Assembly: GCA_030524035.1 (NCBI GenBank)
Contig: JAUNHG010000003.1
Coordinates: 62,001-126,000 of the forward strand
DNA length: 64,000 nucleotides
Reading direction: 5' to 3'
Origin: Kocuria sp.
GTDB taxonomy: Bacteria; Actinomycetota; Actinomycetes; Actinomycetales; Micrococcaceae
A model generated the notes under the pieces. That model searched no databases. It saw only the letters and a program-made list of their open reading frames with translations, and was not told the DNA's origin. Both the position numbers and the translations under genes were made by a program. Positions 1 through 64,000 of the stretch are shown here, piece after piece. Position 1 is the first letter of the stretch, and each line of letters opens with the position of its first letter.

Positions 1-455
1 GAGTGGTTTACGGCTACAAATTCGCATTCAAATTCGCCAAGCTTCTCCACTTGACCCTCACGAACCGTAAGCATGTACGGCTTAATGCGATGTTCCCGCA
101 GCTTCGCTTCTACCAATGCTAGCGTCAATTGTGACCCCAGAATGGGAATATCGGCCCGGCGCTTCAGCAAATAAGGCACCGCACCAATGTGATCTTCATG
201 GCCGTGTGTCAGCACAATTGCCACAATGTCATCTAAACGATCTTCGATATGGGAAATGTCTGGCAAGATCAGGTCAACACCCGGCTGGTTTTCCTCTGGG
301 AAAAGCACACCACAATCAACAACCAACAACTGACCGTTAATTTCAAACACGGTCATGTTGCGACCGACTTCCCCCAGGCCACCCAGCGGAGTAATCCGCA
401 GAGTGTCCTGACCGAGAGCAGAGGGCTCACTTAAATTTTCCAACCAACGGGTCAT
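1..455 (-). CDS. rnj: Ribonuclease J, N-terminal part (cut by window edge)
   Basis: The first 151 codons are present; the gene runs off the left edge. The translation opens with ITPLGGLGEVGRN, typical of RNase J, and carries the metallo-beta-lactamase zinc motif HGHEDHIG at residues 84-91. RNase J is a cytoplasmic 5'-exo/endoribonuclease that matures rRNA and degrades mRNA. The ATG at 455 is preceded by GAAAGGGG. It lies 42 bases downstream of dapA on the same strand, the order known from Corynebacterium and Mycobacterium, so co-transcription with dapA is likely. The beta-CASP and C-terminal domains are outside the window. Confidence 0.95.
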   Translation of the reverse strand, partial: MTRWLENLSEPSALGQDTLRITPLGGLGEVGRNMTVFEINGQLLVVDCGVLFPEENQPGVDLILPDISHIEDRLDDIVAIVLTHGHEDHIGAVPYLLKRRADIPILGSQLTLALVEAKLREHRIKPYMLTVREGQVEKLGEFECEFVAVNH

Positions 456-497
456 ACGACCCCTTTCTCATGTCGTTGCTCTCCTTCAGAGCATTCC

Positions 498-1412
498 TCA
501 AAAATTCAGGGTATCCGCCAGCACGGACCTCACAAGATCAGCTTTCATCGCAGCCAACTCGGCGTCGGTGGCATCCGCATACGGAAGGCGCACACGATGG
601 TTCGATAACACTGATTGCCAATGCAGAATCTGTTTCGCCGCAACAGCCCCCGGAACATGAGTCATCGTTGCCCTCACCACGGGCTCCAACTCATGGGCAA
701 TCGTCAAAGCATCCTGAAGATTATCCGCCCGGACTGCATCAATCAGACGACGAAAACGGGCGGTGTCCACGTGAGTAGTCACACCAACAAGCCCCACCGC
801 CCCGATCGACATCCACGGGAGAACCAGACCGTCGTCACCGGAGTAATACAGAAGGTCTGTTTCCGCAATAACCCTCATGCCACCCACCAAATCTGCCTTA
901 GCGTCTTTGACGGCGACAATCTTGGGGTGCTCTGCCAATCTCAGCAAAGTATCAGCAGATAACGGGATACCCGTGCGGCCCGGAATGTCGTAGAGCATGA
1001 TGGGTAACTCCACAGCATCCGCCACAGTTTCAAAATGCGCCACCACCCCTGTTTGTGTGGGCTTGTTGTAATAGGGGGTCACGATCAGCAGACCGTCCAT
1101 CCCGGCTTTCTGTGCTTGACCAGATAGGTGCAGAGTGTGATGGGTGTCGTTAGAACCCGCGCCAGCCACCAACGCTACCTTGTCCCCCACGGCATCACGC
1201 ACAGTGCTGAACACCGCAAAATGTTCATCGTCGGTCATGGTGGAATACTCACCGGTTGTCCCGCCAACCACCAGACCATCGCAGCCCTGCTCCACCAGAC
1301 GAATAGCCAAAGCCTCTGTGGCAGCCAAATCCACGGAACCATCATCTTTAAACGGCGTGACCATGGCAGTAAGCAAAGTTCCAAATAACGGCCGATCCTG
1401 GTGCACAGTCAT
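498..1412 (-). CDS. dapA: 4-hydroxy-tetrahydrodipicolinate synthase
   Basis: This 304-residue enzyme condenses pyruvate with aspartate semialdehyde, the first committed step to diaminopimelate and lysine. Visible motifs are GGTTGEYSTM (about 50-59), the catalytic tyrosine in LYDIPGRTG (Y141) and the Schiff-base lysine in AVKDAK (K169). The frame is open up to 1631, but the extra 73 residues have no family counterpart and overlap the upstream membrane-protein gene, so the ATG at 1412 was chosen. It sits 10 bases after that gene, in an apparent dapB-membrane protein-dapA-rnj operon. Confidence 0.95.
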   Translation of the reverse strand: MTVHQDRPLFGTLLTAMVTPFKDDGSVDLAATEALAIRLVEQGCDGLVVGGTTGEYSTMTDDEHFAVFSTVRDAVGDKVALVAGAGSNDTHHTLHLSGQAQKAGMDGLLIVTPYYNKPTQTGVVAHFETVADAVELPIMLYDIPGRTGIPLSADTLLRLAEHPKIVAVKDAKADLVGGMRVIAETDLLYYSGDDGLVLPWMSIGAVGLVGVTTHVDTARFRRLIDAVRADNLQDALTIAHELEPVVRATMTHVPGAVAAKQILHWQSVLSNHRVRLPYADATDAELAAMKADLVRSVLADTLNF

Positions 1413-1422
1413 GGCATACACC

Positions 1423-2091
1423 CTAACTTGCCCGGCCTGTTGACCGCTGCCCTGGACCGGATTGATCACGAGAAAGTCGAACAGCCTGCCGCATGGCTGC
1501 CCGTGCTCGCTTGGAGTCTCCAGAGGCGCTGTATGCCAAGGACAACCGATACCACGTCCGCCACTGGTCAGGGGCAGCTTCCACATCAGTTTGCCACCGG
1601 GGAAAATCAGCATCCGCAGCTTCACGGACAATTCGTCCCGACGGTAAACGGGGCAACGTATCTTCCGGTAGTCCGCCTTCAGCGGCCAACTGCCGTCCTA
1701 ACTGTTCAATCCGAATGCCAAATATAAGCTCACGAACCAACGCCCACACACCCACTACAGGAATCAGCACCAAAGCCGCTCCCATGACACGGCTGGCCAA
1801 CGCATCAGACGTCATCAGAATCCATGCCCGTTGCAGGGACAAGGCGAGGTAAAACACCAACAACGCCGCCATAGTTGCCGCCAGGGCTTTGCCGCGGTTG
1901 GTGGATTCCAACAAGGTAAAAACCCCCGCGAAAGCACCAATAACCAGCACAGTGACTTTCGCCGTGCTGGGAATCGGCAGCAGCCACAAAGTCAACGCAG
2001 CAACACCCAGGGCGACCCACCCCACAGCCCGTAGGGAATTCAACGAGACGAAAGGTGGCTGATCTGACGATGCAGAATCCGAAGGTTTCAC
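1423..2091 (-). CDS. Conserved membrane protein of the dapB-dapA operon
   Basis: The protein has 222 residues, with four hydrophobic segments (about 22-40, 43-62, 69-87 and 100-118) followed by a cytosolic part. Near residues 165-210 this contains one TPR-like helical pair (WRTWYRLSLAYSASGDSKRA). A membrane protein of this kind directly follows dapB in mycobacteria (Rv2772c); that orthology is inferred from position and layout. Its start overlaps the dapB stop by four bases (ATGA), indicating translational coupling. In C. glutamicum, as remembered, thyX lies between dapB and dapA instead. Function is unknown. Confidence 0.8.
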   Translation of the reverse strand: MKPSDSASSDQPPFVSLNSLRAVGWVALGVAALTLWLLPIPSTAKVTVLVIGAFAGVFTLLESTNRGKALAATMAALLVFYLALSLQRAWILMTSDALASRVMGAALVLIPVVGVWALVRELIFGIRIEQLGRQLAAEGGLPEDTLPRLPSGRIVREAADADFPRWQTDVEAAPDQWRTWYRLSLAYSASGDSKRARAAMRQAVRLSRDQSGPGQRSTGRAS

Positions 2092-2861
2092 GCGCCGAGA
2101 TCCATAAAATGTTCCAGCCCATGCGTCAGCCCCGGAGTCACAGGTATTGTGCGCACTCCCAGCAAAACACCTGACATAAATGACACACGATCAAAAGAAT
2201 CATGACGGATGGTCAGCATCTCACCATCGTTACCCAGCAAAGTTTCCTGATGTGCCACGAGCCCACGTAACCGCACAGAGTGCACGTTGATGCCCTCAAC
2301 TGTGGCACCACGCGCACCATCAGGATCAGTTTCGGTAGCATCAGGGCACTCCCCCAACCCTGCCTGCTCACGGGCCCGAGCCACAAGTCCTGCGGTGCGA
2401 GTTGCGGTACCGGACGGGGCGTCCACTTTGTCGGGGTGGTGCAGCTCAATAATTTCAGCCGACTCAAAGAACCGAGCAGCAATAGCAGAAAACCGCATAG
2501 CCAGCACCGCTCCCACCGAAAAGTTGGGGGCAATCAACACCCCAACGTGTGGGTGAGTGGTGAGTAACTCAGACAACCTGGCTAACCTGTCGTCATCCCA
2601 ACCGGTGGTACCCACGACGCAGTGAATACCGTTTTCCACACAAAAACGTACGTTGTCTTCCGTAGCTGATGGAACCGTGAGATCCACGGCCACCTGTGCA
2701 CCGGAGACCAACAGTTGCTGAAGGGAATCACCATGGGAGATGGTGCAGACCAACTGAAGGTCACGAGCATTGTCCACGGCATGCACTGCTTCCGTTCCCA
2801 TGCGCCCTTGCGCTCCCAGGACCGCAACTTTGAGAGGGCCACCGATGTTGTTGTGGTTCAC
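2088..2861 (-). CDS. dapB: 4-hydroxy-tetrahydrodipicolinate reductase
   Basis: This NAD(P)H-dependent reductase performs the second step of the diaminopimelate branch. The nucleotide-binding motif VLGAQGRMG lies near the N-terminus, and the catalytic His/Lys block HHPDKVDAPSGTA lies mid-protein. A GTG at 2861 with GAAGGAG five bases upstream gives 257 residues; an ATG at 2882 adds seven residues without a clear ribosome-binding site. The stop overlaps the next gene by four bases. It follows the M16 peptidase gene after a short gap, so the whole pepR-dapB-dapA block may be one transcript. Confidence 0.93.
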   Translation of the reverse strand: MNHNNIGGPLKVAVLGAQGRMGTEAVHAVDNARDLQLVCTISHGDSLQQLLVSGAQVAVDLTVPSATEDNVRFCVENGIHCVVGTTGWDDDRLARLSELLTTHPHVGVLIAPNFSVGAVLAMRFSAIAARFFESAEIIELHHPDKVDAPSGTATRTAGLVARAREQAGLGECPDATETDPDGARGATVEGINVHSVRLRGLVAHQETLLGNDGEMLTIRHDSFDRVSFMSGVLLGVRTIPVTPGLTHGLEHFMDLGA

Positions 2862-2892
2862 TGCCGCTCCTTCACAATTCATGAGGCCTTGT

Positions 2893-4290
2893 TCAGCTCT
2901 GCTGCGCAGCCACGATCTGCACCACGGTGGGGCTCTGCGCTAATTCTTGCGCCAAGGCACGGACATCCTCAGCGGTAACAGCACGCACCCGGTCAAGGGT
3001 TTCTTCAAGATCGTAGAACTCACCGGTGGTCAGCTCCGCCGACCCCAAACGTGACATCCTTGACCCGGTGTCTTCCAGTGCTAGCACGGTGCCGCCAGCC
3101 AATTGCCCCACAACTTTAGTGAGCTCTGGTTCCTGAATGCCGTCGTGTGCCAACTTGTTCAATTCCTCGGTCATCAGGTGCAATACCTGATCTGTTTTAG
3201 CGGGGGCGCACCCCGCGTACATCCCGAAGTATCCGGCATCCGAATATGACCCAGCAAAAGAAAACGTGTTGTAGGCCAGGCCACGTTTTTCACGGATTTC
3301 CTGAAATAGCCGCGATGACATGCCACCACCTAAAGCGGCATTAAGCACTGTCATGTGGTAGCGACGGTCATCACCAGCCGCCAAGCCCAAACACCCCACC
3401 ACAACATTGGACTGCTCCACGGGACGATGCAACACATGGTGGCCCCATTCAGGGGTGGGTGCAGTGGCATCGGCTGATCCACGTGTCCGTCGTGGACGTG
3501 CTGTAGCAGGGGCAAAAGCGTCCCATCCCGCAGTAGTCATCGACGTAACAACCATATTTACGACGTCTTGGTGTTCCAGTCCCCCTGCTGCGGTCACCAC
3601 CAGTCCTTCTGGCCGGTAATGTTCCTGGAAATGGGCCCACACACGTTGCCGTGATACTGCCAAGATTTCATCCGGCGTACCCCCGATAGGACGCGATAAC
3701 GGATTTCCATGAAGCACGTGTTCCACAAAATGTTCAAAAGCTACATCTGTGGGGTCGTCCTGGTCCATCGCGAGTTCTTCCAGAATCACACCGCGTTCAC
3801 GCTCGAGTTCATCAGGATCTAGGACCGCATCAGCCACCATGTCCATCAGAACGTCTACCGCCATGGGGAGCTGCTCTGAAAGCACTCGGGCGTAGTAACA
3901 GGTGTGTTCCTTGGCTGTGATCGCGTTGGATTCGCCGCCTACTGCATCAAAAGCTTCAGCAATCTGCAGGGCGTTACGCGTGGTTGTGCCTTTGAACAGT
4001 AAGTGTTCCAGAAAGTGGGTGGAGCCTAAATGTCCCGGGGCTTCGTCCCGAGAACCTACTCCCACCCAGAATCCCACTGTGGCGGACAGCAACCCCGGCA
4101 TGGATTCCGTGAGGATTCTTGTGCCACAGGGCAATACGGTTCTGGTGACCACTGCACCACCATCCCCATCGTGAATCACATGGGTGTACCCACCCGTTCC
4201 CGCAGACTGGGTACCGGGCCGTGCCGGGGTGATGGCAGCATCACCTGTGGGTGCTGCCTGTACTTCCAAAGGAAGGTCAACGACCGCCAT
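2893..4290 (-). CDS. M16 family zinc peptidase (PepR-like)
   Basis: A cytosolic M16 metallopeptidase of 465 residues. The inverted zinc motif HFLEH is at about 92-96 and the downstream acidic helix (ERGVILEEL) supplies the third ligand region. The C-terminal half has the pitrilysin-type RLFQEIREKRGLAY segment. Family members resemble mitochondrial processing peptidase; in Mycobacterium the same gene (pepR) follows pnp, as here. The ATG at 4290 has AGGAGAA upstream. An in-frame start at 4326 would overlap the hairpin at 4320-4360 and is less likely. The physiological substrate is unknown. Confidence 0.9.
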   Translation of the reverse strand: MAVVDLPLEVQAAPTGDAAITPARPGTQSAGTGGYTHVIHDGDGGAVVTRTVLPCGTRILTESMPGLLSATVGFWVGVGSRDEAPGHLGSTHFLEHLLFKGTTTRNALQIAEAFDAVGGESNAITAKEHTCYYARVLSEQLPMAVDVLMDMVADAVLDPDELERERGVILEELAMDQDDPTDVAFEHFVEHVLHGNPLSRPIGGTPDEILAVSRQRVWAHFQEHYRPEGLVVTAAGGLEHQDVVNMVVTSMTTAGWDAFAPATARPRRTRGSADATAPTPEWGHHVLHRPVEQSNVVVGCLGLAAGDDRRYHMTVLNAALGGGMSSRLFQEIREKRGLAYNTFSFAGSYSDAGYFGMYAGCAPAKTDQVLHLMTEELNKLAHDGIQEPELTKVVGQLAGGTVLALEDTGSRMSRLGSAELTTGEFYDLEETLDRVRAVTAEDVRALAQELAQSPTVVQIVAAQQS

Positions 4291-4319
4291 ACAGTGTTCA
4301 GTTCTCCTGCGATAGAAAC

Positions 4320-4360
4320 GTGCCATGTCCGGATTGCCTCAGCAAAACCGGACATGGCAC
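4320..4360 (-). terminator. Hairpin between pnp and the M16 peptidase gene
   Basis: A perfect 13-bp inverted repeat (GTGCCATGTCCGG and its complement, 4320-4332 and 4348-4360) with a 15-base loop lies eight bases after the pnp stop. On the minus strand only three T residues follow shortly after, so termination may be partial and some transcripts may continue into the peptidase gene. Confidence 0.65.
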
Positions 4361-4368
4361 GTGATGGG

Positions 4369-6642
4369 TTAGTTGTCCTCGGAACCCGAGGGAGTTTCAG
4401 TGGAGCTTTCGGAGTCGCCGGGAGCATCGGCGATCACCGGGGACAAGGAGAGCTTGCCACGGTCATCTACTTTGCTGACCTCCACTTGGACCTGCTGCCC
4501 AACGGACACAACATCCTCGACGTCGTTCACACGCTTACCGTCGTTGAGTTTACGCAGTTCCGTGACGTGCAACAGGCCGTCCTTACCGGGCGTCAGAGAA
4601 ACAAACGCGCCGAAAGTGGTGGTTTTCACCACGGTACCCAGATAGCGTTCCCCAATTTCGGGCACCTGGGGGTTGGCAATCGCGTTGATCGCCGATCGCG
4701 CGGCCTCGGCAGAGGGACCATCCGCAGCACCTATATACACCGTGCCGTCGTCTTCAATGGAAATATCCGCGCCGGTATCTTCCTGAATCTGGTTGATCAT
4801 CTTGCCCTTGGGACCAATGACTTCACCAATCTTGGCGACGGGGACATTAACCGTGAGAATGCGCGGAGCGTGCTCGGACATTTCATCCGGGGTGTCAATG
4901 GCCGCCGTGAGCACGTCCAAAATGGCCAAACGGGCTTCGCGTGCTTGGCCCAGCGCAGCTGCCAAGACATCGGCTGGGATACCGTCCAACTTGGTATCCA
5001 GCTGAATGGCGGTCACAAAATTCTTGGTACCTGCCACCTTAAAGTCCATATCACCCAAGGCATCTTCAGCACCCAGGATGTCGGTAAGGGCCACGTGAGC
5101 GTCTTTACCATCCACCTGACCAGTTACCAAGCCCATGGCAATGCCCGCCACCGGTGCACGCAACGGCACACCGGCATTGAGCAGTGACAAGGTCGAAGCA
5201 CACACCGAACCCATGGACGTGGACCCATTGGAACCTAGAGCTTCAGACACCTGGCGGATGGCGTACGGGAAATCGGCGCGAGCCGGAATCACCGGAGCCA
5301 AAGCACGTTCAGCCAGTGCGCCATGCCCAATTTCGCGACGTTTGGGTGAACCCACCCGGCCCGTTTCACCCGTGGAGTACGGGGGGAAGTTGTAGTGGTG
5401 CATGTAGCGCTTGGACTTCACCGGGGAAAGAGAGTCAATCTGCTGCTCTGACTTGAGCATATTCAACGTGGTTACTCCCATGATCTGGGTTTCACCGCGC
5501 TGGAAGATCGCGGATCCATGCACACGCGGCAGGATTTCCACCATGGCAGTCAGTTCACGGATGTCCTTGGGGCCACGACCATCAATGCGCACACCATCAC
5601 GCAGAACACGCTGACGAACAGTTTCCTTGGTGAGTTTCTGGTAAGCGTCGTTGACCTCGTCTAGACGCTCAGCAAAGGGCTTACCTTCACCCGTTAATTC
5701 CGCCAGCACAGACTGGTGTAGTTCATCCGTGGCGTCTTCGCGTTCTTGTTTACCGGCGATCGCATACACCTCAGCTAAACGTTCGCCAGCGGCTTCCTGA
5801 ACCGCCGTTGCGACATCGTCACCGTGGCCACCGAAGTATGGAAGATCCAAGGCGGGTTTTCCAGCACGAGCTTTGAGATCAGATTGGGCCTGACATAAAG
5901 CTTGGATAAAGGGCTTAGCTGCCTCCAAACCTTCAGCCACGATGTCTTCTGACGGAGCAACTGCACCACCCTGGATGAGGTCCCAGGAGTTATCGGTGGC
6001 TTCGGCCTCAACCATCATGATCGCCACGTCTTGTGTGCCATCAGGGGCGGTCACGACGCGCCCAGCCACCGCCATATCGAATACGGCGCTTTCCAGTTGG
6101 GAGTACTTGGGGAAGCACACCCACTGGTGGGTGCCGTCGGCCTGCGGGATCAACGCCAAGCGCACACCACCCACCGGACCACCAAAGGGTGCACCGGAGA
6201 GCGTGGTGGACATGGAGGCAGCATTGATGGCCAGAGTGTTGTAAATCTCGTCCGGATTAATGGCTAGAACAGTTACGACCACCTGGACTTCGTTGCGGAT
6301 GCCTTTGTCAAACCCTGGACGCAGCGGGCGGTCGATCAACCGGCACGCCAGAATTGCGTCCGTGGAAGGACGGCCTTCACGGCGGAAGAAGGAGCCGGGA
6401 ATCCGGCCGTCGGCATACATGCGCTCTTCAACGTCCACGGTGAGTGGGAAGAAATCAAAACCATCGCGCGGCTTTTTACCAATTGCGGTGGTGGACAACA
6501 GCGTGGTGTCGTCGTCGATCGACACCAGGGTGGAACCTGCTGCTTGCTGAGCCAGCAAACCGGTTTCAAAGCGCACAACGCGTTTGCCGTAACTGCCATT
6601 GTCAATAACGGCCTCAGCGAATTGAATCTCGGGACCCTCCAT
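4369..6642 (-). CDS. pnp: Polyribonucleotide nucleotidyltransferase (PNPase)
   Basis: This 757-residue phosphorolytic 3'-exoribonuclease is also a guanosine pentaphosphate synthetase in actinobacteria. Two RNase PH domains are visible: the first has [14 protein letters not shown] and [10 protein letters not shown], the second has [15 protein letters not shown]-like sequence and [15 protein letters not shown] domain follows (GPKG loop near 620) and then an S1 domain ([15 protein letters not shown]). The ATG at 6642 has GGAGG five bases upstream; the open frame extends 17 codons further without support. It lies downstream of rpsO, a widely conserved pair. The C-terminus is Ser/Glu/Pro rich. Confidence 0.96.
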
Positions 6643-6883
6643 GGGTGCCTCCATTTCTTGGGGATTTGTGTACATAACACAGAACCACCGCACCCGCGTT
6701 CGGCCATCGATCGAGGCTCACGGAATGTCACCCGCTGTCATATGGGGGATTCCGGGAGCCACTGTCGAGGACCGCCACCCGAGTCGTGGTGAAGTTCTGT
6801 TCCCAGCCTGTCAGATGTCTGCATAAAACACCGGTATTGATGGCTGGTATCGGCTCATGCCTTCCTGGCAGAGCCTGGACATA

Positions 6884-6934
6884 GGTGCGGGGCGAGGGCT
6901 CACCCCAACAAACGGGTCAGCCCCGCCCCGCACC
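6884..6934 (-). terminator. Strong GC-rich hairpin in the rpsO-pnp gap
   Basis: Arms 6884-6900 and 6919-6934 pair over 16 bp with one bulged base and an 18-base loop, starting 11 bases after the rpsO stop. No T-run follows. It may terminate rpsO transcripts or, as known for rpsO-pnp of enterobacteria, be a processing site controlling pnp mRNA. The rest of the 303-base gap (6643-6945) shows no gene; a pnp promoter may lie there but was not recognised. Confidence 0.6.
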
Positions 6935-6945
6935 AAGACGGTGTA

Positions 6946-7215
6946 TCAGCGGCGCAGGCCGAGACGCTGGATGAGCGCACGGTAACGCGTGATGTCAGTG
7001 TCGTGCAGGTAAGTCAACATACGACGACGACGACCCACTAACGCCATCAGGCCACGGCGGGTGTGGTGGTCGTGTTTGTGCATCTTCAGGTGCTCAGTGA
7101 GATCAGAGATGCGACGGGACAGAACCGCGATTTGAACCTCCGGGGAACCAGTGTCACCTTCGTGAGTCGCGTATTCCTTGATGATTTCCTGCTTGACGGC
7201 TGCGTCAAGGGCCAT
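6946..7215 (-). CDS. rpsO: Small ribosomal subunit protein S15
   Basis: An 89-residue primary rRNA-binding protein of the 30S platform, of standard length. The conserved stretches [19 protein letters not shown] and GRRRRML are all present. The ATG at 7215 was chosen because the family begins MALDAAVKQ-like; an upstream in-frame start at 7263 would add 16 unrelated residues. It is followed by the hairpin at 6884-6934 and pnp. In other bacteria S15 represses its own mRNA by binding the leader; the leader here can fold (see 7216-7388) but the mechanism is not proven. Confidence 0.95.
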
Positions 7216-7388
7216 GATGAACTCCTTGGGTTCAGTGCCGTGCGGCCCGGGGTGGTGTTCCACGACCGGGTCTCAGGACTTGGTGCTAGCACCTCAGTTT
7301 CTGAGGGTCCGTCCACCACGGACTGCAGACGGACCGAGGGGTAGTCTAGCAAAGCCCTGACCCAAGAGGGCCCGCACATCAGGCTACG
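7216..7388 (-). promoter_or_regulatory. rpsO leader with inverted repeat
   Basis: The 173 bases before rpsO hold a perfect 8-bp inverted repeat (GGTCCGTC, 7306-7313, and GACGGACC, 7328-7335). A shorter alternative helix, GTCC/GGAC, lies within the same segment. This could be an S15 autoregulatory structure or the terminator of the upstream accessory gene that ends at 7389. No confident -10/-35 pair was identified. Confidence 0.35.
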
Positions 7389-8783
7389 TCAGGCTTTTGA
7401 TGGGTCGCTAGATGCGCTTGCCAGAACGCGGTCAACGGCTTCCACCAGGGAATCGTGCCAGGTCTGCGGCACCACGGATTCTAGACGCACCATATTTTCC
7501 ATGGCTGCAACCAGGTTTAGGGGGCCGCACGTGGCGGTGTGAATCCATCGCGGGAAAAGATCAATCCCGGGAAGTTCTAGTGCCCAAAACGACCACGGGG
7601 GTTGGAGCAATTCTGTCTCACAGCCTTCAGGGCCATTGAAGTCCAGGAGTTCCGGCGTGGGGGTATCCCAGAAGATGTCACGACCAATAAAGGTTTGCAT
7701 CTGCATAATGTCAACCGTCGTGGCGATCGGCAAAGGCCAGGTGGCATGCATACCACTCCACGCAGCCAGGATGGCGGGGACGCTCCGGTAATGCTCCCAC
7801 ACAAGGTACTGGACCCCATCACGACCGGCCACAAGGTCTAACGCCGTGGGGCCAAGTAGCGCTATAGCGCGATCGTCTTCCATCCATACGTCCACGAAGG
7901 TTGTGTGGCCCGCCATGTGACCAACACCATGAATATCTGGGGTATTTTGTGTCACCAGAGCAGCTTGATGCCCCTCACGTGTAAGAACACCATCACGCAC
8001 CCAGTCCATGCGTTCCAAGGTGCGCAGGTGAGTGGATCTAAGCTTGGTGGAGAACCCGCCGAGAGGGCCGGACTGGTGGATCATGCGTAGGGTATCCAGG
8101 ATGCCTTCAGGAACTGTGTGCACGACCCCAGGTAGAGGGACCGCCCCAGAACTGAGCTCCGGGATCGATGGGGATACTTCCAGAGTTTCAGAAATGCGGG
8201 AATTCCCCCAAAAACCACCAATTTCAGCAGTAGCTATGGAATCCACCGCATCATGTGGGATCACGGGACGTGTTGGTCCGTGATATTGCTGTGTGAGCCG
8301 GACGGAGCATGCCATGGCTCTGCCTAAATCCAGGAAATCCCCTGAAAGGCCTGCGGGTAACGTGAGGGAAATTTCCACAACCGTTCCTGCTGCTCCCACA
8401 AACCAATGCCATTGGGTGAAGGCAACCCCGGATTCCAATCCACTGATTGACATTTCACGACCAGTCAAACCGTGGTCCGTCTGAAAGTAATCCCAACTCA
8501 GAAGGGAACTCCCGGAAAAATACTCCAGTAATCCTCTGGTGCAATCTGCCGCTGCTCGTGCAACCCCACCCCCCTCTTCATCCGCCATAAAAAAGCGAAC
8601 CACAATATTAGGGAGCATTGTGATGCGGGATTCTATGGCGTCTCGCATCTCATCATCTATAGGAAGAGTGGCGATAATTAACCCTTCATGTTCGGAAGGA
8701 ACTATTGTCCAATCTGCAGGAAAAATCATGTCCGTGGGACCCACGGGCATAGTCACCATATTGGTGCCTAAAAAGTCATGCAT
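7389..8783 (-). CDS. Cytosolic protein of the T7SS-like cassette, unknown function
   Basis: Not recognised with confidence. The product has about 464 residues, with no signal peptide and no clear membrane segment. Roughly residues 15-170 alternate strands like LpqN/PsbP/DcrB-type domains (DWTIVPSEHEGLIIATL; PNIVVRFFM; GTVVEISLTL). The second half (230-460) has a central mixed segment (GVLTREGHQAALVTQ; FVDVWMEDDRAIALLG) that loosely recalls ESX secretion-associated proteins such as EspG, but this is inference. Its start lies inside the end of the membrane-protein gene: ATG at 8783, or GTG at 8792. No good ribosome-binding site is seen, so coupled translation is likely. Last gene of the cassette. 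Confidence 0.7.
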   Translation of the reverse strand: MHDFLGTNMVTMPVGPTDMIFPADWTIVPSEHEGLIIATLPIDDEMRDAIESRITMLPNIVVRFFMADEEGGGVARAAADCTRGLLEYFSGSSLLSWDYFQTDHGLTGREMSISGLESGVAFTQWHWFVGAAGTVVEISLTLPAGLSGDFLDLGRAMACSVRLTQQYHGPTRPVIPHDAVDSIATAEIGGFWGNSRISETLEVSPSIPELSSGAVPLPGVVHTVPEGILDTLRMIHQSGPLGGFSTKLRSTHLRTLERMDWVRDGVLTREGHQAALVTQNTPDIHGVGHMAGHTTFVDVWMEDDRAIALLGPTALDLVAGRDGVQYLVWEHYRSVPAILAAWSGMHATWPLPIATTVDIMQMQTFIGRDIFWDTPTPELLDFNGPEGCETELLQPPWSFWALELPGIDLFPRWIHTATCGPLNLVAAMENMVRLESVVPQTWHDSLVEAVDRVLASASSDPSKA

Positions 8784-9705
8784 TGTTATCACCGTTGAGT
8801 TTTTGTTTGATGATCAAATACGTCACATCATGATCCAGTAACGACGACTGCAAACCCACCGTATTCCCCACCGCCAACAAACCACCCACACCACCAGGGC
8901 GTCCCGAATGCCACCGATTCGCTTTCCGCACACGATCAGCAGCCCCTTGCGTGACCTCCACCACAATCTTTGACGGTAACTCACGCACACCCACTACCTC
9001 ACCCCACACCAACTCCCACGACCGAGTCCGCAACCCCCGCTCATCCAACACCACATGCTCAGGACGCACCCCACCCCACAAGAAATACACACCCAACACC
9101 ACCAAAAACACACCCATCACCGGAAACGCCGGCCACCACACCCGAGAAATCCCCGACGCCGACCCAGTCACCGCAAGACTCCAAAACAACAACACACTCA
9201 CCACACCCAACCCCACACACACCACACCACTAACCAACCACCGAACCACCTGAACCCTCGACTTAAACGGCAACTCCCCCGTTAAATCCTCATCCTCGTC
9301 TATCACCTCGCCCCACTCATCGCTAAGGTCCAACTCCCCCGTAGCTAAAAACTCTTTAATCCACCCCGGCAATAAAAACCGCGGCAACGGGAAATACTGG
9401 CCCCACAACGCCACCGGCAACACCACCAACAGATTAAACGCCGCCAAAAGCATACTAACCGCCCCAATGAAAGTGGACACACCCTCCTCAGGGGGATCGA
9501 ACATTGACATAATCGACGCAAAAATACCCCCTTGCGAGAATGCAGCGATCGATAAACCTAAGAGGGGTGGGTACCCCCACCCTCGGTGTAAGATCCATTC
9601 TTTATCGGCCCCTATCCAGGCAGGGAGGAAAATGAGGTAACCCACCCCACACAAAACAAGACAGAAGAGTATAAGATACGGAGCCGAAGGGTCATATATC
9701 GTCAT
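8776..9705 (-). CDS. Multi-pass membrane protein, candidate immunity or accessory protein
   Basis: A 309-residue protein with about five hydrophobic segments (near 8-28, 45-65, 78-105, 155-180 and 188-212). A strongly acidic cytosolic loop (about 125-140) separates them. The C-terminal ~90 residues (VLDERGLRTRSWELVWGEV) resemble the PH-like cytosolic domains seen in other actinobacterial membrane proteins. Its ATG overlaps the stop of the large putative effector gene by four bases. A membrane protein immediately downstream of a glycine-zipper protein is what an immunity factor would look like, but this is inference. The coding strand is unusually rich in G and T. Confidence 0.75.
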   Translation of the reverse strand: MTIYDPSAPYLILFCLVLCGVGYLIFLPAWIGADKEWILHRGWGYPPLLGLSIAAFSQGGIFASIMSMFDPPEEGVSTFIGAVSMLLAAFNLLVVLPVALWGQYFPLPRFLLPGWIKEFLATGELDLSDEWGEVIDEDEDLTGELPFKSRVQVVRWLVSGVVCVGLGVVSVLLFWSLAVTGSASGISRVWWPAFPVMGVFLVVLGVYFLWGGVRPEHVVLDERGLRTRSWELVWGEVVGVRELPSKIVVEVTQGAADRVRKANRWHSGRPGGVGGLLAVGNTVGLQSSLLDHDVTYLIIKQKLNGDNNA

Positions 9706-11243
9706 TTTAATCCCAGCATTCCTGCGATTTTATTTTTCGCGTCATCTGCCACTTTACCCGCTTCCTTGGCGGCATCACGTGAACTATTAGCAAGTCCCTC
9801 TATCTTATTACCTAGAGCACTGCTGATGCTTTCTTTTTCCCCATCCCCATCAGAATCCGGCAGAATCTTCAGGTTATCCACCAAGCCCGAGGCCACCACA
9901 CCAGCCACAGCACCAGCAGCCCCACCAATAATGGTTCCACCCACCGGAATCACGGACCCCACCGCAGCCCCAGCGGCAGCGCCGGCCGCCACGCTCATTC
10001 CAATTTGTCCGGCAGTATTAGCCGCTGCATCAAAACCAGCTTCCTTCAGGATCTCCTCATCTGACATCCTAGGATTTTCCCGCCGTAACTTTTCCACATT
10101 CTTTTTCTTCTCATCATTGAACGTCAGCCCAGCAGAAAGCGCCGACCCCCCAGCACCAAAAACCTTACCCCCAATCCGCACGGCCTTTGATAACTTACTT
10201 TCCTTCACTTCAGTCGTTTTTTCCGCGATCACACGCGAATTCTTGTTCTCGCTAACTACCTCTCGCGTGGAACGTGTCCTCTTCGAACTTCGGAACTCCT
10301 CCCTTAAACCGGCTAACGGCAAACCCGCCACAAAATCTTTCTTAAACTTCCGTGCGCTCCAGGCTGCCCCCTGCAATACCCCACCTTTAAATGCAGCCTG
10401 CCGCTGCCGACGTAACTCAGCAGCCTGTGCTTTTGCGTTATCCCAGTCACGGCCCATCACACCCAACACACCACCGGGGCCATGCCACAACACGGTGTTA
10501 AACACCGACGACGTATCCCGCACCCGCGCACGACTCACAACAGAAGACTTCCGCTCAACCACCTCACCGTCGGGCCCTAGCCGTTCCTCAATCTTCCGCG
10601 ACGATGTTGTTGTCTTCTGAACCCGCTGACCACCGAGGAAAGTAGCCCCCACGGTCAACGCCCACGAATTCGCAACGCCCTCTACACCACGCAACACACC
10701 ATCCGTTGAAGCATCACCACTATCGGTGATGCTCGGTAGCGGGGTGATTTCTAAACCGTTGATCGTATTCACGGCAGCATCAATCACCGACTCATACTCA
10801 CCCTGCAACACCGCCACCTCAGCCACCAGCTGGTCATACCACCCCTGGTCCATTGGATCGAGCTCCGCGTATGTCAATGGTTGGTATAACCCATGGAAAA
10901 ATTCCACGGCCGACGCATGCTCCCCACGTCGCCGATGCAGCAGTGTTAACTCATCACACAGCACCTCTAAAGCACTTGCCACTGAGTCCCCAAAGACTTT
11001 GATGTCATCGGCTAACGCCACAGAGGAGTCCAACCCCGCGTACAAAACCTCTTGTGCATCCCCCTCATAGTGGGCGGCCAAGCCCACCCACTGGGTATGA
11101 GCATCTACAACATGCCCTTCAAACCCCGCCGATTTATCCCTCACATCACCCGCCAAACTATCCAACACCAGCGGTGACTCCCACTCAGAAAAACCCTCAA
11201 CACTCACAAACGGCACACCCACCACACCTTTTCTTTCCCTCAC
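9702..11243 (-). CDS. Putative WXG100/LXG-type protein with glycine-zipper C-terminus
   Basis: About 505-513 residues; the start may be GTG 11243, or GTG 11222 or 11216 behind AAAAGG. The N-terminal ~170 residues are predicted helical with an ESX-like layout (HTQWVGLAAHYEGDAQEV, then long helices to about 165). A basic linker follows (about 190-370, RSSKRTRSTREVV). Residues ~405-460 form a glycine-zipper stretch (AAGAAAGAAVGSVIPVGG; GGAAGAVAGVVASGL), then a DSDGDGE acidic motif and an amphipathic tail. This matches the general plan of T7SS-secreted pore-forming proteins such as TelE. No homology is proven, and a structural or phage-like role is possible. Confidence 0.7.
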   Translation of the reverse strand: MRERKGVVGVPFVSVEGFSEWESPLVLDSLAGDVRDKSAGFEGHVVDAHTQWVGLAAHYEGDAQEVLYAGLDSSVALADDIKVFGDSVASALEVLCDELTLLHRRRGEHASAVEFFHGLYQPLTYAELDPMDQGWYDQLVAEVAVLQGEYESVIDAAVNTINGLEITPLPSITDSGDASTDGVLRGVEGVANSWALTVGATFLGGQRVQKTTTSSRKIEERLGPDGEVVERKSSVVSRARVRDTSSVFNTVLWHGPGGVLGVMGRDWDNAKAQAAELRRQRQAAFKGGVLQGAAWSARKFKKDFVAGLPLAGLREEFRSSKRTRSTREVVSENKNSRVIAEKTTEVKESKLSKAVRIGGKVFGAGGSALSAGLTFNDEKKKNVEKLRRENPRMSDEEILKEAGFDAAANTAGQIGMSVAAGAAAGAAVGSVIPVGGTIIGGAAGAVAGVVASGLVDNLKILPDSDGDGEKESISSALGNKIEGLANSSRDAAKEAGKVADDAKNKIAGMLGLK

Positions 11244-11284
11244 AAGACGTTGTCAACGAGCCGGTTTCCACCCAGCAACCAGAA

Positions 11285-11626
11285 TTAATGAGCATGCCCC
11301 GGCATAGACGGGTGCACCACAAGGCCCGCAGAGGTTTGCGACTGCTGCGCCATCTGCGCATCGCCCTGCACCACGTGACTCACAGCTGCACTCCCATGGC
11401 ACGTCACGGCATCCACACGATCCACCACCGACTCCATCGCTGGCACTAACGTCTCATCACGCAATCGCATTAACGCCGCGTGCAGTACCGAGCTTTTGGC
11501 CTCAGACATCGCACTCTCAACCGTCCGATCCATACCCGCGCGCTGCGCATCCGCTAGCTCGCGATCAGCGTCCACCGCAGAGAAAACACCACGACACCCT
11601 TCAACGTTCACGCTGTACGAACTCAA
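11285..11626 (-). CDS. Small WXG100-superfamily-like protein (DUF6507-like)
   Basis: About 113 residues. It begins SSYSVNVEGCRGVF and is then two long helices with a break near the middle. A C-terminal VVQGDAQMAQQSQ segment resembles the DUF6507 group of ESAT-6-like actinobacterial proteins. There is no signal peptide, as expected for T7SS substrates or chaperone-like partners. A TTG at 11626 has GGGAGGGG just upstream and overlaps the stop of the preceding small frame (TTGA). A GTG at 11608 is an alternative. It precedes the large putative effector by about 42-63 bases, the usual order of small partner then large substrate. Confidence 0.65.
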   Translation of the reverse strand: MSSYSVNVEGCRGVFSAVDADRELADAQRAGMDRTVESAMSEAKSSVLHAALMRLRDETLVPAMESVVDRVDAVTCHGSAAVSHVVQGDAQMAQQSQTSAGLVVHPSMPGHAH

Positions 11627-11823
11627 CAAACCCCTCCCGTCACGTGAGACAAACAACAGAAGACCCTATCCACCTGCTCCGCCAGCACAACCACACTCCA
11701 TCCATCCGCATACACAAAGCCCAAGGGCTCCGCATGATCCCCGGCAACCCGCCGAATAAACCCACATAACTCACGACAACCACAACACGCCCCACCCACA
11801 CCGTGGCCCACAGCCCATTCCAT
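11623..11823 (-). CDS. Small cysteine-containing protein, unknown
   Basis: A 66-codon frame (ATG 11823; open to 11874) at the head of the cassette. It contains ACCGCRELCGF near its start, then a hydrophobic segment (GFVYADGWSVVVLAEQVDRVF) that could be a strand-helix unit. It is kept because its stop overlaps the candidate TTG start of the WXG100-like gene by four bases, as in coupled genes, and because the space to the divergent aldo/keto reductase gene is otherwise empty. The ribosome-binding site is weak. It may be non-coding. Confidence 0.4.
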   Translation of the reverse strand: MEWAVGHGVGGACCGCRELCGFIRRVAGDHAEPLGFVYADGWSVVVLAEQVDRVFCCLSHVTGGVC

Positions 11824-11888
11824 CAACAGCCCACTTATGGGCAGAATGGAACACAAGAACAATCCCGCGGTCATCTAGGGGGGCACCC

Positions 11889-12887
11889 ATGCAACAGTCC
11901 AACCAGGGCAACCACAAATCCGCCAAGGACTCCAAAAACACCGGTATTGAGTACGACCAAGCAAAGATTGACCAAGCCGGGGCGGAGGCTGAACAGCGCG
12001 AAGACTTCTTTGACGGCCACGAGTTCCGCACTCAACTGTGGGATCAAGTCGGTGTAGCAGATCGTCGCCATACATTGCGCGACGGCAACCACATCCCCCA
12101 AATCGGTTTAGGTACAGCCCGTATGGATAACAGCACCGCTGAAGCTGTGGTGTATGAAGCACTGACCACCGGGTTCCGTCTAATTGATACCGCCGCCAAC
12201 TACCACAACGAAGCCGGCGTAGGCCGAGCACTCAAAGACTCCCTCCTGCCCCGGGAAGACGTCTTCGTCACCACTAAACTTCCCGGTCGGGACCACGGCA
12301 CACACTCCGTACGTGAATCGTTAGAAAAATCCCTGAACCGTCTACAGCTGGACTGGGTGGACCTTTACTTAATTCACTGGCCTAATCCGGGGCGTGGTCA
12401 GTACGTGGAATCCTTCCGCACCATGTTGGAACTGCGTGAGGAAGGCCTGATCACATCTGTGGGAGTTTCTAACTTCACCCCAGAGATGGTGGATGAGCTC
12501 ATCGCCGCAACTGGCGAAGCCCCCGCCGTCAACCAGGTTGAGCTCCAGCCCCAGTATCAACAGGAACCACTGCGCGCCCACCACCACGAACACCACATTT
12601 TGGTGGAAGCATGGGCTCCACTAGGCCATGACTCGAAGATCCTGAAACACCCCTGGATCAACGAAATCGCCACAGACCGGTGTCACACCCCCGCCCAGGT
12701 TGTGCTCCGTTGGCACATCCAAAATGGTGTGCTGCCCATTCCCAAAACCACCAAAACCACACGTATGGCAGAAAACCTGGACGTATTTGGCTGGGAACTC
12801 ACTGATGAACAGATGCACCGCATGAAACTGCTCCACACCGGTCTGTCAGCATCCGGATACAACCCCTGGGAACACGAGGAGCTCTAA
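11889..12887 (+). CDS. Aldo/keto reductase (AKR) with N-terminal extension
   Basis: A 332-residue NADPH-dependent oxidoreductase of the 2,5-diketo-gluconate reductase type. The AKR tetrad regions are visible: FRLIDTAANYHNE (Asp, Tyr), TTKLPG (Lys) and LYLIHWP (His). VSNFTPE and the C-terminal cofactor motif IPKTTKTTRM are also present. The first ~60 residues are charged and Gln-rich and lie before the barrel start (LRDGNHIPQIGLGTARM); such extensions are not usual for the family. ATG 11889 follows AGGGGGG. It is the only plus-strand gene in the first 42 kb, between the T7SS-like cassette and ribF. The substrate cannot be told. Confidence 0.88.
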   Translation: MQQSNQGNHKSAKDSKNTGIEYDQAKIDQAGAEAEQREDFFDGHEFRTQLWDQVGVADRRHTLRDGNHIPQIGLGTARMDNSTAEAVVYEALTTGFRLIDTAANYHNEAGVGRALKDSLLPREDVFVTTKLPGRDHGTHSVRESLEKSLNRLQLDWVDLYLIHWPNPGRGQYVESFRTMLELREEGLITSVGVSNFTPEMVDELIAATGEAPAVNQVELQPQYQQEPLRAHHHEHHILVEAWAPLGHDSKILKHPWINEIATDRCHTPAQVVLRWHIQNGVLPIPKTTKTTRMAENLDVFGWELTDEQMHRMKLLHTGLSASGYNPWEHEEL

Positions 12888-12909
12888 AGGGAACCTTCCA
12901 CCGGGATGT

Positions 12910-13881
12910 TCAGCGGACCTTCGCGAGAATCGTGCGGGTCTGCTGAACATCCTTGCTCATCTGTTCAACGAGCTTTTCCACACCTTCGTACGCGACCATA
13001 CCGCGCAAACGCTGAACAAACTCCACCACTACTTCCTGTCCGTACAAGTCAAAATCTTCCACTCGCTCCACGGGACGATCAATGACATGGGCTTCCACCA
13101 CACGGGCCACGCCATCAAACGTTGGATTAGACCCAACGGACACCGCTACCGGCCACCGATGCCCCGGTGCATCATGCAACCATCCCGCATACACGCCATC
13201 CTCCGGAACGTAACCATCTGCCGCAGAGTCCAAGTTCGCCGTCGGGAACCCCAATTCACGGCCGCGAGCCATCCCGTGCACCACAGTGCCGCGCACCCGG
13301 TGGGGGCGTCCCAGCATGGCGGCTGCTTCCGCCACATCCCCGCCGGACAATAATTCACGAATCCACGTGGAAGAAATACGTCGATCCGTGTTGACCCCTA
13401 ACAGCTCACCTTCAAGGTCGGCCACGACCACCACTTCAAAGCCCAAACGCTCACCCAATTCATGCAGCACGTGAACGTCCCCAGCATTGTGATGGCCAAA
13501 GCGAGTATCAGCCCCCACCACCACGCACTTGGCATGTAACCCAGCGCACAGAAATTCCGACACGAACTGTTCCGGTGACTGTGCAGCAAAATCTACGGTG
13601 TATTCCTGCACCAGCACCGCATCCAGTCCCAGGGCATCCATAGCATCCAGTTTGTCGCGGGTACCCATGATTTTGCCCCGATGGATTTCAGGGTGATGAA
13701 CCTCCGCAGGATGCGGATCAAAAGTCATCACCACCGACTGCATGCCACGTTCAGCACCCATGTGCACGAGCTTCTTGAGCACCTCCTGATGCCCACGATG
13801 AACACCATCAAAATTCCCAACGGTCACCACAGACGGTCCAAAGTCCGCAGGGACTTGGGTCAGTGAGTGGTAGCGGTGCAC
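12910..13881 (-). CDS. ribF: Bifunctional riboflavin kinase/FMN adenylyltransferase
   Basis: A 323-residue enzyme making FMN from riboflavin and FAD from FMN. The N-terminal adenylyltransferase has VGNFDGVHRGHQ and a WIRELLSGG segment. The C-terminal riboflavin kinase has the RELGFPTANL motif followed by DGVYAG. The GTG at 13881 is chosen because AAGGAG lies four bases upstream and the protein then starts at the family position; the frame is open to 13929. In Mycobacterium ribF lies next to rpsO, whereas here about 5.6 kb of accessory genes separate them. Confidence 0.94.
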   Translation of the reverse strand: MHRYHSLTQVPADFGPSVVTVGNFDGVHRGHQEVLKKLVHMGAERGMQSVVMTFDPHPAEVHHPEIHRGKIMGTRDKLDAMDALGLDAVLVQEYTVDFAAQSPEQFVSEFLCAGLHAKCVVVGADTRFGHHNAGDVHVLHELGERLGFEVVVVADLEGELLGVNTDRRISSTWIRELLSGGDVAEAAAMLGRPHRVRGTVVHGMARGRELGFPTANLDSAADGYVPEDGVYAGWLHDAPGHRWPVAVSVGSNPTFDGVARVVEAHVIDRPVERVEDFDLYGQEVVVEFVQRLRGMVAYEGVEKLVEQMSKDVQQTRTILAKVR

Positions 13882-13976
13882 GGTGCTCCTTGGGTGTGTG
13901 ACAGTCTTTTTCGCGCGGTGGTGACGCAAGGCCTACCACATATTCAGGGTAGCCGGTCTAGTTACCGTGGCCGATT

Positions 13977-14567
13977 TCACGACGACCCTGGAAGCTGCCA
14001 TGGGTACACTGGGCGGCCACTGTTTGTGGGTCGTGCGGTGGCTACCCAGCAGTCCACCACCTCACCCCGTTGTTCCATGAAACCCGGAATAAACACCGGG
14101 GCCCCAAAACCTAACTTCCAGGAAAGTTTCACGGATGCCCAGTTGCCATCAAAGGCAACCCAATGCAGGTGGGTCATCCCCAGTTCTGTGAAGGCATATT
14201 CCATGAGCAGACGGCACGCTGCCTGGGCTGCACCTGTACCACGAGCGTCCGGCCCAAAATTCAACCCAATATCTGCCACAGTGGCACGCAGCCGCTCCAA
14301 TCCAAGGGTGCCGAGCAGAAAACCCTGAGGATCATGAACTGCCCAGTTCAATGCTGTGCCCTGCCGCCAGCCATCCGCCACGTATTCATGCACATACCAC
14401 CGAGCGCTATCCACCGTGTAGTGAACGGGCACCGTGGTCCACCGGACTGCCACCGGATCCTGACAGTTGCGAACCAGCTGATCCACATCGGACTCAGTCA
14501 TGGCGGTTAAGGTCACCGTGCCGTCCGTGAGGGTCGGTGGATGCTGGGGTAGGTGCGCAATGGTCAT
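13977..14567 (-). CDS. GNAT acetyltransferase, RimJ/RimL type
   Basis: A 196-residue protein with the GNAT fold. It has an N-terminal VTLTAMTESDVDQL entry, a central beta strand (GTLGLERL), the acetyl-CoA segment DARGTGAAQAAC (about 108-119) in place of the usual R/QxxGxG/A loop, and a C-terminal ASVKLSWKLGF. Such enzymes acetylate protein N-termini or small amines; the substrate is unknown. Its start overlaps or abuts the end of the upstream membrane-protein gene by four bases, so the two are probably co-translated. Confidence 0.85.
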   Translation of the reverse strand: MTIAHLPQHPPTLTDGTVTLTAMTESDVDQLVRNCQDPVAVRWTTVPVHYTVDSARWYVHEYVADGWRQGTALNWAVHDPQGFLLGTLGLERLRATVADIGLNFGPDARGTGAAQAACRLLMEYAFTELGMTHLHWVAFDGNWASVKLSWKLGFGAPVFIPGFMEQRGEVVDCWVATARPTNSGRPVYPWQLPGSS

Positions 14568-15067
14568 GCTGCTCCTCCATCAGGCTGCAGTGCTTCACGA
14601 GGCGGTCGAGTCTTCCACAACCACACCACACCGATCACGGGCAACACCAGCGGAATGAACCCATACCCTTGCCCAAAATGGGACCACACGGTGTCATCGG
14701 CAAACAGATCAGGAGCCAAGTATGTCCAGGCGCCGATAACTAAAACCCCCACCAGTTCAATCACCACAGCGGCCGTAGCGAGACGGTGCCATCGACCTCC
14801 GGTGCGCGTCAGGGCCACAGCCGCCACCACATAGACCACTGCGGAAAATAGGGATAGAACATAAGCCAAAGGGGCCACCATAAAGTGCGTAGCGATCTGG
14901 TAGACCGCGCGGACACCCGCCGACAGAGCAAAAATGCCGTAGACCGCGATAATTAGCCGACCGAACCCCGTGCTTTTGGCATCACCGGGGACCGTTAATC
15001 GGTTCTGGGGACCAAAACGGCGCTGCAGCACCGATCCCCGGGGAAAGTCAGGAGAGTCATCGCTCAC
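14564..15067 (-). CDS. Conserved four-helix membrane protein
   Basis: A 167-residue protein: about 35 cytosolic N-terminal residues (opening MSDDSPDFPRG) and then four membrane segments (near 36-55, 65-85, 95-115 and 130-152). A short cytosolic tail follows. No catalytic motif is visible and the family was not recognised by name. It overlaps the GNAT gene by four bases. Its first residues resemble the unrelated dxr N-terminus (see findings). Confidence 0.7.
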   Translation of the reverse strand: MSDDSPDFPRGSVLQRRFGPQNRLTVPGDAKSTGFGRLIIAVYGIFALSAGVRAVYQIATHFMVAPLAYVLSLFSAVVYVVAAVALTRTGGRWHRLATAAVVIELVGVLVIGAWTYLAPDLFADDTVWSHFGQGYGFIPLVLPVIGVVWLWKTRPPREALQPDGGAA

Positions 15068-15125
15068 GTCAGGAATCTTCCGATCGGCATCGCCACATCA
15101 CACATTCTCGCACGGTCATCGAACT

Positions 15126-15155
15126 GATACGCGGTGAATACAGTCACCACGTATC
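15126..15155 (-). repeat. Imperfect inverted repeat after a small membrane gene
   Basis: GATACG-C-GGTGA pairs with TCACC-A-CGTATC, 11 bp with one mismatch and a six-base loop. It overlaps the stop codon of the gene ending at 15154. No T-run follows, so it is a possible but weak terminator. Confidence 0.35.
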
Positions 15156-15528
15156 ACTGGTAGTACCAAATGAAGTTCATCCGGTACACCATCACCACAA
15201 TGGTGGGGCCGGTGGCGGAAAGCACCCAGGTAGACCACCTGGACCGTTCAACCAACGACCATACAAACGTACCGGCTGGGATGATCAAGGCGGTGAGCAA
15301 GTAACCCCAGTACTCCAGGACACTGCCGGATGCCTCTGGACCTGCAAATAGCATCACTAAAGACCCCAGCGCGTACACCAGCAAAAAAACTTCTTGCACT
15401 AGCACCGAGCCCTGAGTCAAATCATCAGGCGCCCGGCCCCGTGTAGCTTGAATAACACACACCATGCAGGACAAACCGCCTAATAAAACGGATACCCAGA
15501 ACCACCCGTCGTAACCCCACAACATCAC
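15154..15528 (-). CDS. Small membrane protein, unknown
   Basis: A 124-residue hydrophobic protein with four predicted membrane segments (about 8-25, 43-62, 70-88 and 98-116) and a short C-terminal VYRMNFIWYYQ tail. The middle contains a small polar loop (RGRAPDDLTQGS). There is no recognised domain. It starts 35 bases downstream of truB on the same strand, so it is probably read from the truB transcript. Confidence 0.65.
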   Translation of the reverse strand: MMLWGYDGWFWVSVLLGGLSCMVCVIQATRGRAPDDLTQGSVLVQEVFLLVYALGSLVMLFAGPEASGSVLEYWGYLLTALIIPAGTFVWSLVERSRWSTWVLSATGPTIVVMVYRMNFIWYYQ

Positions 15529-15562
15529 TGGACTCCTTCACGCATTGGCCGCAGATCCACCA

Positions 15563-16501
15563 TCATTGCGGACGCAACACCACGATCGGTTTGGCAGTCC
15601 GCTCATGATCGTGGCCTCGATCCTCCACTAACGCCACCAGGCCACCATCAGGGGCAAAAGCCGCCGTTACCCCTGATACACCGGTGGCTGCCACACGCTT
15701 TCCATGACCCAGGTCAGCTGCTTCAGCATCGCTCACCTGACGCGCAGGGAACATGGCGCCGGCAGCTTCCTCTAAGGAGGTCATCGGAATTTGTTGGCCC
15801 TGATCCACCACACGACGCAGCTGTTCTAAATCGTTGGCATGGCTGAGGTCCAAAGACCCTACCCGGGTACGGCGCAAAACAGTCAGGTGACCATAAACGC
15901 CCAGGGCATCGCCCAGGTCACGGGCCAGTGCCCGCACATACGTTCCGGAAGAAACATCTACGGTCACGCTCACGTCCATAACACGGGTCCGCTCCTCAAG
16001 AACCTGCGGGGTTACCCCGTGAATCTCAAAACGTGACACCGTCACCTCCCGCGGTTCCAACACAACGTCTTCACCGGCGCGGACCTTAGCATAGGACCGT
16101 TTGCCATCCACCTTGATAGCAGATACTGCCGACGGCACCTGACGGATTTCGCCAGTTAATCGGGCCACTGCCCGGTAGATCTCAGCTTGTGTTAACGCCT
16201 CCACAGCCTCGGGCGGGGCAACCGCTACCACCTCACCTTCGGCGTCCTCCGTGACAGTGGAAACCCCCAAACGAATCACAGCCTGATAGGTCTTATCTGC
16301 GCCCACCAGGTACGTCAACAGCTTGGTGCCACGGCCAACCCCGGCCACTAAAACACCTGTGGCCATAGGATCCAACGTTCCAGCATGCCCCACCTTTTTG
16401 GTGCCACATAAACGCCGCAAACGACCCACCACGTCATGGCTGGTCCAGCCCTGTGGTTTATCTACCACCAACAGGCCTTCAGGTTGGGGGGTGCTGCTCA
16501 C
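15563..16501 (-). CDS. truB: tRNA pseudouridine-55 synthase
   Basis: A 312-residue enzyme that forms pseudouridine 55 in the T-loop of tRNAs. It shows LLVVDKPQGWTSHDVV, the catalytic aspartate in HAGTLDPMATG (D44), SAIKVDGKRSYAKVRAGE and the SGTYVRALARDLG block. An actinobacterial C-terminal domain follows. Its start overlaps the rbfA stop by four bases. Neighbours are the translation genes rbfA and infB. Confidence 0.95.
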   Translation of the reverse strand: MSSTPQPEGLLVVDKPQGWTSHDVVGRLRRLCGTKKVGHAGTLDPMATGVLVAGVGRGTKLLTYLVGADKTYQAVIRLGVSTVTEDAEGEVVAVAPPEAVEALTQAEIYRAVARLTGEIRQVPSAVSAIKVDGKRSYAKVRAGEDVVLEPREVTVSRFEIHGVTPQVLEERTRVMDVSVTVDVSSGTYVRALARDLGDALGVYGHLTVLRRTRVGSLDLSHANDLEQLRRVVDQGQQIPMTSLEEAAGAMFPARQVSDAEAADLGHGKRVAATGVSGVTAAFAPDGGLVALVEDRGHDHERTAKPIVVLRPQ

Positions 16502-16956
16502 CGAGCAACATCCTCAGCCTCAAAGTCAGGATCATCGTCGCCCAAGGTACGGTAAGGATTTTCTTCTGACGCGTACTGCGCACCAACAGCTGCTGCGGCT
16601 ACCTCAGCATCCTTCTCTTGTGCCCGACGCAAAACCTCTTCCAGATGGGAAGCTGCTTCGGGGATCTCATCGGCCACAAACTCCAACGTGGGTGTCAGAC
16701 GAGCAGTGATGTTTTTACCCACCTCTGCACGCAAAATACCTTTAGCGGACTCCAATGCACGGGCAGAATCCGCCTTTTCCTCGGCCGTCCCATACACGGT
16801 GTAGTACACGGTGGCGTGTTGTAGGTCAGCGGTCACCCGCGCATCCGTCACCGTGACGAACCCCAAGCGAGGATCTTTCACCCGTCGTTCTAATGCCTGA
16901 GCCACAATCACCTTGACGCGATCAGCCATACGTGTCGCTCGCTGTGAATCAGCCAT
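16498..16956 (-). CDS. rbfA: Ribosome-binding factor A
   Basis: A 152-residue 30S maturation factor with the KH-like fold. ADRVKVIVAQALERRVKDPRLGFVTVTDARVT lies at the N-terminus (given here only to locate the domain, about 11-42), and TPTLEFVADE near 87. The tail from about 115 is acidic and variable, as in other actinobacteria. It ends four bases into truB and follows infB after a 167-base gap that contains an inverted repeat. Confidence 0.93.
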   Translation of the reverse strand: MADSQRATRMADRVKVIVAQALERRVKDPRLGFVTVTDARVTADLQHATVYYTVYGTAEEKADSARALESAKGILRAEVGKNITARLTPTLEFVADEIPEAASHLEEVLRRAQEKDAEVAAAAVGAQYASEENPYRTLGDDDPDFEAEDVAR

Positions 16957-17036
16957 GCTCGCTCCTTACACAGTGGGTTGTTGTTATTCCGCACGAAGGC
17001 TCAACCTGAATCCGCCACATGCCGTGCGCTACGGCA

Positions 17037-17077
17037 ACGGCCCGCACCCGTCCGTTCAGGACAACGGTACGGGCCGT
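17037..17077 (-). terminator. Hairpin between infB and rbfA
   Basis: Outer arms ACGGCCCG/CGGGCCGT (17037-17044 and 17070-17077) enclose a second nearly perfect helix (CCCGT-CCGTT with AACGG-T-ACGGG). The region lies about 50 bases after the infB stop. It has no T-run and could be a partial terminator or processing site. Confidence 0.45.
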
Positions 17078-17123
17078 CATGTGCCACGCAGGAACTCCAA
17101 CACGGCTCAGGGCACGCGGAACA

Positions 17124-20021
17124 TCAAGCGCGGGGCTTCTCCTGTAGCTCCCAGGTTTCGATGACGTCGCCTTCCTTGATGTCATTGAAGGATCCTAGGC
17201 CGATACCACATTCGTACCCATCTCGGACTTCCACAGCGTCATCCTTAAACCGGCGCAGGGACTCAATCTTGAGCTTGTCCTGAACCACGTTGCCGTCACG
17301 AACCAACCGAGCGTTGGCGTTGCGTTTGATCAGGCCTTCCGTCACATAGGAACCAGCGATATTGCCCCACTTGGAAGAACGGAAAACTTCCCGCACCTCT
17401 GCCTTGCCCAGTTCGACTTCTTCGTATTCAGGCTTGAGCATGCCCTTCAACGCGGCTTCAACGTCGCCCAACGCGTTGTAGATGACCGAGTAGAACTTCA
17501 TCTCCACGCCTTCGCGGTCCGCCAGTTCCGAAACACGTTCAGCGGGACGCACGTTGAAGCCGATGATGATCGCGTTATCCACCGTGGCCAAGTTGACATC
17601 GTTCTGAGTAATCGCACCCACACCACGGTGAATCACCCGCAGCTGAACTTCCTCAGAAGCCACCTCAATCTTCATCAACGAGTCCTCCAAAGCCTCCACG
17701 GCACCGGAGACGTCGCCCTTGATGATCAGGTTCAAGGTATCAATCTTGCCCTCAGCGACGGCAGCGTCGAAGGACTCCAGGGTCACCCGCTTGCGACGCT
17801 TCGCCAGCAACGCGTTGCGATCAGCAGCCTGACGTTTCTCAGCAATCTGCCGCGCGGTGCGCTCTTCGGCGGTCACCAAGAAAGTGTCACCGGCGCGGGG
17901 CACCGAGTTAAGCCCCAGCACTTGCACCGGACGCGACGGAGTTGCTCGCTCCACCGCTAAACCATCTTCATCAAACATGGCTCGCACGCGCCCGTGAGCA
18001 CCACCAACCACCATGGAGTCGCCTACGTGCAACGTGCCTGATTGAACCAACACCGTACAGACGGCACCGCGTCCACGGTCCAGGTTGGCCTCAATCGCCA
18101 CACCACGGGCCTCTTTATTGGGGTTAGCTTGCAATTCCAACGTACCGTCAGCGGTTAGCACCACCGCTTCCAGCAGTCCTTCAATGTTTTGCCCGGCGCG
18201 CGCAGAAACATCCACAAACATGCTGTCCCCGCCGTAGTCCTCCGGAATCAGCCCATACTCGGTGAGCTGTCCACGGATTTTTTCCGGGTTAGCTTCGGGC
18301 TTATCAATCTTGTTGACTGCTACCACAATCGGCACGTTGGCGGCCTGTGCGTGATTCAACGCTTCCACAGTTTGCGGCATAACGCCGTCGTCAGCAGCCA
18401 CCACCAACAAAGCGATGTCAGTCACCTGAGCACCACGGGCACGCATGGCGGTGAACGCTTCGTGACCTGGGGTATCAATAAAGGTTAGCTTGCGCTCTTC
18501 ACCTTCAACCTCAGTGGAGATCTGGTAGGCACCGATGTGCTGGGTGATGCCACCGGCTTCACCCTCAATCACCCGCGTATTACGAATGGCATCCAACAAG
18601 CGGGTCTTACCGTGGTCTACGTGACCCATGACGGTCACCACCGCAGGCCGGGGTTCCAAAACCTCATCGTCTTCAGCTGCCGATTCAGCCGCCAAATCAA
18701 TGTCAAAGGACTCGAAGAGCTCGCGTTCCTCGTCCTCCGGGGAAACGATCTTAATGATGTATCCCAGTTCGGCACCCAGCAGCTCAAATGTTTCTTCGTC
18801 CAAGGACTGAGTCTGTGTGGCCATTTCACCCAAATGAATCAGTACCTGCACCAACGACGCCGGATTGGCTTCAATCTTTTCTGCAAAGTCCATCAAGGAA
18901 GCACCACGGCGCAAACGCACCTCAGTAGAGCCATCACCATGCGGGACAGAAACACCACCGATCTTTGGAGCGTTCATCTGCTCCAGTTCTTGGCGTTTTG
19001 CCCGACGTGACTTCCGACCCTTGCGGGACGGACCGCCACGGCCAAAAGCGCCCTGGGTGGCTCCCCTACCGCCACGGCCTGGCCCACCACCGGGACGGAA
19101 ACCGCCGCCCGCACCGGGGGCTGCACCACCACCTCCGCCGCCACCGCGGCGCTGACCACCCTGACCACCAGCTCCTCCACGACCGCCGGGGCGTGCACCC
19201 ACCGGCGCGACGTTGGAGGTGTGACCGGGCATCATGTTCGGGCTGGGACGCGGACCCGCAGGACGCGACCCACGGGGTGTTTGCCCCGGACGCGGACCGG
19301 CAGGACGCGGTCCAGCCTGACCACCGCCCTGCCCACGCGAACCAGAACGCGACATCCCCTGCTGAGAAGCAAACGGATTATTCCCCGGACGCGGACCGGC
19401 AGGACGCGGTCCAGCCTGACCACCGCCCTGCCCACGCGAACCAGAACGCGACATCCCCTGCTGAGAAGCAAACGGATTATTCCCCGGACGCGGACCCGCC
19501 TGGCCACCAGGTTTGGGGCCAGCGGTCGGTTTCGGAGCGGACTTGGCCGCCACGGTATCCGTGTCCACAGCGGTCTCTTGATCATTGCCTTTACCGTGAA
19601 CTTCAGGCGCGGGAGAGTCTTCCTTGCCCTTGCTCGAAACCTCAAGGGGCTTGGGGGTTGGAACAGGACCGGGCTTAACACCCGGCTTCGGAACGGGCGC
19701 ACGAAGTGGCTCCGGTTTTTGCTCAACTTCAGTGGTCTGTTCCGTGACCGGATCAGCAGTCTTCTGAGGAGCCTTGTCCTCCTTGGCGGGAGCGGATTTC
19801 TTCGCGGTTGATGTACCAGCTGTGGTCTTCTTCGGCGGAGCTTGAGTCTCAGCAGGTGCCGCATTGGCCCCGACCGCGTCCTTCAGTTTTTTGGCCACCG
19901 GGGGTTCGACCGTGGACGATGCTCCACGAACGAATTCGCCCAGATCTTGAAGCTTGGCAATGGCTTCCTTAGAAGTCATGCCAAGTTCTTTGGCCAGCTC
20001 GTGTACTCGTTGCTTAGCCAC
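17124..20021 (-). CDS. infB: Translation initiation factor IF-2
   Basis: A 965-residue GTPase that places initiator tRNA on the 30S subunit. An IF2-N helix domain (res 1-50) is followed by a long Pro/Gly/Arg-rich linker to about 340 that includes a perfect duplicated 33-residue unit. A second IF2-N domain (about 370-420) precedes the G domain with GHVDHGKT (~464), DTPGHEAF and NKID. C-terminal domains II-IV follow. The linker is typical of high-GC actinobacteria. It is located downstream of ylxR and nusA, the classic nusA operon order. Confidence 0.96.
19284..19496 (+). repeat. Perfect 99-bp tandem duplication inside infB
   Basis: Copies 19284-19382 and 19383-19481 are identical base for base. 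A third partial copy of about 15 bases begins at 19482. The period of 99 bp keeps the frame and duplicates 33 residues (unit containing [18 protein letters not shown]) in the IF-2 linker. Confidence 0.95.
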
Positions 20022-20212
20022 TTCTCTCCTGTCCCGGTCCGCATCCGTGACAGGAGGCGGACCGACTACTTGCCGTGGGAGCTTCCCAGCGCGCTAGTGC
20101 GGCGCATGGGAGCGCCATGTACAGAGCACTTCAAAGCACTCATCGTTCGGCACTCATCGGGTTTCCATCAGTTTCTGACTCGCTTTCCATCACTGCCCGT
20201 CCCGGAAGTTTT

Positions 20213-20235
20213 ATGCTCACCACGGTGGTGAGCAT
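20213..20235. repeat. Palindrome in the ylxR-infB gap
   Basis: ATGCTCACCA and TGGTGAGCAT are perfect 10-base arms separated by three bases. AAAA, not TTTT, follows on the minus strand, so it is not an intrinsic terminator for ylxR. It could be a protein-binding dyad or processing hairpin upstream of infB. Confidence 0.5.
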
Positions 20236-20275
20236 GCGGTCCGGACATAACCGCCATCAGACGGCATCGGTCGGC

Positions 20276-20572
20276 TCACTCGCGCAGATAACCACTCGTC
20301 GGGACTAGCTGCGTGTTCTGTTGCAATACCTTGTTCACTGCGTCTTGAGCATCCACGGAAGACCTAAAGGCCCGGCAAAATGCACGACGTCGCACGGCTT
20401 TCTCCACACACTCAGATGCAGGATGCAGCCAGGCACCTCGGCCTCCCAACGTTCTGTGATAGTCCACCACAACAACTCCGGGCGCTTCGGCACGCACAGT
20501 CAAACGCACAAGGTGATCAGGACCGTCAGGGGTTCGGCATCCAAGGCAGGTGCGCTGTACGACGTGTCCCAC
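20276..20572 (-). CDS. ylxR: YlxR family RNA-binding protein (DUF448)
   Basis: A small protein of 98 residues with the hallmark RTCLGCR near the start and a GRGAWLHP motif, both diagnostic of YlxR. The family sits between nusA and infB in many bacteria, as here. It binds RNA and has been linked to RNase P and to gene regulation. The GTG at 20572 is about ten bases after GAGGTG. Confidence 0.9.
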   Translation of the reverse strand: MGHVVQRTCLGCRTPDGPDHLVRLTVRAEAPGVVVVDYHRTLGGRGAWLHPASECVEKAVRRRAFCRAFRSSVDAQDAVNKVLQQNTQLVPTSGYLRE

Positions 20573-20739
20573 GGAATAAACGCACCTCGTGCTTCGGAAA
20601 ATCCTTTACCCTCACGGACAAAGACACGAACCTCTGACTTTTTGACCGCTGACTAGTCTAACTCACCACAACCCTGACGACGGTCATGCCGTACGTCACG
20701 CCCTGCCCGCCAGCACAACACGTGGAATCCTCAGCCCCA

Positions 20740-21708
20740 TCAGGCACTGGATTCAGGAACAATGTCGATCTTCCACCCGGTCAATTTAGCCGCCAACCGA
20801 GCATTTTGGCCTTCCTTACCGATAGCCAAGGATAATTTTTCATCGGCAACTACAGCTCGCGCTGTCTGAGCACGCTCGTCCAAAACCGTGACGCTCACCG
20901 TTTTTGCCGGGGACAATGCATTACCGATGAATACAACGGGATCATTAGACCAATCCACGATGTCAATGTTTTCCCCGCCAAGTTCGTTCATCACGGCACG
21001 TACCCGCGCACCCATTTCCCCGATGCACGCACCTTTCGCATTAACGCCGGGGGCGTTAGCGGCCACAGCAATCTTGGAGCGATGCCCAGCTTCACGGGCG
21101 ATAGCCATAATCTCCACATCACCTTCGGAAATTTCGGGCACCTCAAATTCAAAGAGTCTGCGCACCAACTCCGGGTGAGAACGCGACACCGTGATGGACG
21201 GCCCCTTCAGCCCCCGGCGAGCTTCCACGATGTAGGCCCTGATGCGGCTGCCATGTGGGTACTTTTCCCCGGGGACCTGCTCGTGCGGTGGCAACACTGC
21301 CTCTACCGTGCCCAAATCCACTTGGACCATGTGAGGGTTACGGCCTTGTTGAATCCGGCCGGAAACCACTTCACCTTCACGGCCCTTGAAGTGCCCCAAA
21401 ACATTGTCGTCTTCCACGTCGCGCAGCCGTTGCAAAATCACTTGGCGCGCGGTGGATGCCGCAATACGACCGAAACCATCCGGGGTGTCATCAAATTCGC
21501 CGATTTTGTTGCCGTCTTCGTCAACCTCCGGTGCCCAGATAGTCACGTGACCGGTCTTGATGTCAATTTCCGCGCGGGCGTCTTTAATGGCCCCAGCGGA
21601 CCGCAAATATGCCAGCACCAGCGCCTGCTCGATCGTGGGGACCAAAAGATCCACGGGAATTTCGCGTTCGCGCTCAAGCATCCGCAGAGCACTCATGTCG
21701 ATGTCCAT
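20740..21708 (-). CDS. nusA: Transcription termination/antitermination factor NusA
   Basis: A 322-residue protein that binds RNA polymerase and nascent RNA. An N-terminal domain ([15 protein letters not shown]) is followed by an S1 domain (about 110-185) and two KH domains ([36 protein letters not shown]). There are no C-terminal acidic repeats, as expected outside Proteobacteria. The ATG at 21708 has AGGAAGG upstream; the frame continues to 21762 without support. It follows rimP after a 145-base gap. Confidence 0.95.
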
Positions 21709-21853
21709 ACGAGCCTTCCTGGTTTTGGTGCACTGTCGTAAACAGCACCCCGCGACGGACAACAGCGCACCACCCCAGGGGGCGGAACGCTGTTGATCCT
21801 CACCGGTCTATGAGGTTGTCAATCTTACACGGGGGTATTGCCCCATCCTGGGC

Positions 21854-22372
21854 CTAAACCACCACCGCAGCCCGACGAATGCGGGTCAACTGCCACCGTT
21901 CGGGATCCATTACCTTCACCGGCATGCCCTTTTTCACCTGTTTACTGCGCTGCACCGTCACCACGGTGTCCTCTAACCCCTCCCCCGGTTCTACGGACAG
22001 CAGCTGAGCTACGAACTTCTCGCCGTCGTCTAAGTCCAAAGGGGTCAGCGCAACACGGCGGCCTAGAGAACGTTTCCAATGACGGACTTCTGTGAGCTCA
22101 CGCCCTGCCCCCGGGGAAGAAACCTCAAGCTCATACGCAGGGCCGGCAACGGCGTCATGCTGATCTAATACCTCAGAAATCGCGCGGGAAACGGTGGCCA
22201 CGTGATCCAAGTCCACCGGCTCCGTGGTGTCTTCCGGAAGATCCACAAGCACCTGAAGCACACGAGAGGCTCCCATTGCGCGGATACTGACACCCTCTAG
22301 ATACATTCCAGCCTTTTCAACCACCGGCTCCAGCAAAACGCGCAGCTGCTGTTCCATCTCCTGGACGCTCAC
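21854..22372 (-). CDS. rimP: Ribosome maturation factor RimP
   Basis: A 172-residue factor for 30S assembly. It shows [18 protein letters not shown], the family signature near the middle, and a C-terminal SH3-like barrel ([19 protein letters not shown]). Its first codons overlap the proS stop by four bases (22369-22372), so translation is coupled to proS. The gene upstream of nusA is rimP in most bacteria. Confidence 0.92.
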
Positions 22373-24174
22373 GTCGTGGCTCCGATAGCTTCGGCAACGA
22401 ACCGGCCCACGCCGTCACGGGAAATGTTCTCCGTGTTACCCGTCGCGCGATCTGTGAGTTCGAGTACCCCATCAGCCAAGCCCCGCCCCACGACCAACAT
22501 GGTGGGTACACCGAGCAGCTCAAAATCTCCGAAGCGCACCCCGGGAGACACTTTGGGGCGATCGTCAAAAAGAACGCTCAGGCCCTGTTCTTCCAGCTCC
22601 TGCACAATTTTTTCAGCTTCAGCCATAAATTCAGGGCCCTTGCCCGTGGCCACCACGTGAATATCTGCAGGGGCCACGGAACGCGGCCACACCAACCCTT
22701 TGTCATCGTGATTGGCTTCAGCCAAAGCCGCTACCGCACGTGTAACACCAAATCCGTATGACCCCATGGTGACTACTACCTGCTTGCCGTTATGGTCTAA
22801 AACCTTCAAACCCAAAACGTCGGCATATTTACGCCCCAACGCGAACACGTGCCCCATTTCAATACCACGGGCAGCTTCCAGAGGCCCGGATCCATCCGGC
22901 GCGGGGTCGCCCGGTAACACCTGAGCACACTCAACCACCGCGTCCCAGGCAAAGTCCCGGCCCGCCACCAGGTCATACACATGTTGGTTCACCACGTTGG
23001 CGCCAGTTACCCACCGACTGCCTTTCACCACACGGGGATCCACGTAATAGGGAAGCCCCGTGGCGGAATTTTCACCCAGGAGTGGTTCATCCAGGGTCAA
23101 CCCCGGCCCCAGGTAGCCCTTCACAATCAGTGGGTGGTTTTTAAGGTCGTCGTCATCAGCTTGTTCCACCTGAATTTCGCCGACAATGTCCATCACGGAT
23201 CCCAGACTGACTTCCAAACGTTTGAAATCCACCGCCCGGTCCCCCGGAAGACCCACAACAACCAGCTGAGTCTGGCCATCCGGACGCGTAAGCTTCACCA
23301 CCACATTCTTTAAGGTGTCGGAGGCCTGCCACGGACGATCCTCGCGGGGATGCAGTGACTGGGAACGCTCCACCAGGGTGTCAATCGTTGCAGACTCCGG
23401 GGTATGCAAAACAACCGGCAATGGAGCATCGTCGTAGGCCATGGGCTCAGGAGCCACCGTAGTCACGGCCTCCACATTGGCCGCATATCCTCCAGCGGAG
23501 CGCACAAATGTGTCTTCGCCAATGGCCGTAGGGAACAGGAACTCCTCAGACTGCGAACCACCCATGGCTCCGGAATCGGCGGAAACCACCACAACATCCA
23601 GTCCCAAACGACGGAAAATCCGCAAGTACGCTTCACGGTGCGCACGATAAGACTCTGACAAACCATCGTCGTCACTGTCGAAGGAATAGGAATCCTTCAT
23701 GATGAACTCCCGGCTACGGATTAAACCGGCCCGTGGCCGTGCTTCATCCCGGTATTTGGTCTGTATCTGATACAGGATCACCGGAAGGTCTTTATACGAC
23801 GAATAGAGGTCTTTCACCAGGAGCGTGAAAACTTCTTCGTGCGTGGGGGCTAGCAGGTGATCGGCATCTTTGCGGTCCTTAAGCCGGAACAGGTTTTCCC
23901 CATACTCAGACCAGCGGCCCGTAGCCTCGTACGGTTCACGCGGCAGCAAGGCAGGGAACAGTACCTCCTGCCCGCCGATCACCGCCATTTCTTCCCGAAC
24001 AATCTGCTCGATCTTACGCAGCACAATCATGCCTAGCGGCAACCATGTGAATCCGCCAGCGGCAGCACGACGAATATATCCACCCCGGACCAACAGACGA
24101 TGGCTAGCTACCTCGGCGTCCACAGGATCTTCGCGCAACGTTCGCAGGAACAAAGTAGACATTCGCAGTGCCAA
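22369..24174 (-). CDS. proS: Proline-tRNA ligase (bacterial long type)
   Basis: A class II aminoacyl-tRNA synthetase of 597-601 residues. Motif 1 lies around [20 protein letters not shown], motif 2 around [17 protein letters not shown], and motif 3 near [14 protein letters not shown]. The large editing (INS) insertion between motifs 2 and 3 (about 225-400) marks the bacterial type. A TTG at 24174 lies seven bases after GGAG, while the ATG at 24162 has poor spacing, so the TTG may be the true start. It heads the proS-rimP-nusA-ylxR-infB series. Confidence 0.95.
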
Positions 24175-24334
24175 AGGTCGCTCCGTTTCAGATTTTCCAG
24201 CGTGGACAACTCAACCGTCGCACCTCCACGCCCAGCTACGATCACAGCAACGACGGGCCAGACACGGGCCATTCTAACGCCCGCGATTCCGGCCCGCCGT
24301 GCTGCAACTACGTGGGGGTATTACCCGATGACGT

Positions 24335-25159
24335 TCAGGCTTCCTCTAACGCATCAACAACTTCCCCCAGGAGGGCCTCATAGTCAGCCTCTTCACCCTC
24401 AAATTCAGAGCTTGCGATCGCTGTGACCAAAGAGTTCCCGTAAACCATGCGCGCCGTATGAACCTCGGGAGAGTCCACGCTGTCCTGAACATTCAGCGAA
24501 TTGCGGATGGCGACTTCAGCACCATCAACGGTGATTTCTTCATCGGACAGCTCAGCTTCTTCTGCGGCACCATCCAGAGTCATCTCCACCTGTTTGCAGT
24601 CCTTGACAGCGTCACGGAACTCCTTCAGGCCAGTTTCGGCATCCTCCACAGAATCAAAGGTTTTTACCGTCAGAATCAGCTTGCCGCCCTGATCCGCAGC
24701 AACCACACCATCTTTCATGTCGGGCTGCATGATGCCGCCCAAGAGCGACCCCTTCGCGGGATCGCTACACTTCTCTGGCTTCACGGCCACATCGCCCATG
24801 CTTTTTTCCAACTCTGCGGTGATGTCAACTCCAGAAGCCTCCATAACGGAACCTGTAGCGGCGTAGAGCTCAACCCCGTCGATGTTCTGGCCGTTCAATG
24901 CCGCCATTACATCGTTTTCAGAAAGATCCTCAGAAGCGGAGGAGGTTGCGGTTTCTGAGGAACTCGGGGAGGAGCTGGCGGAGCTTTCTGCAGAGGAGGC
25001 AGAAGTGCTAGATGTGCTCTGGCTGCTTGAGCTTGCGCTTGCTGATGACGTTTCCTCGCTGTTGTTGTCTTCACCACCGATCATGCTGCAGCCAGAGAGC
25101 GCCAAGAGAGCCGCCACGGAGGAGGCGGTCACGAGAGTGAAACGACGTTGAGTTGCCAT
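24335..25159 (-). CDS. Secreted lipoprotein with Ser/Glu-rich spacer
   Basis: A 274-residue protein with an N-terminal signal (RRFTLVTASSVAALLALSGC) ending in a lipobox cysteine at about 24. A low-complexity Ser/Ala/Thr/Glu spacer follows to ~80, then a folded domain with two further cysteines (EKCSDP; KDCKQ). The layout is like the extracellular domains of the LpqN/PknH type in mycolate-containing bacteria, but homology was not verified. The ATG at 25159 is chosen over the frame opening at 25192. It lies next to a second lipoprotein of similar plan. Confidence 0.75.
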   Translation of the reverse strand: MATQRRFTLVTASSVAALLALSGCSMIGGEDNNSEETSSASASSSSQSTSSTSASSAESSASSSPSSSETATSSASEDLSENDVMAALNGQNIDGVELYAATGSVMEASGVDITAELEKSMGDVAVKPEKCSDPAKGSLLGGIMQPDMKDGVVAADQGGKLILTVKTFDSVEDAETGLKEFRDAVKDCKQVEMTLDGAAEEAELSDEEITVDGAEVAIRNSLNVQDSVDSPEVHTARMVYGNSLVTAIASSEFEGEEADYEALLGEVVDALEEA

Positions 25160-25245
25160 GTTGCGTTGTTCTTTCTTCTCAGATGTACACAAGGATTGAT
25201 CAGAACCATACTGATCATGTGGTGAACATGAATCCCCTGAGGAAC

Positions 25246-26115
25246 TCAGGATTCACTCGAGCTAGGCTCTGGGCTTTCAGAGGCAGTGGGTTCAACGGGG
25301 CCATCAACGTACGCCTGAGCAAGTTCCTCCAGGATGCCTTCCAGCTCCTGTTCATCAGGAATTTCCCCGTCAGGTGTGCCACCACCCACCGCAGCTAAGC
25401 TAGCGGGCGGAGACACCATAATCACCACGTTGCCCACACTCATGGCACCGCTATTGAGCGGTGTCTCTTCTTTTGCTTCAGGGCTAATGTTTTCGGAGCC
25501 AGAGGATGTTTGTGATACATCCCCCGCTAAGGTCAGAGCAGCACCGGCCCCTTCAATATCACGTGTCGATGTTGAAGTTGATAGGGAAAAATCTCCCTCA
25601 GGTTCGGAAATTTTGACATCACCACAACCCGACAGTTCAGATTCAAGATCTTTCACAAATTTATCGGCATCTTCAGGGGAGTCCATGACACGCACTGAGT
25701 ATGTCATGCCTCTGCCGTCACTACCCCCGGCCATATCGAAAAAGCCAGGAGAAAGGCTCTTGTCATCAATAGTTCCTGCCGAGTTGACCACCATTAAAGG
25801 CTTGAAGCACTCAGCGGGATCAGCCTCAAAATTTTCCAACCGTTTTTCCAGGTCTTTCTTTACCTCTTCGGCACCTTCCACTTCCACCCCGTCAGCGGCT
25901 TGAGCCACATTACCGATCTCTTCCCCGGCTACAGTAATGGAGGCGAGAGTGGCTTCGGCGGTGTCCAAGGTGTAGTCACCGGGAGCAGCTGCGGCTGTGG
26001 CGGCTGGCGACTCACTGCTACGGTCACCATTACTTTCACCACTATCACCACAAGCAGTCAGTGCTAAAACACACACAGCACCGGTTACCATCAATAACTT
26101 TGTCTTCTCAGTCAT
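25246..26115 (-). CDS. Secreted lipoprotein, possible paralogue of its neighbour
   Basis: A 289-residue protein with a signal peptide ending VLALTAC (lipobox, Cys about 22). A short Ser/Ala spacer, then a domain with cysteines in DPAECFKP and LSGCGDVK follow. It shares the order of features with the lipoprotein just downstream: acidic helix, ECF/KCS cysteine, a VMDSPEDADKFVKDLESELSG-like helix, then cysteine. The C-terminal end is Glu/Ser rich. AGGAGAG precedes two ATG codons; the second (26115) has better spacing. Role unknown, cell-surface attached. Confidence 0.75.
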   Translation of the reverse strand: MTEKTKLLMVTGAVCVLALTACGDSGESNGDRSSESPAATAAAAPGDYTLDTAEATLASITVAGEEIGNVAQAADGVEVEGAEEVKKDLEKRLENFEADPAECFKPLMVVNSAGTIDDKSLSPGFFDMAGGSDGRGMTYSVRVMDSPEDADKFVKDLESELSGCGDVKISEPEGDFSLSTSTSTRDIEGAGAALTLAGDVSQTSSGSENISPEAKEETPLNSGAMSVGNVVIMVSPPASLAAVGGGTPDGEIPDEQELEGILEELAQAYVDGPVEPTASESPEPSSSES

Positions 26116-26275
26116 CATCTCTCCTCATGTCGCACCGACCCCCGTTATTCTCATGAAATAGCAAGGAAAATTGGTGCGACGCCCTTTTCACACAACCATA
26201 ACAATGCACACGTGCAAATAACCCCAATAGCATTGAGTTCACTAGGGGTTTTACTATGATGCAGAAAATATGTCC

Positions 26276-27151
26276 TCAGAACAGGACCGTGGCAAAAGTC
26301 CCTACCTGTCGAAAACCTACTCGATGATAGGAACGTAAAGCAGGTACGTTATAAGAATTCACATAAAGGCTGACCATTGGCCAGCGACGCCGCACGGACT
26401 CCACCACCGCCGCCAAAAACGGACTAGATAGGCGCTGCCCGCGTAATTCAGGAGCAATCCACACGCCTTGAATCTGGCAGACCTTGCCGGCGGCTGCACC
26501 AATATCTGCTTTGAATACCACTGCACTGTCCCGGACCACCACGTATGTGCGGCACTGATCAATCAACTGAGCCACCCTACGCACATAGCTGGAACCCTGT
26601 CTCAGATCAGGGGCATATCCAACTTCTTCGGCAAACATCTGCGCACTTGCCGGAAGCACGTCCGCGAAATCCTCAGAACGGGCAAGCCGAACTTCAGGGT
26701 GTGGCGCATACTCGCTCTCAGCTTTTGCGGTAAGCAACGGCTGATCCTCACGAACAGCAAACGGATCCGCCCACTGATGTTCCAACCGGTGCCATAGACC
26801 CAAAACCTCACGCTGTGGGCCAAAAAAAGACGTCCGTGTAGCGCGCGAAGTCACCAAATAGTGAGCCACCAGGGCTATGCCCTCCTGACCCAGGGCAACG
26901 GGCACTACATTGTTACCCACCCAACAAGCACCGTCCAGCTCAACCCCCAGGGAGCGCCGCCCAGAACCAGCGGTCGAGCTGCGGGTGATCCCCACCACCG
27001 GGGGTGGCTGGTCTAAAGAAACCGCACGAAATCTTGCCACATGTTCAGCAACGAACACTGAAGCAACTTGATTGGCTAAGAGCAACTCATTCAGCGCTCC
27101 CGGAGGAACAGCGTGCGCTGGTAGTAACCGTGGACCGGAAAAAAGTTTCAT
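26276..27151 (-). CDS. GNAT acetyltransferase linked to ispG
   Basis: A 291-residue protein with two parts. An N-terminal ~130 residues ([20 protein letters not shown]) is of the DUF4081 kind. A C-terminal GNAT domain (about 150-290) has [20 protein letters not shown] as its acetyl-CoA loop and [19 protein letters not shown] near the end. The same gene follows ispG in Mycobacterium (Rv2867c). It overlaps ispG by four bases. Its substrate is unknown; the position suggests only co-expression with isoprenoid genes. Confidence 0.85.
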
Positions 27152-28311
27152 CCGGTCACAGTCACGGTGGGAACCCCAGCTTCTTCCTCGCCTTCCGTAT
27201 CCATGTCTTCCGCAATACGGTTAGCTTCTGCAATCAACGTTTCGACGATTTGATCTTCTGGAACCGTCCGAATGACTTCACCCTTCACGAAAATTTGACC
27301 TTTACCGTTACCAGATGCCACCCCCAGGTCCGCCTCACGAGCCTCCCCTGGGCCATTCACCACACACCCCATCACAGCCACACGCAACGGCACAGTAAGG
27401 TCTTTCAACCCCTCCGTGACTTCATCCGCCAACTTGTACACATCCACCTGGGCGCGCCCACAGGATGGGCAGGAAACAATCTCCAATTTCTTAGGACGCA
27501 AACCCAATGACTGCAAAATTTGGCTCCCCACCTTGACTTCTTCCACGGGGGGCGCAGAAAGGGATACCCGGATAGTGTCCCCGATACCCTGGGAGAGCAG
27601 AGCTCCAAAAGCTGTAGCGGATTTGATAGTGCCCTGGAAAGCCGGCCCAGCTTCCGTAACCCCCAGGTGTAGTGGCCAGTCCCCTTCCGCTGCCAGCAAT
27701 TGATAGGCGCGCACCATCGTGACGGGGTCATTGTGCTTCACAGAAATCTTGAAGTCGTGGAAGCCATGTTCCTCAAATAGGGAGGCCTCCCACTTCGCGG
27801 ATTCCATAAGCGCCTCCGGGGTTGCCTTGCCGTATTTCTCCATCAAACGCTTGTCCAAGGACCCTGCATTCACTCCGATCCGAATGGACACCCCGGCATC
27901 CTGGGCTGCTTTCGCAATCTCCGCCACTTGATCATCAAACTTACGGATGTTGCCCGGATTAACCCGCACCGCAGCACATCCCGCATCAATGGCCGCAAAG
28001 ACGTATTTAGGCTGAAAGTGAATATCTGCGATCACGGGGATAGGAGACTTCATCGCAATAATCGGTAAAGCATCCGCATCATCCTGCGATGGGCACGCCA
28101 CTCGGACGATGTCACAGCCCGCGGCGTTAAGTTCAGCAATCTGTTGAAGAGTCGCGTTGATATCCGTCGTAGGTGTGGTGGTCATCGACTGAACGCTGAC
28201 CGGGGAATCGGACCCCACACCCACGGAACCCACCCGAATCTGTCGAGTTTTACGACGTGGCGAGAGGACGGGCTGAGGCGCTGCTGGCATACCCAGGCTA
28301 ACCGGACTCAC
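27148..28311 (-). CDS. ispG: 4-hydroxy-3-methylbut-2-enyl-diphosphate synthase
   Basis: A 387-residue iron-sulfur enzyme of the methylerythritol phosphate pathway. A TIM-barrel N-terminal part has [10 protein letters not shown] and ADIHFQPKY. The C-terminal ferredoxin-type part has [11 protein letters not shown] and [11 protein letters not shown], supplying the [4Fe-4S] cysteines. It is grouped with dxr, another MEP-pathway gene, with rip1 and metQNI between; in Mycobacterium dxr-rip1-ispG are adjacent, so metQNI is an insertion relative to that order. Confidence 0.95.
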
Positions 28312-28430
28312 GAATACTCCTGACGGGTTGAGAACAACTATTTCTATTCAGAGAAACTGAACTGCGTTGGGTATAACGCCCACCGGTCTTCCATTGTGCC
28401 CCAGGTACAGGCCGCCCACTTACTTACGGG

Positions 28431-29783
28431 TCAGAACAATCTCACTGGTTCAATGATGTCCGCGAGGACCAAGACCACCGTCATCACCAGGAAAGCCCCC
28501 ACCACCACGTAGGTAAGAGGCAGCAGTTTCAGGGGATCAAATGGACCAGGGTCCTGCCTGCCCATGAGCTGAGCGATGCCACGCCGTGTTTTTTCCCACA
28601 ACGCACCGGCCACATGCCCGCCATCCAGGGGTAACAAAGGCAACAGATTGAACATGAACAACGCCATGTTCACAGAACCAACCAGCCCCACCAACGTGGC
28701 AGATTTTTCGCGAAGATCCAGACGGTCTGTGGTAGCTACTTCCCCGGAAATCCTGCCGACACCAACCACAGACATCGGCCCATCGGGATCTCTGGGAGCG
28801 TTCGTAGCAGTGGAAACAGCGGTATTCCACACGTTCACGGGTAACCGCCACAACACACTCACCACGTTACTCAGGGCATCCCACACAGCACCTGGCACCT
28901 CCGTAATGGGCTGCGGCACCATGTCGAACCGCGGGCTGACACCAATAAAGCCAACTTCTTCTAGCACGTATTCGCCGTCATCGAGCACCGGTTCACCATC
29001 ACTGGCTAGCACAGGCCGTTCCGTCAACAACGGGGTAATGGTCGTGGTGTTTTGCTGACCTCCACGGTCATACACCACAGAAACTTCTCGGTTACCCTGC
29101 TGCCGAATAATCTCGGTAAGTTGCTCCCAGGAAGCCACCTGTTGACCGTTCATCGACAGAATTCGATCTCCCGGTTCCAGGCCCGCTGCATGCGCGGGGG
29201 CTTCTGGATCATCCGACCGACATTCTGTCCTCGATTCCCCAGAGTTTTGTGCATCCGTTGCACGAACCTGCACTACGCATTCATTCACCATGGATATCTG
29301 GGTTGTGGGTGCCTCCCGACCAAACACCATGACCAACACTGCTATGCACACCACAGCGATCAAAAAATTCATCAATGGTCCACCCAGCATGATGATCAAA
29401 CGCTGGTACACAGGCAACTTATAAAACGCACGGTTCTCATCCCCTGGTCGATAGTCCAGGAGTTCCCGGCTGCGAGTTTCTGTGATGGCCTGCTGGAATA
29501 AGCCTGTAGAGTCCACACTCGGCGCGTGCCCCGTAGGTGGTGGATACATCCCCACCATAGCTACATATCCACCCAAAGGAACCGCTTTAATGCCGTATTC
29601 GGTTTCGCCGCGACGCCGGGAAAAGATCGTTGGCCCGAACCCCACCATGTACTGCCGCACCCGCACTTTACACAACTTGGCTGGCACCAAATGACCCACC
29701 TCGTGGAGCGCAATGGAGAGCATAAGAGCCACAACTGCCAGAAGAACACCAAGCGTATAAAGCAAAACAGTCACACCGGACAT
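28431..29783 (-). CDS. rip1: Site-2 protease Rip1/RseP (M50 family)
   Basis: A 450-residue intramembrane zinc protease. HEVGH is at 27-31 in the first membrane segment; the third zinc ligand lies in LLPLDGGH near the C-terminus. A PDZ domain with AGLEPGDRILSMNGQQV lies in the periplasmic-side loop. In mycobacteria Rip1 cleaves anti-sigma factors and lipid-related membrane proteins. Here an insertion of ~50 residues after the first segment (GMYPPPTGHAPSVDS) and a long PDZ region fit the mycolata form. ispG follows after 119 bases. Confidence 0.93.
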   Translation of the reverse strand: MSGVTVLLYTLGVLLAVVALMLSIALHEVGHLVPAKLCKVRVRQYMVGFGPTIFSRRRGETEYGIKAVPLGGYVAMVGMYPPPTGHAPSVDSTGLFQQAITETRSRELLDYRPGDENRAFYKLPVYQRLIIMLGGPLMNFLIAVVCIAVLVMVFGREAPTTQISMVNECVVQVRATDAQNSGESRTECRSDDPEAPAHAAGLEPGDRILSMNGQQVASWEQLTEIIRQQGNREVSVVYDRGGQQNTTTITPLLTERPVLASDGEPVLDDGEYVLEEVGFIGVSPRFDMVPQPITEVPGAVWDALSNVVSVLWRLPVNVWNTAVSTATNAPRDPDGPMSVVGVGRISGEVATTDRLDLREKSATLVGLVGSVNMALFMFNLLPLLPLDGGHVAGALWEKTRRGIAQLMGRQDPGPFDPLKLLPLTYVVVGAFLVMTVVLVLADIIEPVRLF

Positions 29784-29807
29784 GCAACCATATTCTTCTG
29801 GACGAAC

Positions 29808-30464
29808 CTACCGCCGCATAATCTTGCGGGCCAGCGCATTGCCGACGAACTGCACCAACTGCACTAACACAATGATCACGGCCACAGCCGCCCATGTGAC
29901 TTCGTCATTAAAGCGCTGATAGCCCAGCCGCAAGGCAAAATCACCCAACCCACCGGCACCAATAGCCCCCGCCATAGCGGACATATCCGTGACGCCAATC
30001 ACCAAAAAGGTGTATCCCAATACCAAAGGACCGAGGGCTTCCGGCAGAATAACGGTCCTAATAATGGTAGGACGAGAAACACCCATCGAACGCGCAGCTT
30101 CCACCACCCCTGGATCCACAGACATCAGGTTCTGTTCCACAATGCGCGCCACGGCAAACACCGCAGCAATCGACATCGCAAAGATGGCGGCATTCTGCCC
30201 CAGCCGCGTACCAACCACCGCATCAGTCAGCGGACCCAAAGCCGCTAACAAAATGATGAACGGGATGGGGCGCACAAAGTTAACCACCAGGTTGATCGCC
30301 GTATTCACCACCCTGCTGGCATATAAATTCCCCGGGCGCGTAACATACAGCGCCACACCAAAGAATAATCCGAGCAGTCCGGCGATAATCATGGTTACCG
30401 CAACCATGTAGAGGGTTTCGCCCACTGCCGTCAACAGTTGAGGAGCCAAGACAGACCAACTCAT
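29808..30464 (-). CDS. metI: Methionine ABC transporter permease
   Basis: A 218-residue permease with five membrane segments. Its EAA loop (EAARSMGVSRPTIIRT, about 120-136) docks the ATPase. Family members import D- and L-methionine with MetN and MetQ. The start overlaps the metN stop by four bases; it is the last gene of a metQ-metN-metI operon preceded by a SAM-IV-like leader, so expression should fall when S-adenosylmethionine is plentiful. Confidence 0.92.
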   Translation of the reverse strand: MSWSVLAPQLLTAVGETLYMVAVTMIIAGLLGLFFGVALYVTRPGNLYASRVVNTAINLVVNFVRPIPFIILLAALGPLTDAVVGTRLGQNAAIFAMSIAAVFAVARIVEQNLMSVDPGVVEAARSMGVSRPTIIRTVILPEALGPLVLGYTFLVIGVTDMSAMAGAIGAGGLGDFALRLGYQRFNDEVTWAAVAVIIVLVQLVQFVGNALARKIMRR

Positions 30465-31543
30465 GCCGACACCTCCTTCACGGTGGTCAGCTGCGCTAAA
30501 TCGGCGATGGCCTGCTCCACTGCCCGAGCATCACCTGCGAGATCCAAAGTCAAGGAGCCAAAAGACTGTTCCTGCAGCACAGAAACGCCACCAAACACCA
30601 CCCGGAAACTCACTCCTCGTCCCGCAGCAGTGGAAAGCACCGGCCCAATATCTACACCGTCACGGATATCAACCACGACCAAGCGTCCCTGACTGTGATG
30701 GCTAAGGTAAGCCAATTCGTCCTGCGTGGGAGCGTCATGGCTGACCGTTGACACAAAACGCCGTGCGGTCTGTGTCAACGGTGCGGAAAAGATCTGGGCT
30801 GTGGTGCCTTCCTCAATAACCCGGCCATTGTCCATAACAGCCACGCGGTCTGCGATGGCGCGAACAACGTCCATTTCATGGGTGATGAGCACCACCGTAA
30901 TCCCAAACTCTTGATTGGCCCGCCGCAACAAATCCAGCACTTCCTGAGTTGTACCGGGGTCGAGTGCAGACGTGGATTCATCGGCTAACAGGATCTTGGG
31001 TTGGGCGGCAAGCGCCCGTGCAATACCCACTCGCTGCTTCTGCCCACCAGATAGCTGCTCGGGGTAGTTGCCGGCGCGTTCGCTAAGCCCCACGAACTCC
31101 AGTAATTCGGCGACTCGTGCCTTGCGCTTGGCTTTATCCCATCCAGCACGAATCAACGGATACTCGATGTTGCCAGCCACCGTGCGGGACGTGAACAGGT
31201 TGAACTGCTGGAAGATCATGCCAATTTCACGGCGCACTACCGCCAGCTGGTCTTCACTGCGCCCATCAACCCGATGACCATCCACGTGGATTGTGCCGCT
31301 GGTGGCAGGTTCCAATCCGTTGATCATCCGCACCAAGGTGGACTTACCGGCACCGGAATATCCAATAACACCGTAAATTTCCCCCTGATGAATGCTCAAG
31401 GAAACAGCGTCAACGGCAATAACTTCTCGGCGATTTGCACCACGACCAGTCACAAAAGCTTTGGTGGCATTTTCAAAACGCACGATAGGCAGGGCAAGAT
31501 CATCCGGACTCTCCACCGTATCCTGGGGTACCGGGTGGCTCAC
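30461..31543 (-). CDS. metN: Methionine ABC transporter ATP-binding protein
   Basis: A 360-residue ATPase with Walker A GYSGAGKST (61-69), the signature LSGGQKQR and Walker B ILLADESTSALD. The C-terminal ~80 residues (RLVVVDIRDGVDIGPVLS onward) form the NIL domain, the methionine-sensing domain that inhibits transport in known MetN proteins. It overlaps metQ and metI by four bases on each side. An N-terminal extension of about 20 residues precedes the nucleotide-binding fold. Confidence 0.93.
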   Translation of the reverse strand: MSHPVPQDTVESPDDLALPIVRFENATKAFVTGRGANRREVIAVDAVSLSIHQGEIYGVIGYSGAGKSTLVRMINGLEPATSGTIHVDGHRVDGRSEDQLAVVRREIGMIFQQFNLFTSRTVAGNIEYPLIRAGWDKAKRKARVAELLEFVGLSERAGNYPEQLSGGQKQRVGIARALAAQPKILLADESTSALDPGTTQEVLDLLRRANQEFGITVVLITHEMDVVRAIADRVAVMDNGRVIEEGTTAQIFSAPLTQTARRFVSTVSHDAPTQDELAYLSHHSQGRLVVVDIRDGVDIGPVLSTAAGRGVSFRVVFGGVSVLQEQSFGSLTLDLAGDARAVEQAIADLAQLTTVKEVSA

Positions 31544-32415
31544 TTCTGAAGGTCCTCTTGGTAACCAGCCAAGATCTCATCCAGTTCTTCCCGGGATAAA
31601 TTCAGGGAAACCGCCGTGTCACGCGACTCTTCCGCCTCTGCAGCAAGCACAGAGTCCGAATGGAATAGATCGGCAACCTTCTTCAAGGTTTCGTCATCAG
31701 CGTTCCCAGCCGTGGTAGTGAATAGATTCACGTAAGGGTACGAGCTTTCCTCCCCTACACCATCCTCAGCCAAGGCATCATCCGGATCCAGGTCCCCCCG
31801 TTCGAGGAAATCATTGTTGACCACGGAAGCAGCCACAGAATCCATCGACAGCACCGTTTGTTCCGCTGAAACCGAGGTGACCTTGACCTTCGATTTTTCC
31901 GTATCGATGTCAGATTCACTGGGGGCTGTGGTCTCATTTTTGAACTGCACCAAGCCCTGCGACTCTAACAACAGCAGCGCGCGGGTCTGGTTGATGGAAT
32001 CATTGGGAATCGCGATCTCATCCCCGTCACTGATCTGATCCAGCGAGTCATATTGGTTGGAATAAATCCCCATGGGATAAATAGATGTTGATGTGATCGG
32101 CACAATGTCTTCGCCGGAGTTATTACGGTAATCAGCCAAGTACGCGATGTGCTGGAACCGTGCAATATCAATATCGCCATTAACAGTAGCCGGGTTGACC
32201 TGGCTGTAATCACCAAACTCACGGAGCTCAACGGTAATGCCCTCTTCAGCGGCAGCATCCACAATGGCTTGGTTCACTGGGGAAGAACCAATAACACCAA
32301 GAGTGATGACTTCATCATCATAAGGGCCCTGACTAGCGTCAGAATCACCGCATGCGGCCAGGGTAAGGCCCAACATGGTGGTAACTGCCAGTGCGGAAAC
32401 TCGGTAAGCGCGCAT
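31540..32415 (-). CDS. metQ: Methionine-binding lipoprotein
   Basis: A 291-residue solute-binding lipoprotein. The signal peptide ends TLAACGDSD (lipobox). Then come VITLGVIGSSPVNQAIVDAA and IDIARFQHIAYLADY, typical of the NlpA/MetQ family. The ATG at 32415 follows AAAGG at a spacing of about ten; a TTG at 32433 would add six residues. It is first in the metQNI operon. The putative AAAGG ribosome-binding site can pair with a leader segment, which suggests translational control (see findings). Confidence 0.92.
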   Translation of the reverse strand: MRAYRVSALAVTTMLGLTLAACGDSDASQGPYDDEVITLGVIGSSPVNQAIVDAAAEEGITVELREFGDYSQVNPATVNGDIDIARFQHIAYLADYRNNSGEDIVPITSTSIYPMGIYSNQYDSLDQISDGDEIAIPNDSINQTRALLLLESQGLVQFKNETTAPSESDIDTEKSKVKVTSVSAEQTVLSMDSVAASVVNNDFLERGDLDPDDALAEDGVGEESSYPYVNLFTTTAGNADDETLKKVADLFHSDSVLAAEAEESRDTAVSLNLSREELDEILAGYQEDLQK

Positions 32416-32499
32416 GGAAGAGATGCCTTTCAAATCGTGATGCGTGGGTCATTGGTCCTCAAGGCACACACGACGCATCTACTTCCGTGATGCACTGGA

Positions 32500-32620
32500 T
32501 TTGATGCCGTGCTTGCCGCAGGTCCGTTGACCAGAGCCGGATGTTCATCTGGGGCACCCCACCACGTATGAGGGTTGCCGCTCGGCCAGCCAGAGCTTGT
32601 CACCGAGACTCGTCATCCAG
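32500..32620 (-). ncRNA. SAM-IV-like riboswitch upstream of metQNI
   Basis: On the minus strand the leader carries the blocks expected of the actinobacterial SAM-IV class, in order: GACGAGT, GGTGACAAGCTCTGGCT, GGCCGAGCGGCAACCCTC, TGGTGGGGTGCCCC, AGATGA and a 3' GGCAAGCACGG. Terminal pairing is GGATG with CATCC. The same blocks recur upstream of metX at 63303-63420. SAM-IV RNAs bind S-adenosylmethionine and repress methionine genes. The match is by remembered consensus, not by a covariance search. Confidence 0.85.
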
Positions 32621-32659
32621 TGTTCGGAATCCTAACATTAGCGCCGCGTGAGAGAACAT

Positions 32660-33934
32660 CTACCCCAACAACAGGTGATCGGCACGTTGCCGTGCCCACT
32701 GTTCAGCATTTAACACGGTGTCCACCGTCAGATGGGTTGCTGGGACATGTTCATCTACTACACGCTCCACGGTGTCCACAATCTGCAAAAATCCAATCTT
32801 CCCAGCATGGAAGGCCAAGACGGCCTGTTCATTAGCAGCGTTATACACGGCCGGGGTTGTTGAGCTTTTTGCCGCAGCTTTTTTGAGAATATCCACGGCC
32901 GGGAAGGCAGTGGAATCCAATGGCTCAAATTCCCAAGTGGTAGCCGTAGACCAATCACAGGGTATAGCTGCTCCCGGCACACGGTGCGGCCAAGCCAATC
33001 CCAAGGCAATCGGCAACCGCATATCTGGCGGGGACGCCTGGGCGATCGTTGAACCATCCGTGAACTGCACCATAGAGTGCACCACAGACTGTGGGTGGAC
33101 CACCACATCAATCTGCTCCAGGGCAATATCAAAAAGCAGATGTGCTTCCAACACTTCCAAGGCTTTATTCACCATAGTGGCAGAGTTAGTGGTCACCATC
33201 AGCCCCATATCCCATGTGGGATGCGCTAAAGCGTCAGCAGGTTTGACCGCCTCCAGCTCTTCGCGACGGCACCCACGGAACGGCCCCCCAGATGCGGTGA
33301 GCACTAAGCGGTCCACCTCGGACGGAACACCGGAACGCAAGGATTGGGCCACCGCAGAATGTTCCGAGTCCACCGGAATTAACGGATGTTCGTGGGGGGA
33401 ATTTTCTACCGCGCGCTGAATCAAACCACCACCGGCAATCAGAGATTCTTTATTGGCTAAAGCCAAAAGCTTGCCTGCCTCCAACGCAGCAAGTGTGGGA
33501 ACTAGTCCGATTGATCCCGTGATGCCATTGAGTACAAGGTGGGCTTGATCCACCTGTGCAGCCTCCGCAGCGGCGTCAGGGCCGTGGAGTACACACGGTC
33601 GGTAGTTTTCCACCCCCCCGTCACGCGCACACCGAATAATGAGGTCACTGAGGTGGGAAGCGTCGTCCTCCCCGCCGCTGGTAGCCACCACAGCCGCCTC
33701 GGTTTCCACGGCTTGCTCGGCCAAGACATCCAGATGGGAACGACCAGCCGCCAGAGCCACCACCTGAAAAACGTCCCGCCCAGCATTCCTCCGGGCGCGA
33801 CGCACCACATCCAGCGCTTGGGTGCCGATAGATCCCGTAGAGCCCAAGATGCTGATGCGACGGGGGGCAATCCGAGCCAAAGCCTCCCAGGCAGAATGTG
33901 AAGCACGGGGAAAATCAGGGGAGTAGTCAGCCAT
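32660..33934 (-). CDS. dxr: 1-deoxy-D-xylulose-5-phosphate reductoisomerase
   Basis: A 424-residue NADPH enzyme, the second step of the MEP isoprenoid pathway. It has ISILGSTGSIGTQ (28-39) for NADPH, ANKESLIAGG and PVDSEHSAV for the metal, and SASGGPF for the substrate. A tail ends in QRADHLLLG. About 20 extra N-terminal residues (MADYSPDFPRAS) precede the fold. A weak ribosome-binding site GAGG lies near the ATG. It is separated from rip1 here by the methionine transporter operon. Confidence 0.94.
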   Translation of the reverse strand: MADYSPDFPRASHSAWEALARIAPRRISILGSTGSIGTQALDVVRRARRNAGRDVFQVVALAAGRSHLDVLAEQAVETEAAVVATSGGEDDASHLSDLIIRCARDGGVENYRPCVLHGPDAAAEAAQVDQAHLVLNGITGSIGLVPTLAALEAGKLLALANKESLIAGGGLIQRAVENSPHEHPLIPVDSEHSAVAQSLRSGVPSEVDRLVLTASGGPFRGCRREELEAVKPADALAHPTWDMGLMVTTNSATMVNKALEVLEAHLLFDIALEQIDVVVHPQSVVHSMVQFTDGSTIAQASPPDMRLPIALGLAWPHRVPGAAIPCDWSTATTWEFEPLDSTAFPAVDILKKAAAKSSTTPAVYNAANEQAVLAFHAGKIGFLQIVDTVERVVDEHVPATHLTVDTVLNAEQWARQRADHLLLG

Positions 33935-34049
33935 ACCTCAAGTATGCGGCAATGTCGAGTACAGCAACGCCCGGCACGTTCCGCAGGAACAACCGTGGTG
34001 CAGGTTCCTACAGACGTACCGGGCTGAAGCGTGTAGTGCGGTCAGCGAA

Positions 34050-34319
34050 TCAGCGACCGGAGCCCTTGCGGCCGACGATCAGGCCCCAGAGGAACAAAAC
34101 AATCAGGGAGCCGATGACGGCAATGATCAAGGACATGAACCAACCGCTTTCGTTGATTCCTGTACCGCTAATCCAGGAGAACAGGAATCCGCCGACGACG
34201 GCGCCGACAATGCCCAGAAGCATAGTGACAATGATGCCACCGCCCTGCTGTCCGGGCATGATGAGCTTGGCCAGCGCACCAGCAATCAAGCCGAGAACGA
34301 TCCAACCGATAATGGCCAT
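34050..34319 (-). CDS. GlsB/YeaQ/YmgE family stress-response membrane protein
   Basis: An 89-residue hydrophobic protein. It has three membrane segments: IGWIVLGLIAGALAKLI, a Gly-rich IIVTMLLGIVGAVVGGFLF and MSLIIAVIGSLIVLFLWGL. A basic tail follows. This is the standard size and layout of the transglycosylase-associated GlsB/YeaQ family. The ATG at 34319 is preferred: the 50-residue upstream extension is charged and lacks the family start. The ribosome-binding site is weak (GAGAGA), with a short GAGAG/CTCTC inverted repeat just before the start. Confidence 0.85.
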   Translation of the reverse strand: MAIIGWIVLGLIAGALAKLIMPGQQGGGIIVTMLLGIVGAVVGGFLFSWISGTGINESGWFMSLIIAVIGSLIVLFLWGLIVGRKGSGR

Positions 34320-34441
34320 GAGAGGGTCTCTCTTTCCGTAGATGCCTCGTGTTTTGAGGCGGGGGGACAACCCATCAGCACACTGACTGCTAACAGGCGC
34401 TAAAACCCTAACAAGCCATTCGCGATTTTCCGCGAACCAGA

Positions 34442-34457
34442 ATGAAAGTTCTTTCAT
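34442..34457. repeat. 16-bp near-perfect palindrome
   Basis: ATGAAAG-TT-CTTTCAT has perfect seven-base arms around a two-base centre. It lies in the gap between the GlsB-type gene and mctC, about 120 bases upstream of the former's start. It could be an operator; no regulator could be assigned. Confidence 0.35.
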
Positions 34458-34491
34458 GATCCATACCACGAATCTCTCTCACCTGGAAAAA

Positions 34492-34529
34492 CGCCATCCG
34501 CGACTCATAAAACTGGGTCGCGGATGGCG
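34492..34529 (-). terminator. Intrinsic terminator after mctC
   Basis: A perfect 13-bp stem (CGCCATCCGCGAC with its complement) and a 12-base loop are followed on the minus strand by GTTTTTCC. This is the clearest rho-independent terminator in the window. It lies 47 bases after the mctC stop. Confidence 0.9.
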
Positions 34530-34575
34530 TCAGACTCATGTATCTGTTTTCAAAAACCAACAGAAACATTCATGT

Positions 34576-36213
34576 TTAGTGCTGGATCGGAGCCTCAGCA
34601 CCCACACCGGTCATAGACCGGACTTCCATTTCCGCCTGCTTTTCTACGCTTTCCGGATACGGGTCAGTCTTTGAACCAATGTATCCGAGCAAGAAAGAAG
34701 CAGGGATGGACACCAATCCGGGGTTAGACATCGGGAACCACGCAAAATCTACACCCTGAATCATCGACGTCTCCGCCCCTGACATCACCGGAGAGAACAG
34801 AATCAGCCCTACCGAAATGATCAGACCACCGTACATAGACCACACTGCACCCCGCGTGGTAAATCCACGCCAGTACAGCGAGTACAGGATCGTCGGAAGA
34901 TTAGCTGAAGCAGCAACCGCAAAGGCCAGTGCGACCAGGAAAGCCACGTTCTGACCTTGGGCACCGATGCCTCCCAAGATGGAGAGCAAACCAATGAGCA
35001 CCACCGTGAGCTTGGCAACACGCAATTCCTCCTGGCCGCTGGACTTCCCTTTCTTAATCACGTTGGAGTAGATGTCATGCGCAAACGAAGCCGACGCTGT
35101 GATCGCCAAGCCTGCGACCACAGCCAAGATCGTCGCGAAAGCCACCGCTGCAATAATGCCCAACAGCACGGAACCACCTAGCTCAAAGGCCAACAATGGA
35201 GCTGCGGAATTCACGCCACCGGGGGCAGCCAAAATGCGATCGCTGCCGATCATCGCTGCCGCCGCAAAACCAAGCACCAAGGTGAACAGATAGAACAACC
35301 CGATCAGGGAAATCGCCCACACCACGGATCGTCGGGCTTCTTTAGCGGTGGGCACAGTGTAAAAACGCATGAGCACGTGCGGCAGACCAGCAGCGCCAAA
35401 GACCATAGCGATACCCAAAGAAATGAAGTCCACCTTGGTCCATTCATCCACGCCGTAGCGCAAACCAGGCTCCAGCAGTTTTTGGCCATCCATACCCGCA
35501 CCGGACTTGTTGACCATATTGACTGCTTCTCCCAGCATGGCAGAGAAATTGAAGCCAAAAGTTCCCAGGGCCCACAGCGTCATAACGCCAACACCTGCCA
35601 TCAGTAAGACAGCTTTAATGATTTGCACCCACGTGGTGCCCTTCATGCCACCGATTAGCACGTAAGCAATCATCAAGGTTCCCACCACAATGATCACCAG
35701 CGACTGACCCCAGCCAGAAGAAATGCCCATGAGCAAAGACACCAGGGCACCGGCACCGGCCATCTGGGCAAGCAAATAGAAGAGGGTCACACACAACGTC
35801 GACGTAGCGGCAGCAATCCGCACGGGACGCTGACGCAGCCGAAAAGATAAAACGTCGGCCATCGTGAACTTGCCGGTGTTACGCAACGGCTCAGCAATGA
35901 GCAGCAAAGCAACCAGCCAAGCAACTAAGAAACCGATGGAGTACAGAAATCCGTCATATCCCTGCAGGGCAATAGCGCCCACGATACCCAAAAAGGAAGC
36001 TGCCGAAAGGTAGTCACCTGCAATCGCCAAACCGTTTTGAGTCCCGGAAAATGAACGGCCACCTGCGTAGTAATCAGCCGCTGTCGATGTGTGTTTTGAC
36101 GCACGCAGCACAACCACCATGGTCACCGCCACGAAAGCACCAAAGATCAGCATGTTGAGCCATGGAGTACCGACCGTTTCGCCAGACTCCGCAGCGGGAA
36201 GCATTACGTTCAT
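34576..36213 (-). CDS. mctC: Monocarboxylate/acetate:cation symporter (MctC/ActP type)
   Basis: A 545-residue sodium/solute symporter with about 13 membrane segments. Family signatures include GRSFSGTQNGLAIAGDYLSAASFLG near the N-terminus (located about 50-75) and GAAGLPHVLMRFYTVP (about 275). In C. glutamicum the equivalent cg0953 (MctC) takes up acetate, propionate and pyruvate and is preceded by a DUF485 gene exactly as here; assignment rests on that context and family signatures. The C-terminal tail is Glu rich. It ends in a strong terminator. Confidence 0.88.
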   Translation of the reverse strand: MNVMLPAAESGETVGTPWLNMLIFGAFVAVTMVVVLRASKHTSTAADYYAGGRSFSGTQNGLAIAGDYLSAASFLGIVGAIALQGYDGFLYSIGFLVAWLVALLLIAEPLRNTGKFTMADVLSFRLRQRPVRIAAATSTLCVTLFYLLAQMAGAGALVSLLMGISSGWGQSLVIIVVGTLMIAYVLIGGMKGTTWVQIIKAVLLMAGVGVMTLWALGTFGFNFSAMLGEAVNMVNKSGAGMDGQKLLEPGLRYGVDEWTKVDFISLGIAMVFGAAGLPHVLMRFYTVPTAKEARRSVVWAISLIGLFYLFTLVLGFAAAAMIGSDRILAAPGGVNSAAPLLAFELGGSVLLGIIAAVAFATILAVVAGLAITASASFAHDIYSNVIKKGKSSGQEELRVAKLTVVLIGLLSILGGIGAQGQNVAFLVALAFAVAASANLPTILYSLYWRGFTTRGAVWSMYGGLIISVGLILFSPVMSGAETSMIQGVDFAWFPMSNPGLVSIPASFLLGYIGSKTDPYPESVEKQAEMEVRSMTGVGAEAPIQH

Positions 36214-36216
36214 GGA

Positions 36217-36606
36217 TCAAGCCCCCTTGCTTGTAGAAGCGCCGCTGTGATCACCGTGAGTCGCGGCGTAATTGCCCGCTTCTAACGCTGTACGAAGCTC
36301 TTCAGCCTGAGGATCCAGGCTTTTATTCGCGAAAGCAACATACAGGCCGGTGATTCCAAAGGTGGTGACAAACTGCATCAGACCAAGGATGATGCCTAAG
36401 TTCACATTGCCAATCACCTTGATGGACATGAAGTCAGTGGCGTAGATGGACAAGAGCACGTACAGCATGAACCAGACCAAGAAAAAGATGGTCATGGGTA
36501 CCACGAATCTGCGGTGCGTGGAACGTAGGGAAAGGAACTCTGGCGAGCGCTGGGCCGCCTGAAAATCCTGTGCCGTAGGTTCGGCCACTGGGTGCTGCTC
36601 TGACAC
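36217..36606 (-). CDS. DUF485 small membrane protein, partner of the symporter
   Basis: A 129-residue protein with an N-terminal Gln/Glu-rich part, FLSLRSTHRRFVVPM, and two membrane segments (FFLVWFMLYVLLSIYA and IILGLMQFVTTFGITGLYVAF). This is the DUF485 layout. It lies three bases upstream of the symporter gene and is presumably co-translated with it. A GTG at 36606 six bases after GAGAGG was chosen; the frame extends to 36645. A CRP/GlxR-like dyad lies 25 bases upstream. Confidence 0.88.
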   Translation of the reverse strand: MSEQHPVAEPTAQDFQAAQRSPEFLSLRSTHRRFVVPMTIFFLVWFMLYVLLSIYATDFMSIKVIGNVNLGIILGLMQFVTTFGITGLYVAFANKSLDPQAEELRTALEAGNYAATHGDHSGASTSKGA

Positions 36607-36630
36607 GGGAAACCTCTCGTAAGAGCCTGT

Positions 36631-36646
36631 AGTGACAGCCGTCACA
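36631..36646. promoter_or_regulatory. CRP/GlxR-like operator
   Basis: On the minus strand TGTGACGGCTGTCACT matches the TGTGA-N6-TCACA dyad of CRP-family regulators, with one mismatch in the outer base. GlxR is the cAMP-type regulator of carbon-source genes in Corynebacterium, and the downstream genes encode a carboxylate uptake system. The site lies about 25 bases before the DUF485 start. Binding is inferred only. Confidence 0.45.
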
Positions 36647-36731
36647 ATATGGACATGCTTACCCTAGCCGGATGTGAGCTCAGTACCAACTATCACTGAC
36701 GATGCCCCGTAGCGTGTTGCATTTGGATAGC

Positions 36732-37406
36732 TCAGTGCAGAGCCAACAACATCTGGACCAGCGCGTCCAAAAAAGCGTCTACTTGCTGCTCTTCATAGGC
36801 CTGCTCCCGCAGGGCTGGGCCAAATACGGCGGTACGTACTCGGTCCGGGTGCACCGCCTCTGCCGTACTGAGCTCCTCCACAATCGCGTGGCATAGAGCG
36901 TCTACGTCAACCACCGCATATCCCCGAGTGTTGGCCCCCGAAGGCCTGCGGAAACGATGACCGTCCGGACGTTCTAAACGCCCAAAAATCAGGTCCGATA
37001 GTGCCCCCACTTCCTCTTCCCAGGCTTTAATGCCGTGAGTAGCGATGTAGGCACGATTTTCCTGACGCGCTACGGCATCTTCCAGCTGGTCCAATGCCGC
37101 GTCCACATCGGCGGGAACATACCCACCCTTGGCTCGACCAAATACAACCTCTCGCACATCACTACTGCTCACTAATGGTTTGTTGCGGCCCGAGGAGCGA
37201 TGCAGATCCGCTTCAGCCCGGTCTAAGTACTCATCAACGTCCTGGGTTTTGTACCCCCATTGGCGTTTGCCCACTCGGGTAAAACGTTCTCCTGGAGAAG
37301 GGGTCGCCAACACGGTATTACCCCATGCTGGTGTTGCGGTGGGATGACGAAAACTGTGAGTCATGCCGCGCGCTCCTGCCTGATCTGAGGGATCCGTGTT
37401 AGTCAT
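36732..37406 (-). CDS. DivIVA-repeat protein
   Basis: A 224-residue protein with four copies of the short DivIVA-type repeat, centred on GYKTQDVDEYLD (51), GYVPADVDAALD (95), GYAVVDVDAL (162) and AYEEQQVDAFLD (203). Actinobacterial DivIVA-domain proteins use this motif in cell-pole and wall-growth proteins. The long coiled coil of Wag31/DivIVA itself is absent, so this is a different family member with unknown function. It ends the frr-cdsA cluster, four bases before its neighbour cdsA. Confidence 0.8.
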   Translation of the reverse strand: MTNTDPSDQAGARGMTHSFRHPTATPAWGNTVLATPSPGERFTRVGKRQWGYKTQDVDEYLDRAEADLHRSSGRNKPLVSSSDVREVVFGRAKGGYVPADVDAALDQLEDAVARQENRAYIATHGIKAWEEEVGALSDLIFGRLERPDGHRFRRPSGANTRGYAVVDVDALCHAIVEELSTAEAVHPDRVRTAVFGPALREQAYEEQQVDAFLDALVQMLLALH

Positions 37407-37409
37407 CTC

Positions 37410-38276
37410 TCAGCCTTGGAAAATCTGGAGTAATTCGAATACGACGTAACCGACCGGAGCCACAAAAACGATGGAATCAATACGATCCATGACCCCACCG
37501 TGGCCTGGAAGTAACGTCCCCATATCTTTCACGCCGATTTCTCGCTTGACCATGGATTCGGCGAAATCCCCCAGGGCAGCCACCCACACCAAACAAAATG
37601 CCAGGATGGGGCCGTGCCACCACGGACTATCCAACATCACAACAACCAGGATGCTGGCCAGGATCATGGAGCCGAACATGGACCCGGCGAATCCTTCCCA
37701 GGTCTTCTTAGGGCTAATGCGTGGCGCCATAGGGTGTTTACCAAATAACACCCCGGCGAAGTATCCAAAAGTATCGTTACCAACCGCCATCAGAATCACG
37801 GTCAACACTTTGGCGCCGCCTTGCTCTGTTCTAAAGAGCAGCACCAAAAGAGACAGACATAAAGCCACCCAGGTCAGCGCAAATAAAGCGCCCATGACCG
37901 AGAGCACCATGCCTTGTTTTGGACCAAAAACCCTGACCATGATCACCACAAGGGAAACCACCACGGTGGCAATCAACAATGCCTCCGCACCACCCAAAAA
38001 AGCAGCCAGTGGCATCACAGCAGCACCCACAACAGCAGGGGTGATCGGAATTTTAATGCCACCATGCTCCAACGCCCGGCAGACTTCGTACACCCCCAGC
38101 GCCGCTGCGGCACCGGCCAACATGGCCACCACGGGTGGATACAAAAACAGTCCCGTCAACAACATTGTCAAAAGCACAACGGCAACACCGACCGCCGCCG
38201 GCAAATCCCTACCCGCGCGGGACTGTTGAGTTGCTGGCGGAGGTTGTTGTTGGGTGGTGTTCGGAACGGAAGGCAT
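37410..38276 (-). CDS. cdsA: Phosphatidate cytidylyltransferase
   Basis: A 288-residue membrane enzyme that makes CDP-diacylglycerol from phosphatidate and CTP. About seven membrane segments are visible. The C-terminal signature around GDFAESMVKREIGVKDMG, with LLPGHGGVMDRIDS, is diagnostic. RISPKKTWEG appears slightly before it. The N-terminal ~30 residues are Gln/Pro rich. Its ATG shares one base with the frr stop (TGATG), so translation is coupled. Confidence 0.94.
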   Translation of the reverse strand: MPSVPNTTQQQPPPATQQSRAGRDLPAAVGVAVVLLTMLLTGLFLYPPVVAMLAGAAAALGVYEVCRALEHGGIKIPITPAVVGAAVMPLAAFLGGAEALLIATVVVSLVVIMVRVFGPKQGMVLSVMGALFALTWVALCLSLLVLLFRTEQGGAKVLTVILMAVGNDTFGYFAGVLFGKHPMAPRISPKKTWEGFAGSMFGSMILASILVVVMLDSPWWHGPILAFCLVWVAALGDFAESMVKREIGVKDMGTLLPGHGGVMDRIDSIVFVAPVGYVVFELLQIFQG

Positions 38277-38833
38277 CAGACCTGGAGCAGCTCGGCTTCC
38301 TTGTTTTTGAGCATGGCATCAATCTGATCAATGTGCTTTTTTGTTGAAGCGTCTAGGTCTTTTTCGGCCCGCTTACCTTCGTCTTCGCCAATCTGCCCGT
38401 CTTTCACGAGCTTTTCGATGGCGTCCTTAGCCTGGCGACGCACATTGCGCACTGCAATACGAGCATCCTCGGCCTTAGTGTGAACAACTTTCACGTATTC
38501 TTTTCGGCGCTCTTCAGTCAGCTCAGGCATCACCACGCGAATCACGTTACCGTCATTTGCCGGGTTAGCCCCGAGTTCAGATTCACGCAGAGCCTTCTCA
38601 ATATCCCCTAGTGCAGCTCGGTCATATGGGGTAATCAGCAGAGTCCGGGCTTCCGGGTTCTGGAAAGAGGCCAACTGCTGCAATGGGGTCGGCGCGCCGT
38701 AGTACTCCACCAGCACATTGGAAAACAAGGAGGGATTAGCGCGTCCAGTGCGCACGGCGGCGAACTCTTCAGAAGCGTTGTCCACCGCCTTGCCCATACG
38801 GGTGACGACGTCGGACTGGATATCAGAGATCAC
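38276..38833 (-). CDS. frr: Ribosome recycling factor
   Basis: A 185-residue factor that splits post-termination ribosomes with EF-G. It shows VRTGRANPSLF, YYGAPTPLQQLA, the long three-helix bundle and RRQAKDAIEKL near the C-terminus. The GTG at 38833 has AAGGAG six bases upstream; the open frame to 38887 adds 18 unrelated residues. It lies 148 bases after pyrH, in the standard rpsB-tsf-pyrH-frr-cdsA order. Confidence 0.95.
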   Translation of the reverse strand: MISDIQSDVVTRMGKAVDNASEEFAAVRTGRANPSLFSNVLVEYYGAPTPLQQLASFQNPEARTLLITPYDRAALGDIEKALRESELGANPANDGNVIRVVMPELTEERRKEYVKVVHTKAEDARIAVRNVRRQAKDAIEKLVKDGQIGEDEGKRAEKDLDASTKKHIDQIDAMLKNKEAELLQV

Positions 38834-38981
38834 GGTCAACTCCTTCTGATGGCGTTCGGCGCGGCTGCCGAGCGGATTCAATGACAATTACATGGCCAGC
38901 TGCAGTACATCACACACGTACGGGTGCGGGACTGGATGCAAGTTTACGCGGGCATCATGGGTGATGGTCCCCGCAGCTACC

Positions 38982-39755
38982 TCAGACCGTGATGAGCGTA
39001 CCGAGATCTTCCCCCAACACGGCACGACTGACATTGCCCGGTTCCTGCATTCCAAAGACTCGCATGGTCACGTTGTTGTCACGGCAGAGAGAAAAAGCCG
39101 TCTGGTCCATAACACGGATGTTTTGCCTCAAAGCATCGTCGTAGGTCAAAGCATCAAGCTTCTGAGCTGCCGGGTTAGTGCGAGGGTCATCCGTGTACAC
39201 ACCATCCACACCGTTCTTTCCCACTAAAACTTCATCAGCGTGGACTTCCAAGGCACGCTGGGCCGCTACGGTGTCCGTGGAAAAGTACGGAAGACCTGCA
39301 CCTGCCCCAAAGATCACTACACGATCCTTTTCCATGTGCCGGATGGCCCGCCGTGGAATGTAAGCCTCCGCGACCTGTTCCATAGAGATTGCCGATTGAA
39401 CGCGGGTGTCCACACCACACTGTTCCAAAAAATCTTGCAATGCCAAGCAGTTCATCACGGTGCCTAGCATTCCCATGTAGTCGGCGCGGGAACGGTCCAT
39501 CCCGGCACTAGATAGCTCAGCCCCCCGAAAGAAGTTGCCACCGCCCACCACCACAGAGGTTTCCACCTGTCCTACGGTGGCTGCAATTTGTTCAGCGATA
39601 TCGCGAACAACCGAGGTGTCCAGACCTACCTCACCCCCGCCGAAGACTTCACCGGAAAGTTTGAGCAAAACCCGACGACGGCGACGGCCCTGATCGGCGT
39701 CACGTCCGGCACGTACGGCGTCATCTTTGATTTCTGAAAGGCTGGAGATCGGCAT
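38982..39755 (-). CDS. pyrH: UMP kinase
   Basis: A 257-residue amino-acid-kinase-fold enzyme that makes UDP. It carries [13 protein letters not shown] (about 27-39), [10 protein letters not shown], the [17 protein letters not shown] helix and [12 protein letters not shown]. The N-terminal ~25 residues are longer than in enteric enzymes. The ATG at 39755 follows GGGAG; an in-frame start at 39827 is unlikely. It is separated from tsf by a strong hairpin, so it likely has its own promoter. Confidence 0.94.
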
Positions 39756-39901
39756 GGGTGCTCCCAACGTGGTCCTACTAATGAACGGTTCTTGTGGATA
39801 TAACGCAACGCTACGGTACCCACACACGAACCTGATTCAGCATAACGGGCCAATACCGCACCACCGCTGTCCAACAAGGCACATTGCGCACTGGAACAGA
39901 C

Positions 39902-39944
39902 CACGGCGCCCCGGCTGACAGACAGAGTCAGCCGGGGCGCCGTG
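39902..39944 (-). terminator. 18-bp perfect hairpin after tsf
   Basis: CACGGCGCCCCGGCTGAC (39902-39919) pairs perfectly with 39927-39944 across a seven-base loop. It lies 68 bases after the tsf stop. Only scattered T residues follow on the minus strand, so release may rely on the stem strength. Confidence 0.75.
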
Positions 39945-40012
39945 AATTATTCGCTGAAGTTACACCGCCACGGGACGGCGCGGTGACCTTTGCTTCAGAG
40001 TCTCACGAAGGG

Positions 40013-40843
40013 TCAGGAACCCACGCGGAATCGAGCGAAACCCGTAGCCTTGGCACCGGCGTTTTCCAGGAAAGTGCCTACCGACACCTTGGAGTCTTTC
40101 GCGAAATCTTGATCCACCAGCACCGATTCCTTGTAGAAACCGTTCATCCGACCTTCAACGATCTTCGGCAAGATCTGCTCCGGTTTACCTTCGGCACGTG
40201 CGGTTTCTTCTGCCACGCGCTGCTCATTGGCGACGGTGTCTGCGGGAACTTCGTCACGGGACAGGAAGGCCGGGGACATCGCCGCGATATGCACTGCAAC
40301 GTCGTGCGCGGCTTCGGTCACATCCTGGCCGTCAACAGCCAACAGCACACCCACCTGAGCGGGAAGATCCTTGGAGGTGCGGTGGAGGTAAAGCTCCACA
40401 TTGTTACCTTCCACGCGCGCAACACGGCGGACAACAACTTTTTCACCCAGCAACGCACCGGTTTCGGTCACCACGTCAGACACTTTCTGACCGTCAACTT
40501 CAGTGGCCAGTAGGGTGTCCAGATCAGCGATGTCATGAGCAACGACCGCGTCCATGACTTTTTCGCCAAACGCGACAAAAGGATCGGCCTTAGCCACAAA
40601 GTCGGTTTCTGAGTTGACCTCAACCAAGTAACCCTTGTTGCCTTCGATACGACCCACAATGATGCCCTCAGCGGTGGTGCGCCCTTCGCGCTTCGTGACG
40701 CCCTTCAGGCCCTTCACCCGAATGATTTCCAGGGCTTTCTGCTGGTCGCCATCGGCCTCATCCAGGGCTTTCTTGACGTCAAGCATGCCGGCACCAGTGC
40801 GTTCACGCAGTTCTTTGATGTCTTTGGCGGTGTAGTTCGCCAT
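40013..40843 (-). CDS. tsf: Elongation factor Ts
   Basis: A 276-residue nucleotide-exchange factor for EF-Tu. It shows the N-terminal ELRERTGAGMLDVKKAL with UBA-like helices, EGIIVGRIEGNKGYLVEVNSETDFV at about 60-85 and KILPKIVEGRMNGFYKE in the C-terminal half. The size fits the actinobacterial form. It starts 12 bases after the rpsB stop, as nearly everywhere in bacteria. Confidence 0.96.
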   Translation of the reverse strand: MANYTAKDIKELRERTGAGMLDVKKALDEADGDQQKALEIIRVKGLKGVTKREGRTTAEGIIVGRIEGNKGYLVEVNSETDFVAKADPFVAFGEKVMDAVVAHDIADLDTLLATEVDGQKVSDVVTETGALLGEKVVVRRVARVEGNNVELYLHRTSKDLPAQVGVLLAVDGQDVTEAAHDVAVHIAAMSPAFLSRDEVPADTVANEQRVAEETARAEGKPEQILPKIVEGRMNGFYKESVLVDQDFAKDSKVSVGTFLENAGAKATGFARFRVGS

Positions 40844-40855
40844 AGTGTTAGCTCC

Positions 40856-41728
40856 TCAGTTCTCGTTCGTGCCTGCGGCGGCCTCAGATGCACCTTCTGC
40901 TGTTTCAGCAGCTTCTGCCTCCGTGCTTTCTGCGGTCTGAGCCTCAGCAGCAGCCTTCTGCTCGTTGTGCTGTTCCAACAGCTCACGCTCCCATTCAGCC
41001 ATGGGCTCTTCGGCAGCACTGCCGGAACCTCCACGCCCGGAACGAGCCAAAAGACCTTCGGCCACGGCGTCTGCAACCACACGGGTCAGCAGGTTCACGG
41101 AACGGATAGCGTCATCGTTACCCGGGATCGGGAATGTCACTTCGTCAGGGTCACAGTTGGTGTCCAGGATAGCGACGACCGGAATACCCAGCTTCTGGGC
41201 TTCATCAATGGCCAAGTGCTCTTTTTTAGTGTCCACGATCCACACCATGGAAGGCGTCTTGGACAAGTTGCGGATACCGCCCAGGGTTCGCTCCAGTTTT
41301 TCCTTCTCCCGGCGCAGCAGCAACAGTTCTTTCTTGGTGTACTGAGAGCCCGCCACATCCTCGAAATCAATCTGTTCGAGTTCTTTCATGCGGTCAATGC
41401 GCTTGGAAACAGTTTGGAAGTTGGTCAGCATGCCACCCAACCAGCGGTGGTTAACGTACGGCATGTTGACACGGGTTGCCTGATCAGCGATAGCTTCCTG
41501 TGCCTGCTTTTTGGTGCCCACGAACAGGATGGTGCCGCCGTGTGCCACGGTGGACTTCACGGCCTCGAATGCACGGTCGATGTAGGACAGTGAATTCTGC
41601 AAGTCGATGATGTAGATGCCATTGCGTTCAGTCATGATGAAACGCTTCATCTTCGGGTTCCAGCGGCGGGTCTGGTGCCCGAAGTGCACGCCGCTGTCCA
41701 GCAGCTGGCGCATGGTGACGACTGACAT
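40856..41728 (-). CDS. rpsB: Small ribosomal subunit protein S2
   Basis: A 290-residue 30S protein. It shows [20 protein letters not shown] (about 8-27), [12 protein letters not shown] and [12 protein letters not shown]. The C-terminal 40 residues are acidic and Ala/Glu rich, an actinobacterial extension. The ATG at 41728 has AAGGAG seven bases upstream; the frame is open to 41785. It is preceded by a long structured leader and divergent from the M23 peptidase gene. Confidence 0.96.
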
Positions 41729-42191
41729 GTCGTTACTCCTTGAGAAAGATGTGCTCTCGCGCCCCTGGTCCGGGAAACGGAACACGGTTGGTGGTTGTCG
41801 GCCACTTCCGGTGGAAGGACCCCTGGCGCATCACGTCCACCGGACTACACAAGGAAAGACCCGGTTTCCGCCCGCTACCGGGACTCCTGATGGAGGTCCA
41901 GGACCACAGCAGGCGGGTCGCGTCACCAAGCCCTCGTCAGCAACTACTGACGAGGCGGTGAAACACGACAGCTATGCGCGCGAAGTCAATGCCCAGAGCG
42001 CGTCGGGCACGCATTTCCAGAACTGGTTATTTTCAAACCCGATCACACAGCTAGCCCCGACTCTAGACACTGCAGGCGTCGATCCTACTACATACGGCAC
42101 CCTGAAGCCCCTTTTCCTGAGCTTCTAGCCCTGACGACTCCACAGTCATGCACGTTCGGGGATCTTTTCCGGGAAAACTACCCATAGCGGG
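41729..42191 (-). promoter_or_regulatory. rpsB leader and divergent promoter region
   Basis: This 463-base gene-free stretch holds at least two clear inverted repeats. CCTCGTCAG/CTGACGAGG (41932-41955) is a 9-bp stem with a six-base loop, and CCGGTGGA/TCCACCGG (41809-41843) is an 8-bp stem. Other GC-rich pairings are possible between. It must contain the promoters for rpsB (minus) and the M23 gene (plus). Autoregulation by S2 through such a leader is known in other bacteria; here it is only suggested by the folding. Confidence 0.5.
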
Positions 42192-42842
42192 ATGACAGCC
42201 ACCCACAACGACAGCCCACCCGATCAGAGTATGCCCATGAGAACGACATCACGTTGGACCCCGCTGCCCATGCTCTTAGTCACGATGGTTTTATTGCCTC
42301 ACAGCTTGGTGTTCCCCACCGGCACCGCACCAGCCGCTGCGGCTCCCTCACTGTTCAGCATTGCCGCCACGCCTTTGACACCAACTTCACCTGCCGATGA
42401 GGAGAAGTTGGCACAACACCGCGGCCAATGGGAGTCGCCGACCGGTTCAGCGCCCAAGGTGGTGAAAGATTTTCAGCCACCGGCCCAAAAGTGGCTCTCC
42501 GGTCACCGCGGGGTGGATCTGACGGTCTCGCTCAACGGCCAGGTGCGAGCACCAGCTGACGGCACCGTGACTCACGTAGGGAAAGTCGTGGACCGTAACA
42601 CCATCACGATTGATCATGGGGACGGTTTGAGATCAAGTTTTGAGCCGGTAGATAGCAACCTCAAGCGTGGAGATCGCGTACGCAAGGGCCAAGTGATCGG
42701 GGTGTTATCCAACGGCGATCACTGCATGTTTTCTCTCCGCGCCTGTGTGCACTGGGGTGTACGGCTTGACGACGAGTACGTGAATCCCTTGCAATTCATC
42801 GGAGCTTTTTTACCTTCTGTACTTTTACCGCTTCCAGACTGA
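42192..42842 (+). CDS. Secreted M23 peptidase (LytM-type)
   Basis: A 216-residue protein with a signal-like hydrophobic segment (PMLLVTMVLLPHSLVFPTG, about 26-44) and an Ala-Pro stretch after it. The M23 domain begins around residue 90 with SGHRGVDLTV, continues with VRAPADGTVTHVGKV and ends with CVHWGVRLDDEYVNPL. It should cleave peptidoglycan cross-links outside the membrane. The start is uncertain: an ATG at 42237 would begin MRTTSRW. In Mycobacterium an M23 protein (Rv2891) likewise stands divergent to rpsB. Confidence 0.85.
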   Translation: MTATHNDSPPDQSMPMRTTSRWTPLPMLLVTMVLLPHSLVFPTGTAPAAAAPSLFSIAATPLTPTSPADEEKLAQHRGQWESPTGSAPKVVKDFQPPAQKWLSGHRGVDLTVSLNGQVRAPADGTVTHVGKVVDRNTITIDHGDGLRSSFEPVDSNLKRGDRVRKGQVIGVLSNGDHCMFSLRACVHWGVRLDDEYVNPLQFIGAFLPSVLLPLPD

Positions 42843-42986
42843 CACCCCTATCCATACTGATTGGCACCGTGATCTTCATAAAAACGCGCACCTTGGAAGC
42901 AAACGGCCCTCATGTAAACCACAAAAGCACAGCACAGGCCGCGTGGCATGATATTTTTAATTCTTTTTCAAGTAATCTAATGGTCC

Positions 42987-43628
42987 ATGACCTTCACCCG
43001 ACGCAACACGTTAAAACTCGCCTGGGGCGCTCCCACCATTGCTCTCGCTACACCGGCACCATCGTACGCAGTATCCCCAAACAGCATCGCCAAATTTGGA
43101 CAAGTGAACTCCGGTCAAGGTTTCAGCATTGTCAAGTCAGTACAACCAACCGCTGGACTCGCCGGCGGATACATAGACACGCGCGGTATTGGCGCCAATG
43201 GCAATGGTTTACTGGACCCTGCATCGTCCACTGGAATATGGCTTGAAGGAACCGGGAATTCTGCTCTGATTCAAACGGTCACCGTGCAGTACACATTCAC
43301 AAATCAGGTGGTGGTTAACCAGAACCCGGGCAGCTACGCCAATGTCACCGGAAAAGAGAAATGGAGCACGCCAACTACCTTAAATGGGTGGACACTCACG
43401 GCAACAGCCACAACCATTACGCTGACGTGGACTCAGCCATATGAGGTCACAATTTCCACATCGACCCCAAGAAGCGGAACATACCTACCGGGATACTTTG
43501 TGAATTTTTCATTCACATCAGCACGCGCCGGGTCTGGAAGAATCCAGACCACCTACACCATGAAATACCAAGACGCCGATGGTCCAGATACCTGGACCAA
43601 AAAGACATCAGGCACGCAAACAATCTGA
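42987..43628 (+). CDS. Tat-exported protein, beta-rich, unknown
   Basis: A 213-residue protein opening TFTRRNTLKLAWGAPTIA, a twin-arginine signal with the Ala-x-Ala site near residue 28. The mature part is Thr/Ser/Gly rich with alternating short strands and no cysteine, resembling a secreted beta-sandwich. No catalytic motif or known family was recognised. Its base composition is more AT-rich than its neighbours and the ribosome-binding site is poor, so horizontal transfer is possible. It sits between the M23 gene and a tRNA. Confidence 0.7.
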   Translation: MTFTRRNTLKLAWGAPTIALATPAPSYAVSPNSIAKFGQVNSGQGFSIVKSVQPTAGLAGGYIDTRGIGANGNGLLDPASSTGIWLEGTGNSALIQTVTVQYTFTNQVVVNQNPGSYANVTGKEKWSTPTTLNGWTLTATATTITLTWTQPYEVTISTSTPRSGTYLPGYFVNFSFTSARAGSGRIQTTYTMKYQDADGPDTWTKKTSGTQTI

Positions 43629-43673
43629 GTTCACCACGGTATCCAGTGCAAAAACCCTTAGCCAATCGCAACC

Positions 43674-43704
43674 GCCCCCGCCAGGACGTGGTCCCGACGG
43701 GGGC
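43674..43704 (-). terminator. Hairpin downstream of the CAU tRNA gene
   Basis: GCCCCCG (43674-43680) and CGGGGGC (43698-43704) pair perfectly across a 17-base loop, just after the tRNA on the minus strand. It may also serve the convergent Tat-protein gene that ends at 43628. There is no real T-run. Confidence 0.5.
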
Positions 43705-43709
43705 TGGGG

Positions 43710-43783
43710 TAGGGCGAGTGGGGCTTGAACCCACGACCAAAGGATTATGAGTCCTCTGCTCTGACCAGCTGAGCTATCGCCCC
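43710..43783 (-). tRNA. tRNA with CAU anticodon (Met or lysidine-type Ile2)
   Basis: The 74-base cloverleaf has D-loop AGCTCAGCTGGTCAGAGC, anticodon stem AGGA-CTCATAA-TCCT (anticodon CAT) and T-arm GTGGGTTCAAGCCCCAC. Acceptor arms are GGGGCGA and TCGCCCT, giving a first G-U pair, with discriminator A. CCA is not encoded. The GGAC..AATCC stem and the lack of initiator features (three G-C pairs) exclude initiator Met. Whether it is elongator Met or Ile2(CAU) cannot be decided by eye. Confidence 0.9.
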
Positions 43784-43850
43784 TAGCCTGAGCGCACACA
43801 AGGATGAAAACCATCCACGCGGTCGCACGACATGCCCAGTCTAGCGGAGA

Positions 43851-45173
43851 CTACGACTCGTCAAGTACGGGCCAATTCGCCAACAAACGCTGTGGCTCCG
43901 CTCCCTGGTACATTCGCTCAAAAGCACGCACCGTGGCATCAAAGCTGTGTTGCTCCACTAACCGCCTACTCGCCTCCCCCATCGCACGGCGTCGGTCGTC
44001 CGACAAGGCGAAGAAATGCACAAGCCTTTCCGCAACGGCAACATCATCCCCCGGAGGAAATAACCACCCATTAACGCCCGGATCCACCAAGTGCGGCAAT
44101 GCGCGAGCATCAGCCAGTAACACTGGCCGGGAAGCAGCCATGGCTTCCAAAGTCACCAAAGACTGCAGCTCCGCAGTGCCCGGCTGCGAAAAAATATCAG
44201 CACTGAGATATGCCTTCCGCAGATCATCATCAGAAATGAACCCCCGGAAATGCACACGATCCGCGACACCCAACAATGCGGCTAAATCTGCCAAAGCCCG
44301 GTACTCGCCACCCTGCCCGACCACTTCCATCACAGCATCCGTACGATCTCTGATCCGAGCAAGCGCCCGAATCAGAACATCCACATTCTTTTCAGGATCC
44401 AGACGTCCCACAAACAAAATCGTTGGATGCTCACGGTGCTGCGGGATCTCCCCCGGACATAACTGGTAGTCCTGCACTGAAATCCCATTAGACAGCGCAT
44501 ACACCGGATACGTGAACCCGTTAGCTTTCATGGCTTCCACCGCCAACGGAGTAGGGGCGGTCACGACGTCACAGAGCCGAAAGACACGGGCCATATCCCG
44601 CCAAGAGACCCTGCGATACATCCGACGAATCACACCCGGCAACGGCAGATGTTGTTCAATATTCTGCGGAATGAAGTGGTTTGTGCCAATCAGCTTGATA
44701 CCACGCTGATGAGCTTCCCGGGCAAACAATCGGCCCAGAATGTAGTGGCATTCAATGTGCACAACATCCGGTTGAACCTCATCCAAAATTTGCCTGATTT
44801 CCCCGCTCACTTCCCACGGCAAACACAAGTTAAAAGTGGTGTAGGTGAAAGCGGTATGCGAGCGTAATCGGTGCTCAGTCACCCGGCCATCCATCCGACG
44901 GATCGAATGCCCACGCCCCGGCCTAGGAGCTGCCACATGAACGTTGTGCCCCCGCTGAGCCATAGCCTGAGCTAATCGCCGCGAAAATTGCGCAGACCCA
45001 TTAATGTCCGGAGGGTAAGTTTCTGCCACCACCAAAACAGTCAGTGCACCATCAACTGGGGTCACACCAAGGGCACTGTCTTCTGCCTGAAGCCGATAAT
45101 CATCGCGGATGCGACCACGGGGATCCGGAGAATCGTCCGGAGTAGAAATATTGCCGTGTTCATGGTGCGGCAC
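43851..45173 (-). CDS. GT4-family glycosyltransferase
   Basis: A 440-residue GT-B enzyme. After a ~40-residue N-terminal tail come TVLVVAETYPPDINGSAQFSR and DVVHIECHYILG. The nucleotide-sugar half has ILFVGRLDPEKNVDVLI, a GNGI-like ALSNGIS, and the EX7E region SQPGTAELQSLVTLEAMA. This places it in family GT4 with mannosyl- and glucosyl-transferases acting on lipid carriers in mycolata; the exact sugar and acceptor are not clear. Its start is five bases from the next membrane-protein gene, so the two may act together. Confidence 0.88.
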   Translation of the reverse strand: MPHHEHGNISTPDDSPDPRGRIRDDYRLQAEDSALGVTPVDGALTVLVVAETYPPDINGSAQFSRRLAQAMAQRGHNVHVAAPRPGRGHSIRRMDGRVTEHRLRSHTAFTYTTFNLCLPWEVSGEIRQILDEVQPDVVHIECHYILGRLFAREAHQRGIKLIGTNHFIPQNIEQHLPLPGVIRRMYRRVSWRDMARVFRLCDVVTAPTPLAVEAMKANGFTYPVYALSNGISVQDYQLCPGEIPQHREHPTILFVGRLDPEKNVDVLIRALARIRDRTDAVMEVVGQGGEYRALADLAALLGVADRVHFRGFISDDDLRKAYLSADIFSQPGTAELQSLVTLEAMAASRPVLLADARALPHLVDPGVNGWLFPPGDDVAVAERLVHFFALSDDRRRAMGEASRRLVEQHSFDATVRAFERMYQGAEPQRLLANWPVLDES

Positions 45174-45178
45174 GGGGA

Positions 45179-46132
45179 TTAGTCCTCCTGAGAGTCGACC
45201 TGCCGAATGTGAGTGATTCCGTGAACGATGCCTAACTCACCGGTTTTGGCGGCTTGGGCAACCGTCAATTTGGCAAGCACTTCTGGGTGATACCTGGATA
45301 ACTGACGCACCCCTACAACGGAAACCGCCCCACTAGTTAACAGGGTGAACGCCGCCACCGTACCGAACTGCGGCCCAGCTTCACCCAACACACCCAAGCC
45401 CAACAGAACGCCCACGATGGGGTCCACCACGGTCAAGCCAGCCATCACCAGTTCCGGCGGTCCCACAGCATAAGCGCTCTGCACTAACCACCCGCCCAAT
45501 GCCGCGGCGAGCACCAGACCAATCAGGTTGTCATAGTCAATGCGTTGCCACCATGCGCCAGTTGTTGTGTGGAGGTGCATGGAGAGCACTCTCACTTGAA
45601 CTGCCACAAACCCATATAAAGTGCCAGCAGCAAATAAATAGAAAACTGCCCGATGATGTTCCTGCAGCACAACCATGCCGAGACAGACCAGAACAACCAC
45701 CGCCACCAGCAAATAGTTAACCATGTCAGCAGCGCGATCAGCGATGGTCAACGCTGGGTCTGTCGACCATACAGATGTCACCACGAACACCGTAGCGCCA
45801 CCCACGCATAGGCCTATGGCACGCCAGGTGGCCTGGTTAATAGACCACCCTTTGTGATGCGAATGCAGCACAGTGGTAATCACCAAACCCAACACCCCAA
45901 CGGGTTGCACCACAGTCACAGGGGCCATGCTTAGAGCAACCACATTGCATACGGTTCCCACGGCCAAGAACACCAAGCCCAGCGTCCATCGGGGAGAGCG
46001 CAAAACCTCCAGAAAATTGCGCACCGACAACGCACCTGCGCTGCGATTAGCAACTGCGACAGATTGGGCATAAGTCCCCCACGCCAGACCAGCTGCTGAA
46101 AGCATGGCTAGACCTATCGCGATCCAGAGCAT
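45179..46132 (-). CDS. DMT/EamA-like multi-pass transporter
   Basis: A 317-residue membrane protein with about nine or ten hydrophobic segments, beginning MLWIAIGLAMLSAAGLAWG. Repeated AL..APVTVVQPVG and PELVMAGLTVVDPIVGVLLG segments mark the DMT (drug/metabolite) superfamily, with resemblance to the NIPA/DMT group. The ATG at 46132 follows GGGAGG; the open frame to 46309 would run into the strong hairpin 46259-46306 and is rejected. It is grouped with the downstream glycosyltransferase, possibly moving a lipid or sugar precursor. Confidence 0.8.
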   Translation of the reverse strand: MLWIAIGLAMLSAAGLAWGTYAQSVAVANRSAGALSVRNFLEVLRSPRWTLGLVFLAVGTVCNVVALSMAPVTVVQPVGVLGLVITTVLHSHHKGWSINQATWRAIGLCVGGATVFVVTSVWSTDPALTIADRAADMVNYLLVAVVVLVCLGMVVLQEHHRAVFYLFAAGTLYGFVAVQVRVLSMHLHTTTGAWWQRIDYDNLIGLVLAAALGGWLVQSAYAVGPPELVMAGLTVVDPIVGVLLGLGVLGEAGPQFGTVAAFTLLTSGAVSVVGVRQLSRYHPEVLAKLTVAQAAKTGELGIVHGITHIRQVDSQED

Positions 46133-46258
46133 GCAGCAGCCTCCCGACGGGTCATCAGTCTTCACTTGAAGGTCACGCCGCAGGTCAGCAACGCAGCCTG
46201 GCCGAATTTCGACCAACCGAGGCCATGCTAGGGGACGAACGTGCAATATACGTCGCAA

Positions 46259-46306
46259 CACGAAGGTCCCCCAGAAAGCAATCGAACTTTCTGGGGGACC
46301 TTCGTG
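46259..46306 (-). terminator. 20-bp perfect hairpin
   Basis: CACGAAGGTCCCCCAGAAAG (46259-46278) pairs perfectly with 46287-46306 around an eight-base loop. It lies 43 bases after the stop of the holin-like gene (minus strand) and before the transporter gene. No T-run follows; it is the longest perfect hairpin seen here. Confidence 0.75.
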
Positions 46307-46348
46307 CATTCACGACTGTACTCAGTCGCTGAGGGATGGAGGCGTGAT

Positions 46349-47188
46349 TTAGCGCACGCGACGAATCAACTTGACCAGGAACACAACACAGGCAATGCCT
46401 GCGGAGCTGGCAATCACCAAAAAGCCCGCACGCTTTCCTGCTTCTCCAGCACCCTTAGCAGTCTTGAAGTTCGTACCGGAAGCAGTATTACGGGTGCGAT
46501 CTACAAAACCGACAGCCGAGTTTTGGATGCGGCTCTTGCGGCCTCCGGCATCGTCACGCAATTCCTTGAGCTTTTCACGCCGCACATTGATGCGCTGGCG
46601 CAGCTGAGACTCTGTGGGAGCGGGCGGTTTCTGAGAGGCCTGAGCCTTGTGATCCTTCTTTTCCTGAGCCTTGCGTTCTTTAGCTTCAGCTTCTTCGCGG
46701 CGCACGCGAGCTTCCGTATACGCCGACCCCTCCTTCACCACACCGAGGTCGTATTTCAAACCACGCACGGCCCGAACCGGGTTTAACGGCATAGCGCTCT
46801 TGATCATCAAACCACCCACAGCGGCCAAGACGATCAGAACGAGGAGGAAGAAGGCTGCCACAATCAACGCAGAGAGCCATAATGGCATCACCTGTGCCAA
46901 GCCAGCTACCGCCGCCACCACAAATGCAATAGTTGCCAGGAGCAGGAAAACCAGTCCTACCACAACAAAAGCAGCGCCTTTACCAACCTTGATGCCTTTA
47001 TCTTTAAGCTCCAGTTTGGCGAGCGCCAACTCGTCTTGGATCTGGCGGGGTAAGAGTTTGCCAAATACTTTGACAACTTCCGGCAGTGACGCTGCACCGG
47101 CCGGTGATGAACGCGTCGCGGTATCGCGAACAGCGGGGTCGGATTGCACCGAGCCGGAGCTCGTCTGCGAATCAACGGACGTGGACAT
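46349..47188 (-). CDS. Actinobacterial holin-superfamily III membrane protein
   Basis: A 279-residue protein. The N-terminal ~55 residues are polar, followed by ELALAKLELKDKGIKVGKG and two membrane segments (AAFVVVGLVFLLLATIAFVVAA, ALIVAAFFLLVLIVLAAVGG). This layout matches PF07332 (phage holin family 3-6). A long basic/Glu-rich coil (~140-250) follows, then one more membrane segment near the C-terminus; a DUF3618-like portion is suggested by RINVRREKLKELRDD. The ATG at 47188 has GGAGG upstream. It is probably an envelope protein; no holin activity is implied. Confidence 0.8.
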   Translation of the reverse strand: MSTSVDSQTSSGSVQSDPAVRDTATRSSPAGAASLPEVVKVFGKLLPRQIQDELALAKLELKDKGIKVGKGAAFVVVGLVFLLLATIAFVVAAVAGLAQVMPLWLSALIVAAFFLLVLIVLAAVGGLMIKSAMPLNPVRAVRGLKYDLGVVKEGSAYTEARVRREEAEAKERKAQEKKDHKAQASQKPPAPTESQLRQRINVRREKLKELRDDAGGRKSRIQNSAVGFVDRTRNTASGTNFKTAKGAGEAGKRAGFLVIASSAGIACVVFLVKLIRRVR

Positions 47189-47576
47189 TACCTGCCTCCG
47201 TGTGAGTCCTCGATCAGCAGCAACCTGCTGGCTGCTTCTTGTTGCGCCCCAAAGTATCACCAGGCTGATCGAAAAGCTGGCTAGTGATGCGCACATCCAC
47301 AATACGCCCAATGTTTCTGACAAGCCCATCCAGGCGGGACCTCCGCGCCAGTGATAGGCATCACCCCAAAAAACACATGATTTTGCAGGAATAGCCTTGC
47401 ACTTTTGGTGACAAGTCCATTACCGTTGCGTCGTTATGGAACCGTGATAGTCCCTTCCTCCCATCTGGTTCCCACGCTTCCCTGCGGATCACATATCCGC
47501 ACGCTTTGCTGCGTTGAGCTTGGGTTATCTATGCTCAGACCCGGTATAGGCGTTCGTGGATACGAATGATCCCTGA

Positions 47577-49121
<1,545 letters not shown>

Positions 49122-49239
49122 TAGCCTCCTGCTGGGAGAGTTTTGCGCTACGTCAGCGGAAGTACGACTGTCCCGGCGGAGCGGACACGTCCCCCCCATA
49201 CCTGGGCTACCTGCCATGAAGCGCAAGTAGCCCGGAAAG

Positions 49240-49282
49240 AGTCAGGGCCCCTGCACACACTTATGGTGCCGGGGCCCTGACT
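49240..49282 (+). terminator. Hairpin downstream of the wall hydrolase gene
   Basis: AGTCAGGGCCCC pairs with GGGGCCCTGACT (49240-49251, 49271-49282) and the stem is extended by TGCAC/GTGC. It lies 119 bases after the stop. The 383-base gap to tRNA-Asn holds this and one further hairpin and otherwise shows no gene. Confidence 0.6.
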
Positions 49283-49454
49283 GCTGAAATCGCCCCTCCA
49301 CTAATCGTGGTGGATGCATCCAAGAACCCCATGACGGTCCTCGCTGGGACCGAAAATAGTGGCGTATTACACAACGGTGGCACGTGGCTCTACCCCTGTG
49401 GCCAGCCGCCCGCTGGGGTGCTGTGGGCCGTGGTGACATAACAACCCTGACACG

Positions 49455-49499
49455 AGAGTGGGGGTTCCAGATCCACGATGGATATGGAACCCCCACTCT
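49455..49499 (-). terminator. Hairpin downstream of tRNA-Asn
   Basis: AGAGTGGGGGTTCCA (49455-49469) pairs perfectly with 49485-49499 around a 15-base loop, just past the 3' end of the tRNA on the minus strand. It has no T-run and probably serves as a bidirectional terminator. Confidence 0.6.
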
Positions 49500-49504
49500 T
49501 AGGG

Positions 49505-49577
49505 CTCCCCCGACTGGGCTCGAACCAGTGACACTTCGATTAACAGTCGAATGCTCTGCCAACTGAGCTACGGGGGA
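49505..49577 (-). tRNA. tRNA-Asn (GTT)
   Basis: A 73-base cloverleaf. The acceptor is TCCCCCG/CGGGGGA with discriminator G; the D-arm is TAGCTCAGTTGGCAGAGCA. The anticodon stem TTCGA-CTGTTAA-TCGAA shows anticodon GTT, and the T-arm is CTGGTTCGAGCCCAG. CCA is not encoded. It is followed by the hairpin at 49455-49499, and dnaG ends upstream of it. Confidence 0.97.
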
Positions 49578-49623
49578 ATGTGCCCGCCGCAGCGTGCAAC
49601 AAAAGGTGATAGTACCCGCCCCC

Positions 49624-51516
49624 TCAGCCGGTCTGCAACTTACGACGCTCCGCTTCCAGACTCATAAGCTCCCGGCTGATCACCTGGGCCTGCTCAGGCT
49701 GTGCCCGGGCATCGGTTCGCCCCAGCTGCGCCCGCAAGTCAGCCTGCCGTCGAGTGAGCTGACGATCATACAGGTGGGCGATGAGACCTGCGGCGTAACG
49801 CGTCAGCTGAGAATCGTTAGAGGCCGGAAGCTGTCGCATGGACAAACCAGCCACATACCCCTTCAGTTCGCGGGGCACCGCGGCACTGAGCTGTTCCACC
49901 CAGGTACGGCCCTGGTCAATAGTGTCCGCTCCATGTGCTTTGTATACCCGACAGATGGCGTTATGAACGGCCGTATGCGCTGGATGGGCACACTCCACAG
50001 CCATAAACCGCTCCCATTCAACAGGTCCCAATAAATGCGGAACCTGAACCGCCACCTCCAGAGCCTCCCGCTCCGTACGCGTCATAGGGTCGTTCAGATC
50101 AGGCACAGAAATCTGAGTCTCGTTGCGCGCCGATGGCTCGAGAACAGATTCAGCCGGCGCTTCCGAAGGCCGCTGCCCCTGCACCCTTGCGCGGCTGGCA
50201 ACTTCCACCGCGTTAACAACATCCGGCACCTCGAGCCCCAACCACCCTGCCAGCTGACGGGCATAGGCTGGACGCAGGGTCACGTCTCGAATGTGAGCCA
50301 CAATCGGTGCTGTGGCGCGCATGGCCTGCACTTGCCCTTCCAGGGTGCTGAGGTCATACCGCGCCAAGGTGGCATGGATGGCAAATTTAAATAAAGGCTC
50401 TCTGGTCTCCACCAATGAACGCACTGCGGTGTCCCCCCGCGCTAACCGCAACTCACAGGGATCCATACCGTTAGGTTCCACAGCCACAAAAGTTTGAGCC
50501 ATGAATTTTTGGTCCTCGTCAAAAGCCCGTAGCGCAGCTTTCTGCCCGGCGGCGTCGCCGTCGAATGTGAAAATTACCTCTCCACCGGAGCCATCATCGG
50601 ATAAGAACCGACGCACAATCTTAATGTGCTCCACACCAAAAGCCGTACCACAAGTAGCCACAGCAGTAGGCACACCCGCCAGGTGCATCGACATCACATC
50701 CGTATAGCCTTCCACCACCACCACCTGGCGCTGTTTGGCGATCTGTCGCTTCGCTTTATCAATTCCGTAAAGCACCTGGGATTTGCGATAAATCTGCGTT
50801 TCAGGGGTGTTGAGATATTTTGGCCCCTGGTCGTCCTCGTACAATTTGCGGGCGCCAAAACCAATCACTTCCCCACCAATCCCACGGATCGGGAAAATTA
50901 AACGCCCACGGAAACGGTCATACAGACCACGATGACCGGAAGAAAACATACCGGTAGCTTCCAATTCATCATCACTATATCCGCGCGATCGTACATGCTT
51001 CAGTAAGTGATCCCATCCACGTGGCGCGTAACCTACCCCGTATTCCTGGGCATCCTGGGGAGTAAAACCACGCTCTCCCAAATATTTTTGCGCCTCGTAA
51101 GCCCCGCGGGTACGCAAATGTGCCTGAAAGAATTCAGCGGCGACCTTATGGGCATCGAGCAAACGTTGCCGACGCCCCACTTGCTCACGGTCCGGGCCGG
51201 ACCCTTGTTCATAATGCAGCTCATACCCAACACGGGCCGCCAGACGCTCTACAGTTTCCGTAAATGTTGTGTGCTCCACTGCCATGACAAACGAAATCAC
51301 ATCACCTGACTCATCACACCCAAAGCAGTGGTACGTCCCATACTGTGGGCGCACATGAAAGGAAGGCGTGCGTTCATCATGGAACGGGCATAGCCCTTTG
51401 TACGAGCCGATCCCCGCCGACTTGAGGGTTACGTACTCTTCGACGACTTCACGGATATCAGTCCGCGACCGCACCTCGTCTATATCCTCACGCCGAATTA
51501 GCCCCGCCACAGGCAT
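49624..51516 (-). CDS. dnaG: DNA primase
   Basis: A 630-residue replicative primase. The CHC2 zinc finger has C43, H46, C64 and C67 (CPFHDE and YHCFGC). The TOPRIM domain shows VVVEGYTDVM with acidic residues, IFTFDGDAAG and GMDPCELRL. A C-terminal helicase-binding part follows. ATG 51516 gives MPVAGLIRRED; GTG 51540 is an alternative. It is preceded by an SLH-only gene 30 bases upstream, an odd neighbour, with dgt, dusB and glyS further along, the order known in actinobacteria. Confidence 0.95.
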   Translation of the reverse strand: MPVAGLIRREDIDEVRSRTDIREVVEEYVTLKSAGIGSYKGLCPFHDERTPSFHVRPQYGTYHCFGCDESGDVISFVMAVEHTTFTETVERLAARVGYELHYEQGSGPDREQVGRRQRLLDAHKVAAEFFQAHLRTRGAYEAQKYLGERGFTPQDAQEYGVGYAPRGWDHLLKHVRSRGYSDDELEATGMFSSGHRGLYDRFRGRLIFPIRGIGGEVIGFGARKLYEDDQGPKYLNTPETQIYRKSQVLYGIDKAKRQIAKQRQVVVVEGYTDVMSMHLAGVPTAVATCGTAFGVEHIKIVRRFLSDDGSGGEVIFTFDGDAAGQKAALRAFDEDQKFMAQTFVAVEPNGMDPCELRLARGDTAVRSLVETREPLFKFAIHATLARYDLSTLEGQVQAMRATAPIVAHIRDVTLRPAYARQLAGWLGLEVPDVVNAVEVASRARVQGQRPSEAPAESVLEPSARNETQISVPDLNDPMTRTEREALEVAVQVPHLLGPVEWERFMAVECAHPAHTAVHNAICRVYKAHGADTIDQGRTWVEQLSAAVPRELKGYVAGLSMRQLPASNDSQLTRYAAGLIAHLYDRQLTRRQADLRAQLGRTDARAQPEQAQVISRELMSLEAERRKLQTG

Positions 51517-51546
51517 CAGTCTAGTGCTGCTATCCCTCACTCACGC

Positions 51547-52089
51547 TCAACCTGTGACCTGGTCAAAACGATACAGAAAAGCCGCCATTGCATCTCGTTT
51601 CACAGCGCTGGTGGGCTGCACGGTGCCATCCTGGTATCCAGTGATAATCCCCTGTGACCACGCCCAGCACACTTCACGGTAGAACTGGTAGTCGGTATTG
51701 ATATCACTCAATGGGGAGGTTGCGGGTGCCGTATAGGCGGGCGAACCCGCTGCACGATAAAACATTACGCAACACGCCTCCCGGAGCATCGGACTCACTG
51801 GACGGAACGTACCATCAGGCCATCCTGTAAGCAGCCCGCGGCTATGCACCCATTCGATTTCGGCCGCAAATTGCTGACCGGAAGCCACATCCGTGAAAGT
51901 TCCTGCGCCAGGCGGGATGTGCGGCTGCCCAGCCAGCCGATGCATCACAGCAGCCGCAGCATCCCGGTTCACCAGCTGTAATGGGCGGAAAGTACCATCG
52001 GGCCACCCCTGCAACAAACCAGCGTGATAACACCACATGATTTCCATGGAAAACATGCTGGATTCACTCACATCACGATAAATCGTCAC
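51547..52089 (-). CDS. SLH-only protein without signal peptide
   Basis: 180 residues made of three SLH-type repeats and nothing else: GLLQGWPDGTFRPLQ, GLLTGWPDGTFRPVS and GIITGYQDGTVQPTS, each with a preceding F.D and a following MFYR/FLYR segment. There is no signal peptide or anchor. The GTG at 52089 has AAGGAG six bases upstream and begins 10 bases after the SGNH hydrolase stop, in another frame. SLH domains normally bind the cell wall outside the cell, so export must be by another route, or the domain arose by splitting of a secreted SGNH-SLH protein. Confidence 0.85.
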   Translation of the reverse strand: MTIYRDVSESSMFSMEIMWCYHAGLLQGWPDGTFRPLQLVNRDAAAAVMHRLAGQPHIPPGAGTFTDVASGQQFAAEIEWVHSRGLLTGWPDGTFRPVSPMLREACCVMFYRAAGSPAYTAPATSPLSDINTDYQFYREVCWAWSQGIITGYQDGTVQPTSAVKRDAMAAFLYRFDQVTG

Positions 52090-52099
52090 TGTCGCTCCT

Positions 52100-53104
52100 T
52101 CAGGCCCATCCCAGGCTGCGCATCATGGCATGCAAAGCATGAGCAATAACTAAGTACCCATAGGAATTTAAATGAATAGTATCCGCTGCTATAAAGGGAA
52201 GCGGCGGTAAACCCAAATCACGCCGAGATGCGTTATCTGCGTTTTCCGGAAGGTTTAACAGTTGAATTTCCGGCAAATCCCACCATTGTGTATCCCACAA
52301 CGCCGACATCGTGTCAAAATATTTTTCCCCATATGCGCTTTTGTATGAATCATTAATCGAGGTTACATTGGAGTAGCTTTCAGTTCCCACACGATCAAAC
52401 CAGGTATACCAATGCCCCATAACGATTGTTCGATCTGGCTCCACATCGTATGCAGCGCGGGTGTCGTTAATAACCCGCTGGACATCCGAGCTGTTATTTT
52501 TCCCCATCCATAACACATGGATTTTTCCGCGCTCAAGGTCTTCCCATGTTGTACGCCAGTACCCCTCATCTGAGGCACCAACCCTGATGGGAGAACCAGG
52601 ATTAACCCGCATCAATCGAATCTTGCGGGAGCGCAGCTGCACCAACTGGAGGTCCACCCTCTCACCCGCCACAGTACCGGGCAGAGGGCCCGTGACTGTC
52701 TGTGGTGCAATGCCATCTGTGGTTGGAACAACAATGGAGCCCGAGCCGGGCAACTCACCATTCGCCCCACCAAAAAAATAATTGGGCTTGAACGGGTGGC
52801 TTTTACTACGAATAGCAAGGATTTCCGGCGATTTCCATCCACCAAAAGCGTGCCGAACGGTAGGGATCCCTAATGCTGTCAGTTCGTCATGGAGAGTGAT
52901 TGCACGAACCGTCCCCGGCTCCCCCGCCCCCACAGAATCAGCTGATGAAGAACCCCATAACACGGCACCTGCAGCGGCGCTGATCGCCGGCTGACGGGGT
53001 ACGGGTACGGAATACGCATCCGTGGCGTTAGCGGCAGCTAATCCAGTAAGACCAATTGCCCCGGAGGTGCGCAGCAAGGTCCGACGACTCATCTGGAGCT
53101 TCAT
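52100..53104 (-). CDS. Secreted SGNH/GDSL-type hydrolase
   Basis: A 334-residue protein with a twin-arginine-like signal (MSRRTLLRTSGAIGLTGLAA, residues 5-24). The SGNH features are GSSSADSVGAG (catalytic Ser block near 50) and a C-terminal ADTIHLNSYGY with the Asp-x-x-His pair. Long intervening loops are Gly/Pro and Trp rich. The ATG at 53104 follows GGAG. An esterase or acyltransferase-like action on a wall or surface carbohydrate is likely but unproven. It is followed by the SLH-only protein. Confidence 0.8.
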   Translation of the reverse strand: MKLQMSRRTLLRTSGAIGLTGLAAANATDAYSVPVPRQPAISAAAGAVLWGSSSADSVGAGEPGTVRAITLHDELTALGIPTVRHAFGGWKSPEILAIRSKSHPFKPNYFFGGANGELPGSGSIVVPTTDGIAPQTVTGPLPGTVAGERVDLQLVQLRSRKIRLMRVNPGSPIRVGASDEGYWRTTWEDLERGKIHVLWMGKNNSSDVQRVINDTRAAYDVEPDRTIVMGHWYTWFDRVGTESYSNVTSINDSYKSAYGEKYFDTMSALWDTQWWDLPEIQLLNLPENADNASRRDLGLPPLPFIAADTIHLNSYGYLVIAHALHAMMRSLGWA

Positions 53105-53229
53105 GGGGCTCCACTCCCGGTCAAAAACATGCATAAGCAAGTTTTTCATGGAGAGATGCACAACTCCGGCGGTTTGGCCGTAGCGCCCCAAACGTTACGT
53201 TGAGCTACGCGCTCGAGCAGCAGAAATGA

Positions 53230-54636
53230 TCACCACAGCGGTTTGTCTCCCACACGCCAGTTAGTTCCCACAATCCGGTTGTGCAGCCGTAATGCGGACG
53301 TATCTGTCAAGGAAGCCACCTGATCAATCACAATCCGCAAACGTTGCCCCTCCGCCCCAGGCCCATCCCCCACGGCGTGCCAATCACCAGCAAAAGCCGG
53401 GGACAAAAAACGCCCATCTGAATCCATTAAGGCAGAAACCAAAACACGCAGAATCTCACGCTGGTTGTCATAGATCGGCTGTGCGTCGCGCACATTCATC
53501 ATGTACGTCACTGCCAATCCTTTCAGAATGGCGATCTCTTCCACTGTTTCCTGCGGCACTATGAGCGACGCAGCGTACCGTGTCAGCTCCCCCGGTCCAG
53601 TCACCTGCCGAGTGGCAGCAACAGCAGACATCACAAATCTGCCAATCAGCTGTGAAGTCATATCCTTAAGGTGCGCCAAAGATTGCCGCGACCCATTCAT
53701 CTCCCGCACCCACTCTGGGGCGGCCTCCAGCCTGGATAACGCAGCATCCAGCACAGAATCTTCGGTACCGGGCAAGTACCACTCACGCGTATTGGCAAAA
53801 ACTCGCTCCCGTTGCGGGGCATCAGCCAACCGACTCAACCGCAACATCCCGGCCGCTACAGCATCTTCAACATCATGCACTGAATAAGAAATGTCATCAG
53901 CCAGGTCCATCACCTGTGCTTCGAGGCACGTCGTGCGTTCGGGGGCACCGGCTCTCATCCACTCAAATACCGGCACATCATCGTCATACACCCCAAACTT
54001 GTGAGATCGGGTACCGTCCGGCCGCGTGGGGGCTTCGTCAGCACGCCACGGATATTTACACGTGGCATCTAAAGTGGCGCGAGTCAGGTTGAGACCAGCA
54101 GAAGCACCGTCATCACTATCGTCGTATACTTTGGGCTCCAAGCGCACCAGCAATCGCAGCGTTTGCGCGTTGCCTTCAAACCCCCCGATCGTGGCAGCCA
54201 CTGTGTTGAGCTCAGTTTCGCCGTTATGCCCAAACGGCGGATGGCCAAGGTCGTGTGACAAACAGGCAGCATCCACTACATCAGGGTCGCAACCCAACAT
54301 ACGGCCCAGTTCCCGACCAATCTGGGCTACCTCCAATGAGTGCGTCAGACGGTTGCGCACAAAGTCGTCTGACGACGGCGCTACCACCTGGGTTTTAGCA
54401 GCGAGTCGGCGCAGGGCCGAAGAATGCAGGATTCGAGCGCGGTCGCGTTCAAAGTGAGAACGGTATTTATTGTGGTGATTTTCCGCTACCCACCGTTCGA
54501 TATCTCGGAGGGCGTACCCTTCAGCCGGGGTTTGTGTGCGGTCCACAGCCGCCAGCATCTCAGCGATACCGTCAATCGGCAGTTCAGGAACAAGGTCAGG
54601 CTCGGGGCCGACGGCGGAGCTCACGGGATCGGTCAC
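53230..54636 (-). CDS. dgt: Deoxyguanosinetriphosphate triphosphohydrolase-like protein
   Basis: A 468-residue HD-domain protein. It shows NRLTHSLEVAQIGREL and ACLSHDLGHPPFGHNGE (HD pair) and VMDLADDISYSVHDVEDA. The N-terminal ~35 residues are variable. The family hydrolyses dNTPs to nucleosides and triphosphate. It belongs to the type found next to dnaG in actinobacteria, as here. The start and downstream genes are ordinary; there is no signal peptide. Confidence 0.94.
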   Translation of the reverse strand: MTDPVSSAVGPEPDLVPELPIDGIAEMLAAVDRTQTPAEGYALRDIERWVAENHHNKYRSHFERDRARILHSSALRRLAAKTQVVAPSSDDFVRNRLTHSLEVAQIGRELGRMLGCDPDVVDAACLSHDLGHPPFGHNGETELNTVAATIGGFEGNAQTLRLLVRLEPKVYDDSDDGASAGLNLTRATLDATCKYPWRADEAPTRPDGTRSHKFGVYDDDVPVFEWMRAGAPERTTCLEAQVMDLADDISYSVHDVEDAVAAGMLRLSRLADAPQRERVFANTREWYLPGTEDSVLDAALSRLEAAPEWVREMNGSRQSLAHLKDMTSQLIGRFVMSAVAATRQVTGPGELTRYAASLIVPQETVEEIAILKGLAVTYMMNVRDAQPIYDNQREILRVLVSALMDSDGRFLSPAFAGDWHAVGDGPGAEGQRLRIVIDQVASLTDTSALRLHNRIVGTNWRVGDKPLW

Positions 54637-54654
54637 CCCACCATTGTGCCCCGC

Positions 54655-55914
54655 TCAGCCACCGGAAACGTCCAATTCCGCGTCCAACAGGCCAAGACGC
54701 TGATCATCATGGATCAGCCGGTCCTCCAACCATCGGTCCGGCAACGCCGCTTTTTTCGGGTTACCTGCCCGCCCTCGAGGACCTTCCACGGCCTTCCCGG
54801 GGTACGGCTGATCTAAATCCAGTTTATGGAGCAGTTGCTCTAACTGCTCCAGTGTTTCCACGGTAGCCAGCTGAGTACGTAATTGCCCACCTACCGGATA
54901 CCCCTTGAAATACCAAGCCACATGTTTGCGAATTTCACGCAACCCATGTAGTTCGTCACCGTGAGATTCAACCAACAGTTGCGCGTGACGATAGATCGTT
55001 GCCGCCACCGCACGTAGCCCCGGTCGGGCACGATCCTTGCGGCCGTCAAACGCAGCCTGAAGATCACCAAAAAGCCACGGCCTCCCCTGACAGCCACGGC
55101 CAATCACCACGCCATCCACGCCGGTGCGCTCCACCATGCGCACCGCATCTTCCGCAGACCAAATATCCCCGTTACCTAGCACAGCGATATCCGGTAAGGC
55201 CTCACGCAACCGAGCAATAGCGGACCAGTCCGCAGCCCCTGAGTAATGTTGTTCGAGCGTGCGCCCATGCAAAGTGATTGCGGCCGCCCCACAGTCACGA
55301 GCAATACGCCCAGCATCCAGGTACGTGAGGTGGTCTTGGTCAATACCCATACGGGTTTTCACGGTCACAGGGATCTTGCCGCGATCCGCCTCGCGAACTG
55401 CGGCTGAGACGATGGCCTGAAATAGGTTTGTTTTCCACGGCAGAGCTGAGCCCCCACCTCGCTTGGTCACTTTTGGAACAGGGCAACCAAAATTGAGGTC
55501 GACATGGTCGGCGATATCTTCCTCAACCACCATGCGCACCGCTGCTCCTACAGTGGATGCGTCCACACCGTAGATCTGGACTGAACGTGGGGTTTCATCG
55601 GGGTCGTGATGAACAATCGCCAATGACTTTTCTCGGCGTTCCACCAAGGCCCGTGCAGTGACCATCTCCGTTACATAGAGACCACCACCGTGCTCACGGC
55701 ACAGACGACGAAAGGCTTTATTAGTTACCCCGGCCATGGGAGCCAGCACCACAGGCACATCAATAGTCAGGTGTCCCAGCGTCAACGGAGGTAAGTCCAA
55801 TACCACAGCGTGATCAGACTGGGCGGTCTCCACCGTCCCCGGGCCAAAAGGCGTAGGCAGCTGCTGTATCCGGGGACGAGCTGAAACTTCCATGTGCTGG
55901 GCGATAGTCATCAC
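54655..55914 (-). CDS. dusB: tRNA-dihydrouridine synthase
   Basis: A 419-residue FMN enzyme reducing uridines in tRNA. It shows VLAPMAGVTNKAFRRLC, DLNFGCPVPKVTKRGGGSAL with the catalytic Cys, and ITLHGRTLEQHYSG. The N-terminal ~40 residues and the C-terminal ~60 (EGPRGRAGNPKKAALPDRW) extend beyond typical DusB, as in other actinobacteria. It is adjacent to dgt (18 bases). Confidence 0.93.
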   Translation of the reverse strand: MMTIAQHMEVSARPRIQQLPTPFGPGTVETAQSDHAVVLDLPPLTLGHLTIDVPVVLAPMAGVTNKAFRRLCREHGGGLYVTEMVTARALVERREKSLAIVHHDPDETPRSVQIYGVDASTVGAAVRMVVEEDIADHVDLNFGCPVPKVTKRGGGSALPWKTNLFQAIVSAAVREADRGKIPVTVKTRMGIDQDHLTYLDAGRIARDCGAAAITLHGRTLEQHYSGAADWSAIARLREALPDIAVLGNGDIWSAEDAVRMVERTGVDGVVIGRGCQGRPWLFGDLQAAFDGRKDRARPGLRAVAATIYRHAQLLVESHGDELHGLREIRKHVAWYFKGYPVGGQLRTQLATVETLEQLEQLLHKLDLDQPYPGKAVEGPRGRAGNPKKAALPDRWLEDRLIHDDQRLGLLDAELDVSGG

Positions 55915-56003
55915 GGAATTGTCCCACAGCCCTGCATTATCGGCGTATCCTCAATGTTTACAATCGCATTTATTCTGAAGACTCCCCCAAAGATGGAGGC
56001 TAT

Positions 56004-56390
56004 ATGTCTATCCGGCCCCACCCGTCGGGCCTCTCCCCATACCAGCCGTACTCGTATCAACCTAATTTTCCCATGCCGAGCATGCCGCACGATTACGCAG
56101 CGCGACAAGCTATGTGGCGCTATTCAGCCCGACGCAAGAACGACACCGCTGCGTGGCTGTTTTGGATCGGTGGCCCTTTTATCGTCGAGTTACCGCTACA
56201 TGACTTTTACCTCCAATCAATTGGTAAAGGTTTCGCCAAAATTGGGCTCGCTGTCTTAGGATTTATTCTTTTTATTGGCTGCATCATCATGAGCTATCAC
56301 AGCACTGCGGCAATGTTGATGGGATTTTTATTAACGATAGTGTTTTTCTGGCTCTGCTCATCTGGTGGATCTACGGCGGCGTCACAATGA
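56004..56390 (+). pseudogene. TM2-like membrane protein with probable frameshift
   Basis: The 128-residue frame has a Pro/Tyr-rich start, a basic ARRKNDTAAW and then hydrophobic segments around ELPLHDFYLQSIGKGFAKIGLAVLG, reminiscent of the TM2 domain. It ends SSGGSTAASQ. In the -1 frame the same region reads LLIWWIYGGVTMTRQLETINE and continues to 56470. The frames meet at a T5 run (56343-56347). A frameshift, real or from sequencing, is the simplest reading; a coupled second small frame is the other. The ATG at 56004 has GGAGG upstream. Confidence 0.6.
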
Positions 56391-56470
56391 CCCGGCAGCT
56401 TGAAACCATTAATGAACGCATCCGACGTGACATCGCCGCCGAGTTCGGTATCGATCCTTGGTCTTTCTAG
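56387..56470 (+). CDS. 27-codon frame: likely C-terminus of the TM2-like protein
   Basis: The frame (ATG 56387, stop 56470) encodes a short acidic-basic peptide, MTRQLETINERIRRDIAAEF followed by GIDPWSF. Its ATG overlaps the upstream stop in the ATGA pattern. It is in frame with the -1 reading LLIWWIYGGVT immediately before it. The stop shares CTAG with the stop of the convergent GNAT gene. Either it is the natural tail of the TM2-like protein separated by a frameshift, or a coupled micro-ORF. Confidence 0.5.
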   Translation: MTRQLETINERIRRDIAAEFGIDPWSF

Positions 56471-57444
56471 GAAGGGTCAGCGTACGTAATGGCTTCGTCG
56501 GTAACTTTTGCCGTTCCTTCCGCTACAAGCTGCGCACATACCATGGCCAAAGGGTGCATCGCGTCCGTAACTTCCACCCGGATAGGATAACGTGCCACCA
56601 GTAACCCCATGAGTTTGGCAATAGCTACGGCAGCCTCCTGATCGTCCAGTGCTGGATCCCAGCCAATCAGTACGTCAGTTGGCACATCATCGAGTTCAGC
56701 CCGCCGTTGAGGGTCGGCTTCCGCTCGCTCAACATCCAGTTCTAGTGATCGGTAGCTAATCGCAAAAGCACCGACGCTTCCCCGCACACCTGCACCGCGG
56801 TCCAGGCCACGGCGCAGGATGACTGCCCCGTATGCCTGCGCGACATCCGACAAAAACTGCCGGTTGACCTGGCCTAACGTCAGATCAGCCGGGGGGTCCC
56901 AGGCATTGACACCACGATAGAACTCCCCCACAGCCCGCGTCAGTTCCACTGATCCCGTTGCCGCGTCCTCAAGAGCTTCTGTCGTCGACTCGCTCCCGCC
57001 GATCGGCTGGGGCGGAATTGCACCGGGAGCAATTACCACATGCCGGTGAGTCATCACTGGCACCATCCCCTGAGCTTCAGCAAACCTCTGCCCCGTCGTG
57101 CCCGGTCCCACTTTGGTCCGCAGTGGTGTATCCGGATACTCCTGTGCCGCCAGCTCACGCAGCCGCTGCACTATCCCACGGGCCACGCCTTCACCACGGT
57201 TGGACGTACTAACTTCCACGAAAGACCACAAACGACCGGGATGCAACGGATTCAGCTGCACAGCTCCCGCACCAACCGGCACAGCGCCTTCCTGCGCTAC
57301 CACAGTCCGAGACCAGTGAGGGGGCCGCTGGTCCGGTCCGATCAACGCACGCAATGCAATCACAGGGTCAGCTTCTGGCGCAGGGAAAACCTCAAGAAGG
57401 CGCAAGTCGTCCCCTTCGACCCACTCGCGATAGTCATAAGCCAT
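56467..57444 (-). CDS. GNAT-family N-acetyltransferase
   Basis: A 325-residue protein containing two GNAT-like halves. The N-terminal half (1-140) has GRLWSFVEVSTSNRGEGVARGIVQRL as the acetyl-CoA loop. The C-terminal half (190-320) lacks a clear loop but shows a similar strand order. Two-domain GNATs in actinobacteria include mycothiol synthase-like proteins; no such function can be claimed here. It starts seven bases after glyS ends and overlaps the convergent TM2-like tail at the stop. Confidence 0.8.
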   Translation of the reverse strand: MAYDYREWVEGDDLRLLEVFPAPEADPVIALRALIGPDQRPPHWSRTVVAQEGAVPVGAGAVQLNPLHPGRLWSFVEVSTSNRGEGVARGIVQRLRELAAQEYPDTPLRTKVGPGTTGQRFAEAQGMVPVMTHRHVVIAPGAIPPQPIGGSESTTEALEDAATGSVELTRAVGEFYRGVNAWDPPADLTLGQVNRQFLSDVAQAYGAVILRRGLDRGAGVRGSVGAFAISYRSLELDVERAEADPQRRAELDDVPTDVLIGWDPALDDQEAAVAIAKLMGLLVARYPIRVEVTDAMHPLAMVCAQLVAEGTAKVTDEAITYADPS

Positions 57445-57450
57445 CGCGAA

Positions 57451-58830
57451 TCAGCACCCCAGTTTTTCAGCCAGGTATCCAGAGACCCTATCTAGGGACA
57501 CTCGTTCCTGGGCCATATCATCACGGGAACGAATAGTCACAGCTTGATCTTCTAACGTGTCAAAATCGACCGTCACGCATAAAGGCGTGCCAATTTCATC
57601 TTGGCGGCGGTAACGGCGACCAATAGCGCCAGCGTCGTCGTACTCGACATTCCAACGCTTGCGCAGTTCTGCAGCGAGATTCTCAGCTACAGGTTTCAGG
57701 TCATCTTTCTTAGACAAAGGCAACACGGCCGCTTTAACTGGCGCTAGCCGGGGATCAAGCTGGAGCACAGTACGCGTATCTACACCACCCTTGGTATTGG
57801 GGGCCTCATCTTCCACATAAGCATCTACCAGAAAAGCCATCATGGAACGAGTCAGACCAAACGACGGTTCAATGACATAAGGTGTATAACGTTCGTCTGC
57901 CGCCTGATCAAAATACTGCATTTTGGTACCCGAATGTTCAGTATGGTTACCCAAGTCAAAATCAGTCCGATTGGCAATTCCCATCAGCTCACCCCATTCA
58001 GAACCCTGGAATCCAAATCGGTACTCAATATCAATCGTGGCATCCGAATAATGCGCGCGCTCACCATCTGGGACATCAAATCGACGCATGTTACCTGGGT
58101 CGATCCCCAGATCCACAAACCAGTTCCAGCATGACTCCACCCAGTCATCAAACCACCTCTGAGCATCACGCGGATGCACAAAATATTCGATTTCCATCTG
58201 CTCAAACTCACGGGTGCGGAAAATGAAGTTTCCCGGGGTGATTTCATTACGGAATGCTTTACCTACCTGACCGATCCCAAAGGGGGGGCGCTGGCGAGAT
58301 GCCGTCACAACATTTAGGAAGTTCACGAAAATTCCCTGAGCAGTTTCTGGACGTAGGTAATGCTTCCCTTTTTCGTCATCCACCGGCCCCAAAAACGTCT
58401 TCATCAAGCCAGAAAACTGTTGCGGATCCGTCCACTGCCCCTTTGTCCCACACTGAGGGCAGGGCACTTCCGCCATAGACTCAGGAGCACGACCTTTTTT
58501 ATCCTCAAAAGCCTCTTCCATATGATCTTGCCGACGACGGGTATGGCAAGACAAGCATTCCACTAGAGGGTCAGTAAACGTTGCCACGTGCCCGGAGGCT
58601 TCCCACACTGCACTAGGCAGGATGATAGAAGAGTCCAAACCCACCATGTCCTGGCGTCCACGCACGAAGGTCTGCCACCACTGACGCTTAATATTTTCCT
58701 TCAGCTCAGCACCCAAGGGACCGTAATCCCACGCGGAACGTGACCCTCCGTAGATCTCACCCGCCTGGAACACAAAGCCGCGCCGTTTGCACAACGAAAT
58801 GACGTTTTCCAGTGTGGATTTGGGAGCCAT
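57451..58830 (-). CDS. glyS: Glycine-tRNA ligase (single-chain type)
   Basis: A 459-residue class II synthetase of the eukaryote/archaea-like alpha2 type, as in actinobacteria. Motif 2 lies around [21 protein letters not shown], and [10 protein letters not shown] is visible. Zinc-type cysteine pairs appear in CLSCHTRR and CPQCGTK. Motif 3 lies in [12 protein letters not shown]. No T-box or other leader structure was seen in the 130 bases upstream. It lies next to the GNAT and dusB genes. Confidence 0.95.
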
Positions 58831-58960
58831 GAAGTTTCACTTCCATTATCTACCGTGACCGCGTTGCGGCCTGAGGGGTGGTTGCAAGCGTTGATGTCGC
58901 CAACTTTTCAAGGGTAGCTAACGATAACGACTCACTGCGACTTGACCACCCCGACTACCG

Positions 58961-59914
58961 CTAAGGCACCAAACCCTGCCGAGTGAGCACCTCCCGAAAA
59001 GCAGACCACATGTGTGCGTTAGTGAAATTTTCCATCATGTGCCGATGCCCCGCGCGTGCCAGTGCCTGCCGCGCGTAGTCCTGCTCCAGAAGGTCAGTCA
59101 ACACCTGGTGCCAGGTATGGGCATCTGCCACAGGCACAGGTGCGGCAATATCATCGGGAAAGTATTCACTCAGCGCTGGCGTCTGAGTGAAGGCCAGCGC
59201 AGCACCGGCAGCCAACGCATCCAACCCCACTGACTGCCCTGTGGGATAGGCCAGGTCATGAGTGGCAACGGCCACCACCTTGGCACGCAGAAGCATCGAA
59301 CAGTACTCGCGGTACGGCAACACCCCATGGACCACCACGTTCGGGGGAATATCAACGCCGCGAAGGTTATCCGGCTGGCACAGAACATGAACGGTAGCTT
59401 TCAGGTTGCGGACACCATCCATTAATGTGACGTAGTCACGACCATGGTCAAATCCAGCAGCAACCACATCAAGATCCCTAGGGCCGGGCCGCCATACAAA
59501 ATTGGAGGGTTCACAGCCGAACGGAATAGCTGCCACTTGATCCTCACGAAATCCTGCGTCCACAAGGATCTGAATCTGGTTTTTGCTAAGTGTCAGCACG
59601 AGGTCAGCTGATGCATATCGCTGAACCAAAGTCCGCCGTTGGTGCACATCCGCGTGACGAATCCATTCCGCCAACCAACAGGAAAGCAAGATAAATGGAG
59701 TGTTGGCGTATGGCCATACCCCCCGCATTTTGAAATCTAGTGCTGCCTGCGACACTGGTTCCCACACACCCAACACCAGATCCGCTGTTGCAGCACTCAC
59801 CATGGTGCGTAACGGCACATCCCACAGTTTGCCTGTGCGATGCTCAACCACATCACGCACCTTGCACACCAAGGGATGCGTATGTGGCCGGGCTCCCGCC
59901 ACAGTGAAACCCAA
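58961..59914 (-). CDS. Glycosyltransferase, GT4-like, 5' end unclear
   Basis: From the first standard start (TTG 59914) 317 residues are read. The C-terminal half has LDVVAAGFDHGRDYVTLMDGV, VVHGVLPYREYCSML and SVGLDALAAGAALAFTQTPALSEYF, which are GT-B nucleotide-sugar features. In the same frame, codons upstream (59989-59915) encode KIAILSQTDHTTAPYGINHL, a typical GT-B first strand, but no usual start lies there. ATG 59993 in another frame, with AGGGG upstream, joins it across the AAAA run 59977-59980. The 5' end may carry a one-base frameshift. The target sugar is unknown. Confidence 0.7.
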   Translation of the reverse strand: MGFTVAGARPHTHPLVCKVRDVVEHRTGKLWDVPLRTMVSAATADLVLGVWEPVSQAALDFKMRGVWPYANTPFILLSCWLAEWIRHADVHQRRTLVQRYASADLVLTLSKNQIQILVDAGFREDQVAAIPFGCEPSNFVWRPGPRDLDVVAAGFDHGRDYVTLMDGVRNLKATVHVLCQPDNLRGVDIPPNVVVHGVLPYREYCSMLLRAKVVAVATHDLAYPTGQSVGLDALAAGAALAFTQTPALSEYFPDDIAAPVPVADAHTWHQVLTDLLEQDYARQALARAGHRHMMENFTNAHMWSAFREVLTRQGLVP

Positions 59915-60164
59915 CTCGGATAGGTGGTTAATGCCATATGGGGCGGTGGTGTGATCCGTTTGGCTCAGGATTGCGATTTTGGTGATGTTCCATCACACCC
60001 CTGCGCGCGCACGATCATTGTGATGTGATCTACGGCCAGTGGGGCCGCACCATATTCATTTGCATTCACATGGTAAGGCTAGCAGTTTGTAACCTAAAGC
60101 GTGGACAAAACTGCTATTGCTTCTGGAGGAGTGCGTCACCCTAACAGTGGGTCACAATAGGGGC

Positions 60165-60425
60165 ATGACTCACGAGGAAACCCCAACAGAACTTGCGATC
60201 CGCGACTCCATGATTCGCCTGGGTCAGGCCCTCAAATTGGGGTCGCTCGTGCATGACGGAGCTCAAGCACGTGACGTCATTGAGGCCGGGCTTGTCAAAG
60301 TCAATGGCGACATTGAGGAGCGCAGAGGTCGCCAGCTTCACGCGGGAGACATCGTGACCCTCAATGCCACCTCAATCGTCATCCACACCGTGGCAAGCTC
60401 AAATCTTCCTTCCACACCGGAGTGA
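60165..60425 (+). CDS. S4-domain RNA-binding protein (YaaA/RlbA-like)
   Basis: An 86-residue protein consisting mainly of one S4 domain: IRLGQALKLGSLVHDGAQARDVIEAGLVKVNGDIEER (located about 15-52) with the RGRQLHAGDIV turn. Such small stand-alone S4 proteins bind structured RNA in ribosome-associated roles. The ATG at 60165 has AGGGG upstream; the longer frame to 60117 is not supported. It is followed four bases later by the capsule-type glycosyltransferase gene. Confidence 0.85.
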   Translation: MTHEETPTELAIRDSMIRLGQALKLGSLVHDGAQARDVIEAGLVKVNGDIEERRGRQLHAGDIVTLNATSIVIHTVASSNLPSTPE

Positions 60426-60428
60426 GTC

Positions 60429-61304
60429 ATGAACCACGCAACACACGCTCTCAAACAGTTCAAACACCAAGCCTTCCTGGCGCGTAAACGACACCGACAA
60501 GCACAAGAACGTCGCGCACTGCGTCAGCAAGATCATGCGGGACGCGCGCTAGAAAAAGCAGGCCACGGCCCGATATATACCCCCGGACGCTACTCACGGA
60601 CTTTTGTGGAACGCCCGGAACCTCCCCATCAGCTCGGCACACCCATTCCCCGAGTCATCCATACCGTGTGGTTCGGGGATCACATGCCACAGCGTAGACG
60701 ACACAGCCTGGAAGCCCTGCGTGCCCTGAATCCAGGAATTCCGGTGACCTTAATTGGCGAAAATAACATCAATGATTACATCCTGCCCGAACATCCATTA
60801 CACCCAGCATTCTGGAATCTCACTTCTGTGCATCAATCCGATTACCTTAGAATCTATATGATGCATTTCCATGGCGGCGGTTATAGTGATCTTAAAAATC
60901 CATACCACCCCTGGGGCCCCATGTTTGATGCACTTCAATCGGCACCTCAGTGCGATGTTTTAGGATACCGTGAAATTACAAGTAATTACACAAGTGAAAA
61001 CCCTCGAACGCTCGGAGAAGATCTTAAAAAATTTTACCGCTTTCTTATAGCGCCTAGCGCATTCATTATGCGCCCATACAGCTTATTCACCGCATGCACA
61101 TACCGTGAATTACTACGCCGGATGGACTACTGCGCACCAGCGCTCACCGACTCCCCCGTCCAGGACACTTATCACCTTCCACATAGTTATCCAGTGTGGT
61201 GGGGAGAGCTCATGGGAGATATCATCCACTGCTTATCCTTACGCTACCCAGAACGCGTATTATTTGATGATCGCATTAAACCGCAATTAAAAGATTATCG
61301 TTAA
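60429..61304 (+). CDS. Capsular-polysaccharide-type glycosyltransferase
   Basis: A 291-residue protein. The N-terminal ~60 residues are basic (RKRHRQAQERRALRQQ); then PRVIHTVWFGDHM and HQSDYLRIYMMHFHGGGYSDLKN (about 138-160) mark the Caps_synth/sugar-transferase family with a modified DxD region. The half after ~130 is clearly more AT-rich than neighbouring genes, suggesting acquisition. No membrane segment is seen. It may attach sugars to a surface polymer; substrate unknown. Confidence 0.8.
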   Translation: MNHATHALKQFKHQAFLARKRHRQAQERRALRQQDHAGRALEKAGHGPIYTPGRYSRTFVERPEPPHQLGTPIPRVIHTVWFGDHMPQRRRHSLEALRALNPGIPVTLIGENNINDYILPEHPLHPAFWNLTSVHQSDYLRIYMMHFHGGGYSDLKNPYHPWGPMFDALQSAPQCDVLGYREITSNYTSENPRTLGEDLKKFYRFLIAPSAFIMRPYSLFTACTYRELLRRMDYCAPALTDSPVQDTYHLPHSYPVWWGELMGDIIHCLSLRYPERVLFDDRIKPQLKDYR

Positions 61305-61329
61305 TCACATTTATCATCCGCGCAACCAG

Positions 61330-61965
61330 TCAGTCCGCAAGAACCTCGTGGGTGAGATATTCATTGACATGTCGTAATTCTTGCAGAGAAATACTATGAC
61401 CCATATTCTGATACTGTACTTTAGTGGTATCTGCGTGGGTCAGCAGCCACTGCGCTGAAATATCCACCAGTTGTTCAGAAATCACCGGGTCCCGGGGATC
61501 GCGCCCCCAGAAAAATTTAAAAGGCTCTTTTTCCAGTTCGTGGTCCTGGAATATGGCGAGGGGCTCCGGCAGAATGAATCCAGATAACCCCACCACGGCC
61601 GCAATTTCGCCCGGCATGCAACGAACGAGGGACGTTGCCATGGACATTCCTTGCGAAAAGCCCAGCAGGGTCACCGAAGGACGCCCCACAGCCTGATCAC
61701 GCACCCAATGCATCAGCGACTCCACCGCCTCCTGAACCTGAACCAGGTCAAAGGCATCAACACCAAACAACGGGTACCAGCGATATCCGTTACCTTCTGC
61801 TTGTGGAGCACGCACGGAAGCCACGACAAAATCATCGGGCAACCCAGCCAACAGCCCTATGAGGTCACGCTCATCAGCCCCGAACCCGTGCAACATCACC
61901 AGGAGTGGCGCGTCAGGTTCCTGGACAGGGTCACGGTTCCATGCGACAGTCATCTGCTCAGCCAT
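61330..61965 (-). CDS. Alpha/beta-hydrolase, phospholipase/carboxylesterase type
   Basis: A 211-residue cytosolic serine hydrolase. It has MLHGFGADERDLIGL near the N-terminus and the nucleophile elbow LLGFSQGMSMA (about 101-111). A C-terminal Asp/His pair lies in GRDPRDPVISEQL and YQNMGHSIS. The plan is that of the YpfH/Lyp1-like carboxylesterases. No signal peptide is present. It is convergent with the Caps_synth-type gene. Confidence 0.87.
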   Translation of the reverse strand: MAEQMTVAWNRDPVQEPDAPLLVMLHGFGADERDLIGLLAGLPDDFVVASVRAPQAEGNGYRWYPLFGVDAFDLVQVQEAVESLMHWVRDQAVGRPSVTLLGFSQGMSMATSLVRCMPGEIAAVVGLSGFILPEPLAIFQDHELEKEPFKFFWGRDPRDPVISEQLVDISAQWLLTHADTTKVQYQNMGHSISLQELRHVNEYLTHEVLAD

Positions 61966-62042
61966 GTGCCCATGATGTCATGACCGACACAAGCCACAGC
62001 ATCCATTCATGAAGCCTTCCGGCACCAGAAGGGGTGGAATCC

Positions 62043-63233
62043 TCACGGCAACACGGTAGCTCGCACGAGTTCACCTAACTGAGTATCTTCAATCAGAAAA
62101 CCGTCATGGCCAGCGTCCGAATGGATCGTCTGCCGCTGAGTGAGCACAGGCAACGCCTCACACAACACATCCGATTCCTGTGGGGTATACAGACGATCAC
62201 TATCCACAGCTGCCACCAACCAGTCACACGTGGCCCGCGCCAAGGCCTCCCGCAAACTGCCCCGTCCACGTGCGACATCGTGGCTCATCAAGGCTTCGTT
62301 CAAGGTCAGGTAAGCATTGGCATCAAAACGTTCCACGATTTTAGTGGCCTGATGGTCCAAATAACTTTCCACCGCATAGCGCCCCCGCTGCTGTGCGGTG
62401 GTTCCCAGAATAGATTCACCAGGCTGTGGTGCACGACCAAATCTGATCTGCAGTTCTTGGGTAGAACGGTAGGTGATATGTGCGATACGTCGCGCTAAAC
62501 CCAGACCAGCAGCAGGGAATTCTTGATCGTAATAATCCCCACCAGCGAAAGCTGGATCCTGACGAATCGCAAGGTTCTGCACCTGCCCCCATGCAAGCTG
62601 CTCAGCACTGGAAGCCGCACACGAGGCCACCACGGCGCAGGAATGCACACGGTCCGGTAACGTCACCGCCCATTCCAGTGCGCGGGCTCCACCCATTGAC
62701 CCACCAATCACCAGCCGCCACTGATCAACCCCCAGCGCATCCGCCACAAGGCTTTCAGCCAGTACCGCGTCCCGTATGGTCACTGCGGGGAACCGAGAAC
62801 CCCACGGCCGGTTCTGTGGATCCACACATGACGGTGCGGGAGAAGCTGGACCAGTTGAGCCGTAACACCCACCCAACATGTTGATAGCGACCACAAAATA
62901 TTTGTGTGTGTCGATGACTTTCCCCGGACCCACCAGACCTTCGCACCAGCCCGGGGACTCCGTCTGAAGACGTTGAGCGGCCGACGCATCCTCCGGGGCT
63001 TGCCCCCTGGTCACGTGAGTATCACCAGTCAAAGCGTGTTCCACTAACACAGCGTTGGAAGCATCTGCGTTGAGCACACCCCAGGTCTCATAGGCCAGGC
63101 GGACTTCTGGCAGCATCACCCCGGACTCCAAGAGGTGATCGCCGACCTCCACAACAGTCAACACCCCTTCAGCCCGCGTGGGGGGTGTTCGCCCCCGATC
63201 CAACAACTGCGAGGAAGGCGACTGTGAGTCCAT
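62043..63233 (-). CDS. metX: Homoserine O-acetyltransferase
   Basis: A 396-residue alpha/beta-hydrolase-fold enzyme that acetylates homoserine for methionine synthesis. The nucleophile lies in VIGGSMGGARALEW (S179); the Asp/His pair lies in VDSDRLYTPQES and SDAGHDGFLIE. The ALTGDTHVTRG loop is typical. ATG 63233 follows GGGAG at eight bases. The start is embedded in a hairpin (63232-63263) below a SAM-IV-like leader, so translation is probably repressed by S-adenosylmethionine. No metY lies downstream in this window. Confidence 0.95.
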   Translation of the reverse strand: MDSQSPSSQLLDRGRTPPTRAEGVLTVVEVGDHLLESGVMLPEVRLAYETWGVLNADASNAVLVEHALTGDTHVTRGQAPEDASAAQRLQTESPGWCEGLVGPGKVIDTHKYFVVAINMLGGCYGSTGPASPAPSCVDPQNRPWGSRFPAVTIRDAVLAESLVADALGVDQWRLVIGGSMGGARALEWAVTLPDRVHSCAVVASCAASSAEQLAWGQVQNLAIRQDPAFAGGDYYDQEFPAAGLGLARRIAHITYRSTQELQIRFGRAPQPGESILGTTAQQRGRYAVESYLDHQATKIVERFDANAYLTLNEALMSHDVARGRGSLREALARATCDWLVAAVDSDRLYTPQESDVLCEALPVLTQRQTIHSDAGHDGFLIEDTQLGELVRATVLP

Positions 63234-63263
63234 CTGTGGCTCCCGTGTTCAGGGGCCACAGAT
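63232..63263 (-). promoter_or_regulatory. Start-codon-masking hairpin before metX
   Basis: ATCTGTGGC and GCCACAGAT (63255-63263 and 63232-63240) are perfect nine-base arms with a short inner CC/GG pairing. The right arm covers the first two bases of the ATG; the GGGAG ribosome-binding site lies at the top. This is a plausible expression platform for the upstream SAM-IV-like element. Confidence 0.75.
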
Positions 63264-63302
63264 CAGATCACCCCGGCCCTGGCCAGTACGTATCTTGGAT
63301 CT

Positions 63303-63420
63303 ATGACCCGCGCTTGCCACGGCACGATCGTGGGTGGCCTGGTCTTCACCCAGGGCACCCCACCGCGGTGGAGGGTTGCCGACCAGCAAGCTGGGGCTTA
63401 ACGCTGGCGCTCATGACCGC
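63303..63420 (-). ncRNA. SAM-IV-like riboswitch upstream of metX
   Basis: On the minus strand it runs GGTCATGAGCGCCAGCG, AAGCCCCAGCTTGCTGGTCGG, CAACCCTCCACCGCGG, TGGGGTGCCC, GGGTGAAGACC and then a 3' GTGGCAAGCGCGG. These blocks match the actinobacterial SAM-IV consensus, including the GGTC/GACC terminal helix. The same blocks occur before metQNI at 32500-32620. A covariance search would settle the class. Confidence 0.9.
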
Positions 63421-63481
63421 ACCTATTGTCTGATGTGAACAGCAACTGACGCAAGCCTGCCCAGAATGCATCGTGCGGCCA

Positions 63482-64000
63482 TCACCCTAAGAAGTAGGTT
63501 CCTGCCACAAAACCCACGGCATCTATCAAGAAATGTGCAATCACTAACGGCATCACCCGACCGGTGCGACGGTACACCCACACAAACACCAGTCCCATCA
63601 CTACGTTTCCCAAAGCGGGTCCCACCCCCTGATATAGGTGATAACTGCCCCGCAGTAACGCTGTACCGGCCAACACCATGGGCCACGACCACCCCACACG
63701 AAATAGACGATCCGCTAAAAACGCCACCACAATCACTTCTTCAACCACTGAATGCCGCAGCGCTTGCCCTAGCAAAAGCACAATTTCCCACCATTGGGTG
63801 CCACCCGCGTTAGTGGTCAATTCCGCTGTCAATCCCATGAATCGGCCTACCTGATAGAGCCCCACCGTGCCCAGACCCATCACCACAAACAGCAACATTC
63901 CCAGCATCAGATCCGGTACGGGGGCTTTAAAGTCCAGCCCAATCCTGCGTATCACCGTGCCAAGTTGGCTCACCGAACCGGCTAAGAAATAGAGGGCTAA
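63482..64000 (-). CDS. CPBP-family intramembrane metalloprotease (5' end outside window)
   Basis: At least 172 residues are seen. The frame is open to the window edge, and codons before GTG 63973 (LALYFLAGS) look like part of a membrane segment, so the true start lies beyond 64000. The CPBP motifs are present: EEVIVVAFLADRL (with Val in place of the usual Arg, as in some actinobacterial members), a later YHLYQG segment and HFLIDAVGF. About five membrane segments remain. The family includes prenyl proteases and immunity-type proteins; the role here is unknown. Confidence 0.8.
   Translation of the reverse strand, partial: LALYFLAGSVSQLGTVIRRIGLDFKAPVPDLMLGMLLFVVMGLGTVGLYQVGRFMGLTAELTTNAGGTQWWEIVLLLGQALRHSVVEEVIVVAFLADRLFRVGWSWPMVLAGTALLRGSYHLYQGVGPALGNVVMGLVFVWVYRRTGRVMPLVIAHFLIDAVGFVAGTYFLG

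Follow-up and report, generated by a model that had tools for sequence, protein, structure and literature searches.

There are four genes in the minus-strand cassette of about 4.5 kb that lies between rpsO and ribF in a Kocuria genome (MAG), and together they probably constitute a self-contained T7SSa (ESX) membrane-toxin module with a partner, a two-headed chaperone and a membrane immunity protein (Table 1). Positions are those of the window, which is the whole stretch of 64,000 nucleotides that was analysed. For T7SS toxins it is an open question how a cell makes and exports membrane-attacking proteins without self-harm. If the proposal is true, several actinobacterial genera do so with a chaperone whose single chain unites the T6SS and ESX types of solution. 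A probable role would also be gained by DUF6507, by an unannotated 464-amino-acid family and by the uncharacterised structure 3lyd. DUF6507 is present in 38 of the 396 genomes sampled from the order, which suggests many probable antibacterial toxins there for T7SSa, a system best known from mycobacteria. No description of the module in print was found in the open-licence literature.

Table 1. Features of the cassette, with the basis for each assignment
Feature	Position	Strand	Basis
Inserted cassette	7337..11819	.	Limits from relatives' shorter intervals (blastn vs G001, G017, G024)
P0001, DUF6507, WXG100-like partner (Lap-like)	11285..11626	-	PF20117 match; DUF6507 profile related to EsxA-like ones
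P0003, proposed T7SS-exported toxin with exchangeable C-terminal end	9702..11216	-	N-domain profile; C7 paralog beside ESX genes
Putative glycine-zipper hairpin of P0003	9888..10013	-	Overlapping GxxxG run in most hydrophobic stretch
P0003 C-terminal toxin tip, EF-hand-like D-x-D-G-D-G loop	9705..9866	-	Segment copied with membrane gene
P0004, proposed immunity protein in the membrane, multi-pass	8776..9705	-	Hydrophobic segments; tandem and orphan copies
P0005, soluble two-domain protein, proposed toxin chaperone and cytoplasmic antidote	7389..8783	-	AF2, Foldseek/VIA, co-occurrence
P0005 N-terminal Eag/PsbP/Mog1-like domain	8286..8774	-	
P0005 C-terminal EspG-like domain	7416..8153	-	

The interval between rpsO and ribF

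The rpsO-ribF gap measures 5,700 bp in the window genome, 7,267 bp in one other genome (G006) and 1,162-2,469 bp in the remaining 25 of the 27 genus genomes. The initial annotation had already placed a minus-strand cassette in this gap, and the genes are indeed found there, although the genus is Kocuria and not Corynebacterium, which was rejected as host, or Mycobacterium, the two genera with which it had compared the gap. The cassette occupies the site in 2 of the 27 genomes, and thus its genes are not core at this locus, as that annotation's reading would have it. In comparison with the G001, G017 and G024 gaps, homology ends at position 7336 (blastn). It returns at 11820 for G001, in a 31-bp piece, and at 11946 for G017 and G024; the upper limit of the cassette is taken from G001 alone. 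From the breakpoints at 7336 and 11820, it follows that 4,483 bp of the window replace 141 bp of G001. Part of the gap is filled by an aldo/keto reductase gene (11889-12887, plus strand) that the relatives also have. No integrase-like or transposase-like protein suggestive of a mobile-element insertion was noticed among the listed ORFs, a family scan having covered P0001 to P0005, the aldo/keto reductase and RibF.

The four ORFs are intact and coupled, with an ATGA overlap between P0004 and P0003 (9702-9705) and an 8-nt overlap between P0005 and P0004 (8776-8783). The compact coupling described earlier stands for the ATGA overlap, but the TTGA-coupled upstream ORF included in it (P0002, 11623-11874) is probably not a gene. 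P0002 has no family match and no real conservation, and its match in the cassette-sharing relative spans only 16 residues (E 0.2). Across P0004, P0003 and P0001 the coding strand has a strong excess of G, with skew from -0.26 to -0.55 in blocks 8751-11750, but there is none over most of the P0005 gene (+0.06 to -0.07, blocks 7251-8750).

A decaying island that has lost export of its toxin would fit the absence from P0001 of the C-terminal motif tyrosine of the DUF6507 family and the location of the island on a contig different from both ESX loci of the genome. However, the frames are intact and coupled, and a second species carries the same gene set with open frames at 43-53% protein identity, which makes such decay highly unlikely.

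DUF6507 and the probable toxins encoded downstream

P0001 exceeds the curated cut-off for DUF6507 (PF20117; E 4.5e-9, 37.3 bits, gathering cut-off 25), which was among the candidate families initially put forward. Its description as a small ESAT-6/WXG100-like protein holds at the level of profiles, where DUF6507 is related to EsxA-like WXG100 proteins (hhalign score 28.1, 77%, E 2e-5, against at most 9.8 in 20 shuffles and 13.5 reversed), but not as family membership, as Pfam gives no WXG100 (PF06013) match up to E 5. When compared with the PDB (hmmsearch), the DUF6507 alignment matches mostly helical bundles and coiled coils, with 'sohair' as the best (1.7e-6) and no T7SS protein among the matches. 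We found no paper on DUF6507 in the open-licence literature.

EccC is found over cut-off in 35 of the 38 genomes of the order sample that carry DUF6507, versus 62 of the 358 that do not. Within the genus, DUF6507 and EccC over cut-off share the same 3 of 27 genomes. There are two EccC loci in the genome of the cassette, both on other contigs, as anticipated by the claim that the cassette depends on an ESX locus elsewhere. Neither EccB nor mycosin was found among the nine ESX-locus ORFs scanned. For the four cassette proteins, no family unrelated to ESX is matched above cut-off. These sequence comparisons support the reading of the cassette as a putative module of T7SS substrate and immunity protein, for which ESX genes encoded elsewhere would be needed.

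P0003 is a 505-amino-acid putative glycine-zipper protein whose paralog on another contig (C7) of the same genome adjoins EccC, EccD-like and WXG100 genes. Its zipper contains 8 motifs, a borderline excess given a shuffle mean of 4.2 and the 262 of 5000 shuffles that reach 8. The LXG family (PF04740), also proposed initially, is not matched in Pfam up to E 5, and the best match, to DUF6861, covers the zipper and at 20.6 bits stays below the cut-off of 28. An OmpA-family protein is the best PDB match of the toxin alignment (hmmsearch, 0.018). There is no support from hhalign for a relation of the toxin N-domain to EsxA (1.3%, score 15.6 vs 14.4 reversed) or to EsxA-like and EsxB-like proteins in general, in a test so insensitive that EsxA against EsxB fails it too. 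The D-x-D-G-D-G loop of the toxin tip is present in 6 of 7 aligned relatives, but was rejected as a general feature because it occurs in only 6 of 18 zipper-type proteins, all from two genomes of the genus.

A same-strand partner ORF is located downstream of 54 of 58 DUF6507-like genes; the other four have none by the rule used and were omitted from the tabulated loci. The P0003 profile matches 49 of the 54 partner ORFs, and in 29 cases the match is confined to the part before profile position 180. Of the 20 long partners scanned, nine carry a nuclease, deamidase or ADP-ribosyltransferase domain over cut-off (Pfam), the toxin ends being GH-E, Gln_amidase, Endonuclea_NS_2, Tox-REase-5, Ntox15 or ADP-ribosyltransferase. 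In their architecture these proteins are polymorphic toxins, with a common N-terminal export domain and unrelated C-terminal toxin ends. We assigned to the zipper class those with at least 7 motifs in the last 170 residues, a threshold chosen after the counts were seen and bordering a gap between 7 and 4. The resulting 17 zipper loci are spread over 12 genomes, 11 of which belong to a single family, so that counts among them are not independent.

The membrane protein and the two-domain soluble protein

P0004 has 4-5 hydrophobic segments, and orphan copies of it are found on two other contigs of the same genome (C4 and C3), with no P0005 at either copy. The C4 copy comprises only the toxin tip and the membrane gene (96.2% DNA identity over 8791-9865; tip 89% identical to that of P0003) and in this respect is like an orphan immunity unit. 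In G006 there are tandem copies of P0004 plus a toxin-tip remnant. The orphan tip with P0004 on C4, the tandem genes of G006 and the absence of P0005 at C4 and C3 are what the EsxX/ExiAB/ExiCD model predicts (PMC12744356). By a crude count, an ORF with at least two hydrophobic segments is nearby in 12 of 17 zipper loci and 6 of 37 others; five zipper loci are without one, and therefore the membrane gene is not universal.

Mycobacterial ESX substrates have roles in the cell's own envelope, in a eukaryotic host or against phage, and the cassette might likewise encode such a substrate and no antibacterial weapon. This we consider unlikely, since the toxin ends on a common N-domain, the orphan tip-plus-membrane-gene copy and the duplicated membrane genes are signs of bacterial antagonism.

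P0005 had been called a cytosolic partner, which agrees with a soluble protein of 464 amino acids but misses the two fused chaperone-like folds of its model. The AF2 model (pTM 0.72) is predicted to be an Eag/PsbP-like fold fused to an EspG-like fold (Foldseek, VIA), wherein the N-half resembles SciW and EagT6 and the C-half resembles EspG. The Eag-like fold is promiscuous, with PsbP, Mog1, Apa, LpqN and T6SS immunity proteins scoring equally high. The link to EspG is one of fold; the profile link is 2.2% (hhalign), though above shuffles (23.1 vs 12.9 for 30 shuffles). EspG (PF14011) has no match in P0005 or anywhere in the whole genome, and a sequence link of the C-half to EspG was rejected, the best PDB match (hmmsearch) being PduA at E 0.014 and the rest weaker. 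There is likewise no Pfam match to Eag/DUF1795 in P0005, and eight relatives or half-relatives have either no Pfam match or matches below cut-off to non-Eag families. By HMM, the cassette proteins are outside the LXG, EspG and Eag families. The first P0005 alignment gave Gid8 as its best PDB match (hmmsearch, E 0.0029 over 57 positions), and the N-half has a sequence relative in PDB 3lyd from Jonesia denitrificans (E 6e-8). At three loci (L030, L089 and L091:18231-19776) each half has a gene of its own, and the two genes are neighbours.

Members of the P0005 family follow 16 of 17 zipper toxins versus 1 of 37 others; among the loci retrieved by DUF6507 alone, they accompany 8 of 8 zipper toxins and 0 of 33 others. 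A zipper paralog on C6 of the same genome has no P0005 gene, and the chaperone at L027 matches the N-half weakly (E 0.067). An unfiltered search of the non-zipper loci for hidden chaperones with both halves reached, apart from members already known, at best E 0.0069 (C-half) and 0.05 (N-half). The same toxin module could employ P0005 purely for cytoplasmic immunity or purely as a targeting chaperone, with a PsbP-like half that may bind a target other than the zipper. Tsi3 and Tli4/TplEi, which are immunity proteins of T6SS, have the PsbP-like fold as well, and EsaE, of EspG fold, is described in the available portion of its source as a chaperone that targets a nuclease toxin, for which there is a distinct immunity protein (PMC10653861). 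We regard this possibility as doubtful, because the P0005 family goes with zipper toxins rather than with the remaining toxins found after DUF6507; binding of the zipper therefore fits better than general targeting.

Proposed mechanism and relation to known systems

Under the membrane-toxin reading, P0003 would be exported by way of its helical N-terminal domain, and its C-terminal zipper hairpin would enter a neighbouring cell's membrane and depolarise it, perhaps as a pore. P0001 would pair with the export domain as a WXG100-like partner, giving a complex that EccC encoded elsewhere could recognise. Perhaps the EspG-like half of P0005 holds and targets the helical export end, while the Eag-like half shields the hydrophobic zipper, which would keep the toxin soluble and harmless inside its maker. 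P0005 would then be a pre-secretion chaperone that stays behind at export, and P0004 in the membrane would block toxin coming from sister cells. A wider proposal, to which we give an even chance, is that pre-armed membrane toxins leave actinobacteria through ESX with the help of a dedicated bifunctional chaperone, in which a T6SS-type fold that sheathes transmembrane helices is joined to an EspG targeting domain. This chaperone would be paired with zipper toxins and would have evolved separately from the GyrI-like ExiB/TipE solution found in Bacillota.

EsxX, with LapX3/4, ExiAB and ExiCD, belongs to the T7SSb of Staphylococcus aureus ST398 (PMC12744356). EsxX is a large toxin with a helical N-end and a C-terminal glycine zipper, as is proposed for P0003, and both systems have small helical partners upstream, soluble proteins encoded with the toxin and polytopic membrane immunity (proposed here), including orphan copies (PMC12744356). 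The EsxX system differs in phylum and T7SS type; the cassette has no LXG Pfam match and a single DUF6507 partner, and its soluble protein combines PsbP/Eag-like and EspG-like folds in place of a GyrI-like DUF5085 pair. TelE/TipE of Streptococcus gallolyticus, as far as the available text of its source describes it, similarly couples a T7SS glycine-zipper toxin to an antidote protein (both are proposed here), but belongs to the LXG family and T7SSb and uses a DUF5085 antidote (PMC10434224). EsaE is the chaperone of EsaD (PMC10653861, in the part available); compared with it and with mycobacterial EspG, the EspG-like part here has another chaperone-like domain fused to it or encoded next to it, and it goes with zipper toxins. 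According to the accessible parts of two reports, Eags mimic helical packing and in this way stabilise the transmembrane domains of effectors (PMC7773334, PMC12881460). The T6SS chaperones SciW and EagT6 share the fold predicted for the P0005 N-half. SciW and EagT6 serve N-terminal transmembrane domains in the Gram-negative T6SS and have no EspG half, and P0005 has no sequence-level family match to Eag. The uncharacterised 3lyd is a stand-alone domain, unlike the two-domain P0005. The cassette is best read as an actinobacterial counterpart of EsxX/TelE.

Genes lying between rpsO and ribF

The wide spacing of rpsO and ribF singled out in the initial annotation is borne out by comparison across 27 genomes of the genus, in all of which both genes are matched on the same contig. 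The two genes are 5,700 bp apart in the window and 7,267 bp apart in genome G006, versus 1,162-2,469 bp in the remaining 25 genomes. The four closely coupled minus-strand genes described there were likewise recovered by ORF calling, and their start codons were set from this coupling and from alignment with relatives. A fifth ORF upstream (11623-11874) has no family match, and when compared with a cassette-bearing relative it yields a match of only 16 residues (E 0.2). An excess of G on the coding strand extends over the upper three genes and is absent from most of P0005.

Genes of the cassette (window positions)
Gene	Position	Strand	Start	Description
P0001	11285-11626	-	TTG	DUF6507, WXG100-like
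P0003	9702-11216	-	GTG	proposed glycine-zipper toxin
P0004	8776-9705	-		multi-pass membrane protein, proposed immunity
P0005	7389-8783	-		464-aa soluble protein, proposed chaperone

Homology of the window with three other genomes (G017, G001 and G024) ends at position 7336. On the far side, it returns at 11820 for G001 (31 bp) and from 11946 for all three. Given the limits at 7336 and 11820, 141 bp of G001 are replaced by 4,483 bp of the window. In G006, gene content, order and site match those of the window, at a protein identity of 43-53%, compared with 84% for ribF. This divergence could possibly reflect a single insertion followed by fast evolution, or, also possibly, two separate insertions at one site.

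Elsewhere in the window, an Actino-pnp RNA lies upstream of pnp (6699-6776, minus strand; 47.9, gathering score 47.7), and two SAM-IV riboswitches (63305-63418 and 32504-32617, both minus strand) score above the Rfam gathering score. The GC content of positions 19001-19500 is 0.72, versus about 0.57 in the surroundings.

DUF6507 proteins and their toxin partners

P0001 belongs to DUF6507 (PF20117; 37.3 bits, cut-off 25), which upholds one of the families initially proposed as candidates. This name was not found in the open-licence literature searched. Within the genus, DUF6507 occurs in three of 27 genomes, and EccC exceeds the TIGR03924 cut-off in exactly these three. In an order-wide sample of 396 genomes, DUF6507 is present in 38 and EccC above cut-off in 97, the latter being found in 35/38 genomes with DUF6507 versus 62/358 without (Fisher p 8e-21, uncorrected for relatedness). 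The expectation that an ESX locus resides elsewhere in the genome (2.32 Mb, seven contigs) proved correct, as there are two, on contigs C1 and C7. Each has EccC above cut-off and a DUF6507-like gene adjoining small EsxA/EsxB-like genes, and EccD is above cut-off at C1 and slightly under it at C7. Following the second ESX locus, three genes (L025 11892-17178, on G000:C1) resemble CRISPR-Cas type I genes by eye (Cas3-like, Cse1-like).

DUF6507 aligns by profile with EsxA-like proteins (77%, E 2e-5), scoring 28.1 compared with at most 9.8 for 20 shuffles and 13.5 reversed, and there is no match with EsxB-like proteins (13.8 versus 16.6 reversed). YxxxD/E is an ESX signal. The pattern [YF]xxx[DE] is found in the C-terminal part of 29 of 58 DUF6507 sequences, and V or M replaces the tyrosine in those of the window, L026 and L023 (own contig C6). 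FxxxD is described as a likely export signal of Lap proteins (PMC12744356).

Partners were surveyed in 56 sources: the window, 15 loci from searches with P0003, EccC or genus-level DUF6507, and 40 loci from the order-wide DUF6507 search. There are 58 DUF6507-like ORFs, and 54 of these have, by a set rule, a same-strand partner ORF of at least 170 aa immediately downstream. The P0003 profile matches 49 of the 54 partners at E<=0.01, in 29 cases only before profile position 180. A toxin domain exceeds the Pfam cut-off in 9 of 20 long partners scanned, namely GH-E (three times, once together with glutamine deamidase), Tox-REase-5 (twice), Endonuclea_NS_2 (twice), Ntox15 (once) and ADP-ribosyltransferase (once). 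The N-domain that these partners share thus bears toxin ends that are exchangeable. In four partners, WXG100 is matched at E<=0.01, under the Pfam cut-off. At another locus (L103, G417:C1:112000-131900), four units of DUF6507 plus partner, each with EsxA-/EsxB-like genes, are arranged in series within 20 kb.

Of the families initially proposed for comparison, LXG is not matched by P0003 in a Pfam scan. Nor does the N-domain profile of P0003 truly match EsxA (15.6 versus 14.4 reversed). P0003 is therefore described as LXG-like in its proposed action, and is not classed as an LXG toxin.

A P0005 family linked to zipper toxins

Residues 403-444 of P0003 combine peak hydrophobicity with a run of GxxxG motifs, whose count is borderline (8 versus a shuffle mean of 4.2, equalled or exceeded by 262 of 5000 shuffles). 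Sub-cut-off Pfam matches cover this zipper (DUF6861, E 3.2e-4; DUF3482), and the relatives at L031 and L052 have Gly-zipper_Omp matches below cut-off. C-terminal to the zipper is an EF-hand-loop-like D-x-D-G-D-G-x-x-E-S, found with small changes in 6/7 aligned relatives and in 6/18 zipper-type proteins overall.

The P0005 family comprises 22 ORFs in 17 sources. A member lies within 3.5 kb downstream on the same strand of 16/17 zipper toxins (at least seven GxxxG motifs in the last 170 residues) versus 1/37 other partners (Fisher 1.3e-11), counts that are not independent because the 17 zipper loci stem from 12 genomes, of which 11 share one family, with the twelfth from another. Among the zipper toxins, only the own-genome C6 paralog lacks the gene, and the sole one of the other partners that has it, at L028, is itself of the P0003 type and has a weaker zipper. 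Among the 40 loci fetched by DUF6507 alone, the family accompanies 8/8 zipper toxins and 0/33 others.

The Eag/PsbP-like N-half and EspG-like C-half predicted for P0005 are separate adjacent genes at L030, L089 and L091:18231-19776, and the profile detects the N-half alone at L031, L052 and L118:3889. Unfiltered searches with each half added no member (next best match E 0.0069). The Eag-like half is related in sequence to an uncharacterised Jonesia denitrificans structure (PDB 3lyd). The linkage of zipper and chaperone and the two-fold architecture of P0005 are new here, and no report of such a fusion was found in the searched open-licence literature.

Membrane genes and a proposed mechanism

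We infer every binding and activity step of the mechanism by analogy with known T7SS and Eag systems. In the producing cell, P0003 and P0001 would form a helical export end, which the EspG-like half of P0005 would bind and target while the Eag-like half shields the zipper. The toxin would then be exported through EccC, with P0005 staying behind. Outside, the zipper would enter the membrane of a neighbour if P0004 is absent. Models for this scheme are EsxX/ExiAB/ExiCD (PMC12744356), TelE/TipE (PMC10434224), EsaE (PMC10653861) and Eag-TMD complexes (PMC7773334, PMC12881460).

P0004 contains 4-5 hydrophobic segments. By a crude count, an ORF with at least two such segments lies within 1.5 kb downstream at 12/17 zipper loci versus 6/37 others, and since five of the 17 show none, a membrane gene is not a general rule. 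Contig C4 carries a 1,076-bp copy (96.2% identical) consisting of the last 53-54 toxin codons and the membrane gene only (complete ORF, 309 aa), starting right behind the stop codon of another gene. Behind the C7 zipper toxin, the membrane gene is doubled (L022 16837-18120), and the compared ends have the same residues. Two copies in G006 (70% identical) are separated by a toxin-tip remnant. Contig C3, which has no P0003 match, holds a P0004 relative (G000:C3:84982-85476; 42%) that is a candidate second orphan immunity gene. A P0005 search of the own genome, up to E 10, matched only itself and C7, and thus there is no P0005 at C4 or C3. T7SS immunity genes are described as recombining (PMC9484751). 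These orphan membrane genes lacking P0005 resemble the ExiCD orphans lacking ExiAB, in which, as that system is described, membrane immunity occurs without the soluble protein (PMC12744356).
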